DNA of 64,000 nucleotides from contig JACTAT010000368.1 of assembly GCA_014526335.1 (NCBI GenBank), forward strand, positions 472,261 through 536,260, written 5' to 3'. Below are positions 1 to 64,000 of this stretch, piece by piece (position 1 is the stretch's first letter; each line of letters starts with the position of its first letter). The notes beneath the pieces were generated by a model. That model did not search any database. It had not been told where the DNA came from and saw only the letters and a program-made list of their open reading frames with translations. Position numbers and translations under genes: made by a program. The stretch is from Chrysaora quinquecirrha (taxonomy: Eukaryota; Cnidaria; Scyphozoa; Semaeostomeae; Pelagiidae).

Positions 1-242
1 AGTTGTAAATGTACATGGCGAACATATACAATTCTTGAATATCGAGAAAAAATGTGGCTCGGCAAGCAACCTTTTTTCCTTGCCAGCTAAAATTGTTTTA
101 ATGTACCATGAATGAACTGTTTTATCTTCTCCTATCAACAGAACTCGGATTGGATACTGACATACTATTCCGACACTGAATAACTCTGATTGATTTCCGG
201 AGCACTGTCCTGACCAAAATTACGTAAAAACGAGTTTTTGAC

Positions 243-3200
243 ATGGATGAGAGAAAACTTGAACATAAAACAGAAACCAAAAATGAACCAACTGATAAGG
301 GTGCGAAGATGGAATGCACAAAAGAGACGGAGATAAGAATGGTTTATGAATCTGGTGATCAGGAATTTGCAGGTAAATCTCGGTGGAGAAAGAGTGAAAA
401 TGTGGGAGGCACTAAAGAAAGTGAAGAAATGGGTATGGTTTTGGGGTACGGTCAGCAGGACCCCGCCCATTTATTTAAATCAAGGCCTGCAACGGCGAGA
501 GGCACTGAGCAACAGCTAGAAACAACAACGGGTCAGGAATATCCATCAGAGTATTGTATTCATCAGTATAAGCTTTCACAATTGAAAATCAAACATGAAG
601 AAATGTATATATCAGGGATTTTAATGCATGACTTCCCGATTGAAATTAAGGAAGAAGAAGAAGAAGTCGAAGATCGTATTTCCGACTTTGGAACGAACAT
701 ATCTGCTACAAGAGCTGTGTCTTTTGACAGTGAGTGTGGGTTAAGCATCGATGATGGATCATCTACCAGTACAGGCAGAGAATTTACAGGTGAGGGAAGA
801 GCGTCAAGGGTTGAAGATGCCTCATCTAGTGGTGAAGCTGGTGCTTATAGCAGACGAGGTAGACCAGCAGCAATTGGTAATCGATCATCCAGTGGCGTAG
901 ATGGATCATTACCTAGTGGTGGAGCTAGATCTTCTACTGATAGAAATGTTTCATCTGGAAGCGGAGGTTGTTCTTTGAGCAGTGAGAATTGTTCAGCTGG
1001 TGGTGTTGGTTGTAATGGTGATCGAGGAAGTGGTGGTTGTGATGGTAGTTCACTGATCAGAAGAAGTTGCACATCTAACATTGGAAATGGATCATCTAGC
1101 GGGGAGCTTGTTTCACCCAGCAATGGAAATTGCTCATCTAGCAGTGAAAGTGAATTGTTTGAAACGCAGCAGAAATCTGATAGAACATCAACTAAAAACG
1201 ACTCAAGCAACAGCACCACCTCAAACAGCAGAGACAGGAAACAACATTACATGATAACGGAGTCACAGAATAGAGAAACAAAAAAATGTGCAACATGTGG
1301 AAAACAATTTATTGATAAAAAAAGTTTGACATTGCATGAAAAAACACACAGTGAAAAAAAGCTATATCCGTGTATCATATGCGAAAGAGTATTTAACGAC
1401 AAAAGTAATTTCAATCGACATAAAAGATCCCATGAGGGTCTGAAACCATACGCGTGCGAAGAATGCGGCCAGAGATTTACACGCTTGAAAAGCGTGTCGC
1501 GACATCACGAACGATTTCATGAAGGGATTATACAAGGCACGCGAAATGTTCACGCTGGCTCAGTGGAACAGCACGATGGACAAACAACATGCGATGTTTG
1601 CGGTGAAGCGTTTTCTGAAGTAATTCAAATGCACAGACACAAAAGAAGATGCATGTGGTGACGCAATTTAAATGCAGCATTTGTGGAAAAGAATTTCATC
1701 TTAAAAGTGGATTGGTAGCACACATGAAGCATCATGAAGAGAGTAAACCATTTAAATGCCAGGTAGGTCATTTTATTCACCCTGCTATCTGTTACATATT
1801 ATATTATATTATATTATATTATAATATATTATATTATATTATATTATATTATATTATATTATATTATATTATATTATATTATATTATATTATATTATATT
1901 ATATTATATTATATTATATTATATTATATTATATTATATTATATTATATTATATATTATATTATATCATATTATATTATATTATATTATATTATTCTATT
2001 CTATATTATATTATATCATTTATTTTATGTTATGTTATATTATATTATATTATATCATATTGTATTAAATTAATTTAGTCCAGAGGGTGAATGGGGAGCA
2101 TTACCACCTGAGCTGGGACTTTATGGGATAAACATTTTCTGGGTCACTTTTTGGCGTAGATTGCGAATCTGGATGTTGATCGGTGATTCTGGGGGGCTTT
2201 TCGGAGATACAGGGGGTTCTGGGAGAAATAGAGAAGGGCTTATTTATTCATAATGATAGCAGTCCTTTTAGCAACTGGCCAACAAATTCAATCAAATCGT
2301 GGATTGATAAAGATTCTTATTAAAGGGGTTACCTTGGTGGGATCGGTGGGTTAGTTTGGGGGGCTGTGGGTTTAGAGCGAAGCGTTCAATAGGAGGCACG
2401 CACTTCTAGTCCGGTCTGAAAGCACAACAATCGTGCAAAATATGATACCAGCATTAAAATTTCACAAAATATGCAATTTGAGTCGTAGAAAACAATGCAA
2501 AACAGACCCAAGCTGAAAAATGCCCCTATGATCTATTTTTAGAACAGGGGGCTTAGCCCCAGTCTTGAGAATGATGAAATCGATTTTGGAGTCATTGGTT
2601 ACCGTTATAAACATGAAATTGAGTATTCCTAAGTAAATTGACCTGTACAATACAATAAAAATCAAATGAGGCCAATAAAGTACCCTATTTTCTATATTTA
2701 GAACAGGGGGCTCAGTCCCAGTCCTCAAAACCGTAAAATTGATTTAGGAAGATATATTGCCTGAAATTTTGTATTCTTATGTAAATTGACATGTACAACA
2801 TAATGAAAATCAAATCAGATTGATAAATTACCCTATTTCTATGTTCAAAACAGGGGGCTCGGTCCCAGTCCTCATAACCGAAAATTAAGCATATATTAAC
2901 TGTGTAACGATGAAATTTAGTATTTCAATCCCCTTCACGGCACCGGTCCCAGTCCACAGAGTTATTACCCAATTTCTAAGTTAACAAAACATATGATATA
3001 CGAACCAAATAGTACAGAACGATTGACGGTCTACTGATATTATCTCATTCAAAACATTGGCCACTGCATTCACACAATTCCGTTTGCCATCGGTTAAGAG
3101 ACTGACCCCAAATAATCCTACAAGCAAAAATGTGACAATTGATCACCTTTAATTGTTAAGTAGTCTTTCGAACACTCAAATTACGGAAAAACGTTAACTG

Positions 3201-4488
3201 CTCTTGAGGTGAGGCACCGTTTACAATACAGTTTAAACGGCGTTTCACTTTGTAATTACGAACCATTACTCATTCCATACTAATTTAATCAACATGGTGC
3301 ACGAAGCGACAACAACTACATTGTCGAATAAGGTATAAAGGTACCAAATACCTTTAATGTCAAAGAATTAATTTTGGTTTCAGATTCGGACAGCCCCCCT
3401 TTGCCTTTTCTCTTTTCTTAGGTCCATGTCCATCTATTCTGACTATCTGAAGAGTTTGGGTAAAACATTTATATATTCGCGAAGTAAATTGGTAAACTGC
3501 AGTACTTTCGCATAGAAAATACAAGAAATGGCCTGAAAAGTCCACTGTTGCTTCAAAACTTGCACGTCATTACGTCATCAGACAGTCGGCATCTTTACGT
3601 CTGCATTCTTTTACATTAGATATTCGGAATAAAATCAAATCGATTTGATTTTATTCCCAGCTTGATTAGATATGTTTTTCCTCCTTTTTAATCCCTCATC
3701 GAATATCTAATGGCACGTTACACTGTTAGATATCTAATCGACACACTATTTTTGGTATGTCTGGTGAATATCTAATAGAATATCTAATAGTGTAACCGGG
3801 CCTTAAGAATAGTAGCAAAAATTCAAAATAAATATTTACCGGTCCTTTAAGAAGAGAGTGATCTCAATCTATCCTACAAGACCTACCGAAACAGCGGCAA
3901 AAACAACGGCGAGCAATCAGACAGTTGCATTTTACAAAACAAATCTTTTCATTGTAAACGGGTGAAAGAGGAACAATTTCGTTCCGGATTGAAAGGAAGG
4001 TGCAAAATTTTTCTCCAAAACGAGATAATTTTAAACAGGGCGCTTGATATGGTGCCAGAATAGTCAATGGAATTTCACATCTCCCTTTCCAAAGATACTT
4101 CCGCTTTTCCTAATCAAGAAAGTAAGGCGCGCATTGATTTAAGCACCTGCTCGAATGAGCGCCCTGTAGGAATAAGTGCCGTATCTCCAGCACTGTATAT
4201 GGCATTAACATCATTCTTGTAACCGTTATTTTGTTATAGGTATGTGGCCGAGGCTTCACGGAGAAGCGTTTACTAACAAGGCACATGAAGATACACAGTG
4301 GAGTTAAACCGTACAGCTGCTTCACCTGCAAGAAAAGCTTTTTAAGGTCCAGTGATGTGAAAGTACATATGGCTATTCACAGGCGAAAAAAAGAGTTTTC
4401 CTGCGAGTTTTGTGGTAAGGCATTTAACGCATCAACGAATCACACTAAGCATAAAAATATATGCAAAAATCGAAATAAATTAGCATAA
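243..4488 (+). CDS. C2H2 zinc-finger protein gene, two coding exons, one apparent frameshift
   Basis: Probable nuclear DNA-binding protein. Exon 1 runs 243-1762 and exon 2 runs 4240-4488. The donor (CAG|GTAGGT) and acceptor (TTATAG|GTATG) join in phase 0 and complete finger 6 across the junction (KPFKCQ then VCGRGF). The N-terminal 340 residues are acidic, then Ser/Gly-rich with imperfect repeats. Eight fingers follow: four at about residues 349-472, one on the late part of exon 1, and three on exon 2. Fingers 4 and 8 end in Cys instead of the last His (HKRRC, HKNIC). Finger 4 is followed by TGA at 1659-1661, while finger 5 continues in a different frame (open from about 1624), so a 1-nt indel between them is needed. 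This could be a sequencing error, an allele or decay. The ATG at 243 is the first in the open frame. A pyrimidine tract and CAG at about 118-141 look like the acceptor of a 5'UTR intron. Target genes are unknown. Confidence 0.8.
1793..2066. repeat. TATAT pentanucleotide microsatellite
   Basis: About 270 bp of (ATATT)n, with slight decay at the 3' end (TATTC, TATGT variants). It starts 30 nt after the donor of the zinc-finger intron. The open frame that runs through it (YYIIL repeats) is an artefact of the repeat. Confidence 0.95.
2440..2950. repeat. Satellite of about 158 bp, three diverged units
   Basis: The motif cagggggctyrgtcccagtc recurs at 2545, 2704 and 2851, giving spacings of 159 and 147 bp. 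Each is followed by a similar AT-rich stretch (gaaattgagtattc, taaattgacctgtacaa). It lies inside the zinc-finger intron. The same family occurs at 50.3-51.1 kb with a better preserved period. Confidence 0.7.
3613..3806. repeat. Palindromic MITE-like segment in the intron
   Basis: A perfect 32-bp palindrome (GGAATAAAATCAAATC and its complement) sits at 3626-3657. It is flanked by inverted copies of ATTAGATATTCG at 3615-3626 and 3700-3711. More ATATCTAAT copies follow, ending in gtgtaaccgggccttaag, a typical MITE terminus. The left terminus looks truncated. No coding potential seen. Confidence 0.55.
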
Positions 4489-6581
4489 TTAGCATGAAAC
4501 ATAATACAGCGTGGTTAAGGTTATCATTAATAGCTTTGGCTAGTACTGACGGTGGAGAGTAGTATTGTATTCGCATGCATATAAAACGGTCTTTTCAGCT
4601 ATCGTGTCAGAAGATCGTTCCATTTGCAGTTCGAAATAGGTGGCCAGCAATTTTAGGGCCCATGTACACTAGCAATTTTCTTACAATCTTCTGTAGATTA
4701 AGCGATTTAACACCTTGATTCACTGTATACATGGTCTATTTTTGAAAATTTTCCTTACTTTTTTCGCAAGTAAGGATCCTGCACCCTTCTTTCCTCTGCA
4801 CCTTGCCGTGTAATAAGGATTTCAAGTCACAGAGAACATCTACACGAGAGCTTAAAAACTGACCATAAAAACAGGATAGCAATGGAGCAATGCTGTATTT
4901 ACACTGTTCAGGCTTATATTTTCCAGGGACGCATAGCTGCAGGATACTATAACTGTAATCTTTTTATGACAGACTTCATACACATCTCTCACATATCTGT
5001 ATTCGAGATATTTTGTTTTCCATTTCATAATTATCATTTATTTATGCTACAAAAATAGCACAAAAATTTAAGAAGACATTCAAAGTTCTTTTATAAAAAT
5101 GGCTGCTTTTAGGTTGGCTTTAACGTGACACGTTTATGGCTGGTGTTCAATTGTGTCATTCCCATTGCCCTTCTGCTCCGTCAAATTTATAATGCTTGAA
5201 AAAAACTTAAGTATTTGTTGCAAGATTAATATGAACACAGGAGAAACAAACGCCCTTCAATGAACCCTTCAAATCTTCTGTAAAAGGAAATAAGAAAATA
5301 AACTAATAAATTCAAATTTTTTCATCCGTCATTATATTTTTCTGTATTTGAACCCTTTGGAAATGTGTGAGTTATTTTGCTGCAGAGGGAAGCTTTAATC
5401 TTTGATGACAGCACAGACGTGTTAAACAATGGACTGTACAAAGTTAAGAACCTCCAAGGGATGCTTTACTTGCCCAAGCGGCTTCTTTCATCCGTTCTCG
5501 AGAACATTCATCATAAAAAGTGCGAAAATTGACCATCCATACGGTAACTGTAAGCGATAATTCGCTTAATCCCTAAAAGAACGACCGTTTTCAGCTCTTT
5601 TGTAGATGCACCCATTACAGTAAAACAAATCAACTAGAAAGTTTAGGGATAAACATTAATTTTTTCCCCAACAGTCGGGAAGCAACATGTCCCTAAATTG
5701 TCCCCAAATCGTCCCTGAATTGTCTACAAACTGTCCACAAATTCTGTGGTCGATTGTCCCTAATTTTCCAACCCAAACATGAAGCACAGTGTACTATACC
5801 TATTAGTACTATAGTGTACATAGTCTCCTTTCTGTATTTGACTTTAATAGGCCTTTAGTGTTAGCTGTTAAACGTTGCAATATTGCAACTCGGAATAAAA
5901 CCTAGCAAAAGTCGCTAGTGTTGCTAAGTAGAATAGTAATAAGATGTCGTAATTTTTTTCTGAATTTAAATGATGCGCGGAAGTCTTATCCAAGTAATTT
6001 CAGTAAGTAATTTCTTAAAGTATACAAATACAATGCAAATGATTGATGAGTTGTTTATTTTTTTATGACTGCTGATACTTTGGAATGCTGTAGTTTTATT
6101 GTATACTGCATTGTGACATCTGTTTACAGCATTCTCTGGGGGTACTTAATACATTTGGGTACTGGAGACGTGCCGCCCAAAAGGGTATCATTTTTCTTGA
6201 TTTTGGTGCAAACATTTGTCTTAATTTTCTGAAAATTGGTAAAAATAAGGCTATTGATTTCTCGATAATTAGGTATAAACTTTAGAAACAACTATTTTCG
6301 TTTGTTTTCATTGTTCCTGGTGAAGTTTTATTCTAACTCTCATTTTATAGTGTATTTTAACATATATAGTATAGTGCACGTTTGTATATGTGGATGTTCA
6401 TTTTGCTATTTTGATGTAATTGTGTGTATAAATTTGCCGAAGTTAGGCATGTATATGAGTAGGCATTTTGTTTCCCGGGCCACACATCCCTATCCGTAAC
6501 TAAGTCAATGGGGTTCGGGGGTATAATCAGCTAGATTGCATTGCTTTGCTAAGCATCTGTATCAATCTACTCGATGGCAAA
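4489..6581. other. Intergenic/3'UTR sequence, mostly featureless
   Basis: An AATAAA overlaps the zinc-finger stop region at about 4473 and another lies near 5295, so this begins as 3'UTR. At 5685-5770 there is a short run of degenerate TGTCCCTAAATT-like repeats. No RNA gene or conserved coding region was recognised apart from the possible exon listed at 5384. Confidence 0.5.
5384..5531 (+). other. Possible orphan coding exon (unrecognised)
   Basis: A good acceptor (ttattttgctgcag) is followed by 49 open codons beginning REALIFDDSTDV and containing NGLYKVKNLQGMLYLPKRLL, then TGA at 5529-5531. The composition looks more coding than its surroundings. I do not recognise a family and see no upstream exon in phase. 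It may be an alternative last exon, a pseudo-exon or chance. Confidence 0.2.
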
Positions 6582-7052
6582 CACCATTTTTCATCATGAT
6601 TACTATCACCACCATTGACGGTGTGCAACATCTAAAGGAACGCTGCCACCACCACAACCAGCCCTACAACCATCACCTCGACCACCCTATCACCACAACT
6701 GGAACCACCCCTACAACCATCACCTCGACCACCCTTATCACCACCACCACAACTACCCTACAACCATCACCACGATCACCCTATCACAACCACCACAACC
6801 ACCCCTTCAGCACCACAACCACCTCTATCACCACCACCATACCCACCATACAACCACAATCACCCCTACCAACCAGCATCATGAGCATCGTGTTCATCAA
6901 CATCATCATCATAACCACCACCATTATCATCATAATCATTATCGTCATCGTTGTGCATACCGATGAACATCTTTCATCATTTGACCGAAATAGCTATATT
7001 CAACCAGAGTCGTTCTTCGAACATGCCCATAGGGTCCCTATGTTTGCTACTG
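6582..7052. repeat. Dispersed CA/CAT-rich repeat, copy A
   Basis: A CACCAC/CAACCACC-rich stretch is followed by a (CAT)n stretch and the tail ttgaccgaaatagctatattcaacc...cgaacatgcccatagg. The same order of blocks recurs at 59,805-60,290 with high similarity, so this is a dispersed element and not just simple repeat. Long open frames here come from the triplet repeats. Confidence 0.75.
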
Positions 7053-8338
7053 CTTACAGATAGTTACACGCGGAAAGGATTCCCGTACTCAAAATATCAG
7101 CCATCTTCCAGAAAATGTTGCGCTGCCCTAGACATCTTTGACATGGTCTATTGATTTTTCCGTTGCGAGAATAGCTAAAAAATCTCGTGAAATAAAATCT
7201 AGACTAACAACCACAGCGAGTCGCAACACTAACACTCATATCCTAACAATATTCACAAGCGGCCAGATTAAAATGGTCTTTCAAATTCGAATGTTTTGCG
7301 ATTCACCATTTCGTTCACCATATATTATGTTGTCGTTTGCTCTGACGCAAAATCAATTAGCGATAAGAGTTGGGGGAAGGTAATGAGACGGTAAAAATAC
7401 AGCAAATGATCTGCTGCATTCTGACGGGTTATGATGTTCTTGTGCGATCATAGATCCTGTCTCAATGTTCGCTACATTTCGGTCCTGTGTTGACAAGTAC
7501 GGAGGTCTGGGTCCTAGTAATCATAGTAGTCTGGATACTAATCACGTTTTCCTGTTTCCTTATAATTGTGTAGCTTACATTTAGATTCATTCGCTTTCAT
7601 TCGTATTCGTTCGCCCTCACGTTATCGTTCAGGTTTACTCACGACTATTACGATGGTATTCTTAGTTAGGTGTTTTGTATATATTTCATGAGGTTTTGTA
7701 TATAGTTTTCAACATGTTGTCTCTTTCTATACTTCACATGTGTATTTACAGTCTGTCTCTTTACGCTGTATGCACTTGTCACAAAATTAAGATGACGTTA
7801 GTGAAACAGCGGAATTTTAGTGTAATGCCTATGGTATTTTTAGACAGAGGCAAATGTGACAAAGCAAGTAAGGTCTTTTATGTATTTCCAGGTGTTACAG
7901 TTTGCCTGCTCAATAGGCGAGACTAAGTGCAGCCCTGCTCATACTCTTATTTTTTTATTGCCTCAGTATCCAATTGACTCTAGAAATCTGTTGCTAATTA
8001 GAGAGGTAGGATTCGAATCACGCTAAAGCACCCTGTTGAAATCCATGCACTTCAACACTTATAGAGGAGAAGATAAAATTGTTTACATTAATTTTCTGTC
8101 GTTACTAAAATGGTCATCCAAAGATAGGAATAGTTATTTTTACGAGCAACTGCGTGAAGTTCAATGTAAAAATTGGTGAACTAATCAAAAAAATTCCGGC
8201 TGAAGAATACAAACCTATATAAACGACATTTGGTTCATAATGTTTACATCATCTTTGCTATCTCTCAAATATGCTTTAATAGAAATATGAAACTGTTGTT
8301 TACATTTTGATATTTAATATACTGTTGTTAATAGTGTA
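7053..8338. other. Intergenic stretch
   Basis: About 1.3 kb between the dispersed repeat and the astacin gene. Small open frames are present but none resembles a known domain. A box B-like GGATTCGAATC occurs near 8008, without a matching box A or tRNA fold. Confidence 0.4.
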
Positions 8339-11313
8339 TTAAGTGGATTCCTGTTTTGCAAAGAGTTGACAGGCTCCTCCGCTTTTGTCATCGGTCTTTG
8401 AATTTACATTACCACCACCAGCAAATCTTTTCCAGATTTGAGATGAAGTTGCATTTTTCAAGACATTTGACCGTCTCTTAGCACGTCGGCAGCCATAATG
8501 TATCCTGATTTGTTCAATGTCCCTTGCAGACATTCCATCTCTTTGCCCAATATTCGCTCCACGCGCATCTCCTCTAACTCTCATAGTTGGTAGCCCATTC
8601 CTCGTAAATGCATCTAATGGATAGTGCATCACACTGTTGTAATCATAGGCAACCCCAAGATTTCTTTGATCAGGTTCCAGTTAAAATTGGTCCAAGTCGT
8701 CTAAAATTTAGTCAAAAGACAGAAATGATTTGATGATAAAATCAAAAAAGATTATTGATTAACTTAAGAAAATTGCAGTCGTGTGTCTAAAGAAAATAAG
8801 AGGAAAATAATGCAAAAACTTTAAGGGTAAAGAACACAGTTTTAATTTTGACATCGGTTATGACAAACAACCAATAATGCAAATTATTTTATTGGCATAA
8901 GTTAACGGTTAACTGCCTCTGATAAAGTTTGATATATTTGGTAAGATAATGCACTAAAACGGACGAAGTATCTGTGGCAGGGCTTGTCTACAGTTGAGGT
9001 GACCTGCAGAAAGAAAAGAACCCGTATATCTTCTCACAATACTAGGCGATTTAGATATACAGTAAATATTGATTATATATTTCCTCTATCCTAATTCTCA
9101 ACAACTGGGCTTATCTTCCGGTTGGCTTAACCGAGAATAGGAAATTAATGGCCTCACGTGGAGGGGCGTTATAAGCGGCATTTACGGTATTACAATATGT
9201 CTTAAAAAGTTTATTTAGTTATGTAGATTCTTTCAATAAAAAAAGAAGATTGTGTCATTTGTAGAATTCCCATTTTTGTTGAATAACTCTGACCTACCCG
9301 CTAGTTTAACTCAGAAGATAAAAGATTACTGATAAGAGAACGGAAAGCTCCTTTTTTAAGCAGTGCATGAATGTATATTCAAGTGGCCTGTGTGGCTTAG
9401 AAGCCAAGCTAAAAAGCTTGCAGAAAAAAGCAGATTACCTGGGTCTATGTTGGCATTTAGTATCTCAATATAGTTATCTCTATCAATTCGACTATGCTCA
9501 TGATGAAAACCCAAAGCATGCATGATTTCATGAATAGCCGTTCCTTTATATTCACAACCATCACCGATTGAGATTTCCTGTTCAATTCCACCATCAAGGT
9601 CTTCCCTTGTGAGACGACCAACATATGACCAGCATCTGAAATTGCGTACGAAAGAGCAACCATTTGATATACTATCGTTCAATCATTTGACAAAACGTGC
9701 ATTAATATTTGTTTGAATGGCGGATACAGGAATAGACGTTTTCCTTTGCTGCTTATCACTATTGATATTTTTGAGCCAAAACTACATGATCGCACAGCTA
9801 ACGATCATGAAAGGAGTTTCTTGATGGAATAACAGTAATCTGCTCAAGTCATATATCCCGAGGCTATTGTTATCATTCAGCCTTGTACTCCGGCGTATTC
9901 GGCCTAAATCAATGTCATACCTTACTGTAACTTTTTCTTTCGATTAGGAATCACAGGAGAGAACAGGGTTTTCCACTAGTGGCATACCACAATTGATAAG
10001 GACTCAAAACTGGATTGCACGAAAAGTGAGCCGACCTGGATAGCTCATTGATGTCGTCGAGTATAAGAAGGAGTCATAAGTTTATTCAAGCCAGCGTCAA
10101 ACTCATTTGTAATTCATCGCGATGACAGTGCAACTGAATCCTCACTTTTCTTTCTGCTCAAGGAGTCTGAAATTGAAGTTAATTGCTAACCTTTCTTCTA
10201 TTACCATACTATTACGCTATTTCCCAAATAATACTTAACGTGAATTTTATCTAGCAATTATAGTTTTTATATTTGTTGGTAGCCAATAAAGCAGCACTTT
10301 ATGGAACACAAACTCGTGAGTCTATTTCGCAATGAGAATCCGAGTAGCAGAAGAATAGAAAATAAAACAAAAGAAAAGATCGGTTAGTTTGCAGGCATCT
10401 TACCCGTCTTCACCAATGAATTTAATATAATGCCTTGATTGATCATTTCTGGTAACAAAACGTAAGCATGTGTATTTTTGAATATCTCTTATTGCAGCTT
10501 TAATTGCAGTCTTTGCTTCGTTTGCTGAAAAAAACCGTACAAAGAGTAGAATACTGTTTCGAAATCTTGACAGAGGAACAAGGACGGAGCTTCGGTCCAT
10601 CTGTGTTGCGTTATCTATTTCCAAAGTCAGCTCGAAATAGTAATTGATATTAAAGGAATTATGTAATAAGTATGTTGAGTAAATATCTCACTGAGACTGT
10701 TATCCAGTACGTATTTGATATTCTGTGGCTCAGTCCATTTTGTATTTGGCAAAGAAGTAACATCTCTCTTTCCAGTCTGCTTTTTCTTCGCAAGATTCTT
10801 CTTTTGTGATGGCGTGAGTCTTATGTCTCCTTGAAAGAAATACTTCCCTGGAAGAATAAAAAGGAAAACTTTGTGAGTACGATTAATGGCGCTACATAAA
10901 AATACTAAGAAAGTTTTGATTTTTAGCATTTACCTTTTCCTGCATTATCTTCATTTTCTTCTGCCTTTGTTTCTTTGATGATTTCTTCTGGTGACTCGGG
11001 CAATTTGTCCCCTTGAAATTCATAATGTGCAAAAAATAGTTTCAAAACTTAGAAACTAGAAACTAGTAACTTATAATCAAGAAACATAGAAAAAATAAAC
11101 TTAGAAATTAAGGAACTTTAAGACTTAATATATCATGATTCTATCTACTTTCACTGATTTTCACAGCTAAATTTAACATTGAAGAGTCTGAAGCATACCT
11201 TGTCCCCTTCCACATATTTCAGCGACATGAGACGAACACTGAACGTCAATGCAAAAACTCATCACAAGCAGCAAAATAAAAAACATTGTGTTTTCTTTAA
11301 CCGTGGTTTTCAT
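8339..11313 (-). CDS. Astacin-family zinc metalloprotease gene, six exons, in-frame stop (possible pseudogene)
   Basis: Secreted endopeptidase of family M12A. Coding exons: 11199-11313, 10934-11011, 10692-10847, 10404-10524, 9439-9635 and 8339-8700. All have GT donors and AG acceptors, and they add up to 1,029 nt, exactly in frame. The start ATG (11313) opens a signal peptide ([17 protein letters not shown]). The propeptide carries FQGD at residues 69-72, the usual aspartate-switch motif. The catalytic domain has [29 protein letters not shown] (192-206, zinc ligands H192/H196/H202) and the Met-turn SVMHY (245-249). After the domain there is only a basic 45-residue tail, with no EGF, CUB or ShK module. 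Codon 229 is TAA (8681-8683), just before LEPDQRN. No alternative splice site I can find removes it and keeps frame. It could be a pseudogene, a null allele or an assembly error. Confidence 0.85.
8681..8683 (-). other. Premature TAA in the astacin catalytic domain
   Basis: It lies in the last exon between QF and LEPDQRNLG, before the Met-turn. It is one substitution away from AAA, the lysine often found near this position in astacins. The other five exons show no lesion, which argues for a recent event or an error. Confidence 0.7.
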
Positions 11314-12497
11314 CTTCAAATTAGCTACCCCTTACACTTCCTCTGAATACGAAATCAAACGCTCAAATCAAATGATAATCAGGGTGGCAGATTATTGAAA
11401 TTTTTTTAAATTTGGGCGGATCAAGCCTTGATTATCGAATTCAGCAAACATGTGTGCATTGACCCGTTTAGTATATTGTTGATTGACATCATACTTGAGC
11501 TGCACCAGATTTTGAATAGCCTGCAATCATATTCACTAGTTTCATCGGCTTTCTCATTCATTCATTATGGATCTATGTATAAACTCATAATGTTTTCAAC
11601 ATTTCATTTTTCTAGAACTCTGCGATCGACCTCATTAACAATTGTAATATTCTCTATTCTCTAGTAATGTCAATTGAAGATAGCTAGTAGCTTTTTTACC
11701 TGATCCCTCCTTACCAGCAGAAATATCATTCTTTTGCTTAATTTTTTCGAAGCATTAAAAGTTACAGAGCCATGGCTTGAGCCCGAGTTTCTGATAAGAT
11801 ATATTGTTATTTCGTGCTTTCTCAGGACATAATTGCTTGGTAAGAAATCTTTGAAGAACAAAGTATGTAAGTGAGATATGAAGACCAAATGAGAGAACAA
11901 AGCATCGCATAGCTATAATAAACGTAATTTCTTTCCAAGATTTTAAAGTTTCCTATGAGAAACATTCCATTGCACCGCTTCTCGGGGATATCAAATTGAA
12001 ATATCTAAGAGTGTTACAATGTAGGAAACATTTCATACGTTCGGTAGGAAATATTTCCATTACCAAACTGTTATAAATAAATTTCAGTAGTGACCAGGCT
12101 GTTTGTTGTAAATGGTGTAAAATATATGCTGCACATATCGCTAACATTGAATGACTTATACGTACTTCCAATATAAAGTATAGAGAACGAACTCGTTATA
12201 AACTAAAGTCACACCTGCTTGCAAAAACCTTTGAAAACTAACCTCCGACTCTCCTCGTACTCTCTTGCATCACTCGAGAATAGAATCGTAGATTCATTTT
12301 CTATGCTAATTACGTATATCTCTATGAAGTGCTGAAATATTTCTTTTGATAGGGGAGCCTCTCTTTTCGATTAGCCTTGCTACTGAGGGAGTTCCCCCTT
12401 TAAATTGATTCCCATATATACATATCCCACTGAGCGGTAAGTCCAAGTTAATGTCATTAGAAAAGAAAACGAAGCCTTAAGAAATCAGCTCACGGTA

Positions 12498-13394
12498 ATG
12501 GAGAATAAGAATGAAGAGCTTCAAAAAGATAATGAAGTTCACCAGTCTGAAGTAGACTCCTTGTCTTCAGAGAATAAGAACCTAGAGGAGGAGCTGATAT
12601 ATATAAAGAGTGAGATCGTTAGCATCAAAAAGTTGAATGAAGTTCTGTCAAGTCAATCAACCTTCCTCAAAGATCAAATAACATGTAAAGATAATGTAAT
12701 TAACTCTTTAATCAATAATCAAAATTTGCTGCTCCTCTAAGAGTGTAGAGAATAACCAAGTTCGACCAAAACTAATGGGCGACAGTATAATCAAGCTTGT
12801 TGAACCAGAAAGACTGCTTGCTAGAAGTCCTGAGATTAAAGTCTCCAAGGTTACAGCATATACCTGGGATGAAGCGAAAAAGCTATCAGTGATCTTAGTC
12901 TCGAAATACCAAATCATGTGGTCCTGCACTTGGGTACGAATGATATCCGCGATGGAAAATCTCTGGATGATATTTTAGTTTCCGCTAAAGAAACAGTGGA
13001 ATTGATTTGCAGTCGTAATGAGCAAACCAAAGTGTCAATTAGCTCTATTGTTCCCAGAGGGGACGATCCTAACTTAGAGTTAGGAAGAGTCGAACTAAAC
13101 CTAAAACTATTGAAATGGAGCCATGAAGACGACAAGATCAACCTGATTGATAATTCCAACCTTGCACTTCGGGGAAAGATCAACGAAAAGCTATATGGAA
13201 TAGACAAAGTTCACTTGAACTTAGAAGGAGCAAAGATTTTGTCCAGCAACATAAGCTTCAGTTTAAAAGAACAACTTGGGCTACCTGTCTTCACTCAGCA
13301 AGCTCAAGGCCAGCGGAGAGATACTAGGAGAAGAGGCCGAAGAGGGGTCATGTTTAATGGTGGCTTCAGACAGCGTTCCTGGTCACCTTTTTAG
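12498..13394 (+). pseudogene. LINE ORF1 remnant: coiled coil + SGNH/GDSL esterase-like domain
   Basis: The first part (12,498-12,740) is a heptad-rich coiled coil (ENKNEELQKDNE, SENKNLEEELI). The SGNH blocks follow: GDSIIKL at 12,778 (block I), LHLGTNDIRDG at 12,921 (the GxND block) and DKVHLNLEGAK at 13,203 (the DxxH block). The tail is Arg/Gly-rich (RRDTRRRGRRG) and probably binds nucleic acid. A stop at 12,740 and a frameshift near 12,880, after an A-run, separate the blocks, so it is not translatable as one protein. Esterase-type ORF1 is known in CR1/L2-related LINEs. Confidence 0.75.
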
Positions 13395-13462
13395 CTTGAG
13401 GAACTAATAAGTGACTCCTTTCCATATCACTGTTCTTTCTTGTTTTGTATCCACGTTTCGTT

Positions 13463-14442
13463 ATGTTCTCAAACGTAGGTAAGTTTGTTAATTTTTTAGA
13501 AATTGGATACTGGAATATAAACGGTTTATTCCAGAATGTTGGGCCTAATAAAGTCTCCAAGCTAACTGAAGAAGATTTCCTTCAGAGTACATTGATGTAC
13601 GATATTTTTGCTCTCTCAGAAACTCATACCGGCCCAGAGCAAGAGACCCATTTGCAAAACTTTGAAAGTTTTTCAAGCAGTAGACGTATTAGTAGCAATC
13701 GTCGCTATTATGGGGGTTTAACATTACTAATTAGAAGGGCTATACGAGCAGGGGTTAAAATTATGGACTTGGATAATCCTGAAACAATATGGATAAAGCT
13801 TGACAAGTCCTTTTTCAACATAGAAAACGATATTTTTATTGCTTTTGTTTATGTCCCACCTAACAATTCTCCTTACCTCCAAAAACTGGGGAAAGACACA
13901 AATACAATGTTCCAAATTTTAGAGCAACAAGTGGCCGAGTACAATACACAAGGAGAAGTGTTTTTGCTTGGAGACTTTAATAGTTACACCAATACTTTAA
14001 ATGATTACGTTGAATTTGACTCCGTTGAGAACAATTTTCTCAACATGCCTTTAGACTATGAAGGGGATACGAGCTTCCCAAGGGAAAATATGGACTGTAG
14101 AGCTCCCAATGAAAGTGGGAAAATGCTGCTTCAGCTATGCAGGTCAGCGTCACTCCGGATAGTTAACGGAAGAACAAAAGGTGACGAAAACGGGAGCTTT
14201 ACGCGGTATCCTCTTCATAGCGCAATGAGTGCTGAACCAAGCACTATCGATTATTGCTTAGCCAACGCCAATTGCTTTTCGAGAATTGAGCGATTTATGG
14301 TCGGTAAACTCACATTGTTATCCGATCATTGTAATATTTCATTAAGAATAAGGACGAAATTTGTCCCTTCTACTCCTGTTAGTACCACTAAAGTGAAGTT
14401 ATCAAAAGTTCCAGAAAAGGTGGTTTGGAACGACAAAGTGGC
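13463..14442 (+). pseudogene. LINE ORF2 N-terminus: APE-type endonuclease (truncated)
   Basis: An open frame carries the endonuclease/exonuclease/phosphatase fold in order: YWNINGLFQN, ALSETHTG (metal-binding Glu), VYVPPN, LLGDFNSYT (GDFN motif), STIDYCLA and LLSDHCNIS (SDH motif). The frame itself is unbroken over about 320 codons, but it stops in the flanking direct repeat just after the domain, so the reverse transcriptase is missing. The role in an intact element would be nicking genomic DNA to prime reverse transcription. Confidence 0.85.
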
Positions 14443-14880
14443 TGAGGGAGTTCCCCTTTAAATTGATTCCCATATATACATATCCCACTGATACTTTTTG
14501 CTCTCATTACTTGTATTTTTCCTATTTAACTTACAAAATTGTTTGTAATTTTTTAGTATTTATTGTATTAGTATTGTATTAACTTGTAAAATATATAGCT
14601 ATTATTTAAGCTATAAAACTCACTTTTAAGAATTTATATTATTCAAAGGCGTTACGTAGCACCAGCTGAGATAAACGATTGAACGCCTTTGATGAGTTGA
14701 TGAATATGCCCTACATGCCTAGACTTTGTTGATTGCAAATAACCTTTCGTTATTTTACGATAAAAATGTGGGTTAATTACGAATGGCATTTTACTTACTT
14801 TTTAGACTATGATAGCAAAATTTTCGAGGTCTTTTGCTTTACTAACGTTTCTTTGTTAATTCACTAACATAAACAATGAT

Positions 14881-17371
14881 AAAAAATCTGTTGTTCACGA
14901 TGGAAAAGATAGATCAAATCAAAACATCAGCTGTTCACGATGATATATTTGAATTAAAGCGCTTTTAGAGAAACTCTCCCATACACCTTGCATGTGAGTG
15001 TATGCGGATTTGAAATAAATAAAGGGTAAACTGATAAACTGCCCACAATTTGACAGTACATGTTAGCTTGGTGTGTTTTCCTAGTAAAAGCTTGTCTAAG
15101 AATTCAAAAGGCTATACATTGACATTATGCTATAAATTGTTTCCAGAAACGTCGTCAAAATTAGCTAATGACGAATGCAAACTATTTTTCCATGACCCAA
15201 GGTTGGCAGTTTATATAAGCTATGAGTTGCTTTCTTGCATTTACTCTTTTAATGATTTTATAGCATTTTATTTGTGAGACGAGACTGGAGGATATATAAA
15301 CAGGACAGATATCTTTAACAATAGAGTTTACATACAGTGATCGAGTGATGTTTGTAAAAGGTTTTCGTTTATGCAAGTTTTTGTTGAAGACAGATGTTTA
15401 CAAATTTGTCAATTATATGCACGTGTGGATCACATGCAGAGAGACTAAAACAAATTATTTAAGTAACGACCACAACAAAGCACAAATAGAAATGCATGTA
15501 TGAGAAACAGACTAACCTGGTGATTGAAGAACACAAGAAAGGCCCCTTAGAACATAAGAAGGGCTCTTAAAAATACCTTCAGTTTTTTGAGGAAAGAGCC
15601 GGAAAGGAATGCAAGGAAACGAGTTTCGAAGGAATCTCAACGAGAATATAAAACCTCAAGAACTTGACCACCCAGGAAGAAATTTACACAAAATAAACAT
15701 ATTTATCATTGAACATTTCTATAACGGAAGAACGTAGCGGTTAAGTGTAAAAACAATTAAAATTCCTTAGTTAGTTGGTGAACCGCTAGAAATGTTATAT
15801 GCGTATATGTTCGATGAAATACAGTATGACTGCATCATCTGCATACACTAACTATATAGTACTAAAACATATTTAATAAATTTCTTCACTCTGTATTTCC
15901 GTTATAACTATCTGCTTTAGGTTTCACTTTCGTTAATTGCTTTTACAGAAATACTCGGTGGTTCTATATCTTTTAGCACATGAAGTGCTACATGTAGTAT
16001 AGTGCAATTTACATTGTTCAAAGCCATTGAACGTTAATAGATAGCACACGATTGATTGAACGCCTCCAACGAGTTAGTAGAAACTTGCCAACAGAAGAAT
16101 AGAATATGCCTCTTGTTATCAAAACGTCGCATCATTGTTTGTAATAAATATTTTGTTAATAAAAACAAATAATATTTGAATTCAGATTTTGTATCTATGT
16201 GTTTGCTGTTCGCATGTACAAATATATGAAAACTAATCCACAGTTAAAGAAACCCCAGAGCTTGTTCCAAAAATTATTAACCTTACTCTAAATTTAGTTT
16301 CGATTTTAAGAGCTGCTAAGAAAAGAAGCAAAAGTTTAGCAATTCATTGTGGCTATTCTTTGATTTCATTTTGCAATTGCCCCTCATAAGAACAGCATGT
16401 GCTGCATTCAGTTATACAAGTAAAAAATTGAATTGTCTTTTTTTAAAGCTATGAATAGGGTTGTCGATAGGCAATGCGACAATCGAAGTTATACAAAATA
16501 TAGACATATTTTGAGATTTTGGAGGTAAGCTGTTTAGCAGTGGAGGATGCAAGTAAGGTGGAAGGTAATCATCAGTACAGTGTTGGTTACGAAGTAACAT
16601 GGAGGTTTATCATAGCTCAGGGGGGGGGGGGTCACTTGAACTTGAAGATCCATCCTATAATTATGGGTAAGAGTTTGTTTTGAGATCCGATACTTTTGGA
16701 TATCTGGTTTGAAAATGCATCTTTCTTTATACTTGTGGGTAGCCCATTCACAAACTGTGGATTATTGATACTTTTGGGTTACCAAGGAATACCTGATGCA
16801 AGACAGTAAGGACTTCTTTCAACGTTCGCAAAACTAGGTCTTTGCTATCCATTCATACAGGAAAGACACATATAAGATACAGGTTATTAAACCACTTATG
16901 ATGGAATTTCATTTGAAGAGAATGCTAACCTAGAATACACATTCAGATTTCAATGATCCACAATGCACAATACTTTTTCCCTCCAACCTCAATGTCTCCC
17001 TTCCGTTTCGTCTTTCATTTTTCATTTCATTTTATTTTATATTCTTTAAACACAGTAACCCCGTCAGCCAAGGCTGCTTTTCAGGGGGCCGTAAAAATAA
17101 ATATTTAAGTTTGATAAGAATACAAATAAACAACTTAATTGTCAAAACGCACAATAAATTTTAATTAAAATGAAAGTCGGTGTTTGAAATGAGTAAAGAG
17201 GGTGCTTGCTTAACCTCAGGTTTTAGGCTGTTCCAAAGTTTCGTTGAGTGTTATCATCAGTACAGTGGAAGATGCAAAGCATTGTTGAGAGTTATCATCA
17301 GTACAGTGGAGGATGCAAGGTTTCGTTGAGGGTTATCATTAGTACAGTGGAGGATGTCGCTGATGGTTTTG
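14881..17371. other. Spacer between the inverted arms
   Basis: About 2.5 kb of AT-rich sequence without recognisable genes. It holds a G12-type homopolymer near 16,620 and a partial copy of the arm hairpin motif (gattgaacgcctcc) near 16,063. If the arms are transposon termini, this should be the interior, but no transposase is visible. Confidence 0.45.
17228..17356. repeat. Tandem repeat of about 54 bp, 2-3 units
   Basis: The units carry tttcgttgaggg, then ttatcatcagtacagtgga and agatgcaa with small differences. A diverged extra unit (gtaatcatcagtacagtgttgg) is seen near 16,565. Confidence 0.65.
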
Positions 17372-19259
17372 ATCATTGTTTATATTAGTGAAATTGAAAA
17401 ACGTTGGTAAAGCAGAAGACCTCAAAGAATTTGCTATCATAGTCTAAAAAGTAAGTGTTCTTCAAATGCCATTCGTAATTAACCAAAATTTCAAAGTTTA
17501 GACATGTAATGTAGGGCATATTCATCAACTCATCAAAGGCGTTCAATCATGTATCTCAGTTGGTGCTATGTAACGCCTTTGAATAATATAAATTCTTAAA
17601 AGTGAGTTTCGTAGCTCTAATAATAGCTATTTGCAGTTCTCGACACGGGTACGGCTGATCTTTGAATGAGAGAAAGCGACAACGCATTCTGATAAAAAAA
17701 CACTTCGCCTTAAAAAGATGGAAATAAACAAGTACTACTTCATACATTCCACTAAAAAATATTTTACAAGTTAATACAATACTAATACAATGAATACTAA
17801 TACAATAGCAAACAATTTAACAAGTTAAGTAGGAAAAATACAAGTAGTTGGAGCAAAAAGTATCAGTGGGATATGTATATATGAGAATGAATTTAAAGGG
17901 GGAACTCCTTCAGTAGCAAAGCTAATGGAGAAGAGAGGCTCCCCTATCATAGGAAATATTTCAGCACTTCATAGAGATAATTAGCATATAAAATGAATCT
18001 ACGATTCTATTGTCGAGGGATGCGAGAGAGTATGAGGAAAGTTAAAAGTTAGTTTTCAAAGCATTTTGCAAGCGGATGTGACTTTAGTTTATCACGAGTT
18101 TATTCTCTTTATTTTATCTTGGAAGTACGTATAAGTCATTCAATGTTAGCGATATGTGCAGCATATATTTTACACTATTTACAACCAACAGTTTGGTCAT
18201 TGAAATATAAAATCCTACATATTTCCTACTGATTTGTATGAAATGTTTCCTATCTATGTCACTCTTTAAGCGATTTCAATGTTTTTTATCCTCTAGAAGC
18301 GTTGCAATGAAATGTTTCTCATACGAAACTTTAAAATCTTGGAAAGAAATTATGTTTGCTATAGCAACTTTTGCATGTCACAGAATGCTTTGTTCTCTCG
18401 GTCTTTATATCCCACTTAAACACTTCGATTCTTCTCAGATTCCTAACCAAGCAAGTATGCAGGGGCGCAAATCGAAAAAATTATTGGGGGGTGTCATGAA
18501 GTGGGACCGAAGGGTATTTGTCTTTGTGTGCCGAAAAGCGCACCCACCTAGGGGGGTTCGGGGGCATGCTCCCCCGGAAAATTTTGAAAAATTGGGTTGC
18601 TAGAATCGCTCTGGTGACCGTTTCAGGACTCTTTTAATGTAATTTTTGCGCAGCCCAGCTGTTGAAGAAAACCTAAGAAACAACAAGTTTTGTCAAAATT
18701 TATGTCGATGTTGTAATGTCGCCTGGCGCCCGGAATTGTCCAGAAACATAAAAAATAAGGCCAGAAATGGCTGACACAACTTGTCTTTGTTGTACAGCTA
18801 GGCATCTCCTGACTAACGGCAGTATTGACTACCAATACATTGTACTGTCATGAAGGGATTGGATTGCAATTGGCCGAAAGTTGTCCCGCCTAGCTGCTCT
18901 GGCCCTTTTGTTTGCTAATTTGTTCTTTCAAGGAAACATCATCACTATTTCCTGCTATGCAAAACAGCATGGTGAATTAAGTTCAGTGTTCAATGAACTG
19001 CATGAGAGCAATTTTTTACCGATTTTTCTTTGGGTTTCGGGTACAACTCTGTTTATTACTATTGAAAATGAAAATAATTTAGTTCAGAGCCAGATCGGGA
19101 CCGACTTTATCACTATAAAGTAGCTACTGGGACCGGTTGGAAAAATTATTGGGGGGGGGGTGTCACACCCCCCACACCCCCCCTCATTTGCGCCCCTGTA
19201 AGTATGTCCTAAGAAATCAAGAAATAACGATATATCTTATCAGAAACTCGGGCTCAAGC
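17372..19259. repeat. Right arm of the long inverted repeat
   Basis: Reverse complement of the left arm. It carries about 140 bp of extra sequence near 17,635-17,755 and the hAT element at 18,460-19,198. It ends at CTCGGGCTCAAGC, mirroring the outer end at 11,775. Confidence 0.75.
18460..19198. mobile_element. Non-autonomous hAT element (739 bp)
   Basis: Termini are CAGGGGCGCAAAT at the left and ATTTGCGCCCCTG at the right. The flanks caagtatg and taagtatg match at 7 of 8 positions, consistent with the 8-bp target duplication of hAT elements. The right arm sequence continues in register after removal, which proves insertion. It carries subterminal attgggggggtgtcac and ggttcgggggcatgctccccc motifs. 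No transposase. Confidence 0.9.
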
Positions 19260-19300
19260 ATCAAGCAGCAAACGTAAACTCCAATTAACTTAAAGATTCA

Positions 19301-19890
19301 ATGGCGACCGCTAGCGGTATAAGAAACAACATTCATCGACAAGGCAAACATTCAACGACATCTGCGGTATTGCTTGGCGACTCTACGACAAAAAGTCTGC
19401 AGAGCTGGCGGATGAGAAAATTGCAAAAAAAATTAAAAAGGTTGTACAGACTTTCTCCCAGTCGAAAACAGATGACATACCATTTCACGCTATTCCATCC
19501 TTGCAAACAAATTCAAATGCTATTGTTTCGCATACAGGAACAAAAGATCTCACAAGAAGATGTCACAAAGGTTGTGGAAAAAATGGCTCCCTGAAAGACA
19601 CTTAAGACAGACTCGAATCAAGTCTATGTATCAGAAATTATTGAACAAGAAGATGAAAGCTTATGCCGGAGAATATTGAATATCAACAGAACATTACAAA
19701 GCCTCTGTGAAACAAATAACATCATATTTATCGACAACAGCAATACTGATCCTCAAAGACATCTGGATCAGGGTGGTTTGAATCTCAATAATTTTGGTGT
19801 TGGTAAGTTTGCTTCAAACATAATATCAATATTAAAAGACTTATGCTTAATCGGAAGGATATTCATATTGACAATTTTTATGATAAGGAA
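19301..19890 (+). pseudogene. Decayed LINE ORF1 SGNH domain
   Basis: Fragments in more than one frame show the SGNH block order: VLLGDSTTKSL near 19,370, SHTGTKDL near 19,535 and LDQGGLNLNNFGV near 19,765. It is related to, but clearly diverged from, the domain at 12.8-13.4 kb. Frameshifts and stops make it non-functional. It begins just outside the right inverted arm. Confidence 0.6.
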
Positions 19891-19968
19891 ATAGTTCCAG
19901 TGAATCTAAGATCTGAAATTTATTTAACTAGTTATGATATGGTAGGAAATACTAATAATTAAACTGAG

Positions 19969-20207
19969 TACCTTGATGCCAAAGGTATACTAAAAATATA
20001 GGCTATCTAGTAGGAATGGGATAATAATTGCTCATCTAAACATAAACTTGATTAGGAACAAGCTTGTGTTAGTTACTATATTCAAGAAAGAGAAGTTTAG
20101 CTTACTGTAAATGAATGTAACTGAATAATGATCTTAGAACTAACAAGGTATTTATACTACAGAATCACATGACCATAAAAGACGGGGTGCACTGAGGGGA
20201 CTCTACA
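19969..20207 (-). repeat. Gypsy 3' LTR (approximate 3' limit)
   Basis: It begins TGTAGAGTCCCC on the minus strand at 20,207, right after a purine tract (AGGAGGGGAGAAA, 20,208-20,220). A TATA box (GTATAAATACC) lies at about 20,147-20,158. The far end is uncertain because no 5' LTR is left for comparison. Confidence 0.6.
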
Positions 20208-20253
20208 TTTCTCCCCTCCTAAATAAACTAAGTTCTAATACAATGAACTTTAA

Positions 20254-21708
20254 CTAAACACGAAGTGCACCCCAAGGAGTAGTGTCTGGCAAATATCGAT
20301 GTTGTCGCAGTCTTCTTGGTCGATTTCTGTTGAAACCATCATTTTCGACCTCATCCATTACACTGGAATCAGAATCTGAATACGTATAATCGCTGCCGTC
20401 TGAAAGTTCACTTTCACTTGAATTCAATTCTTCATCGGATGTTGTCTTTGGGATGGGTTTATTTTGAAATCCATTGTCGACAACAGGTAGAAGGCGATCG
20501 TGGTGTACTATCTTTCGTTCCTTGCGAGAGTTCTCGATCTGAAAATTTACACCGTTCGGTAACTTAGCTATGATCGTCCATGGACCTTCTCTGCGGGGTG
20601 CCAATTTGCGGTTTTCGCCTGTCTTATAATGCTTTATTTTCAGCCAAACTTGCTGACCCTCAGTGTAATCGATAAAACGGAGATCTCGATTATAATGTTG
20701 CTGCATCTTCCGCTTACTAATCTCCAAAGTATCTACTACATTAGAGAAGATATCTTTCAATAACAAACTGGTTGCATATTGGAAGTCTGCTGGCAGAATT
20801 TCGTCCTGCTGGTCTGGTGTGGCATTGTCGAAAGCAATGTCTTGAGGTAAGATGACGGATCTACTGAAAACCACGTTGTAGGAAAAGCAGTGAGTTGCTT
20901 TGCTTTCGCTGGCGTTTAAAGCGAACACTAATCCAGGCAATATGGAACGCCATTTGATTTGTTGAAGGCAACGATGTAACAAAACAGCACGCAATAAATC
21001 CTTGACAGTGCGGATATTTCGCTCAGCAAAGCCATTACCCTGACTATGATACGCAGAAGATATACGCTTTTCAATTCCGAGCTTATTACAGACATGTGCC
21101 ATAATTTCTCCGTCGACATTTGAGCCTTGATCTGACAGGAGATAGAGAGGGCTGCCATGAACATAAATCCAATGTCTAAGTAAGGCATCAACTATTTTTG
21201 GTGCTGTTTGATCTTTTAAAGGTACAGCTTGGACGAATTTCGAAAAAATATCGCCAATGAGCAAGATATATTGATAGCCATCGTGATTTTTAGGTAAATA
21301 GGCGATATCGATAGAAAGAAATTGCATCGGTGCATTCGGGATAAACATTTTCGTAAGTGGTGCTTTGGGTGGAGATGTGGCGCACTTTGTTTTCTGACAG
21401 GTCTGACAGGTTTCACAGCCTTGACAAAACGACTTGATGTAATTGAACATACTTGGCCAATAATAACGGTCTTTTAACAACGAATACACTTTGTCGGTGC
21501 CAAAATGAGCAATATTGTGGTATTCTGTGACGATAACTTTTCGTAAGGAAGGAGGAATGACAGGGCGACCGGATTTTGTAAGCAAACCATCACTGACACG
21601 CAGCTGCAACTGAACTCTTTTCAATTTGCCTGATGAAATGTTTTCTCTGTTCAGAACACATTTTGTGGCATCTGAAATCAAGGGATCTCGCGATTGTTCC
21701 TCTTTCAA
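20254..21708 (-). CDS. Gypsy integrase region (pol C-terminus)
   Basis: 484 open codons, the only undamaged part of this pol. They show the HHCC zinc motif (YHNIAH, then FCQGCETC), the DDE core (SIDIAYLPKN, LLSDQGSNVD, GNGFAERNIRT), and a C-terminal GPY/F module (REGPWTIIAKLPNGVNFQI, VHHDRLLP). An acidic Ser/Asp-rich tail follows. In an intact element it inserts the cDNA into the genome. The upstream RNase H is broken, so this stretch is unlikely to be made as part of Gag-Pol. The real upstream boundary is not this ATG. Confidence 0.85.
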   Translation of the reverse strand: MKEEQSRDPLISDATKCVLNRENISSGKLKRVQLQLRVSDGLLTKSGRPVIPPSLRKVIVTEYHNIAHFGTDKVYSLLKDRYYWPSMFNYIKSFCQGCETCQTCQKTKCATSPPKAPLTKMFIPNAPMQFLSIDIAYLPKNHDGYQYILLIGDIFSKFVQAVPLKDQTAPKIVDALLRHWIYVHGSPLYLLSDQGSNVDGEIMAHVCNKLGIEKRISSAYHSQGNGFAERNIRTVKDLLRAVLLHRCLQQIKWRSILPGLVFALNASESKATHCFSYNVVFSRSVILPQDIAFDNATPDQQDEILPADFQYATSLLLKDIFSNVVDTLEISKRKMQQHYNRDLRFIDYTEGQQVWLKIKHYKTGENRKLAPRREGPWTIIAKLPNGVNFQIENSRKERKIVHHDRLLPVVDNGFQNKPIPKTTSDEELNSSESELSDGSDYTYSDSDSSVMDEVENDGFNRNRPRRLRQHRYLPDTTPWGALRV

Positions 21709-22000
21709 CTGAACGCGAAAACTATCCTGATTAACGAACAGAGCATATACCTTTTCCTCAAAGTCGGTTGATGGCTGAACTTGACTTGCCGCTTGATTTC
21801 GCGATAGGGCATCGGCTTTGATATCGAGTTTACCCGGAATGTATTGGATGGAATAGTCAAACTCTTCTAACTCAGATAGCCAACGAGCGAACTTACCACG
21901 TGGATCCTTCTGTTCACGCAGATGTGTAAGAGGATTATGGTCAGACTTTCAAACAAATTTGTGCCTGCAAGATAAACGTGTCAATGTCTGACTGCGCACA
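21709..22000 (-). pseudogene. Gypsy RNase H C-terminal part with stop and frameshift
   Basis: Conceptual translation in two frames gives KEAFALVCAVRH, then TGA in place of the usual Trp, then a shift near 21,945, then LTHLREQKDPRGKFARWL-type sequence and IPGKLDIKADALSRN. It joins the RT fragment to the integrase frame. Confidence 0.7.
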
Positions 22001-22855
22001 CTAGAGCGAATGCTTCCTTGTGGTTGCCGACCAGTTCTTTTGCGAAGTTTGTAACGCTGTAGAGAAGTACGCTATTGAATGTATGCGATCATCGCTTCCA
22101 ACTTGTGATAAAACTCCGCCAACTGCATGGTTGCTATCATCAACTTCGAGAATAAACGGTTTTCCTAATTGCGGGAAGCTTAAAACTGGCTGGGATGACA
22201 GTTTCTGTTTTAAAACAGAGAAGGCAGCTTCACAGGAATCATCCCATTGGAAAGGAACAGTTTCGCTAGTTAGCTTGTTTAAAGGTTGACAAATATCGGC
22301 GAAGTTCTGAATAAACGACCTGTAAAATCCGGCTAAACCTAGAAATCCTTTTAATTCCTTCCTAGTTTCTGGGCGTTTATAATTGTCAATTGCTTCGGTA
22401 AGACGGGTTTGTGGCTTAATTCCTCGATTTAAAAGCTGAAAACCTAGAAAATTAACCTTGTCGCTGGCGAAAACACACTTTGAAAGCTTAAGCGATATCC
22501 CCGACGATTGCAATCGTTGGAACACTTGTTCAAGATTATGGAGATGTTCTTGGAAATTTCCACTGAAGATTACAATGTCGTCCATGTAAGCTAAGACGCG
22601 ATCTGAAGGAAGTCCTGATAAAGTGATATCCATCATCCATTGGTAGGATGCTCCCGCGTTACATAGTCCATATGGCGTGACGTTGAATTGAAATATCCCA
22701 GTTGTCCAGAATTTTGCTCCATGCATTTTGTCGATCACGTCACGAATATGTGGTAGCGGGTAGGAATCCTTCTTGGTGACGTTATTAAGCCCACGAAAAT
22801 CGCAAACAAAACGCAATCGTCTTTCTTTTTTACGAGGATAACTGGGGCATTCCAC
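22001..22855 (-). pseudogene. Gypsy reverse transcriptase/RNase H, lacking RT motif A
   Basis: The fragment shows RFVCDFRGLNNVT, then GAKFWTT joined directly to GIFQFNVTPYGLCNA. Between them the usual LDLxSGY block with a catalytic Asp, about 30 residues, is absent. YMDD (22,578-22,589) and the thumb (LGFQLLNRGI, GFLGLAGFYR) are present, then the RNase H start (FILEVDDSNHAVGGVLSQ). Loss of motif A makes the enzyme inactive. The frame differs from the upstream protease frame. Confidence 0.8.
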
Positions 22856-23847
22856 GGCGATGCAGATGGTCGAATGATGCCGTTATCAAGCATTTGTTGC
22901 ACTTGATTGCTTACTTCTTTGTTCCGAGCGTGGGGAATACGATACGGCTTCATTCGCACTGGTTGAGCGTCCTCTGTGATTATACGATGCGTCATATTCC
23001 GTACGGGTGTCGGTTTCCTTGGATTAGAAGCAAAAATATCTCCGTATTTGGAAAATAATGCCATTAACTGATCTTTTTCATTAGCAGAGATGTCATTGCC
23101 GTGAAATACATTCGACTGAAGACTTCTTGGATTCTTGGTTTCATTTAAATCGACTTTGGAAACAGTTTCGCTCACCTTGGTTAAATTACCAACGTATTTC
23201 CTGGAATGCACTGTTATATTGTCATTGTTAACATTCAATAAGGTAATCTGGAAAACACCATCTAAATCTGGGATTACCCGACAACGTGTAACGTACACAC
23301 CCATTACTCCAACGATAGGCTTTGGCTCAAAATCTGCAGTTATCAAAGATAAGGAGTTACTGCATTTGACATTAACGATGCTTTCGGAACGTGGAGGCAA
23401 AAAAACACTGTTTTGTACTCTGACAGGCTCTTTTGCTTTTGAAGAAACACATAAAAACCACTCTTTACTCAGTTTTACTTTATTATCGATCATGGCAAAC
23501 TCGACTGTTCCAAAATTTGAAAGGAAATCTTTGCCCAATAATACATGTTTGTACGTTTTGGCATTGAGAACTTTCATATTTTGCTTCATGCTTACACTGC
23601 CCAAGGTTATTGTCACTAACACAGATCCGATTATATCCATTGCATGACCAGATGCATCGACCAAGTCATGATTACTTGCGATAATATTTGTGTCTAAACT
23701 TAGTGTTTGTAAGCTGCCGAGATCAATTAAAGAGCAACTGGCTCCGGTGTCTAATAGAGCGTTTACGTTCTTGTTATCAAACTTAACGTTAAGAACAGCA
23801 GAAAACTCGTCAGCAAAATTACAAGTTTCTTTGTGGCCGTCGGCTAG
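22735..23847 (-). pseudogene. Gypsy protease and RT N-terminus
   Basis: The open frame from the codon after TGA (23,848-23,850) contains NALLDTGASCSLIDLG (aspartic protease active site, 23,740-23,751) and LLGKDFL. It then runs through GIIRPSASPWNAPVILVKKKDD, the RT entry block. The frame is lost soon after, with the RT continuing in the other frame from about 22,855. Confidence 0.75.
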
Positions 23848-24335
23848 TCATTGATACTTGGGACAGGATGCATCCCAAGCATCGTGACCGGTGTTCCCGC
23901 AAGCTTGACAAAAACGAAGTGGACATTCCCGAAAAAATGCTCTGAACTTTCGCAGGTGCGACATTTTCTCCCTCTTTGCGAAGGTTGATTATTTCCCTGA
24001 TTTCCGGCCCTAGGCTGATAAGATTTGTTGGGAAAATTACCTCGTCTTCCTCTTCTTTGGTTCCCACGCCGTTGATTTCCAACATAATTTGCAGTTGCAG
24101 TTTCTTGGAGGCTATCTTGAAAACAGGGAGCGGGGAGCGGGGAGTGGGGAGTGGGGAGTGGGGAGCGGGGAGTGGGGAGTGGGGAGCGGGGAGCGGAGTG
24201 GAGAATAATCCCTTACTTGTGGGATAACAAAACACCACTAATATGCGCAAATGTGCAAGCGACTCAAACTGATTAATCAGAGGTTCTGGGCGAAAGTGAG
24301 GTTTCACTTCACGTGGTGGATTCAACTAGATGACT

Positions 24336-24674
24336 CGAGCTGATGACTCGCGCTAACTAGAAATTCCTCGTTCAAGAATAATAATTGCAATGATCTATCC
24401 CCATCACGACGATGCTTGACAAGACTCGCTTACGATGGTCAACACCAACAGTCCCTCTAAGAAGTCAGGCACGAAGCGAGATTCGTGTGACTATTTAGCA
24501 GGATAAGGTCTCGTTCGTTAACGGAATTAACCAGACAAATCACTCCACCAACTAAGAACGGCCATGCACCACCACCCATAGAATCAAGAAAGAGCTCTCA
24601 ATCTGTCAATCCTTACTATGTTTGGCCTGGTGAGCTTTCCCTTGTTGAGTCAAATTAACCCGCAGGCTCCACTT

Positions 24675-24712
<38 letters not shown>

Positions 24713-25380
24713 TTTGCAACCATACTTCCCCCGGAACCCAAAAACTTTTGTTTCCCATAATGTGCCAATGGGGTCATATAATAATGTCCGCTGATCCCTA
24801 GCCGGCATCATTTATGGTTAGAACTAGGATAAAGACTAAATACATCCCTTCCAGAAGTCGGGACTTTTCGCATGTATTAGCTCTAGAATTACCACGGTTA
24901 TCCATGTAGTAAGGTACAATCAAATACACATTTTTTTATAAGAAACCTAGCTCAGGGCCTAGTTCTAAAAGTTTCTTAATTTTTGGCCCAATTTTAGTTC
25001 CAAAAGTTTCTTAACAGTTTCTAAATGAATTGAAATAAATTGCAGTAAAAACGACAAAAAAGCTTCTGTGAGATACACGGAAACCAGTATTGCTCACAGA
25101 TGCGAGAAATCACACAGAATTAGCCACGCTGGTGCGAGAAATCGCACGGAAATGCTTGAGAACTAATTACTACCTCCACAAATGTGAATCAGTACGTTGG
25201 AAAACGGACGCCAAAACTTCTACAGTTTCTCAACTTCTTCCTCCTAGTTCTAAAAGTTTCTTAACTTTTTGGGTGTCTAGCTCTAGGTTTCTTATAAACC
25301 GGTTTCTTATAAAAAAAAACGTGTAAACGATAACTGATTTAATGAGCCATTCGCAGTTTCACAGTACAAGTGCTTATACT
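24336..25380 (-). pseudogene. Rearranged 18S rRNA gene fragment
   Basis: On the minus strand, 25,380-25,324 and 24,926-24,830 match the 5' domain of eukaryotic 18S rRNA (TGCGAATGGCTCATTAAATC, GGTAATTCTAGAGCTAATAC). After a deletion of several hundred nucleotides, 24,829-24,336 match the 3' half (AAACTTAAAGGAATTGACGG, TGGGTGGTGGTGCATGGCCG, GAACGAGGAATTTCTAG). A further internal deletion lies near 24,440. Substitutions at normally invariant sites (for example GGGTTAATTTG for GCTTAATTTG) show it is not a functional rRNA. The sequence is close to metazoan, probably cnidarian, 18S. Confidence 0.9.
24927..25323. mobile_element. MITE with TA target site inside the 18S fragment (397 bp)
   Basis: Termini CACATTTTTTTATAAGAAACC and the inverse of CACGTTTTTTTTTATAAGAAACC are bounded by TA on both sides. 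Removing it rejoins the conserved 18S words CAAATA and AAACGATAACTG, so the boundary is exact. A TA duplication fits a Tc1/mariner-type MITE. No coding sequence. Confidence 0.85.
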
Positions 25381-26363
25381 GCCCTGCCCTACTCGTTCTC
25401 GATGAGAAGTGACTTGCGCATGCTTAGTGGTGTTTCCTTATCAAAGAAATAAAATATCATTCTTCGCTCCGCTCCCCACTCCCCGCTCCCCGCTCCCCGC
25501 TCCCCACTCCCTGTTCCCCACTCCCCGCTCCCCACTCCCCGCTTCCACTCCCCGCTTCCACTCCCCGCTCCCCACTCCCCGCTCCCTGTTTTAAAGATAG
25601 CCGTTTCTTGGATACCCCGTCGTTGCTCCCATGAATGTCTATCGATGTTCCTTTCAATTTTTCAATAACTTTTTCAGCAATTGCGTCAACAACTGATGGG
25701 CTTTCAACGGTCATGCATTCTTGCGCTTTATTAGATGCAAATGAATCAATACCGGCTATTTGTAATCTCCTTGTCTCTGTTGCCAGCTTGTCAATATTGG
25801 CATCAATGAAACTTGGCAGAGATTTCAAGGCAATTTGCATCTTTGGATGAACGCCTTTCAAAAAATAAGCCAGTTTAAGCGATGTTGCTCATGCTTATTG
25901 TGGCACACCTATCGACCTCACGGATTTTTATATGCATAGGGAACATTTTCAAGCGATCAAATCCCTCCGAAACAACAAACAGTGTTGTGAACTTATCTTG
26001 GTTCGATTAGGTCGGGGCAGAAGATTGAAGAGGAATAAAAGCTTTCTTGCTTTTTATATTTTAATAACAACAGAAGAACTATTTACAAGAGATACAATTA
26101 TTAAGTGACCATGATTAAAAGTCACTCTGAATCTGAACTTGCTTTGATTACATCCTTATTCTTGGATTGCAAAACCTAATCTAAAATACATCACGAGGTT
26201 ATCTCAGATCACACGCCCTCTGAAAATAATAACATACCATATATGGTCTTAATATATGACTGCAAGTGTTAATTTATGCTGATTAGCTTCCATATTTACG
26301 TCATGTAAATTACTTAAAAATTAGAAAATATGAATACGAGGTTAACATTACAACAAACAGATT

Positions 26364-26543
26364 CTTATCACGAAACCCGATAAAGGATCTGGGGTCGTTA
26401 TTTTGAACCAAAAAGATTATATGTCGAAAATGAGTGACGTGCTCAATGATGAAAATAAGTTTGAAAAATTAGGCAACGTCGAACAGCACGATAAAACGGC
26501 TAAAATAGAGCAGAAACTTCAAAAACGGTTGCTTAATTAAAAG
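26364..26543 (+). pseudogene. Penelope-like element RT fragment
   Basis: About 57 open codons read TKPDKGSGVVILNQKDYMSK, continue through MSDVLNDENKFEKL, and stop at TAA (26,538-26,540). This is the conserved start of the reverse transcriptase domain of Penelope-like elements. The rest of the domain is missing. The motif gacgaaacgtcgg at about 26,698 may belong to the same element's end. Confidence 0.65.
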
Positions 26544-26756
26544 CAATAATAAATTGCCAACATTGCAGTTCGGGAAGCCTGGGAAGCCAACCCCATTGGC
26601 GATGCCAGTCAATGTTAAACTGATGATTCAGAGGTGAAGGTGAAGGTGAATCTGTGTGTTTAGCAACAGTCACCAAGAACTAAGAAGTAGATGAACTGAC
26701 GAAACGTCGGCCATGGCTGTGACTGCCAAGCTGGAGTTCAAATACTTGAGATGACA

Positions 26757-27862
26757 TGTGCTGAATTAATATTTCAATTTGTGAATATGGAGAATATGGA
26801 GGAAGGAGTTAGGCCATTTCTTTATGGGACACTTCAAGACGGAGGATACAAGAAGGAATCACCATCAAAGCACGAATCTGGCTTAAAAAACCATGGACAG
26901 TTCTGAACAGTTGATACTAGAAGTCATGTACAACGTTTAGAAATCTTGCACGTATCTCAGTAGTGTTGAAATGGACTTAATAGGTAGCATAGGGGAATGT
27001 AATTAGAGTATTGTTTTTATATTAGTACCGTATGTAGTTGCGCATGAGAGCAATAGGCGATTCCCCTTTACTAGGCTATATAAGTGCACCGTCGCCTATT
27101 GTTCTCCAGAGGCCTCTGATCGCGAGTAGAGCAAAGACTAAAGATTAGAGTAAAGAAATTCAAGTAAAGATAGAGAACTCTGTGGTCGTGAGTACCATAT
27201 TGTTGTTCAATAAGAAGCGCACAGGATATTTAGTACACGAAGATACGATTGGTATCTTGGTAGGATAAGCGACTAGTATTCATTCATTGGTTTATTCGAA
27301 TTATTCTTTCAATTCTTATATATTTGTAGTTAAATTTGTATTGAAATATTGTCGATCTTAGACCTAAATGTTATTGCGCATACTTGAATTATCTGTATGA
27401 AAGAAATATTGTATCTTTAGTCATTAAGTAAGTAAGTAAGCAAGTTTAGCTTGTTTGGTCTCTCGGTTCCTAAGTCAAGGTTACTAGGGTTCCTTAAGTC
27501 GCTGTTTTCTCAGGTTAGAAAACTTTTCTTGTAACCTGTAGGTACCCTCCGTTTTACTAGGCGTAAACCCTTAAGGTTATTGGTCCGCTAGGTTGCCTAG
27601 AAACTGTATTGTGGTATTCTTACGTATTTTAAAGTAGTTTAAATTTGTTTAATCGTGTTGTGTTTGTGTTGAGATATTATTGGTGAGCCTTTGCTTCACA
27701 AATTGGCGAAGATCTTTCTTGTCTTTTCTCTTGCGAGGCTTAGGGTTTGCGTAGGGAGTTTTTTGACCTCGCGCTTAGGATAGACCTTTTTTCTTGTTTC
27801 TTTTGTTACAGTCCTCTTTTTTAGGTTATCGGTCAAGGTGTCAGCCCCGTAGATTCCCGACA
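26757..27862 (+). repeat. BEL/Pao 5' LTR
   Basis: 1,106 bp, TGTGCTGAATTAA...TTCCCGACA. It contains the promoter TATA box and a short (AAGT)n run near 27,425. Confidence 0.93.
27077..27084 (+). promoter_or_regulatory. TATA box of the BEL LTR
   Basis: TATATAAG in the context ggctatataagtgcaccg. The same box is in the 3' LTR at about 34,075. Transcription start is expected some 30 nt downstream, near gcctattgttctccag. Confidence 0.7.
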
Positions 27863-27869
27863 CTTTGAG

Positions 27870-27886
27870 TGGTCCACCCCGAACCG
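27870..27886 (+). other. Probable tRNA primer-binding site
   Basis: TGGTCCACCCCGAACCG begins 7 nt after the LTR end and has the TGG start expected of a sequence complementary to a tRNA 3' CCA end. I cannot name the tRNA. Confidence 0.55.
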
Positions 27887-28027
27887 GATTCTAACCTTGT
27901 TTGTTTGTCAACATTGCGGTATTTTAAGTGTTAAAGTTGCTTTTAAGGCAGTTTCTCTACTGTGTCTATTCTCTCGGTTTTTAAGTGTAGGCTTGACGAG
28001 AAAAGAGAAAAACGATCTCAAACAAAA

Positions 28028-28792
28028 ATGTCTCAACACCGGTTAGGATTAGGGTCTGAGCTCTCTGAAGAAGAGGAAAGAAGAATGCAAACAGCACATC
28101 AGTTGGTGGCGATGAGAGAATTTCTGCCAGAAATTAGTTATCAGCCAGAAATCCGAAATCCAGAAAATCGGACAGTTTCAGACGAAGATCTGAGAAGCAG
28201 ACCAAGCCCCCTGGAAGAGGGGCGAAGATTCCAGGGTCCCGCAGAAGAGGGACACAGACCAGGCCCCCTAGAACAGGGGCACAGATTCCCGGGTCCCAAA
28301 GAAGAGGGACACAGACCAGGCCCCCTAGAAGAGGGGCACAGATTCCCGGTTCCCACAGAAGAGGGACACAGACCAGGCCCCCTAGAAGAGGGGCACAGAT
28401 TCCCGGGTCCTGCAGAAGAGGGACACAGACCAGGCCCCCTAGAACAGGGGCACAGATTCCCGGGTCCCAAAGAAGAGGGACACAGACCAGGCCCCCTAGA
28501 AGAGGGGCACAGATTCCCGGGTCCCACAGAAGAGGGACACAGACCAGGCCCCCTAGAAGAGGGGCACAGATTCCCAGGTCCCACAGAAGAGGGACACAGA
28601 CCAGGCCCCCTAGAAGAGGGGCACAGATTCCCGGGTCCCACAGAAGAGGAACACAGGAAGATATTGACGAGCTGCATGAGAAGAAAGACGGGCTGTGCAG
28701 AGCTGTAAAGAGACTGGAAGAGAAGAATACGTTTCTTGAAAAGGAGCAGAAGAAAGCTGGTTGCTCACTAGAAGTCCGCCTGCAACAGTAGG
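28028..28792 (+). pseudogene. BEL gag N-terminus with an 18-residue tandem repeat, frame broken
   Basis: The ATG at 28,028 opens MSQHRLGLGSELSEEEERRM. It then runs into about eight copies of an 18-residue unit (RPGPLEEGHRFPGPTEEGH). In this frame it stops at 28,708. The coiled coil that should follow (DIDELHEKKDGL, VKRLEEKNTFLEKEQ) lies in the next frame and carries a TAG at 28,789-28,791 before joining the main gag-pol frame. An indel in or after the repeat array is needed to link them. Confidence 0.65.
28204..28650. repeat. 54-bp coding minisatellite in BEL gag
   Basis: About eight copies of a 54-bp unit, ccaggccccctagaagaggg then gcacagattcccgggtccca and cagaagagggacacaga. Variants (caaagaagag, gcagaagag) alternate. 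The period is a multiple of three, so both strands stay open. The antisense frame is an artefact. Confidence 0.9.
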
Positions 28793-28851
28793 AGGTCTTT
28801 GAAAAGGAATTAACGAAGTATCAATCAGCTATAAGAAAACTCAACAGCAGA

Positions 28852-31530
28852 TTGAATGGAGGGGAGTTAGAGGCCAAGAAGATACAAAACGAAGTCAGTG
28901 GAATTCGTTTGCCGAAAATGGAACTGAAGACGTTCGATGGCAATGTTCTGAAGTGGCACGAGTTCTGGGAGTGCTTTGAACACGGAGTGCACAACAATCA
29001 AGGATTGCCTGAACAGCAGAAACTGCAGTATCTGAAGAGCTGCCTAAAGGGAGCTGCGTTTGTAACAGTTTCAGATTTAGACATGAAAGGTGACCAGTAC
29101 CAAGCTGCTGTTGCTCTCTTAAAAGAAAGATATGGACAGAAGAACGTGCTCAGGAAGGCTCATTTTGATGGCCTTGAAAGAATTACGCCACTGCAGAATA
29201 CACATGAGCTCTACAAGCTGAAAAGACTTTACGAAGAGGTAGAAAGTCATTACAAAGCATTGCAAGCGATCAATGTGAAACCAATTGAATACTCAGCTAC
29301 GAGGGTACCGAAGATAATGAGAAAGCTACCTGTTGACGTCAGAATCAAGCTGAATGAAGGCATGGCCGAAAATGAAGATTTGACGATTGAAGAACTGGTA
29401 GATGGCCTTAGAAAGGCAGTAAAGTATTTGAGGTGTGGTGTCCAACAAGCAGATCGAAGATCAGAATCACAAAGACCAAGGGACAGAAGAGAAGATAACC
29501 CCCGGAGGAGTGAAATATCTTCAGGAGCTACCCTGGTGGCATCAGAGTCAAAACAAAAGTGTGCACTCTGCCTAGGGCCGCATCAGTCCAAAGACTGCAA
29601 GAAGTATATGACTGTGAAGGCCAGAAAAGATGTTTTGAAGACGTTCAAGAGATGTTTTGGCTGCTTGAAGAAGGGCCATATCATCAAGGAATGCCGAACA
29701 GTAAAGACTTGCAGCATTTGTTCAAAAGGGAAACACAGTGAAGAAATTTGTGATTCACCCAAAGAAGAGGTGAAAGAACCAACTGGAATAATACGTGCAA
29801 AGAGAAAAAGCCCCACAGCTGTGATTGCCTACCAAACTCGGATAGCAAAGGTCAGAAGCAAAGATGGCAGAGAAGTGAGCTGCAGAGTGTCGCTGGACTC
29901 AGGCAGTGCAAGAAGTTTCATCACGCAGAAACTCGTAGAAGAAATTGGTAGCAACCCAGTTGGTCACAGAACCTCACAACAATTTGAAGACCTGAATGGA
30001 GCCGTACAGGAAGTGGAATCCGAACACCACAAAATAGAAATTAGAAGTCTTGATGGGACTTACGAGACGTCCATGGAAGTAAAGACTCTTCCGACGATCA
30101 CCACGGTTGGAAATCCAGCTCCAATCTTGGTAAAGAAGAAATTTCAACATATGAAGGGCATCTTTTTCACTGATGTTTCAGATGAGGATTTTCTAGAGGT
30201 CCAGATGCTCATTGGAAGTCAGCATCTAGCAGATTTGCAGACTGGAGACTTAAGAAAGGGCAGACCAGGAGAACCAGTAGCAGTGAAGACGAAGCTTGGT
30301 TGGACAATGATGGGAACAACAGCCTTCAGTATGACGGAAGGAGCTGAAGGAACTTCTGAACCAACAAACCTGGTCATAGATGCCCCTAAAGAAGTCAAAG
30401 ATGTTGTATCCAAGATGTGGGATCTAGAAACATTGGGAATAAAGGAAGAAGATCTTGTTCATATGGCCTTTCAAGAAGAAATAAAGTTCGAAAATGGCAG
30501 ATACACCGCCCCGCTGCTTTGGAGAGAAGGGAACTTTCAGGTTCCCCTGAACAGACAGTTGTCAGAAGGCAGACTGAAGAGCCAGCTGAAGAAGTTGCAG
30601 AAAAGTCCCGAAGTACTAAACGAATATAATAACATCATACAGCAGCAGCTAGAGAATGGAATTTTCGAAAAGGCTCCAGTGAAACCAACAGGCCAGCGTG
30701 TTTCTTACATCCCACATTTGGCTGTTGTCAGAGAAGAGGCAGCTACTACAAAAGTCAGAGTGGTATACGATGCGTCTGCCAAGAGTTCTAAAAGAATGAA
30801 GTCGCTGAACGATTGTCTTCATACTGGTCCATCATTGAACCCGCTGTTATATTCAGTTCTTTTGAGATTCAGGATGCACAGATTGGTCCTCATCGCAGAC
30901 ATTAAGCAAGCTTTTCTGCAGATAGGAATCGATCCAGCTGACAGAGATGCCCTGAGATTCCTGTGGGTGAAGAATGTAGACGATGAAGACCATCAGATAG
31001 AAGAATACAGATTTACGAGGGTGATATTTGGAGCTGGACCTTCACCATACGTATTAAACGCAACCATCAGACATCACCTGGAGCAGTTCAAAGAAGCTGA
31101 TCCACAGTTCGTAGAAGACATCGAAAACAGTCTGTATGTAGATGACTACATTTCAGGTGGCAGCGATGCTGAAGAGCTCTGCAGAAGAAAGGAAAAGCTG
31201 CAAGAAACCTTTGAGAAAGGAGGATTCTCTCTACGAAAATGGTACTGCAACGACAAAGACGTATGCCAGCAGATAAACTCAGATGCAACTGATGAAACCA
31301 GAAAGGTCCTTGGAATTCTATGGGATCCAACGTATGATACAATGAAGATCAACCTAGATATGGAAACCCCAAAACAGCCGATCACAAAAAGGGCAGTTTT
31401 GAGTTCTCTGGCAGCAATCTTCGATCCACTTGGTGTATCAGGGCCTATTGTGATGAAAGCTAGAGTACTATTCCAAGAAATTTGTGCTAAAGGAAGGCAA
31501 TGGAATGGTTGTTGGAAATTAAAGAACTGA
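28852..31530 (+). pseudogene. BEL gag-pol part 1: gag, protease, RT
   Basis: 892 open codons. Order: DUF1759-type gag (LKTFDGNVLKWHEFWECF), knuckle-like Cys blocks (CALCLGPHQSKDC, CFGCLKKGHIIKEC), protease (SLDSGSARSFI), and RT (VRVVYDASAKSS, ADIKQAFLQIGI, YVDDYISGG). RNase H starts beyond LAAIFDPLG. It ends at 31,530 in a spurious frame. The natural continuation is in another frame from about 31,505, and the expected linker is partly missing, so there was a small deletion with frameshift. Confidence 0.85.
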
Positions 31531-33743
31531 AGTATCTAACTTTGCCGAGGACTATCAGTGAAACCTCAGATGATCCGGCAGATTTTGAGCTACACGTCTT
31601 TTGTGACGCCAGTGCGATGGGCTATTGTGCAGCTGCGTACCTGGTTTATGAAGGCGTTGAAGGCAAGAAAAGTAGGCTCTTAACAGCGAAATCCAGATTG
31701 CCCCCCCTGAAAAAATTAACGATCCCAAGGTTGGAGCTACTGTCAGCGAGAACAGGGGCAAAGCTTGCAAATACCATCCTGAAAGCCTTAGGAGTCAAGA
31801 TCAACAACGTCTATATGTGGTTGGACAGTTTAACAGCACTTTATTGGATAGAGAATAAAGGAGCATGGAAGCCTTACGTTGGCAACAGAACGAAAGAGAT
31901 TCACGAGCTGGTTCCTGGTGCTGTGTGGAGTCACTGCCCAACAAGGTTAAACCTAAGCGACCTTGGAACAAGGGGAGCAAGTGCAGCAAAGCTCCAGCAC
32001 TGTACGCTATGGTGGGAAGGACCAGAATTCTTGAAAGAAGACCAAGATTCTTGGCCAGAGCAATCAAGCGAACTGAAACCGGCAGACGAAGCGATTGTGG
32101 AAGAAAAGAGTCCCAGTCTGTTGGTGAAAACAGAGGGGAGTGTTGGTTTGCAAAACGTTATAGAACTGGCAAGATTCAGCAGCCTGAAGAAACTATTACG
32201 CTGCACCGCAAGAGTGTTTCGCTTTGTCGAAAACTGTAGAAAGCAGAAAGATCAGCGATCGGTGGGTGCTAACCTAACTTCAGAAGAGTTGAGGAGCGTA
32301 AAGATACGTTGGATTCAATCCATACAACATGAGATGACAGGATGCAAAGAATTCAAACAACGCTCTCAAGATCTGGGTGTGTTTCAACATGAAGATGGCT
32401 TCTTACGTTGTGGTGGGAGACTGAGAAACTCCGATTTGAACTTTGAACAGAAGCATCCTATTCTGCTACCAACGAAGCACAGATTCACAGATCTGGTGGT
32501 TCTTGACTGTCACGTGAAAGTCGGACACGAGAAGATTGGGAGAACCTTAGCTGAAGTTAGAGCGGAATTTTGGGTACCCAGAGGAAGACAAGTAGTGAAG
32601 TCAATTGTCAAAAGTTGCAGACTGTGCAAGATCTATTCAGCAAAATCGATGGCAAGTCCACAGATGGCACCTCTACCAGACACAAGAGCAAGGAGAACAC
32701 GGCCTTTTCAACACACAGGTGTTGACTTTGCTGGCCCACTGTATGTGAAGTCAGGGAAAGAAACGGTCAAGGCATACATAACGCTCTTCACATGCGCAAC
32801 GACAAGGGCAGTTCATCTGGAACTAGCTGAAGATATGACAGCCAGTGTATTTAGAATGACTCTGGAGAAGTTTGTTGCAGCCTGGGGTATGCCAAATCTG
32901 ATGATCAGCGATAATGCGTCAACATTCAAAACGACTGCATTGCAACTGAAGAAGTTATTCGACCATCCAGAAATACAAGAGTATTTGCAGTCAAATTTTC
33001 TGACTTGGAGATTTAACTTGGCCCTCGCAGCCTGGTGGGGAGGATGGTTCGAGAAGATGGTTGGTTTAACTAAAAACATTCTGAGGAAAACACTTGGAAA
33101 GGCTCTGCTCAACTTCCCAGAAATGGAGGTAGTATTAAAGAAAACTCAGGCCATTCTGAATAATAGACCCTTGTTTTATCAAGGAGAAGAGCTCGAAGAA
33201 GAAGTCCTGACGCCAAATCATCTTGTTTATGGCCAGAGATTACCACTATTTCCAGATATCCCTGAAGACATCCTAGAAGAACCCGATGAAGTCAACAGTA
33301 GAGTCAAACACATCGAAACGAAGTTAAATCAACTATGGGACCGATGGAGCAAGGAATATTTGATTGGATTGCGGGAATTCCACAAATCTAAAGATACCCG
33401 AAAAGGAGCCATGTATGAATTGCAACCTGGTGATATTGTTCTAATTGAAAACAAAGGAACTCATCGAGGTACCTGGAAGAAAGGAAGGATATTGAAGTTG
33501 TTGGTAGGAAAGGATGGCGTGACAAGAGGAGTAGCGATGGCAACCGTAGTCAATGGTCACAAGAGGAGACTGGAGAGAGCTGTCCAACAGATTTATCCTT
33601 TGGAAATTCGTGGAAATCAGAACACGGAAAGGAGACAGGAAGATAAACAGATGCTTAGAAGGAGCAAACGAGTCGCAGCCGCCAATGCGCGAGCAATAAT
33701 CAGCACAATTGTAGAAGAAGTCAATCAAGATCAAGTTGATTGA
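31500..33743 (+). pseudogene. BEL pol part 2: RNase H, integrase, Pao C-terminal domain
   Basis: 747 open codons. RNase H-like (VFCDASAMGYCAAAYLVY, IPRLELLSAR, LDSLTALYWI), then the integrase zinc motif (HVKVGHEKIG, CRLCKI), and the DDE core (GVDFAGPLYV, MISDNASTF, WWGGWFEKMV). The C-terminal domain (LQPGDIVLIENKG, LERAVQQIYPLEI) is found in Pao elements. It ends 11 nt before the polypurine tract. It is out of frame with part 1. Confidence 0.88.
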
Positions 33744-33754
33744 AGAGGGGAGTG

Positions 33755-34967
33755 TGTGCTGAATTAATATTTCAATTTGTGAATATGGAGAATATGGAGG
33801 AAGGAGTTAGGCCATTTCTTTTTGGGGCACTTCAAGACGGAGGATACAAGAAGGAATCACCATCAAAGCACGAATCTGGCTTAAAAAACTATGGACAGTT
33901 CTGAACAGTTGATACTAGAAGTCATGTACAACGTTTAGAAATCTTGCACGTATCTCAGTAGTGTTGAAATGGACTTAATAGGTAGCATAGGGAAATGTAA
34001 TTAGAGTATTGTTTTTATATTAGTAGCGTATGTAGTTGCGCATGAGAGCAATAGGCGATTCCCCTTTACTAGGCTATATAAGTGCACCGTCGCCTATTGT
34101 TCTCCAGAGGCCTCTGATCGCGAGTAGAGCAAAGACTAAAGATTAGAGTAAAGAAATTCAAGTAAAGATAGAGAACTCTGTGGTCGTGAGTACCATATTG
34201 TTGTTCAATAAGAAGCGCACAGGATATTTAGTACACGAAGATACGATTGGTATCTTGGTAGGATAAGCGACTAGTATTCATTATTCTTTCAATTCTTATA
34301 TATTTGTAGTTAAATTTGTATTGAAATATTGTCGATCTTAGACCTAAATGTTATTGCGCATACTTGAATTATCTGTATGAAAGAAATATTGTATCTTTAG
34401 TCATTAAGTAAGTAAGTAAGCAAGTTTAGCTTGTTTGGTCTCTCGGTTCCTAAGTCAAGGTTACTAGTGTTCCTTAAGTCGCTGTTTTCTCAGGTTAGAA
34501 AACTTTTCTTGTAACCTGTAGGTACCCTCCGTTTTACTAGGCGTAAACCCTTAAGGTTATTGGTCCGCTAGGTTGCCTAGAAACTGTATTGTGGTATTCT
34601 TACGTATTTTAAAGTAGTTTAAATTTGTTTAATCGTGTTGTGTTTGTGTTGAGATATTATTGGTGAGCCTTTTGCTTCACAAATTGGCGAAGATCTTTCT
34701 TGTCTTTTCTCTTGCGAGGCTTAGGGTTTGCGTAGGGAGTTTTTTGACCTCGCGCTTAGGATAGACCTTTTTTCTTGTTTCTTGTTTGTTTGTTTGTTTG
34801 TCATCTTTTTTTAATTCGATAATATAATTAATAGCTTCTGCAGAAACTAATCTAAATCGAATATCTGAATAATACAAAATAATACAAAATTTCTATTTCT
34901 ATTTCTTTTGTTACAGTCCTCTTTTTTAGGTTATCGGTCAAGGTGTCAGCCCCGTAGATTCCCGACA
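33755..34967 (+). repeat. BEL/Pao 3' LTR
   Basis: 1,213 bp, preceded by a purine tract (gaagaggggag, 33,742-33,752). It is longer than the 5' LTR because of an insert of about 125 bp near 34,783-34,908 that starts with a (GTTT)n run, and shorter by 18 bp near 34,280. Otherwise it is about 99% identical by eye. Confidence 0.92.
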
Positions 34968-35347
34968 GACAAGCTAGCTGGATAAGACCACGACACCTAA
35001 GCACCTTCTGTTAACTTTTACAATTTTCTTAAGTTGGTCAGTTTTATGTTAAGACAAAACAATAAATAAGTCATATAGCCTAAGTGAAATAGGCGAAATA
35101 TAAATAATTTACATACATATCATTAAAATTAATTTTAAAAATAACTTCAGCATTACCCCAGCATTATTATGCATCAAGTTCTATTAATAAAAGACTTTAA
35201 TCAGTAGGAAAGTATTCATGAGTAAAAAGGTTCTTTCTAAAGTACTATAGGTGCTTGTTAATGTTAACAAGATTAAAGATTAAATGAAGATTTTAAACAA
35301 GAACTTCAACACACAATACAAAAAATTGAATATAAAATAGAATGAAA
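34968..35347. other. Flank of the BEL element, 3' region of the small YscW-like gene
   Basis: AT-rich and without open frames of note. A minus-strand ATTAAA at about 35,195-35,200 could serve as poly(A) signal for the gene ending at 35,348. Confidence 0.4.
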
Positions 35348-35500
35348 CTAGTATTGCTTAACTTCAATATTCTTTTCACATGCATCTGATTTTTCTCTTA
35401 TCTGGACATGGTGCCAAACAACATCCAGATAGTCACCTCTTTTTAACCATTCTTTAGAGGTTTCATCTCGCTTCCAGCCGATATTCAAACAGGCACAAAT
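35348..35500 (-). CDS. YscW/YbaY-like small protein, exon 2 (C-terminus)
   Basis: The acceptor (ctaacattttccag) is followed by 50 codons reading ICACLNIGWKRDETSKEWLK, then GDYLDVVWHHVQI, ending NIEVKQY and TAG (35,348-35,350). It joins exon 1 (49,027-49,299) in phase 0, giving RYS-ICACLNIGWK. That continues the beta-strand pattern of the YscW/YbaY domain. The product would be 141 residues. The link across a 13.5-kb intron is inferred from phase, strand and domain completion. Confidence 0.6.
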   Translation of the reverse strand: MCACLNIGWKRDETSKEWLKRGDYLDVVWHHVQIREKSDACEKNIEVKQY

Positions 35501-36092
35501 CTGGAAAATGTTAGTACTTTATATTCACTTAAGAAAAATTTCAATTTCGAATTGTTTGCTGTTTTGCGCTTTTTTTACCTCAAAGTTTCAACTCAATTGT
35601 ACAGCTTGGGGCACAGCTTATGGTCATGACGCTTGATGCTTAAAGCATACCACATATGGCAACTGAAAAATGCAGGTCTGCGGGTCCTGAAAATGCAGGT
35701 TCCTTGCAAAACAATGAAAAGTCGCTCATGTAACGGAATTCATAGCGCCAAAGAAATTTGTGTGAGGCTTACGCCCATTTCCTTCCCTCCTGTTGTTTTA
35801 CACATCATGTGCACCGCATTGTCTGCAATTCTTTTTTCCGAAAATTTTTGGATTTTGCGATTTGCGAAGTTTCTGATGTGCGAACAAAATTCCAACACCA
35901 CATACAGAAACATTCGAAGTACATAAATAAATAAGTTTGAAACAACAACCAGATACAATTACTGTCCCCATCATTTTGTCACTAAAACGGGATTTCAGTG
36001 AAAACAATAGGTCTTTAAGCAAACGTTTACGAGATTTAGCTGGAGTGATTTGCCCCTTGGCTTAAATATAGTCTTTGAGATGCACAAAATTT

Positions 36093-36442
36093 CAAAATTG
36101 CGATGAACAGCGGAATCATTTTCGGGCATACTTAAAAGCTTTTTTCGTCTGACACTCCTCAGAGTATGAACGTCAGAAACAGACCGAAACAATAGACTGA
36201 AACTCTTCAAATAATTCTATTGGTCTTCCCGCTGTATCCGACCAGCTGATTGGTGTTTAAAACACAATGCCAATTCAGCTTTTCGTTCTTTCTGATTGGT
36301 GCATTTCGAGCCGCATCTGGGTATAAATTCCGCCTTAGTCTATTGTTTCGGTCTGTTTCTGACGTTCATACTCTGAGGAGTGTCAGACGAAAAAAGCTTT
36401 TAAGTATGCCCGAAAATGATTCCGCTGTTCATCGCAATTTTG
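36093..36442. repeat. Perfect 106-bp inverted repeat with a 138-bp spacer
   Basis: 36,093-36,198 and 36,337-36,442 are exact reverse complements over 106 of 106 bases. The spacer holds CCAAT-type boxes in both directions (gattggtg twice) and a TATA box (GGGTATAAATTCC, 36,319-36,331) aimed into the right arm. Each arm read outward holds TTCGGTCTGTTTCTGACG and a short frame starting MPENDSAVHRNF. A 14-bp direct repeat, TTGGCTTAAATATA, lies at 36,057 and 36,440. Confidence 0.85.
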
Positions 36443-37013
36443 GCTTAAATATATTGGTTATGTTTAGCATACAAGTACAGTATACAAGTACTGTGAAGAT
36501 TTTACACAGATTTAACCTAGCAGACGTAATTTCAGGAAAATATTATCTGTGTTCTAAAATGAGTTCCATGTCACATATCTTAGTTGCATTTCACCAAGAA
36601 ATTCAATAATTTCTGATGGCTAGTGTAAAATGCAGGTCACATTTTGCTGGTCACCGCGGCAGGTCACCTTTAGGGTCAAGGGCCGAAAATTGTAACAAAA
36701 GAAATCTTTTGAATTCAGGATGCAAAGGCCGCCATTGTGCAGAAGTGTTGAAATCTGTTGCTTATAGGGCTTGAAACAAGACAAATGATTGCGACAAGAA
36801 TTTTTTACATTTCCCCAAAGGGCACAGCGACCATTCTTTGTCATTCTCTTGTGTGTGTGTGTGCCTTTTATTTTAAATCGAAATTACTTTTAGCTACAAA
36901 TGCAACTAGTCTAATTCGATTATTTAAGGAAAAATACGAATTAACGGAAAATTTATAAAAATTTTTAAATACATTATATGAAGAATTAATTACGAAGACA
37001 TACATTGCATCTG

Positions 37014-37067
37014 CAGGTGGCCCCATCCCAGCTCTTAATTCAGGTGGCCCCATCCCAGCTCTTAATT
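37014..37067. repeat. Tandem duplication of 27 bp
   Basis: Two exact copies of caggtggccccatcccagct followed by cttaatt, at 37,014-37,040 and 37,041-37,067. Confidence 0.9.
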
Positions 37068-37085
37068 ATTCTTTTGAATTGGACT

Positions 37086-37372
37086 ACAATGCCTGCCAGA
37101 ATACTTGGAACGCCAGATTGAATTTCCTACTCAACGCCACATCTCCCCTCCCCCCTCTACAAACAATGTTGGTTTAATGAATGATAAAACATTTCAGGTG
37201 CACATGAACATTGAAATCACGTAGCAGCACCCTTCAACATGACAAAACAACATTGTCTCTAGGGGGAGGGGGGGATTGAGTCCGTGAGCTGTGCTTGGAA
37301 TTGTTAACACTATTTCATGGGAAAAAGGCTAGAAATATGATGGGTGTTCCAACAAATTCTGGCAGGCATTGT
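37086..37372. mobile_element. 287-bp MITE, copy 1
   Basis: Terminal inverted repeats ACAATGCCTGCCAGAAT are perfect over 17 bp. A 2-bp direct repeat CT lies on each side. About 99% identical to the copy at 45,873. No coding sequence. Confidence 0.85.
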
Positions 37373-38359
37373 CTGAAAGCTGAAAATCGTATTTTTCATC
37401 AGATGTGGTTGAAACATTGCATTTAGTGGTATTTTTGAGCGGAGAATTCGAATATGACAATAATTTTGCTCTATATGATCATTAGGTATATATAATGACG
37501 TCACAATTCAGAGATAGGGGGGTAAATGGAAATGTCGACGTGAAGTAAGGCATCTGCTATAGCAGGCGAAGATTTAATGGCATATTTGTAGTTTCATATG
37601 TTGAAAAAATCTCTGTAATACCTTATTGTATATATGCGTAAATAAAATAAGACCTCCATACACGGTATAATGCAGCCAAAGAACAGAGTTACCATAGGGG
37701 TCTGGGAACTAGTGTTTGAATTTTTATTCTAAAGATGGCAATGTTATTTTCAATTAATGAAAAATGATTCTCAGAGTTAATTAAGAGGAATATGTTCGTC
37801 TTGAACATGTCGATAATGTGTGATACCATATTCCTATCTTTTTTCGGAATAAAACATATTGATTCACTTGTGATACAGCTTATGAATCCTTATGAACCCA
37901 AAAGTAGACAACTGAATTGAATTGAATTGAATTGAATGTTGAACTTAAGTCAACGGTTTGCACCTAAATTGTGTACTTTAAAAAAGGAAAATCAATTCTT
38001 AGTCTTGTTTTTTGTTCATTTTCTTTCGATGTATCAGATTTCATCAGATCAGATTTGTTTCCTAAACTTCCAACTCTCTGAGTTCAATGGTTAAAAAATA
38101 ATTTTGGGAAGTTTTGCCCAGAAGACTGCTAGAATAAAATATGATATGACTTTAGTCTAATCTATTCTTTTAAGGATGCAGTCATCCTTTGTTTGCAATT
38201 TACAGCGCGATCGAGTTAAATATCTACAAATAAAAGTACTTATTTTCAATAACAGATCCCTGTACACCCTGCAATGTTTTTATTATAATAATTCGTAAAA
38301 ATAGGAGTATGTACAAGAGAGATGAAACTCAAAATAGAGGGTGCAAACCGTTGGGGATT

Positions 38360-41000
38360 TTACTCAAAATTCAACTCAAAATTCATTGTGAAGTTTTCAA
38401 ACTCATTTTGGTCCTGACTTGGACTTCTATAGATTGTGACAAAGAAATACTTTTTCCTATTCAACTGAATCTCGCACACAACGCATTCAGACAGAGTCGC
38501 TAAGTCAAATCGATTTTTTGAAGGAAGAGAGTCTTTGACATATAGCCCAACGCCACCCCTTTTCACATTGTGTGGATGGTTACTTTTTAAAAACGTATAG
38601 CCGTCTAAAGCTAGTCTATCTTCATTGCATGTGTTGTCAAGGTGGGTTTCAACAATGCCAATAAGATCATAATTACACACCGAATTATAAGCCTCTATAA
38701 GGGAGACTCGTGAGAAATCATGCGCAGCAATACTATTTAAATTCCAAGTGCAAAAATTAAGTGTTTCAGGGCCTGGGTTTGTTTCTACATCACCACTTTG
38801 CAGAATCCTCCTAAGGACTAACCATTTCGTATGAAGTGTATAGCACGTTATGCACCCAATGTAAAAATACGCGTACAGGAAAAGAAAGCGCTTGATAACG
38901 AACCGCTTGTGACGAACAAAACAAATGATACCACTTGGAATTCGCTTCAGTATTTCTACAGTTGTATAAATTGCTATCTTTGCAAACTGATGCAAGTGGA
39001 CGAACAAGGGAAAGAAGGAAAACCACCCTGTACAATGTATGTGCAGTACCGTGGGGGATGTTCAGTACCGTGGGGGATATTCAGTACCATGGGGGCATAC
39101 CATGAGTCGTGTGGGGAGGCATCTCTGAGTACCGTGGGGGATATTCAGTACCGTGGGGGCACATCATGAGTCGTGTGGGGGATATCCAGTACCGTGGGGG
39201 CATACCATGATTCATGTGGGGGCATACCTTGGAGTACCGTGGGGGATATTCAGTACTGTGGGGTAAATCATCCTTTAGATTCATTAAATCATTGCTGAAA
39301 TCACGGATGAAAGACGGGGGCACATTATTTGGCTACTAAAAGCTCTTGGTTCTCAACTGTCGACGAGCCTGAATTCTTATTCTTATCCGAATTGGAATGC
39401 GATCTGAAGACAGTTTATCACTTGATTCTCAATGTGTCGGTAATTTTTATGCTTAAGACGTTTATGCAGTATTATAGTATTACTGTTCTACTGTTCCACG
39501 TAGGGAATGTAATGTTGAGTCTTGAAAAAAGGGAAGCTACGCGAGAAACGTCTAGAAAAGCACATAAATCTATTCACGGTTAACACATATTTTGACAAGA
39601 ATGTAAAAATGTTAAACCAAACACGATAAATTGTACTTGTTGAGACTAAAATCTGGCGTAAATTTCCTTAAAATCATCCCGTTAAATTCAAGCCCCGCTT
39701 ACACGAGATCGGATCCAAATCAGAGCGGATCCATTTGTATCGGATTCCATGTTTTGAGGGGTGCTTACACGGGAACGGATCCAAAAGTGTTAAATGTTGA
39801 AAAGCCTGGTGCAGGACTTTTTGGAAAAGACATTCCTGTTTTGCTTACTGTAATAACTCGCAGCGCTTACAAAATTTATCTGAAAGTTTTGGATTTGCTT
39901 TCGAATGTAAAGTATTGGAATTACTGTAGAACGGAAATAGGACTTCATTGATTTTCTTATTTTGTCTGCGTTATCTGTAGGAAATTTGTTAACCTTCCCT
40001 ATTTCCGGCACATCGAGGATGTAGTGTCTTCAGATCGCATTCCAATTCGGATAAGAATAAGAATTCAGGCTCGTCGACAGTTGAGAACCAAGAGCTTTTA
40101 GTAGCCTAATAATGTGCGCCCGTCTTTCATCCGTGATTTCAGCAATGATTTAATGAATCTAAATGGTGATTTACCCCACGGTACTGAATATCCCCCACAC
40201 GACTCATGATGTGCCCCCACGGTACTGAATATCCCCCACGGTACTCAGAGATGCCTCCCCACACGACTCATGGTATGCCCCCACACGAATCATGGTATGC
40301 CCCCACGGTACTGAATATCCCCCAGACGACTCATGATGCCTCCCCACACGACTCATGGTATGCCCCCACATGAATCATGGTATGCCCCCACGGTACTGAA
40401 TATCCCCCACACGACTCATGATGTACCCCACGGTACTGAATATCCCCACGGTACTCAGAGATGCCTCCCACACGAATCATGGTATGCCCCACACGAATCA
40501 TGGTATGCCCCACAGTACTGAATATCCCCACACAACTCATGATGCCTCCCACACGACTCATGGTATGCCCCACACGAATCATGGTATGCCCCACGGTACT
40601 GAATATCCCCACACGACTCATGATGTGCCCCACGGTACTGAATATCCCCACGGTACTCAGAGATGCCTCCCCACACGACTCATGGTATGCCCCCGCGGTA
40701 CTGAATATCCCCCACGGTACTGAACATCCCCCACGGTACTTCACATACATTGTACAGGGTGAAAACAGCGTTGGCACAGAGTGCACTGCAAACAATTCTA
40801 TTGTCAGCGCTAGGGGTAGAACGGGGATTGAGATTGCAATAAAGCAACAGCAATACCAGTAAAGCTTAAAGACTTGGAAGAGAATTGAAAAAGGCCTGAC
40901 AGTTTTACTCAGGGGACACGATCTTTGAATAGATACACGGAAACACCCTATTGTTGCCCGCCACTGATTGATTTCAACCGGCATCGTCATAGGGAAATTC
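38360..41000 (-). pseudogene. LINE ORF2 N-terminus with 2A-like motif and APE endonuclease, truncated and interrupted
   Basis: The reading starts about 40,990 with a hydrophobic leader (WYCCCFIAISIPVLPLALTI). It is interrupted by a foldback element (39,024-40,761) and resumes to SGDVETNPGP (38,768-38,794), the 2A ribosome-skipping motif. The endonuclease then begins (NFCTWNLNSIA, LIGIVETHLD, GGVGLYVKDSL, FFVTIYRSPS). It ends at about 38,360, before the GDFN and SDH motifs, so the reverse transcriptase is missing. 2A motifs at this position are known from CR1/L2/Rex1-type LINEs of invertebrates, where they separate the leader from the endonuclease. Confidence 0.8.
39024..40761. mobile_element. 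Foldback element with tandem-repeat inverted arms (1,738 bp)
   Basis: The termini CACCCTGTACAATGTATGTG and its inverse are bounded by a 5-bp duplication AAAAC (39,019-39,023 and 40,762-40,766). The arms (39,024-39,410 and about 40,020-40,761) are built of CAGTACCGTGGGGGATATT and GGCATACCATGAGTCGTGTG units, then a shared unique part (gacgagcctgaattcttatt). The central 0.6 kb has no recognisable gene. It sits inside the LINE ORF2 leader, which continues on both sides. Confidence 0.85.
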
Positions 41001-41627
41001 TCTCGCTGGCTCTAGTCCGCAAGCCACAATGCAACCACCATTGCCACATCCTAGGTAACATAACACACAATATATGTTAAGACTTTAGTTGAATTGAATA
41101 TTTTAACCTCGTTTATGTGAAGTGTTTATCACGTGGATGTCTTGTGTGTCATGTGTTGTGTCGTTGTAGTTTTTTTTTTTACTATTTCTCGTCTGATTTG
41201 ATTCGTTGTAATCAAAAAATCGTACAATATACCAAACGAAAACAGCAAAAAGTAAAAAGAAGCTTACAATAAACACAAGTGAGGCTGACAATAGAAAAAA
41301 GTGAGTACACAAAGGTTGGAACAAAATTTCCAATCATTTGGGATTTGTTAACAGCTGTTGGCATGGTGTAGGGAGCAGTGTTGCATGTTTTGGAATTTTA
41401 TAATTTGAAATTTCCTAAATAAAGAAAAAAAAACGTTCTGGCATTGTTTGTTTGCTTTGAAAAACGTTGACTTGAAACTAGTATTCGCAGTTCAATATTT
41501 GCATATGAAAAGAGATGTTACTAATGTCGCCCCAATGGGTTAAAAATGCAGACAGACTCCAGCCCCGTTAAAGAATAGCAAAACAACAACAGGTCTCAGG
41601 GACTATGCCCTGTCTAACTGAACTCAC
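41001..41627. other. LINE inter-ORF region
   Basis: Between ORF1 and ORF2 of the 2A LINE, on the minus strand. There is a short hydrophobic frame at 41,103-41,333 and no other recognisable feature. Confidence 0.35.
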
Positions 41628-42354
41628 TACTCTTCCTCTGTTTGAGTTTCTTCTCCTGCCACAACTGATCCTTCAACATCACTTTCTGCATTGGCTTCAC
41701 CATTTAGATTCAGATCTGCAAGAATTTCCATGAGACCCTTCTCCCCATCGAAGTAGTGGAATCTATCTCCTATTTTGGCACACAATCTACAATTTATGTC
41801 TGCAAAGGCAAACCCAAGGTGCTTTTCTTCTAGAACTTTCGACGTTTTTATGACAGTGTCTAGTCTTTTCTTTGTCAGATCTAATCTTACCTTATACTTC
41901 GGAGAGCTCTTTCTGGCGCGATAAACGGCTTACCTGTGCCGCCAAGTGGTGAATCTGACGATCATCGTGTGGATCATTTTACCTTTCACAACTCTTGGCC
42001 GTCCAATTCGGTGTGCTCTGTCAACTACGTTATCTGGCACGCTAACTTTTAATTCTTTAAAGACTGTCTTTACCTTCTGGAGACATTTCTAACCTGTTTC
42101 ATTTTCCTCCGATGCTATACCATCGATGCGTATAGGCACAAGCGTCTATTATACTGTTCTTGGTCGTCGACTCCTTTCTCTAATTGTGAAATATAACTTT
42201 CCATAATCGCTATCCTTGATTCAAGGACATCAATCTTCTCGTTTTGCTTCATAATTGTATCGTGCAAATTTTGTATGCAATCTTTCGTTGCCATTGATTT
42301 CTTCACCTCGGCGAATCTGGTATCAAAATATTCTTGATATTTTGGTATGGTCAT
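41628..42354 (-). pseudogene. LINE ORF1 remnant (coiled coil + RNA-binding region)
   Basis: The start MTIPKYQEYFDTRFAEV leads into a coiled coil (NEKIDVLESRIAIMESYISQ) and DDQEQYNRRLCL. It then continues in another frame with RIDGIASEENE, VDRAHRIGRPRVVKGK, FADINCRLCAKIGDRFHYF and an acidic end (TQTEEE, TAG at 41,628-41,630). Lesions: a frameshift near 42,128, TAG near 42,091 and TAA near 41,935. The DQEQY and RAHRIG blocks are typical of LINE ORF1 proteins. It lies upstream of the 2A ORF2 on the same strand, so both belong to one element. Confidence 0.7.
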
Positions 42355-42704
42355 GATGGCCTACTCGTCCCACACGTTTGGTAAAAAAGATATTCACAAT
42401 AATCTCGACGAATTCCAATTGACTACTCCAAAAAACAACTATACCCAATTAAACGATGATCCTATGGTCATGTTCCACAGTTTGCATTAATCATTCGTAC
42501 TAACAAAATAGAATAAAAACTCCCATTTCAGCCGCAGCTCAACGTTCACATATCCACTCCGCACGCCGCCATCACCAAGTGATTGGATGACAACAATTGG
42601 ATGATTGGAAGTGATTGGATGACAACACAGCACGCGATGGAAATGCAATAAAAATAGAACAGCTTAGGAAATTTCTGATTCAGTATTTGTTTCCATAATT
42701 TTTA

Positions 42705-42900
42705 TGTCCGAAGGACATATTAAGAGGGTGTTCGTTGTAATAGGCATATAGGTAGGCATATAGGCATATAGGCATATAGGCATATAGGCATATAGGCATA
42801 TAGATGCTTTTTCGTGCCAAAACGTAACAAAAGATAAACCACAAATAATAGGAATTAAACTTTGAAATCGCCGTTAAGTGTTGTCGTTAGTGGGCATAAT
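42705..42900. repeat. Diverged copy of the GTCCGAAGGAC repeat, with an 8-bp minisatellite
   Basis: It starts ttatgtccgaaggacatatt and aagagggtgttcgt, as at 49.7 and 60-62 kb. The following short repeat is here (CATATAGG)n at 42,741-42,803 instead of TATG runs. It then resumes with gctttttcgtgccaaaacgt. Confidence 0.75.
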
Positions 42901-42951
42901 TAACAAAATGCAATTGCTTGCCAAAAACATCAATTAGTATCAACTGTTAGT

Positions 42952-43022
42952 GTAGCGCAGTGGAATAATGCGCTTGCTTCTTGCTCTAAGGGTTGCGAGC
43001 TCGATCCAGATGCAGGAAACTA
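42952..43022 (+). mobile_element. tRNA-derived SINE head
   Basis: A box A-like (GTGTAGCGCAGTGGAATAA) and B box-like (GGTTGCGAGCTCGATCC) pair is spaced as in a tRNA, but no acceptor stem closes the fold. It is likely the 5' part of a SINE and not a tRNA gene. Confidence 0.55.
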
Positions 43023-43360
43023 AAAATTTGACACCATGATTTTCTCGCAAAATAGCCGGCTCGGTCGGGCTTCAAAAAAAGGTTTGACTACAATATTGCA
43101 AATTGTTGCTCAAGTCTAATTTGATTTTATTTTTTATTTTGAAATATTTTCATACAATTTTTGATTGGGTTGTTATTCTCAGAGGTTTCTAGAAGTCCTC
43201 TTACATGTAAGATATTTTCGTGTGAAGAGTGGAGGAGATTGTGGCGCAGTAGAAATTGTTGCCAAGTTAGACAGAAGAAATTTTTTCAAAACAGTTTGCG
43301 GCTTCGAGAATCATCTGAAAATAAATGGTTCAAAGTTGGCAATCAATTCTTCGAAGTGCT

Positions 43361-43450
43361 ACAATGCCTGCCAAAAGTCTTGGAACACTCGCACTATTTT
43401 TACTCAGATATACAGCAAAACAGCATACCTGTATTCTGAGAAGTTGACAG
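43361..43450 (+). mobile_element. Diverged end of the 287-bp MITE family
   Basis: ACAATGCCTGCCAAAAGTCTTGGAAC matches the left terminus of the MITE at 37,086. The rest of the element is not recognisable. Confidence 0.5.
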
Positions 43451-44460
43451 CGAAATTCTATCTAAAATAACGATTTCCTCGCAGTTGCGAACTTGTTGAG
43501 CGTGTTTGTCGAGCGTGAAGAAGAAATTTCTTCTGTCCCTTCCTTTCCTCCAGCTCTATTTCGACAGCCTCGATGTGAAGCGGAGGTGGATCACCCCTGA
43601 CCCATTAGTCACCCTGTCACGGGTATTTTCACATTGAATTTATGAAACCCGGTAATCTCTTACTCTTCTCGCAAGTAATGTAATAAAGCAATCCGGAGAC
43701 AAATTTCTCTTCATGAGAACATAAACAAGCTGTCTATACTGGCACTCAGAACATGACTAGGATTAAATTATTCATACTCTCGGTTATATGGTATACCTAT
43801 TGCATAAAGAAACTTCATACAAAGTATTTTGTGCGATAACCTTAATGTTCTGTAATAAGTCGCATTCGATTTTGCAAAGCGGCTATTGTATAATTGAAAA
43901 TAGAACAACCAAATCCATCAAGGTGTCTAGCACCCTTGCTCTAAATTTGCGGAAAATCATTGAATTATTGTTAACCTGTGTTGCCAGACAACTCCAACTG
44001 CATTAAATTCCAAGTATTACTATTTCAAAAATAGAAATGATGTGCAATTGTATTTTTATTATGATTATAGCAATAATACGCCCAATTTTCACATAAAGGG
44101 GCTGCCCCCCTTCATAACGCCCCCGGGGTGCAAAATATTCAATTCTTGTTGGTGCCAATAAAATCAGCACCATCGATTACCCTAGGTTGGGGACTATTCT
44201 ACTAATTATCGAATATAGTCATCTGCATAGTATGCGAAATTCTTATGATAGCTTTTGGAGATTCTAGAATTAAATTAATCATTTGAAGCGAAGATTACAG
44301 GTTTCGGTGCACTGAAGGGAGTTATTTGTTACACAGTTTAACCTATGAGTTCAAATTTATTAGTACATATACGTTACTAGAGGTTTTCTATTTTCGATTC
44401 AAAGCTTTGGGATTCTTCCAGGAAAGATTCATCTGATCGCATTGTCAACAATCGCATCAT
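43451..44460. other. Intronic stretch, nothing recognised
   Basis: No conserved frames. A short GC-rich piece, ctgccccccttcataacgcccccggggtgc, at about 44,102-44,131 resembles the end of a hAT-type MITE. Confidence 0.35.
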
Positions 44461-44729
44461 CATCATAATGGATCATTATCATCATCACCATCATCATCAC
44501 AATCACCAATCATTGTCTTCAACATGATCATCATTGTTGAAGAAGATGATGATCATGTTGAAGACGATGATGATCATGTTTAAGACGGTGATCATCATTT
44601 TCTTCTTCAACGTGATCATCATCATCGTTGTCGTCGTCGTCGAGCATCATATTGATCATCATGATCGTCTTTAGCATGACCATTATGGTCATTATCATCC
44701 TCTTCAAAGTCATCATCATCTTCAAAATT

Positions 44730-44811
<82 letters not shown>

Positions 44812-44930
44812 CCAACATAATCATTATCTCATCATCGTTGTCTTCTTTTTCGTCATCTTCGTCATTATTAACATCATCTTCATCATTATTATCATCATCA
44901 TCAGCGCCCTTCGGACATTGCTACAGCGTT
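44461..44930. repeat. ATC/GAT trinucleotide microsatellite ending in GTCC-palindrome motif
   Basis: Degenerate blocks of CATCAT/GATGAT surround a pure (ATC)n run at 44,728-44,812. The block ends in gcccttcggacattgctaca, the same boundary motif that ends the GAT arrays at 61,520 and 62,430. Confidence 0.9.
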
Positions 44931-45009
44931 GCTATTTTTACAAGAATGTGATACAAAGGATCATTGTCCATTACAAACAGTCTGTCTTTAGTAGCGTTGT
45001 TATTGTTAC

Positions 45010-45335
45010 TTAACTCATGTAAAAGTGGTCCAATGTATTGCTAGTAAAACCCGCAAAATACTGTCCCGTCATCTTCTCATACTCCTCCATAAGAACAACC
45101 CCCCTTCCATACGAAATGACAACATAACTGGTATCTCTAGCGCTTAATATTCTTTTCCTGCCTTTCTTGCCGTTATTTTTAGATATCGTTACTTCTTGCC
45201 TCCTCTTAGCAACACGGTATACTGAAGACACAGGCACTCAAAGCTCTGATGGAATTTCTCTATATGATTTTCATCCATGCTTACTTAGACACTTGATCAT
45301 AGCTCTAGTTTCAGGTTGAATTTTCTTGTAGAACA
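45010..45335 (-). pseudogene. Tc1/mariner transposase fragment
   Basis: The segment reads SSVYRVAKRRQEVTISKNNG, then KKGRKRILSARDT, typical of the paired HTH of Tc1 transposases. It joins directly to YGRGVVLMEEYEKMTGQYF, which belongs to the catalytic domain near its second Asp. The middle is deleted. Upstream codons (KKIQPETRAMIKCLSKHG) are in the same sense but broken by a stop. Non-functional. Confidence 0.6.
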
Positions 45336-45872
45336 CCATTGCCAAAGACAATATGTACAACGACAGCATAACACAACCACCTCAACTCAGATGAAAACAG
45401 TCTAAATTTCATTTCTCAGTTCGTCAACAGTAAAGATGTCTTTCGGCCTTTCGGGGCTGTCTTATTTAACGTCATATTCTATAACTTAGCAGCCTCACCT
45501 TCTCTCTTCAACTCGAGCGAGGAGCCTATAATATAGCCTCGTTTTCATGCAATACACATTTTTGCTTTTGAAGCCAAATATCTTTGCCAGTACCCGCTCA
45601 CTTCAAGCGTAGGCAAATTTTTATCAATTGCAAAGAGCTAAGTAGGCTTCCAAAAGGCCGATAAGCAAGTTCTTTCTTATTTCTACACCGTTCTGTATTT
45701 ATTTCGTGCCCCTGCGCACCAAAGTATGCGCTGTTGGCTTCAGTGGCAAGTTATGAGGTCACAACAACCACCCACATAAAAATTAACATTATGTTTGAAA
45801 CAAGCGTGTCAAGTTTACTCTTCGTGCCTAATTTTGTTCTCATATCTTAAAAACAGGAATTTTAGACTTCAG

Positions 45873-46159
45873 ACAATGCCTGCCAGAATACTTGGAACGC
45901 CAGATTGAATTTCCTACTCAACGCCACATCTCCCCTCCCCCCTCTACAAACAATGTTGGTTTAATGAATGATAAAACATTTCAGGTGCGCATGAACATTG
46001 AAATCACGTAGCAGCACCCTTCAACATGACAAAACAACATTGTCTCTAGGGGGAGGGGGGGATTGAGTCCGTGAGCTGTGCTTGGAATTGTTAACACTCT
46101 TTCATGGGAAAAAGGCTAGAAATATGATGGGTGTTCCAACAAATTCTGGCAGGCATTGT
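45873..46159. mobile_element. 287-bp MITE, copy 2
   Basis: Same termini and length as 37,086-37,372, with a 2-bp direct repeat AG on each side. Only a few substitutions separate the copies. Confidence 0.85.
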
Positions 46160-47722
46160 AGATTATCTGCTGATTTTATGTCATCTGGCAAACGATTCCA
46201 GATCTGCGGTCCAAGAGACCTAAGACTATTTGAGCCGAACGTTGTTTGGTTGACCTGAGTGCATCTCAAGCATGTTTCTGTAAAGCAATCATGGCTTTCA
46301 AAAAATCGGTTTCACTTCAGATATCTTCATATTTGCTGAAAATCCCAAAACCTGGTCGAAAATCCCAAAATCTTGTCTATTCTAAGGGAAACGACTTGCC
46401 GAACGAAGGAAGTACCGGAAAGGCTGCTGTAAACAGAGGGTCATTACAATTTTCAAAAAGGGATTAGTAATTAGGCCTATGAAATTACTAAAACGCGGAC
46501 ATGGATTTCGCGGACCTGCGAAATTTCCTCACAAAATTGTAATCAACAAAAGTAAATTGGTCAAAGGCGGTGGCTAGGCCCAACAGACAACTAAGTAAAA
46601 AACTTATTATTGAATGAACACTATCAATTAAATCCAGATAAAAATTACCACATTTTTTTGCTCTTTTCTTGAGGATTTAAAAAATGTATACTTTTGTTAC
46701 TTTATGTCTTAATCTTTTGAAGCAGAATCGATTTTAGTGCAGGGAGCTGATGTCAATTGCATGCGGCGTAAGCCAAAACAACAATTGGGTAGCTAAAGAG
46801 TTAGTAATTTCATAGCCCTAATTACTAAAACGCGGACACGCGGACTTGCAATGCTAAGTCCGCGAAGTCCGCGTGGTCCGCGTTTTGGACCTGGCCGAAG
46901 AACTTTTTTGTTTATGTATGTGTTAGGCCCTATGGTGACCTGCCGCGGCTGACCTGCAAAATGTGACCTGCATTTTACACTAGCCGTAATTTTTAAGAAA
47001 AAGATTATGTTAAGTGTGTATCTCCATTCAAAGGTCATTCATTCAATTGTTATTTCTCTTTGTGACCTAAAGGCCGGGTTTTATGTCTGGTATTGTGACA
47101 GTTGTCAACCAATTTCCACCCACTAGCAACCAGTGGTCCAATTTGAAATGCTGTGAATTTTGTTGTTTCGCAGCGCAGTGAGAAAAGCTTTCAATGATGT
47201 ATGGAAAAGCAATTAATAAAGTCTACCAAATGCATGAAATTCACTTTTCTCAGCAACAGAGGCATTCGCCCTCAACCATAATTGCTCATAGGTGGCTCAT
47301 AGGTGGCTCATAGGAGGTCACCAGACTCTACATTTAAAAATCGTTGGGACCTGCATTGTACAGGAACTGTAGACCTGCATTTTACAGTTCCTGTACGACA
47401 TAGGCAATGATGTTTAATTGAAAAACAACAACACAAATTAACTATAAATGTGGCAAACATTCTGATTCCTGGATGTACTGAATTTACAATTATTAATAAA
47501 ATGAAGTTGACAACATCATTTTGAAAATTAAACTTTAATTTTCACAGAGAAAGAGAATGGAAAAAATTAATTGTTATAATCTAAGAAATAAAGGGTAGTT
47601 TTCTGTTCTTTTGGCTTAGCATAGAAAACTTCTAACAAATGTTCTTAACAGATACGTTTTGTATCTGCTGGAGAATAATCAGTTTTGGTGTTCAAATTCT
47701 AAAATAATGGTTACATCAGCTA
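46160..47722. other. Intronic repeats, no gene
   Basis: Direct copies of ttactaaaacgcggaca at 46,484 and 46,823 bound about 340 bp. A 12-bp triplicate (ggctcatagg) is at 47,286-47,318. No coding region recognised. Confidence 0.4.
46826..46896. repeat. GC-rich hairpin
   Basis: AAACGCGGAC...CGCGGACTT pairs with AAGTCCGCG...GTCCGCGTTTT across a short loop (gcaatgct), giving a stem of about 28 bp with small bulges. Probably the terminus of a MITE. Confidence 0.7.
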
Positions 47723-48442
47723 CAGTGGCGAGGTGAACCCCTTTTTACTGGGGGTCCAGATCCCTTTTGGCACCCCCTCTACCTAAGGCCTCCTAAGGTG
47801 CTAGCAGTGTGCCGCTGGGGGTCTTGGGGGCACTGTAAGCCCCCCAACGGGTCCAGGGTGGAGCCCTGGCAGGGGCCTTGGGGGCGGAGCCCCCTGAAGC
47901 TCTTGAGATTTTCCTATTTCTGAGGCCTTAAAATGGCTTAGGATCCTGCATATGTTATCTATATACAAGCCATGTAGCGATATCATTATCATGGCAAAAG
48001 CCCCTAAATCCGTCCCTGTCTACATAAACATAAAGGTCATGGTCGAGAAATCTATAAAGTTTGTGGTTATTTGGGTTCTAATACAATAGAAGCAAACAAT
48101 AAACAGGAAATAAACAATCAACAAAAAACAATTCAATAGTCAAGAGGCAATAGTCGAGAGGCAATAGTTGAAGTCTCTGATCTGCCAATTAGTCAAGAAT
48201 TTGTCCTTATTAATGAAAAAACGCTCAAATATATCTTCAAGTTCGGTTTGCACCAGGGCCTTTGTCAGTTGGGAAGATGTCTTCGCAAATTTATTAATTA
48301 TATCATCTTAATTCAACGACAGTATGCATAGCTAATGGAAAATAATTTTCTGTTTCGGCATTTTTGCGTCCTTCCTTCGTTTTGGTGCCCCTCAAAAATG
48401 CCAGCTGGGGCCAAGGCCCTGCCCCCTGCCACCACGCCACTG
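47723..48442. mobile_element. Non-autonomous hAT element (720 bp)
   Basis: Ends CAGTGGCG and CGCCACTG, with a perfect 8-bp target duplication ATCAGCTA (47,715-47,722 and 48,443-48,450). The interior is rich in ggggcggagccccct-type palindromes. No transposase. Confidence 0.93.
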
Positions 48443-48450
48443 ATCAGCTA

Positions 48451-49026
48451 TAGCTCTTATAAGGACAATCTTTGCATGTAAATCTAAAAATGAATCATTT
48501 TCCAACTATGTGAGGGGCATAACCTGAAAAATTTCTGGGGAGTGCACCAGAAGACAGTTAGGGATATAAGCATCTTGTAAAGTTTGGAAAAATGTGGATC
48601 TTTGTGGTTAAAATGTCATCCATTGGATTAAATTTTAGGAGTTTTAAGAAAACTTTTACCAGATCAAGTAAAAACTGATAATGTAGAAATTGACAAATGT
48701 ATTACTTGGCTTTAGGGGTTTTTTAAGTGCCATTTTTGGAAACTTTGCCTACTTTTGTAGGCCTAAATATTTGGATTTTAAGATATAATTCTAATTGTTT
48801 GCTGCTAATTTCACAAAAATTAGGATGCAAATGCAAATAACAGACTATTTCAATAAATATCCCCAGCTAACCTGACAGACCCTCACTTTTAGCCACACCA
48901 CTTTCTTCAATGCTCTGCCAGTGCCAGTGGTGTCGTGGGTGGAGTCTACACTCCCCTGAATTGACACCAGGAAATGTTGATAAATCGCAAACTTTTAATC
49001 GAGATTCAAAGATTAAAGCTACTTAC
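48451..49026. other. Intron 1 of the YscW-like gene, proximal part
   Basis: AT-rich, without recognised elements. Confidence 0.4.
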
Positions 49027-49299
49027 ACTATATCTTATTCCAAATACAAAGTTGGAAACTTTGAACTCGTAATTTAGTGGCTGTCCTTTAACATAAGTGT
49101 CATGAATGTTAATCGCCACTTCCGCAATATCCTTCGGGCGAGTGTCCGCCTTCCTGGCATCAACTAGCTTCACATAGAGGATAGAAGGTTCAGGCAAAGG
49201 ACTATCTGGAGCTACATCCCTGAATGTTATTTCACCAGTTATTGTCATATCTCCAACCTTGCTTCCCTTCTTCGCTGAAGCCTTCTTCGCTGAAGCCAT
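49027..49299 (-). CDS. YscW/YbaY-like small protein, exon 1
   Basis: 91 codons from the ATG at 49,299: MASAKKASAKKGSKVGDMTI, then TGEITFRDVAPDSPLPEPSI, LYVKLVDARKADTRPKDIAE and YEFKVSNFVFGIRYS. It ends at a consensus donor (AGT|GTAAGT) in phase 0. The pattern of a G-x-I opening strand, a V-x-L-x-D-A-x-x-A-D block and a final RYS strand matches the YscW/YbaY domain, best known from bacterial lipoproteins and type III secretion chaperones. There is no signal peptide here; the start is Lys-rich. Together with 35,348-35,500 it makes a 141-residue protein of unknown role, probably cytosolic. Confidence 0.7.
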
Positions 49300-50319
49300 C
49301 TAGGTGAATTTGACTAAGCAAAGCCGACAGTCCTTGGTCCTGGTGTTTCTTGTTGTCTTGCCTTGCCACAGAGGCTTTCGGCTTTCAAGATGAAACGAAG
49401 CAACCACAACAACAAAACGAGACTCACAGAGAAGAACAAGGTCAGGAGGGAATTGAGACCTCTGGCCTCTGGCCTTCGTGAATGAACATTGAATTAAACC
49501 CAAAATAACAGAAAAAATATTTTTTTATATTTGCAGAAATTGATTTCAACTAACTAAAGGATATAATAAGGCAAACAAAATTAAGATCTTGATCTGAAAA
49601 TATTTAGAAATCACACAAAATTTCGTTCGTTGAAAACTTTTGGAATGAAAGAAAAATTTATTATGGTCTTCAACATTGGATTTCCTTTTTGGGTCAATTT
49701 CACTATAGGTCATGTCATTATGTCCGAAGGACATAATGAGGGGGTGTTCGTGGAATGCATGTATGTATAGACGCTTTTTCTTGCCAATTTGTAACAATAG
49801 ATGAGTCACAATAACAATAGATAAGCCACAAATATGAGGAAGTGAACTTTGAAGACGCCGTAATTCGTCATCATGAAAACCTAATGAGCAGCAATAACGA
49901 TTTTTTCAACAAGTAGATGATTCATTGTGGTAGAAAATTTGGCACAAGTTCTCGAAGCTCTTATTTAGATAATTAGATTTTTTCGTCCAATTAGAACATT
50001 CTCGAAGCAAATTTGCATATTTGAGATTAGTTTCAAAAAAACGACAACAGATTTTAGTTTAAAAGACTTGTTTCGGATTCTTCTTTTCTCTCCATATTCT
50101 CTGGGAAAAGCCGAATTTAAATAAACAATTGTTTCATGTCAATTTAGGTTTGAACTTTTAATTTTCCTCCCTGTGTTATTTTCGTGTTGTTCGTCATGTG
50201 CCTTGTACAAATGTTGTGTCTTTTGCTATTGGTTAGCTTGTCATTAGCTACAATTGTATTTTTAAACTTTCAAATTTCAAATTTTAAGTTACCTTTTTAG
50301 TGCAATCGCTTAGGAGTCA
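49300..50319. other. Upstream region of the YscW-like gene plus a GTCCGAAGGAC repeat copy
   Basis: 49,300-49,500 should hold the 5'UTR and promoter; no clear TATA box was seen. 49,718-49,960 is a diverged copy of the repeat family at 60-62 kb (tatgtccgaaggacataatg, tttgaagacgccgtaattcg). Confidence 0.5.
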
Positions 50320-51110
50320 AATTGTGCACTTTATGATACAAGCATGAAATTTGGCACAAGTACAGAATTTGATGCGCCAAACAAAATTAGAAACAGACCC
50401 AACTCAGAAAATGCCCCCGAAAGCTATTTTTAGACTGGGGTACTTGACCCCAATCCCCAAAAACTTTTTTTCTATAACTCGGAAACTATTAACGATACAG
50501 AACTGAAAATGAGTACAGTTACATATTTTAATATGCTTAATACAACGAAAAACAGATCCATTCAAAAAAATTCCCCCGAAAACTATTTTAAGACTGGGGT
50601 ACTTGACCCCAGCCCCAAAAATATTTTTTTCGATAACTTGCAAACTATTTCCGATACGCAACGGAAAATGAGTACAGTTACATATTTGGTATGCTTAATA
50701 CAACGAAAAGCAGATCCATTCAAAAAAATTCCCCCGAAAGCTATTTTTAGACTGGGGTACTTGACCCCAGCCCCAAAAGTATTATTTTCTATAACTTGCA
50801 AACTATTTCCGATACGCAACTGAAGATGAGTACAGTTACATATTTGGTATGCTTAATACAACGAACAACAGATCCATTCAAAAAATTCCCCGAAAGCTAT
50901 TTTTAGATTGGGGTACTTGACCCCAGCCCCAAAACATTTTTCCTCTATAACTCGGAAACTATTTACAATACAGCACTGAAAATTAGCAAAGTTACATATT
51001 TGGTATGCTTAATACAACGAACAACAGATCCATTCAACGAAATTCCCCCAAAGTTATCTTTAGACATGGGTACTCGGGTGTAGCCCTCTATAGGGTTTCC
51101 AGCTCAGAAG
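50320..51110. repeat. Satellite of about 158 bp, five units
   Basis: The marker agactggggtacttgacccc starts at 50,432, 50,591, 50,749, 50,905 and (diverged) 51,062, spacings 156-159 bp. Each unit also carries gatccattcaaaaaaattcc and gagtacagttacatatttgg. Related to the array at 2.4-2.95 kb. Confidence 0.9.
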
Positions 51111-51112
51111 TT

Positions 51113-51425
51113 ATTACGATTCGAAATTCGTGTGACGTCATCAAAACGCAAAACTGATACCTTGAGTCTTAACCGTTTCGTGCATAAATCTTTCTTTTGA
51201 TGTGTTCAGTGTTACTTTTAGGATAAAAGCATCATGTTCTCGGTCACGTACGCTAATTTTTGTCATTTCAAATCTTAAATTATGAAGAATGCTCGTAATT
51301 TCAATTGCGATGCAGCTAGGGTTCCGAACTACTATGAATGTTGAAAAAGATGCAAAAGATAAAACATTTTCTGCTTACTTTCTCTGAGAATGGAAATATG
51401 ATTGAGCTAGATAGATCTAAGCACT
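51113..51425. repeat. Inverted repeat, left arm
   Basis: The sequence from gtgtgacgtcatcaaaacgc to gaatggaaatatgattgagc is matched in reverse at 53,499-53,786, about 85-90% identical by eye. The minisatellite at 52.2-53.4 kb lies between the arms. Confidence 0.8.
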
Positions 51426-52196
51426 AAAAAGTGGATCTCAAGGTAATCATATACCAAAAATAGGGGCACTGCTTACAAAAGTTGAACAGGCGCAGTTTGA
51501 TACGTGGTCACTTGGTTAGGAAGAATGCTAAAAGAAAGAGGGGAACTGCCATTGAGGGTTGAGTTTCATTGCATAGACGAAACTCCATATCATCAATAGG
51601 TATGACCATTTCAGTCGACAAGATTGGCGAAAGACAAGAAGAAATTGCGCAGCCACTTGCCAGCTACTTGCGATTTTTCTGAAATGAACTGGAGCGAATC
51701 TTAGCGAAGCCAATCGACCGATTCAGTTTTAGTTCAATATTTCGGCAACAAAATTTGTGCCAGAATAGGAGCCACAAGCCAGAAATATCTGTATCTGCGA
51801 ACTTACCCTATAAATCCTATTTAGCCTTTTTCTTACGTTTTTTTTATTATTATCATTCAGTGCTCGTCTCTGCTATTATAGGAGAACTCATCCCACAAAG
51901 CCGCACTTACAAAGTTATACATTTGTCAACGTAACAACTTGCGAACTGCGTCTCTCACCTTGAAGCTCTAAAAACTTAATCAAAATTCTTCGCAAAAGTC
52001 AATTCAAATAGCTTATCGATTACTGTTATTGTAATCTTGTATAAATCTCTGTATTATGCCTATTAAGACTGATAAAAAGTGGCACACTTCGTACTTTAGC
52101 ACGAAAGTGAACGGATTTTTCTGTGTCTCGGGTGAACCGTAGTATTTGAATTCCCCTCCAATCCACCACCAAGCCTGGTTTCCAAACTAGCAATAT

Positions 52197-53415
52197 CCGT
52201 GCCTATGCCTTCGCCTACTTCTATGCCTTCATCTACACCTTCGCCTGTGCCTATGCCTTGGCCTACAACAATGCCTCCATCTATACACATACACCTGTTC
52301 CTGTGCCTTCGCCAATGCCTTTGCCTTCGTCTACACCTGTGCCTATGCCTTCGCCTACAGCAATGCCTACATCTACACCTACACCTGTGCCTATGGCTTT
52401 GCCTATGCCTTTGCCTTCATCTACACCTGTGCCTGTGCCTATGCCTTAGCCTAGACCTATGCCTTCACCTACACATACACCTGTTCCTGTGCCTTCGCCT
52501 ATGCCTTTGCCTTCGTCTACACCTGTGCCTATGCCTTCGCCTACACCAATGCCTACATCTACACCTACACATGTGCCTATGGCTTTGCCTATGCCTTTGC
52601 CTTCGTCTACACCTGTAGCGATGCCTTCGCCTACACCTATGCCTTCATCTACACCTACACCTGTGCCTATGCCTTCGCCTATGCCTTTGCTACATCTACA
52701 CCTACGCCGGTGCCTGTGCCTATGCCTTCGCCGATGCCTACACCTATACCTATGCCTTAGCCTAGGCCTATGCCTTCACCTACACCTACACTTGTTCCTA
52801 TGTCTTCGCCTATGCCTTTGCCTTCATCTACACCTGTGCCTATGCCTTCGGCTACAACAATGCCTTCATGTACACATACACCTTTTCCTTTGCCTTTGTC
52901 TATGCCTTTGCCTTCGTCTACACTTGTGCCTATGCCTTCGCCTACACCAATGCTTACATCTACACCTACACCTGTGCCTATGGCTTTGCCTATGCCTTTG
53001 CCTTCGTCTACACCTGTAGCGATTCCTTTGCCTAGACCTATGCCTTCATCTACACCTACACCTGTGCCTATGCCTTCGCCTATGCCTTTGCTACATCTAC
53101 ACCTACGCTGGTGCCTGTGTCTATGCCTTCGCCGATGCCTACACCTATACCTATGCTTTAGCCTAGACCTATGCCTTCACCTACACATACACCTGTTCCT
53201 GTGCCTTCGCCTATGCCTTTGCCTTCGTCTACACCTGTGCCTATGCCTTCGCCTACACCAATGCCTAAATCTAGATCTACACCTGTGCCTATGCCTATGC
53301 CTTCGCCTATGTCTTTGCCTATACCTATACCTGTGCCTTAACCTACACCTGTGCTTTCATCTACACCTACACTTGTTCCTATGCCTTCCCCTATGCCTTT
53401 GTCTACAACTTATCG
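52197..53415. repeat. Degenerate minisatellite (CCTRTGCCTTCGCCTACAC) with higher-order units
   Basis: 1.2 kb of 6-bp-based repeats (gcctatgccttcgcctacac). Longer units marked by ccttagcctagacctatgcc recur at about 52,443, 52,755 and 53,156. Long open frames (MPSPTPMPTSTP-type) arise because the basic period is a multiple of three. I see no start context or introns to support a gene. Confidence 0.85.
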
Positions 53416-53498
53416 ACATAGGTGTCTGCCGTCTTCTCGAACATTTACGGCTACATAATTCAAATTAAAGACCGTCGTCATAAAAAGTAATTCGCTCT

Positions 53499-53786
53499 AT
53501 CTGGCTCAATCATATTACCATTCTCAGAGAAAGTAAGCAGAAAATGTTTTATCTTTTGCATCTTTTTCAACATTCATGATAGTTCGGAGCCCTAGCTGTA
53601 TCGCAATTAAAATTACGAGCATTCTTCGTAATTTAAGGTTTGAAATGCAAAAATTAGCGTACGTGACCAAGAACATGATGCTTTTATCCTAAAAGTAACG
53701 CTGAACACATCAAAAGAAATATTTATGCACGAAACGGTTAAGACTCAAAATATCAGTTTTGCGTTTTGATGACGTCACACAAATTT
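53499..53786. repeat. Inverted repeat, right arm
   Basis: Reverse complement of 51,113-51,425. It stops exactly where the 5.6-kb element begins: the left arm continues with cgaatcg where this copy has GAGGGTCC. That marks the element's insertion point. Confidence 0.8.
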
Positions 53787-54308
53787 GAGGGTCCTGAAGG
53801 GGGGTGTCTAATCCCATTTCCCAGTCTATTTTTCTTCAAAATCCCATTTCCAGTCTTCATAATCCCATTCCCAGTCTATGTTTTTTTTAAAATCCCATTG
53901 TATGTCATATGATTTTATGTTCGCAAACCCCTTCTCTCCTAATTTAGTATTTTGTTTTACTAGTTATTTTAGCGCACTTAAGGTTCATTTAGTTAAGATT
54001 ATAATTCATGAACCATAATTGTCTTCTATTCGGTCACAAAACAGATGTCGGTTTGGTGACGGACCACGATGTTCAATACTCCTTTCTACTATGGGCAGTT
54101 CCAGTTAGAGCAGTTATGACTGGATGGCGCATCGTCACCCTCAGTCCGGGATACGTCATCAACATAGGCCAAATATGTGTGTATGTAGCATGTGTATATA
54201 TCACTATGAAACTCTAATTAAACAATATATATTAAAAAAGTAAATACTGCTTGATTATATATATGTTTTAAGTAAAATTTAAAGTAAATCTTAAATACCT
54301 CTAAAGAT

Positions 54309-57300
54309 CTACATCTGAATGAAGTCTGTCATCCTGCGCGTTAGTCGTCTGACTCTACCAAGACGCGTGGGTTGTATCAAGTTTATTGCGGTGTGGAGGG
54401 ACTGGTCTGAAGCAGATTCACTGTCATCGTCACTAGAATCACTTGAATCACTGCTACTGAAAGTATCCTCTGGTTCAAAGTCTTCAAACTGTTCCTGTGT
54501 TTGTTCATATTGTGAAAGTTCGTTATTTTCAAGATCTTCAGATGGATCACTGGTTGACGTGGTGAGAAGTTGCAAGTTTAGGGGGTTCAAAGTTGACTCG
54601 GTTTCGTATAGGTTCAATGGGAGTGTGCCTGCTCTGTCCTTTGTGTTGTCTTGTCGGACGTTTCGCTGCCTCACCGACTTCCCATGCCTCTTTGCCCATG
54701 CTCTCATTTGGGCTTCTTCATTTCTGGTCACTTTTGAAGCAGGAGGCTTGGGTATGTGGATTTTTGGCAGCGTAACAGCACCAGTTGTAGGAAGCTTGTA
54801 ATAGGAGCCAGGGTGTGTGTAGTATGTTGCTGCCCATTTCGAGACACGCTTTACTGCTTCTTCAATTGACGAACCAAATATTAAGGCATACTCGTACAGA
54901 CTGAATGTGTCTCTCTTGAAATGAGTAACTGCATGCTGATTTTCAACATGTAGGGTTAGAAGTGCTTCCAAGTTCAGCTGAAGATTAAACCCTGGGTATG
55001 TGGAGAGTTCCTTGATGTTAGACTCAGTACTTTGCAGCGATTTCTTCAGAAGCTCCAGAGACTTTGAACACTTGGTTGAAACAGTGCCTTCAGGGCCATT
55101 GGTGACAGAGTTTTCACTTAGGGATTGAAGTTCCTTAGCTTTCGCAGAACATGTGTGTACATACTGAAGTGTTTGGTTTACCATTTCAATCGCCTCTATC
55201 ACTGTATGATGCGAGCCCGTTTCAGATTTGCCTTTTGGATGGATATTAAAGGCTAAAAGCAAGGTCTGTAAATTACTAAGGAAGTCAACAATTCCCTGCA
55301 GAGGTTGGTTGATCATCTTAACAGAGCCAGAGCCAGAATCTGCAACATAGATGTTTCTGTCGAATTCAACACAAATTCCAACTGGTTGACACAACTTTGA
55401 ATGTGCTGCTGGCCCATCAACATCTCCTTTGCCATTGCCTCCTGAAATCACTGAAACAATACCATTGTCAAAGAGTTTGATACAGTGGTCTTCACAATAA
55501 ACTAAGCCTCTCCCTAACCAAGATACAGATGTTGCTTTCAGTGATGCTGGTGACATATTTGAGCCAGTGGTTAATGATCTTGTTATTTCCTGGGATAGAT
55601 CATGTATGTAGATTTTCCCATCTACGCAAATCGCCAGCTTGTCTCCGGACAATGCTAAGGATGTAAGATCTTGCCACTGATCTGAGTACTTCATCACCAT
55701 GGTGGATGTTCCTACAACTCCAACACCATCAAATTTTATTGCCACGGTGTAAATGGCTTTTTTAGAGTTTGATGCGGCAACAAGCATGTCGCCATTTCCT
55801 TGGCATAAAGACGTAAACTGTAAGTCCTCATTCAGGGCCACGATTCCTACAGTACCACACTTCTTGTGAACACTTTGTTGCTGTGCAAGGTGACGCTGTA
55901 TTATTGTCTGTAGAGTCTTTAAGGTCATAGTTGCATTACAGTTTATGTTAATGTGCTGCTGAATGAAGGCTACAGCCGCCGCTTTACTTCTAAATTGGGT
56001 GGACTTGATTGTAGTTTTACCTTCTATGTCAACAAATAGTATGCCCTTCTTCCCACATACTAGAGCAGCACCATTGACGTAGCAAAGGCTAAAGCCATTT
56101 GTATCCACATTTCTGTGTAGAACTTTACTGTCAGCCGGACTATGAAGCCGCACTTTCACTAGATCTGACGATCTTGTTTTTGAATTCCAATTGAGAAATA
56201 TGAGGTTCCCAGTACCTGCCGGGCAAACTGCAAAGGGATGCTCATACAATCCCCTCTTATTTGTCTCGCTTATTCTGTACCTGTCTGGAAGGATACTGAT
56301 AGTTAAAAACATGTGTTTGATGGAATCTAGATATTCTATCAATTTCGTGGCAGTTAGTAGGATAAGCGGTTCTGTTGCCATTCTGTCTTTGTTTCTGACT
56401 GACTCTGCAGTTAACATGCTTTGGAGAGCTCCAACTATCTCCACAGGAGATTCACTTCTCAGCATTCTAAGAGTTCCTAGTGTGCTTCTGTCTCCCTCTC
56501 CTAGAATCAGAAACCAGTTACTCCAAGAGCATTTGTAAGTTTTGGCGAGATGAACAACGTCGGGAAACACAACCAGATACTCTAGGAACCGTATTGGCTC
56601 CTCAGCAACAAGATCTGCCATTTTACGATTTCCTGATTCACAATCAATGCTCCAGGTGAGGACAATGAATTTCACACACTGAACATGATTTTTTAAGCAC
56701 CTCCTGCAAGCCCTCAATGACGGGCAATAGCTAATTTGTCCTTCTTGCTTACATTTATCACAAACAGTTTTCGATTCCAAGCATGTTTCACATACACTAG
56801 ACGTACAGCATTCACTATCAACCATAGTATCTGATGCGTTTTCGAGACACCCCTTACAACATTGCATCTGCATTACTTCCTTAACAACATTTTCTTTTAA
56901 ACTTTCCCCAGTCTTGCCCTTTTTACTGCAATAAGATACTCCCACTGCTAACGATGATGTTTTAGGAGAATTGGTTAATAGAGTGACAACTGCTTCAGTT
57001 GCAATGTTTTCTTTCAGATACTTTGTAAGTTCAGGATCCTTTTCATTGTTAGCTTTAACATAGTCTATCTTGATATTACCACTTGCTAGTCCAACTACTG
57101 TTTTCTGTGTAGGGTCAAATTGTAGACCTGGCTGTAATGCAGTCCCATCATTTTCTGCATGGACGCTTAAAACTTTCAAGACATCACAATCAATAACAGC
57201 AGATTCCCTACTTTCTATAATCTTGTGGAATGTTTGCATAAGTGGATTAAGAACACCACTTTCTGTAGTGTAACCACTGCTGTGTTTGGTCAGAGTTCTG

Positions 57301-59046
57301 TCTGATGGACCACCTAGGTTTGCTACCATGTTATCTGAGGTAAACACACCCCCTCGACCTGAACCATGCCACATTGGTCCTCTTATCATATTTACAGTGC
57401 TCTGACCTCCCAGCCACTTGAGAGTTTTGAAAAACTCTATCACTTCAGGATCCCAACTGTAATTGGTGGGTGTAACATATACCTGTAACACATTCTTCAG
57501 GTATTTATAAAATATACCATCCTTTTGAATTCTTCCACTTGCAACAAGCTTATCTAGAGTCAAAGCCACCTCATCTGCATGTTCAACACTTATTGGAATC
57601 ATGTTATATTTTGTGTAGTCTAGATCATCATATTTGATGTACTCGTCTTTACATTCTTCAACTACACAATCACCATCATCTTCTATAAGTAAATCTGATT
57701 CATCATCATCAGTGTCAAGATAAAAACCATCAGGGTCTTCAACTTCCTCAACATCTTCGATAACAGCAATATCTGCAACAAATCCAATATTTGCAATCAA
57801 GTCTGAACCGGTTTTAATAGAATCAGTCTCCTCAAGTCCAAGTACATCTGCATCTTGTTCAAAGTTAATAAACTCATCAGTCATTCCAGTTATTGTTGCC
57901 TCATTGTTACTTGTATCGCAACCAAGTATTGAAGGTAATCTTAAACAAAACAAAAAGAACCCAAATGTTTCAATTGCTGTTATTCAAAAATGAATCTTAA
58001 AAACATTTCATGAGTATTCAACAGATAAACAAAACAAAATGACAATATTTAATTCTTCATATTTAAATAACTATGCTACAATGAATGGTGTACAATGTTT
58101 TTGTAATGTTTGTGTTAATCAATCAGAATATAAAAAAAGAATGTCCAATTTACTTGATGGGGTCTACTCACTCATCATTTTCTGTAGGGCTGTCTTGTGA
58201 GACTTGTGGTTGAGCTACTGTGCCAGTAGTTTCAGCATCATCATTTGAAATAGACCTTTTTCTTTTAACAGCTGGTTCAAAGAACTCTTCAATCCTTTTA
58301 GTTTTTGAAGTGTCAAGCTTAGCAGTACAAGTATGAACACGATTGAAATATTTAATATGTCCTTCTGCAGATCTTTTACACCTATCGAGTTTGGGTGACT
58401 TTCCACACAATAAGCAAACAATAGACTTCCCATCCTCTGACAGTCTAGCATTATCGGTTTGTTGCAGTAATTCTTTCAAACGTTCAGTGTCAGATGCCCG
58501 TTTATTGACTTTATTACCGTGATTTCTTGATCCCTTCTTCCCTTTTTTTGTCATAATTGTTTTAGTAGATTCTTTGGGGTCTCCATTCTTGGAAGACTTA
58601 GAGGACTGACCAGAAGCAGAACCAGCATTATCATCATTATTGGTCTCATTGACATTGGACTCTGAAGATTTTTCGTATTCTTCCAGGACAATATTAAGTG
58701 TACCTTTTTCAAAGCTCACAATGCGTTGAATTACTCTAACACTAAGTGATTTACAGTCGCTCTTGACAAACATGGCCAGCTGATCGTCGGTTCTAAGGAC
58801 AAATGGCGCTTTTTTTGGTTCACCTTGTTGGATGAAGTCGATGTAGTACATCTCTATTGCGTAATCTGCAAAACCACGTTTCTTGCTTGACTCCAGTATA
58901 CCTGCCATACGGCAAATGGTTTTCGAAAGACAACTAGCGGAGATTTTGAGTGGAATGTCTAGTTTGCAATTTTCAGTGTGAATTGATATATTTTTCGCAT
59001 TAATGTACTTAATCTCAACAACGACAGTGCGAGTATTCATCGCCAT
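54309..59046 (-). CDS. Transposase-like protein, about 1,501 residues: zinc finger, DDE-like core with Cys-rich insert, beta-propeller
   Basis: Exons 58172-59046 and 54309-57939. A consensus donor (GA|GTGAGT) and a pyrimidine-rich acceptor (tttgtttaag|A) join in phase 2, giving 1,502 codons with no stop. Order: a folded N-terminus (1-125), a low-complexity linker with basic patches, and a C2H2-like finger (CLLCGK...HIKYFNRVH, about 211-238). Next come a PIP-box-like TKRIEEFF (249-256) and an acidic stretch. The core follows: ENDGTALQPGLQFDP (Asp about 556), a Cys-rich insert (652-713), SIDCESGNRKM (Asp about 724) and FPDVVHLAK (750-758). An NHL/beta-propeller-like part (about 987-1172, QPVGICVEFDRNIYVADSG) precedes LHVENQHAV (Glu about 1291), a Ser/Asp tail and a basic end. 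The layout resembles DDE transposases of the P/KDZ type, but assignment of the catalytic residues is inference. The start ATG is at 59,046. Confidence 0.75.
57940..58171 (-). other. Intron of the transposase-like gene
   Basis: 232 bp, GTGAGT...TTTAAG, AT-rich, with in-frame stops. Without splicing the two open frames would be separate proteins of about 292 and 1,214 residues. Splicing joins TENDE to LPSILGC. Confidence 0.75.
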
Positions 59047-59395
59047 CTTGGTCAATTGGGTAAGTACTTTGTGTGTGCATGACTTAGTGTGATCTGCTTG
59101 GGGATTGGGAACTACATTCTCATTGAAATGACATGTTCAGTGGTCTGTGTGACAATGACAGACTAGAAAGGTCTGAAAATGTTATTTATTACATTCAAAT
59201 ATTAAACATTGAAAGCTACTTATTAAAATTCATTTTCTGTGTAAGTCTAGAATGGTAAAAAGTGAATCCCATTCCCATCTGGTGTTCTATTCCCCATTCC
59301 CAGGGAACGAAATCCCAGTCCTTGTACATCCAATCCCATTTTCCCAGCCCAAAATTAGGCCAATCCCATTCCCAATTTACCCCTTCAGGACCCTC

Positions 59396-59443
59396 AACTA
59401 ACCAACTAACTAACTAACTAACTCACTCACTCACTAACCAACG
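59396..59443. repeat. Short CTAA/CTCA microsatellite
   Basis: aactaaccaactaactaact followed by ctcactcactcactaacc, directly at the right end of the large element. Confidence 0.85.
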
Positions 59444-59766
59444 CTTGAACAATGGAAAACGTGTAACAATAGTATAAGCATCTCAAGAATGCTCTTAGAG
59501 CCATTGTCTCGGCAATTGATGCGCAATTAGCGGTTGGCTTTTCACAACGGCGGCCTGCAAACGGCTTTGTCAATCTTAGGTCATGTGACAATTGTTCTAC
59601 TGACTCGTAATAGTTCACTATGAGTCATTGTTGTTTACTTTATAAACGATGGCAAATTGCCACATTGGTTTAGTTAATGACATTTCAAACATTCTCATCA
59701 TCGATCATAGAGTCTGGGCAAGAGCGGCAATTTCAAAACACTTTTCAAAGCAAATCGTCATCATTC

Positions 59767-59804
<38 letters not shown>

Positions 59805-59806
<2 letters not shown>

Positions 59807-60290
59807 GATTACCATCTTTGACGATGTGGCTGTGGCAAGATCTAAAGGAACGGCACCACCACCACAAACACCCCTACAACCATCACCACGACCACCCCTA
59901 TCACCACCACCACAACCACCCCTACAACCATCACCACGACCACCCTTATCACCACGACCGGCCCCCCCATCACCACCACCACAACCACCCCTACAACCAT
60001 CACCACGATCACTCCTATCACAACCACCACAACCACCCCTACCTTCAGCACCACAACCACCTCTACCACCACCACCACCACACCCACCCTACCACCACAA
60101 TCACCCCCTACCAACCAGCATCATGGTCATCGTGGTCATCAACATCATCATCATAACCACCACCATTATCATAATAATCATTATCGTCATCGTTGTGCAT
60201 ACCGATAAATATCTTTCATCATTTGACCGAAATAGCTATATTCAACCAGAGTGGTTCTTCGAACATGCCCATAGGGCCCCTATGTTTGAA
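59805..60290. repeat. Dispersed CA/CAT-rich repeat, copy B
   Basis: Same block order and tail as 6,582-7,052, preceded by an (ATC)n run (59,760-59,803). The Pro/His/Thr/Ile-rich open frames in both copies are repeat artefacts. Confidence 0.75.
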
Positions 60291-60365
60291 GTCGCCGTAA
60301 GTGTCGGCATTAATGATATCATTAGCAAAAAGCGATTAATTAACAATAAAAATCAATTAGCAGCA

Positions 60366-61895
60366 TTTTTATGTCCGAAGGACATAATGAGAGGGTGTTT
60401 GTGGAACGCATGTATGTATGTATGTATTCATCCATAGACACACAGACGCTTTTTCTGCCAAAATGTAACAATAGATAAACCACAAATACCAGGAAGTAAA
60501 CTTTGAAGTCGCCGTAATTGGTCATCATTAAAAACAATTATTGGACAAAGGAATTTGTAAACAAGTAGATGATTCATTGTGTCAAGTATTTGGCAGAAGT
60601 TGTCGAAGTTCTTATTTACTTTAGGTAATTGGTTTTTTATCCAATCAGAAAATTCTGAAAGTTCTCATTTGCATAATAAGACAAGAGTCGAATCTTCTGT
60701 TGCGTTCTGGTTGTGATTGGCATATTTTTATGTCCGAAGGACATAATGAGAGGGTGTTTGTGGAACGCATGTATGTATGTATGTATCCATCCATAGACAC
60801 ACAGACACTTTTTCTGCCAAAATGTAACAATAGATAAACCACAAATTCGAGGAAGTAAACTTTGAAGTCGCCGTAATTGGTCATCACGAAAACCAACCAT
60901 TTGACAAAGGAATTTGTAAACAAGTAGATGATTCATTGTGTCAAGTATTTGGCAGAAGTTGTTGAAGTTCTTATTTACTGGAGCTAATTGGATTTTTTAT
61001 CCAATCAGAAAATTCTGAAAGTTCTCATTTGCATAATGAGACTAGAAACGTTTTCTGAGACATTTTACTATGACGTGACTCAGTTATTGTCCAGAAGATT
61101 CTCGAACTCGCTACAAAATATGCTCCTTAGAACAGATAGGTTGCTAATACCGTAACGGTTATGAACGATGATTATGATGATGATGATCATAATCATGATA
61201 ACGTTGATAATAATAAGAATGGCATAATGATGATTGTTTCGTTGGTCAGCATGATGATGATGATACTGATGTTGATTATGTTGATGATGTTGATGATGAC
61301 GATGACAATGATGATGATGATGATGCTGATGATGATGATGATGACAATGATGATGATGATATCGGTGATAATGATGAGAATCACATAGGCCTAATGATGA
61401 TTGTTGGGCTGACGATAATTATGATGGTGATGATGATGATCATGTTGATGATGATGATAACGATAAAAATTTTGATGATGATAACCATTTCGATGATGAT
61501 GATGATTGTGATGGTGATTATTGTCCTTCGGACATTTCGATAGCGCGGCTATGTTTATGTCCGAAGGACATAATGAGAGGGTGTTTGTGGAACGCATGTA
61601 TGTATCCATCCATAGACACACGGACGCTTTTCTGCCAAAATGTAACAACAGATAAACCACAAATACCAGGAAGTAAACTTTGAAGTCGCCGTAATTGGTC
61701 ATCATGAAAACCAACTGTTTGACAAAGGAATTTGTAAACACGTTGATGATTCATTGTGCCAAGTATTTGGCAGAAGTTGTCGAAGTTCTTATTTACTGGA
61801 GATAATTTGATTTTTTATCCAATCAGAAAATTCTGAAAGTTCTCATTTGCATAATAAGACAAGAGTCGAATCTTCTGTTGCGTTCTGGATATGTT
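60366..61895. repeat. Three copies of a repeat of about 345 bp starting TTATGTCCGAAGGACATAATGAG
   Basis: Copies at 60,366-60,725, 60,726-61,060 and 61,555-61,895. Each begins with the hairpin TTATGTCC-GAA-GGACATAA, then gagggtgtttgtggaacgca and a TATG run. All then carry gataaaccacaaat, gtaaactttgaagtcgccgt, gatgattcattgtg and gttctcatttgcataat. A GAT microsatellite separates copies 2 and 3. High identity suggests recent local duplication. Confidence 0.85.
61160..61535. repeat. GAT microsatellite, array 1
   Basis: A degenerate (GAT)n/(GATGAC)n block ends in tgtccttcggacatttcgat, directly before repeat copy 3. A Met/Asp-rich frame is an artefact. Confidence 0.9.
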
Positions 61896-62084
61896 TGCAA
61901 AGTTTTGATAGTTTTCAGAATATTCTCGATTTTCTTATTGCATAACAAGATATTTAGTGGGAAAATCCCGAAAGAAATGAGAGTTATCAACTGCGTCATG
62001 GAAATGTTATCTGAGACATTTTACTAAGACGTGACTCAGTTTTATCCAGACGATTCTCGAACTCGCTACAAAATATGCTCCTTA

Positions 62085-62430
62085 TGAACGATGATTATGA
62101 TGATGATGATCATATTCATGATAACGTTGATGACGATGATGATGATGTCGATGATAATAATAAGAATGACATAGTGATGATTGTTTCGTTGGTCATCATG
62201 ATGATCACGATAATTATGTTGATTATGATGATGATGATGATATCGGGGATAGTGATGAGAATCACATAATGATGATTGTTCGGTTGATGATGATTATGGT
62301 GGTGATAATGATGATGATCATGTTGATGATGATGATAAAGACAATGATGATGATGATAATAACGATAAAAATCTTGATGATGATAACAATTTTGATGATG
62401 ATGATGATGACGATTGTGATGGTGGTTACT
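62085..62430. repeat. GAT microsatellite, array 2
   Basis: Shares its start (gaacgatgattatgatgatg) and its end (ctgtccttcggacattgcga) with array 1, so the whole module, not only the simple repeat, was duplicated. Confidence 0.9.
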
Positions 62431-62465
62431 GTCCTTCGGACATTGCGATAGCGTGGCTATGTTCT

Positions 62466-62535
62466 ACTGTGGTGCACTGGTCTAAACCACCGCTTTCTTG
62501 AACTAGAGGTCTGGAGTGCGATCCCCGTTTCACGG
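62466..62535 (+). mobile_element. tRNA-derived SINE head
   Basis: A box A-like TGTGGTGCACTGGTCTAAAC and a box B-like GGAGTGCGATCCCCG are at tRNA spacing, followed by an AT-rich tail with T-runs to about 62,650. The acceptor stem does not close, so it is not called as a tRNA gene. Confidence 0.5.
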
Positions 62536-62650
62536 TACTCTCAATATTTATTATGATCGTTTGGTTTTCATTTTCATGTTTTCATGCTAGAATCATTGAT
62601 TGTAACAACTCTATCCGTTTATGTCCTTCAATAAAGTTTTTCATTTTTTA

Positions 62651-64000
62651 GTCTTCAATTCCAATAGTTTCGTTTACTTCTATATGCTTTCGCGGTCCGC
62701 AGGTGCATAAAAGCAAATGAGTACCATGAAAAGAATTCATATGGATTACATTAGTATTGATTTACTGGAGATCTGTCCCTCAAATTTCAATAAAAATTTT
62801 TCAGGCTGATATAGTTATGACTATGGAATACTATTTTAAATATATTGATTATGATTGAGCGAAAATCACGGCTGGGCGTAATATTTAAAGATTTAAAGAT
62901 TTAAAGATTTCAGATTCCTCCTTCCCCTGTACGCACAAGAACAATGGGCACGTACAATATCAACAATATCAACAATAGATGCATGCATTCAAATTGCTTG
63001 CCGTAAATTGATTCTTAGTGTATAATATTGCTGATTAATTAAAAAACAAACCAAGAGATAACAGAATTTTGAGTTGAAGAGAAGTTTCCAGAATAAAAAG
63101 AGCAAATTAACAACAAGAGGTGGACCCAGCGTGTTCAAAATTTAGCTGTTCCAAAACTAGAACAGGTACTCCCAGATGTTATCAAATACACACTTGCTTG
63201 GATCTTCTTCCATAACTAATAAGAGAATACCCTTACTTGCAAATATGAGGATTAAACATTAATGCACGATCATAGACGTTAGTTCTCAGGGGGGCCGTTA
63301 TTGGGGAGGTTCACGACAACCTTCAACCTTTACAAGACATTCTCCGCATTACAGAAGTTTTAATGAGAAACCCGACTTATATATGCAATGACCCTCTTAG
63401 ATATCCTTCGGAGATGGAAGTCAATCCTAAGAAGATAGCAACGCTGGCGCAATGTGCGAAGGAAGAGATCATAATGCTTAACAAATAATGTTTGGGACTG
63501 GCAGACTATCAAGGTAGACTGCACATGAAATTGATATAGCTCATTTGCTGGTGTTTAGTGGTTGTTTTGTTTTCAAAATCAAAACGAGCAAAACTGTGCT
63601 GTAGTTATATTCTCAAATGAGAAGTTTAGAAGGTGCTGTCAAGAATGTTGAAATTCAATTTCATAAATTGATCCGAGATTGGAAAATGCAATCTATTATT
63701 GGGAAGTTCGAGTTTTGTTGGATTGAACAATTGTAAAAATTGTCATTGGTCCCATAAGTATTGAGTTCAAGAAGGCAGGCGCGCTTTTTAGCTGTGTTCA
63801 ATAATTCCCGTCTTCGGATTGGGATGCCTGCCTGCCTGTTGGGAGGCCAGACGGAAAGGCTGCTTTGAACAATTGATGATGCACAAGCCCTTGAAATGAA
63901 AAATCAACATACAGGACGTTTTTCCAACTTTAGGTAAATTGTAATTAATTGGCACAGGGTGAAGGGGATCTTAGATATGTGGGTGTAGCACCAAATTCGG
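62651..64000. other. Terminal stretch, nothing recognised
   Basis: AT-rich. A triplicate of atttaaag lies at about 62,883 and caatatcaa repeats near 62,958. No conserved frame, RNA gene or element ends were found. Confidence 0.4.

Follow-up and report, generated by a model that had tools for sequence, protein, structure and literature searches.

The 5.6-kb element delimited in Table 1 is a genuine DNA transposon, as judged from termini that recur in the assembly, deletion derivatives, 6-bp target duplications around relatives and derivatives, conservation of key residues, and the folds predicted for the protein. It was found in the window, i.e., the whole 64,000-nucleotide stretch of Chrysaora quinquecirrha DNA that was analyzed, and is very probably an autonomous cut-and-paste transposon whose transposase has an RNase H-like core related to those of the P element and THAP9, with a predicted beta-propeller in the insertion region. 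Our best reading is that it belongs to a P-related yet distinct, recently mobile lineage of superfamily rank. It may represent an undescribed branch of DNA transposons; no description of such an element was found in searches of published papers.

Table 1. Features of the element, in window coordinates.
Feature	Positions	Strand	Remarks
Whole element, 5,609 bp	53787..59395	.	TIR to TIR; other copies have the same ends
Left TIR, GAGGGTCCTGAAGGGG	53787..53802	+	gene's 3' side; recurs on deletion derivatives, exact or mismatched
Right TIR	59380..59395	-	reverse complement of GAGGGTCCTGAAGGGG
Left subterminal repeats	53810..53897	+	4 AATCCCA words
Right subterminal repeats	59265..59368	+	4 AATCCCA words, same strand as left set
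Exon 1, residues 1-291 plus two bases	58172..59046	-	
Intron	57940..58171	-	GTGAGT...AAG (GT...AG)
Exon 2	54309..57939	-	runs to stop codon
CxxC...H...C finger-like stretch, residues 211-240	58327..58416	-	motif by eye; proposed DNA-binding module
D556, first proposed catalytic Asp (NDGTAL)	57147..57149	-	45/45 alignment rows; 7/7 other loci covering it
Cys-rich insert between both Asps, residues 652-713	56676..56861	-	nine Cys
D724, second proposed catalytic Asp (DCES)	56643..56645	-	49/49 alignment rows; 9/9 other loci
DxxH motif, DVVH 752-755	56550..56561	-	D in 54/55, H in 53/55 alignment rows
Predicted beta-propeller inside RNase H-like core, residues 837-1169	55308..56306	-	
SAP-like helical insert within propeller, residues 944-985	55860..55985	-	model helices plus SAP profile
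E1291, proposed catalytic Glu (HVENQHA)	54942..54944	-	19/19 rows with letters; 8/8 other loci covering it

The first-pass annotation had claimed perfect 16-bp inverted termini and same-strand subterminal repeats, and both are present. The terminal inverted repeats (TIRs) match at 16/16 positions, the adjoining TT/AA lengthening the match to 18, and no third GAGGGTCCTGAAGGGG site occurs in the 64-kb window with up to three mismatches allowed. Eight of the ten AATCCCA words on the + strand of the window lie inside the element, four per end, and the three words on the minus strand are all outside it. The annotation also held that the left edge interrupts an inverted arm. Sequences at 51124-51425 and 53486-53786 do pair at 91-96%, and the right arm ends exactly at the left edge of the element; a search of 59396-61500 for a continuation of the left arm found none. 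The flanks of the window copy, AAATTT and AACTAA, do not form a target-site duplication.

A search for further copies with the same termini had been proposed as a test, and the source assembly does contain them, as internally deleted derivatives of 409-506 bp. The left 414 bp of the element gave 40 scored matches out of 92 candidates, 37 of which cover only the terminal 91-107 bases; a 447-bp derivative joins 316 bp from the element's right end (81%) to 92 bp from its left end (95%). Relatives occupy many loci in this genome. Six are complete, measure 6.2-7.6 kb, lie on six contigs, and represent four families; their ends are similar to those of the element, with TIRs of 15-16 bp starting GAGGG or GGGGG. 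TIRs of that length are found in all five families for which both ends are available. Three copies of one family (F1) are ~98.8% identical across 6.8 kb, and each reads with stops or frame breaks. The nearest relatives of the element among the matches scored are also broken, one (C282) with 12 stops and the other (C439) a fragment, and no second intact copy of the element's own family was found among them. An open frame that has stayed intact while its two closest copies decayed, with no duplication around it, would suit a domesticated host gene flanked by old transposon ends by chance. We consider this very unlikely: the ends match those of deletion derivatives, one of which also has a 31-base stretch resembling exon 1 (90%), and the relatives possess both ends, the duplications, and the gene.

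Of the 23 elements with two ends, 16 are bordered by an exact 6-bp target duplication (all six relatives and 10 of the 16 derivatives, the window copy having none); 20,000 re-pairings of the flanks yielded a mean of 0.0 and a maximum of 0. The six derivatives without an exact duplication include three identical ones (L024-L026). None of the 23 has an 8-bp duplication at 8/8. The duplications are 85% AT, versus 61% for the flanks (p 1.7e-7). Omitted from this count were L001, L004, and L008, which duplicate the positions of the window, L011, and L012; the loci that gave no pair of ends (L002, L003, L005-L007, L009, L010, L021, and L022); and the relatives with one recognizable end in the sequence analyzed, F7 (L031), F4 (L039/L043/L058), F2 (C361), and F6 (C442). 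Derivatives that are 98-99.5% identical and have exact 6-bp duplications, taken with the three near-identical F1 copies, support recent mobility of the lineage. The earlier suggestion of an active or recently active element is supported in this sense; the window copy itself lacks a duplication, and its own activity is putative.

The gene was predicted to be spliced and free of lesions, and it is: two exons on the minus strand make up 1,502 codons including the stop (1,501 amino acids), with no internal stops. The exon 1 product matched nothing in the PDB at E<=1, and neither it nor its finger-like stretch reached the cut-off of any Pfam family. A PIP-box-like TKRIEEFF lies at residues 249-256; the canonical PIP box has a Gln, which this sequence is without. 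The Asp of GLQFDP singled out in the first-pass annotation (D567) is conserved in 45/45 alignment rows, but the likely catalytic residue is D556 of DGTAL, 11 residues upstream. The remaining motifs named there, namely the Asp of DCESGNRKM, the D and H of PDVVH, and the Glu of a late block, are conserved to the extent given in Table 1. In other loci, the D of DxxH is kept in 9/9 and the H in 8/9, Gln replacing it in one, and the triad D556/D724/E1291 is retained wherever covered in nine loci that are 27-37% identical. The proposed Cys-rich insert of about 60 residues was also recovered and is probably zinc-binding; each of its nine Cys is kept in 49-52 of 51-52 rows, and all nine are retained in eight of nine other loci. 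Alignment A4 excluded P0003 (a model with missing parts), P0014 (internal duplication), P0021 (a misprediction), and a further five proteins with NHL repeats (P0006, P0007, P0041, P0042, and P0066).

In a structure model of residues 401-1400 (pLDDT 82.5, pTM 0.82), the propeller splits an RNase H-like core (D556, D724, DxxH, and E1291) between the DxxH and the Glu, as had been proposed; an earlier model from five sequences was poor (pLDDT 41) and was set aside. The predicted propeller has about six NHL-like blades, with helices on both flanks. The SAP profile was detected in six of 59 members, the best at 17.8 bits, below the cut-off of 23.9. All 50 matches listed by VIA-align structure comparison were propellers, with no transposase among them; such a list of course says nothing against the fold of the core. 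Foldseek aligned the model with 6pe2_A, a 456-residue chain, over 438 columns (E 4.1e-6, prob 1.00), at a TM of 0.45 by target length, 9% identity, and an rmsd of 7.4. The core profile matched no chain among PDB sequences. PF21787, the Pfam profile for the N-terminal region of the P-type RNase H domain, matched seven of ten core segments (best E 4.8e-7) and was above cut-off in P0013; it gave no match for the window protein itself. By the PF21787 and 6pe2 matches, the core resembles P-element transposase.

P elements have a helical GTP-binding domain between the DxxH and the last Glu, 8-bp duplications, and a THAP domain. The P superfamily signature, in the available part of PMC8230255, combines a DDE triad with a C/DxxH that follows beta5 and an insertion ahead of the Glu; by conservation and in the model, the window protein has the same D, D, DxxH, insertion, and E, its catalysis being predicted. 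Shortened copies sharing ends are a further likeness to the P element. An aberrant P-superfamily member, in which a P-derived core acquired the propeller, cysteines, and 6-bp duplications as lineage-specific changes, is a possibility to be taken seriously, though not one that we think probable. It would account for the PF21787 and 6pe2 matches and for a DxxH directly after a beta strand with a long insertion ahead of the Glu, and the modeled helices flanking the propeller might be the P insertion; such matches might count as convergence with P. However, a search of the full-length window protein at E<=10 gave no THAP domain, and the 20 Pfam families listed for 59 members (many of these members without an N-terminus) include neither THAP nor the GTP-binding insertion profile. 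In the model, a propeller with a SAP-like insert occupies the insertion region, although the helices flanking it and the 438 columns aligned with 6pe2 would leave room for a GTP-binding insertion. The two Asps enclose the Cys-rich insert, the termini are mostly GAGGG, and duplications are 6 bp, not 8 bp, in every family with both ends. Moreover, C/DxxH is common to Dada, hAT, Kolobok, and MuDR (available parts of PMC3706591 and PMC10045372).

Of the two likenesses in the first-pass annotation, that to P/THAP is the closer, no KDZ profile being listed for the 59 members. KDZ transposases are associated with cysteine clusters. That association would fit a KDZ element, and the 6-7-bp duplications and DxxH reported in the accessible portion of PMC3706591 would fit Dada, as would the DDE triad; an assignment to either is nevertheless improbable in the extreme. 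KDZ was set aside because its profile is absent among the 20 families listed (59 members, E<=0.1) and because duplications are 6 bp here versus 8 bp for Zisupton (PMC12730594, in part), and Dada because our families have 15-16-bp TIRs. According to the same portion of PMC3706591, TIRs were not found in Dada, which inserts into small-RNA genes and in two species has an exonuclease domain before the DxxH. The coral CMITE elements, TTAA/piggyBac-like in the available text of PMC2872659, are likewise not these elements. IS3EU shares 6-bp duplications with the element but, as partially described, has TA..TA or TAYGG termini, whereas ours are GA..TC or GG..CC; the element and its relatives have GAGGG..CCCTC or GGGGG..CCCCC, and TA..TA ends are absent.

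Transib duplications are 5 bp. In the RAG1-RAG2 and RAG-like systems, a Transib-type transposase is partnered by the six-bladed beta-propeller RAG2 (PMC4411706, in part); RAG2, however, is a separate Kelch-type protein, whereas the model places an NHL-like propeller within the catalytic domain. A new superfamily, in which a propeller and SAP-like insert in a P-like core select AT-rich 6-bp targets, making a one-polypeptide counterpart of RAG1-RAG2, has in our judgment slightly less than an even chance of being correct. In our main reading, the N-terminal finger of the transposase would bind the termini and the subterminal CCC repeats, and the enzyme would cut and then insert the ends, staggered by 6 bp, into an AT-rich target whose duplication is near TTTAAA in sequence. 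The SAP-like insert and the propeller would assist in holding the ends or choosing the target. The same enzyme could also mobilize the deleted copies.

Few kinds of insertion domain in RNase H transposases have been solved, and a propeller in the insertion region together with a conserved Cys-rich insert would widen the range tolerated by the fold. The part of PMC8230255 available describes how these domains contribute to forming hairpins, joining targets, and using cofactors, and a one-chain propeller transposase would offer a natural comparison to RAG1-RAG2. The relationship also suggests a possible source for proteins from corals, gorgonians, anemones, and mussels whose records bear only the label hypothetical or uncharacterized.

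The first-pass annotation had described perfect 16-bp inverted termini, and GAGGGTCCTGAAGGGG is indeed found at both ends of the element, identical at 16/16 bases; no third site was detected within the 64-kb window with up to three mismatches allowed. The same-strand subterminal repeats it reported are four AATCCCA words per end, all on a single strand, and the one spliced gene, of 1,502 codons with the stop, is the element's only gene and occupies two exons of the minus strand. As to its claim that the left edge interrupts an inverted arm, another inverted repeat (arms 51124-51425 and 53486-53786, 91-96% complementary), which encloses a partly low-complexity, CCTATG-like stretch, has a right arm that stops exactly at that edge.

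The assembly containing the window (328 Mb, 740 contigs) was searched with the left 414 bases of the element, and 40 matches were scored among 92 candidates: the window itself, two long matches on contigs C282 (89%) and C439 (83%), and 37 short ones restricted to the terminal 91-107 bases. Of the two long copies, that on C282 is broken by 12 in-frame stops and that on C439 is a fragment. Further copies with the same termini, which the annotation had proposed to look for, were recovered as facing terminus pairs 409-506 bp apart at 16 of the places examined. One 447-bp copy aligns with 316 bp of the right end and 92 bp of the left end of the element and is therefore an internal deletion derivative; the closest pairs of derivatives are 98.7-99.5% identical. 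Three of 409-410 bp, from different contigs (loci L024:844-1252, L025:732-1141 and L026:778-1186), are mutually 100% identical over aligned bases, and a 6-bp duplication was found around none of these three. Six left-end matches (92-94%) lie on one strand within 80 kb of C439 (assembly G000, ~247000-327000), which suggests an array of repeated units bearing the transposon end.

Searching the assembly at the protein level returned 47 matches, 42 of the 121 candidates having been scored; apart from the window, C282 and C439, these are 25-49% identical. Sharp ends are visible where near-identical copies cease to match, and in four of the six groups of relatives examined (F1, F2, F4 and F6) they consist of GAGGG or GGGGG, a short spacer and GGG(G), followed by same-strand CCC or CCG repeats in F1, F2 and F6. 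No such end was seen where copies stop matching in F3 and F5; GAGGG ends were later seen also in F3 and F7. Using extra flank, six complete relatives were delimited, and every F1 copy contains stops or frame breaks.

The element and its complete relatives
Feature	Location	Length	Remarks
Transposon	53787-59395		both ends carry inverted repeat
F1 complete elements	C2; C246; C179	6,815 bp; 6,825 bp; 6,786 bp	~98.8% identical
F6 complete element	C620	6,238 bp	open frame 1,182 codons
F2 complete element	C364	6,642 bp	
F3 complete element	C507	7,586 bp	

Target duplications, likewise proposed as a check, are exact and 6 bp long in 16 of 23 two-ended elements: 6/6 relatives (TTCATA, TTTAAT, TTTGAA, CTAAAG, ATTTAA, ATTATT), 10/16 derivatives and 0/1 for the window copy. 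None of 20,000 re-pairings of the flanks produced a match, and six was the sole length to stand out. The duplicated bases are 85% A+T (82/96) versus 61% (389/640) in the 20-base flanks (p = 1.7e-7), and the pooled target is symmetric, approximately TTTAAA. The window copy is flanked by AAATTT and AACTAA; one flank has probably changed, because the copy's neighbours are the inverted-repeat arm (left) and an AACT microsatellite (right).

Database searches returned 61 distinct relatives and five other NHL-repeat proteins; the named relatives (Stylophora, Paramuricea, Oculina, Exaiptasia, Desmophyllum, Porites and Mytilus) are annotated hypothetical or uncharacterized. Aligning the window protein with 58 of the 61 (59 rows, counting rows with letters), the proposed catalytic residues D556 (45/45), D724 (49/49) and E1291 (19/19) are invariant, as is D567 (45/45); D752 (54/55) and H755 (53/55) of the DxxH motif and nine cysteines are likewise conserved. 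Of the acidic residues late in the protein, none but E1291 and E1319 is invariant in this alignment, and F1 has Thr at the position of E1319. A further nine loci in this genome, 27-37% identical to the window protein, retain D556 (7/7 of those covering it), D724 (9/9) and E1291 (8/8), with H755 replaced by Gln and C713 by Phe in one of nine each. In the core tree, the assembly's rows require at least four label changes and are therefore several lineages; the window clusters with database rows, a Paramuricea protein among them.

In P transposase the triad is D230, D303, E531, a D(2)H motif follows beta5, the insertion is a helical GTP-binding domain, and target duplications are 8 bp long (PMC7776569 and PMC8230255). 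The core plan is common to both, whereas the element's group gave no THAP match and makes 6-bp duplications. Where P has its GTP-binding insertion, the group has a predicted propeller flanked by helices that might correspond to that insertion. The C/DxxH motif is common to several transposase superfamilies and so does not decide membership. The group might be filed with P under Repbase's convergence rule; it is distinct from P in domain content, termini and duplication length. The RAG pair is the nearest functional parallel, since RAG2 is a six-bladed propeller that takes part in binding the recombination signal (PMC4411706). Titles and abstracts found in the openly licensed literature described no transposase bearing a propeller, NHL or SAP module, and no 6-bp group.

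Elsewhere in the window, two long overlapping open frames (28852-33743) resemble by eye a BEL/Pao-kind retrotransposon polyprotein, minus-strand frames at 20254-23664 resemble by eye Gypsy-like retrotransposon pieces, and an open frame at 243-1661 appears by eye C2H2 zinc finger-like with Ser/Gly-rich stretches.
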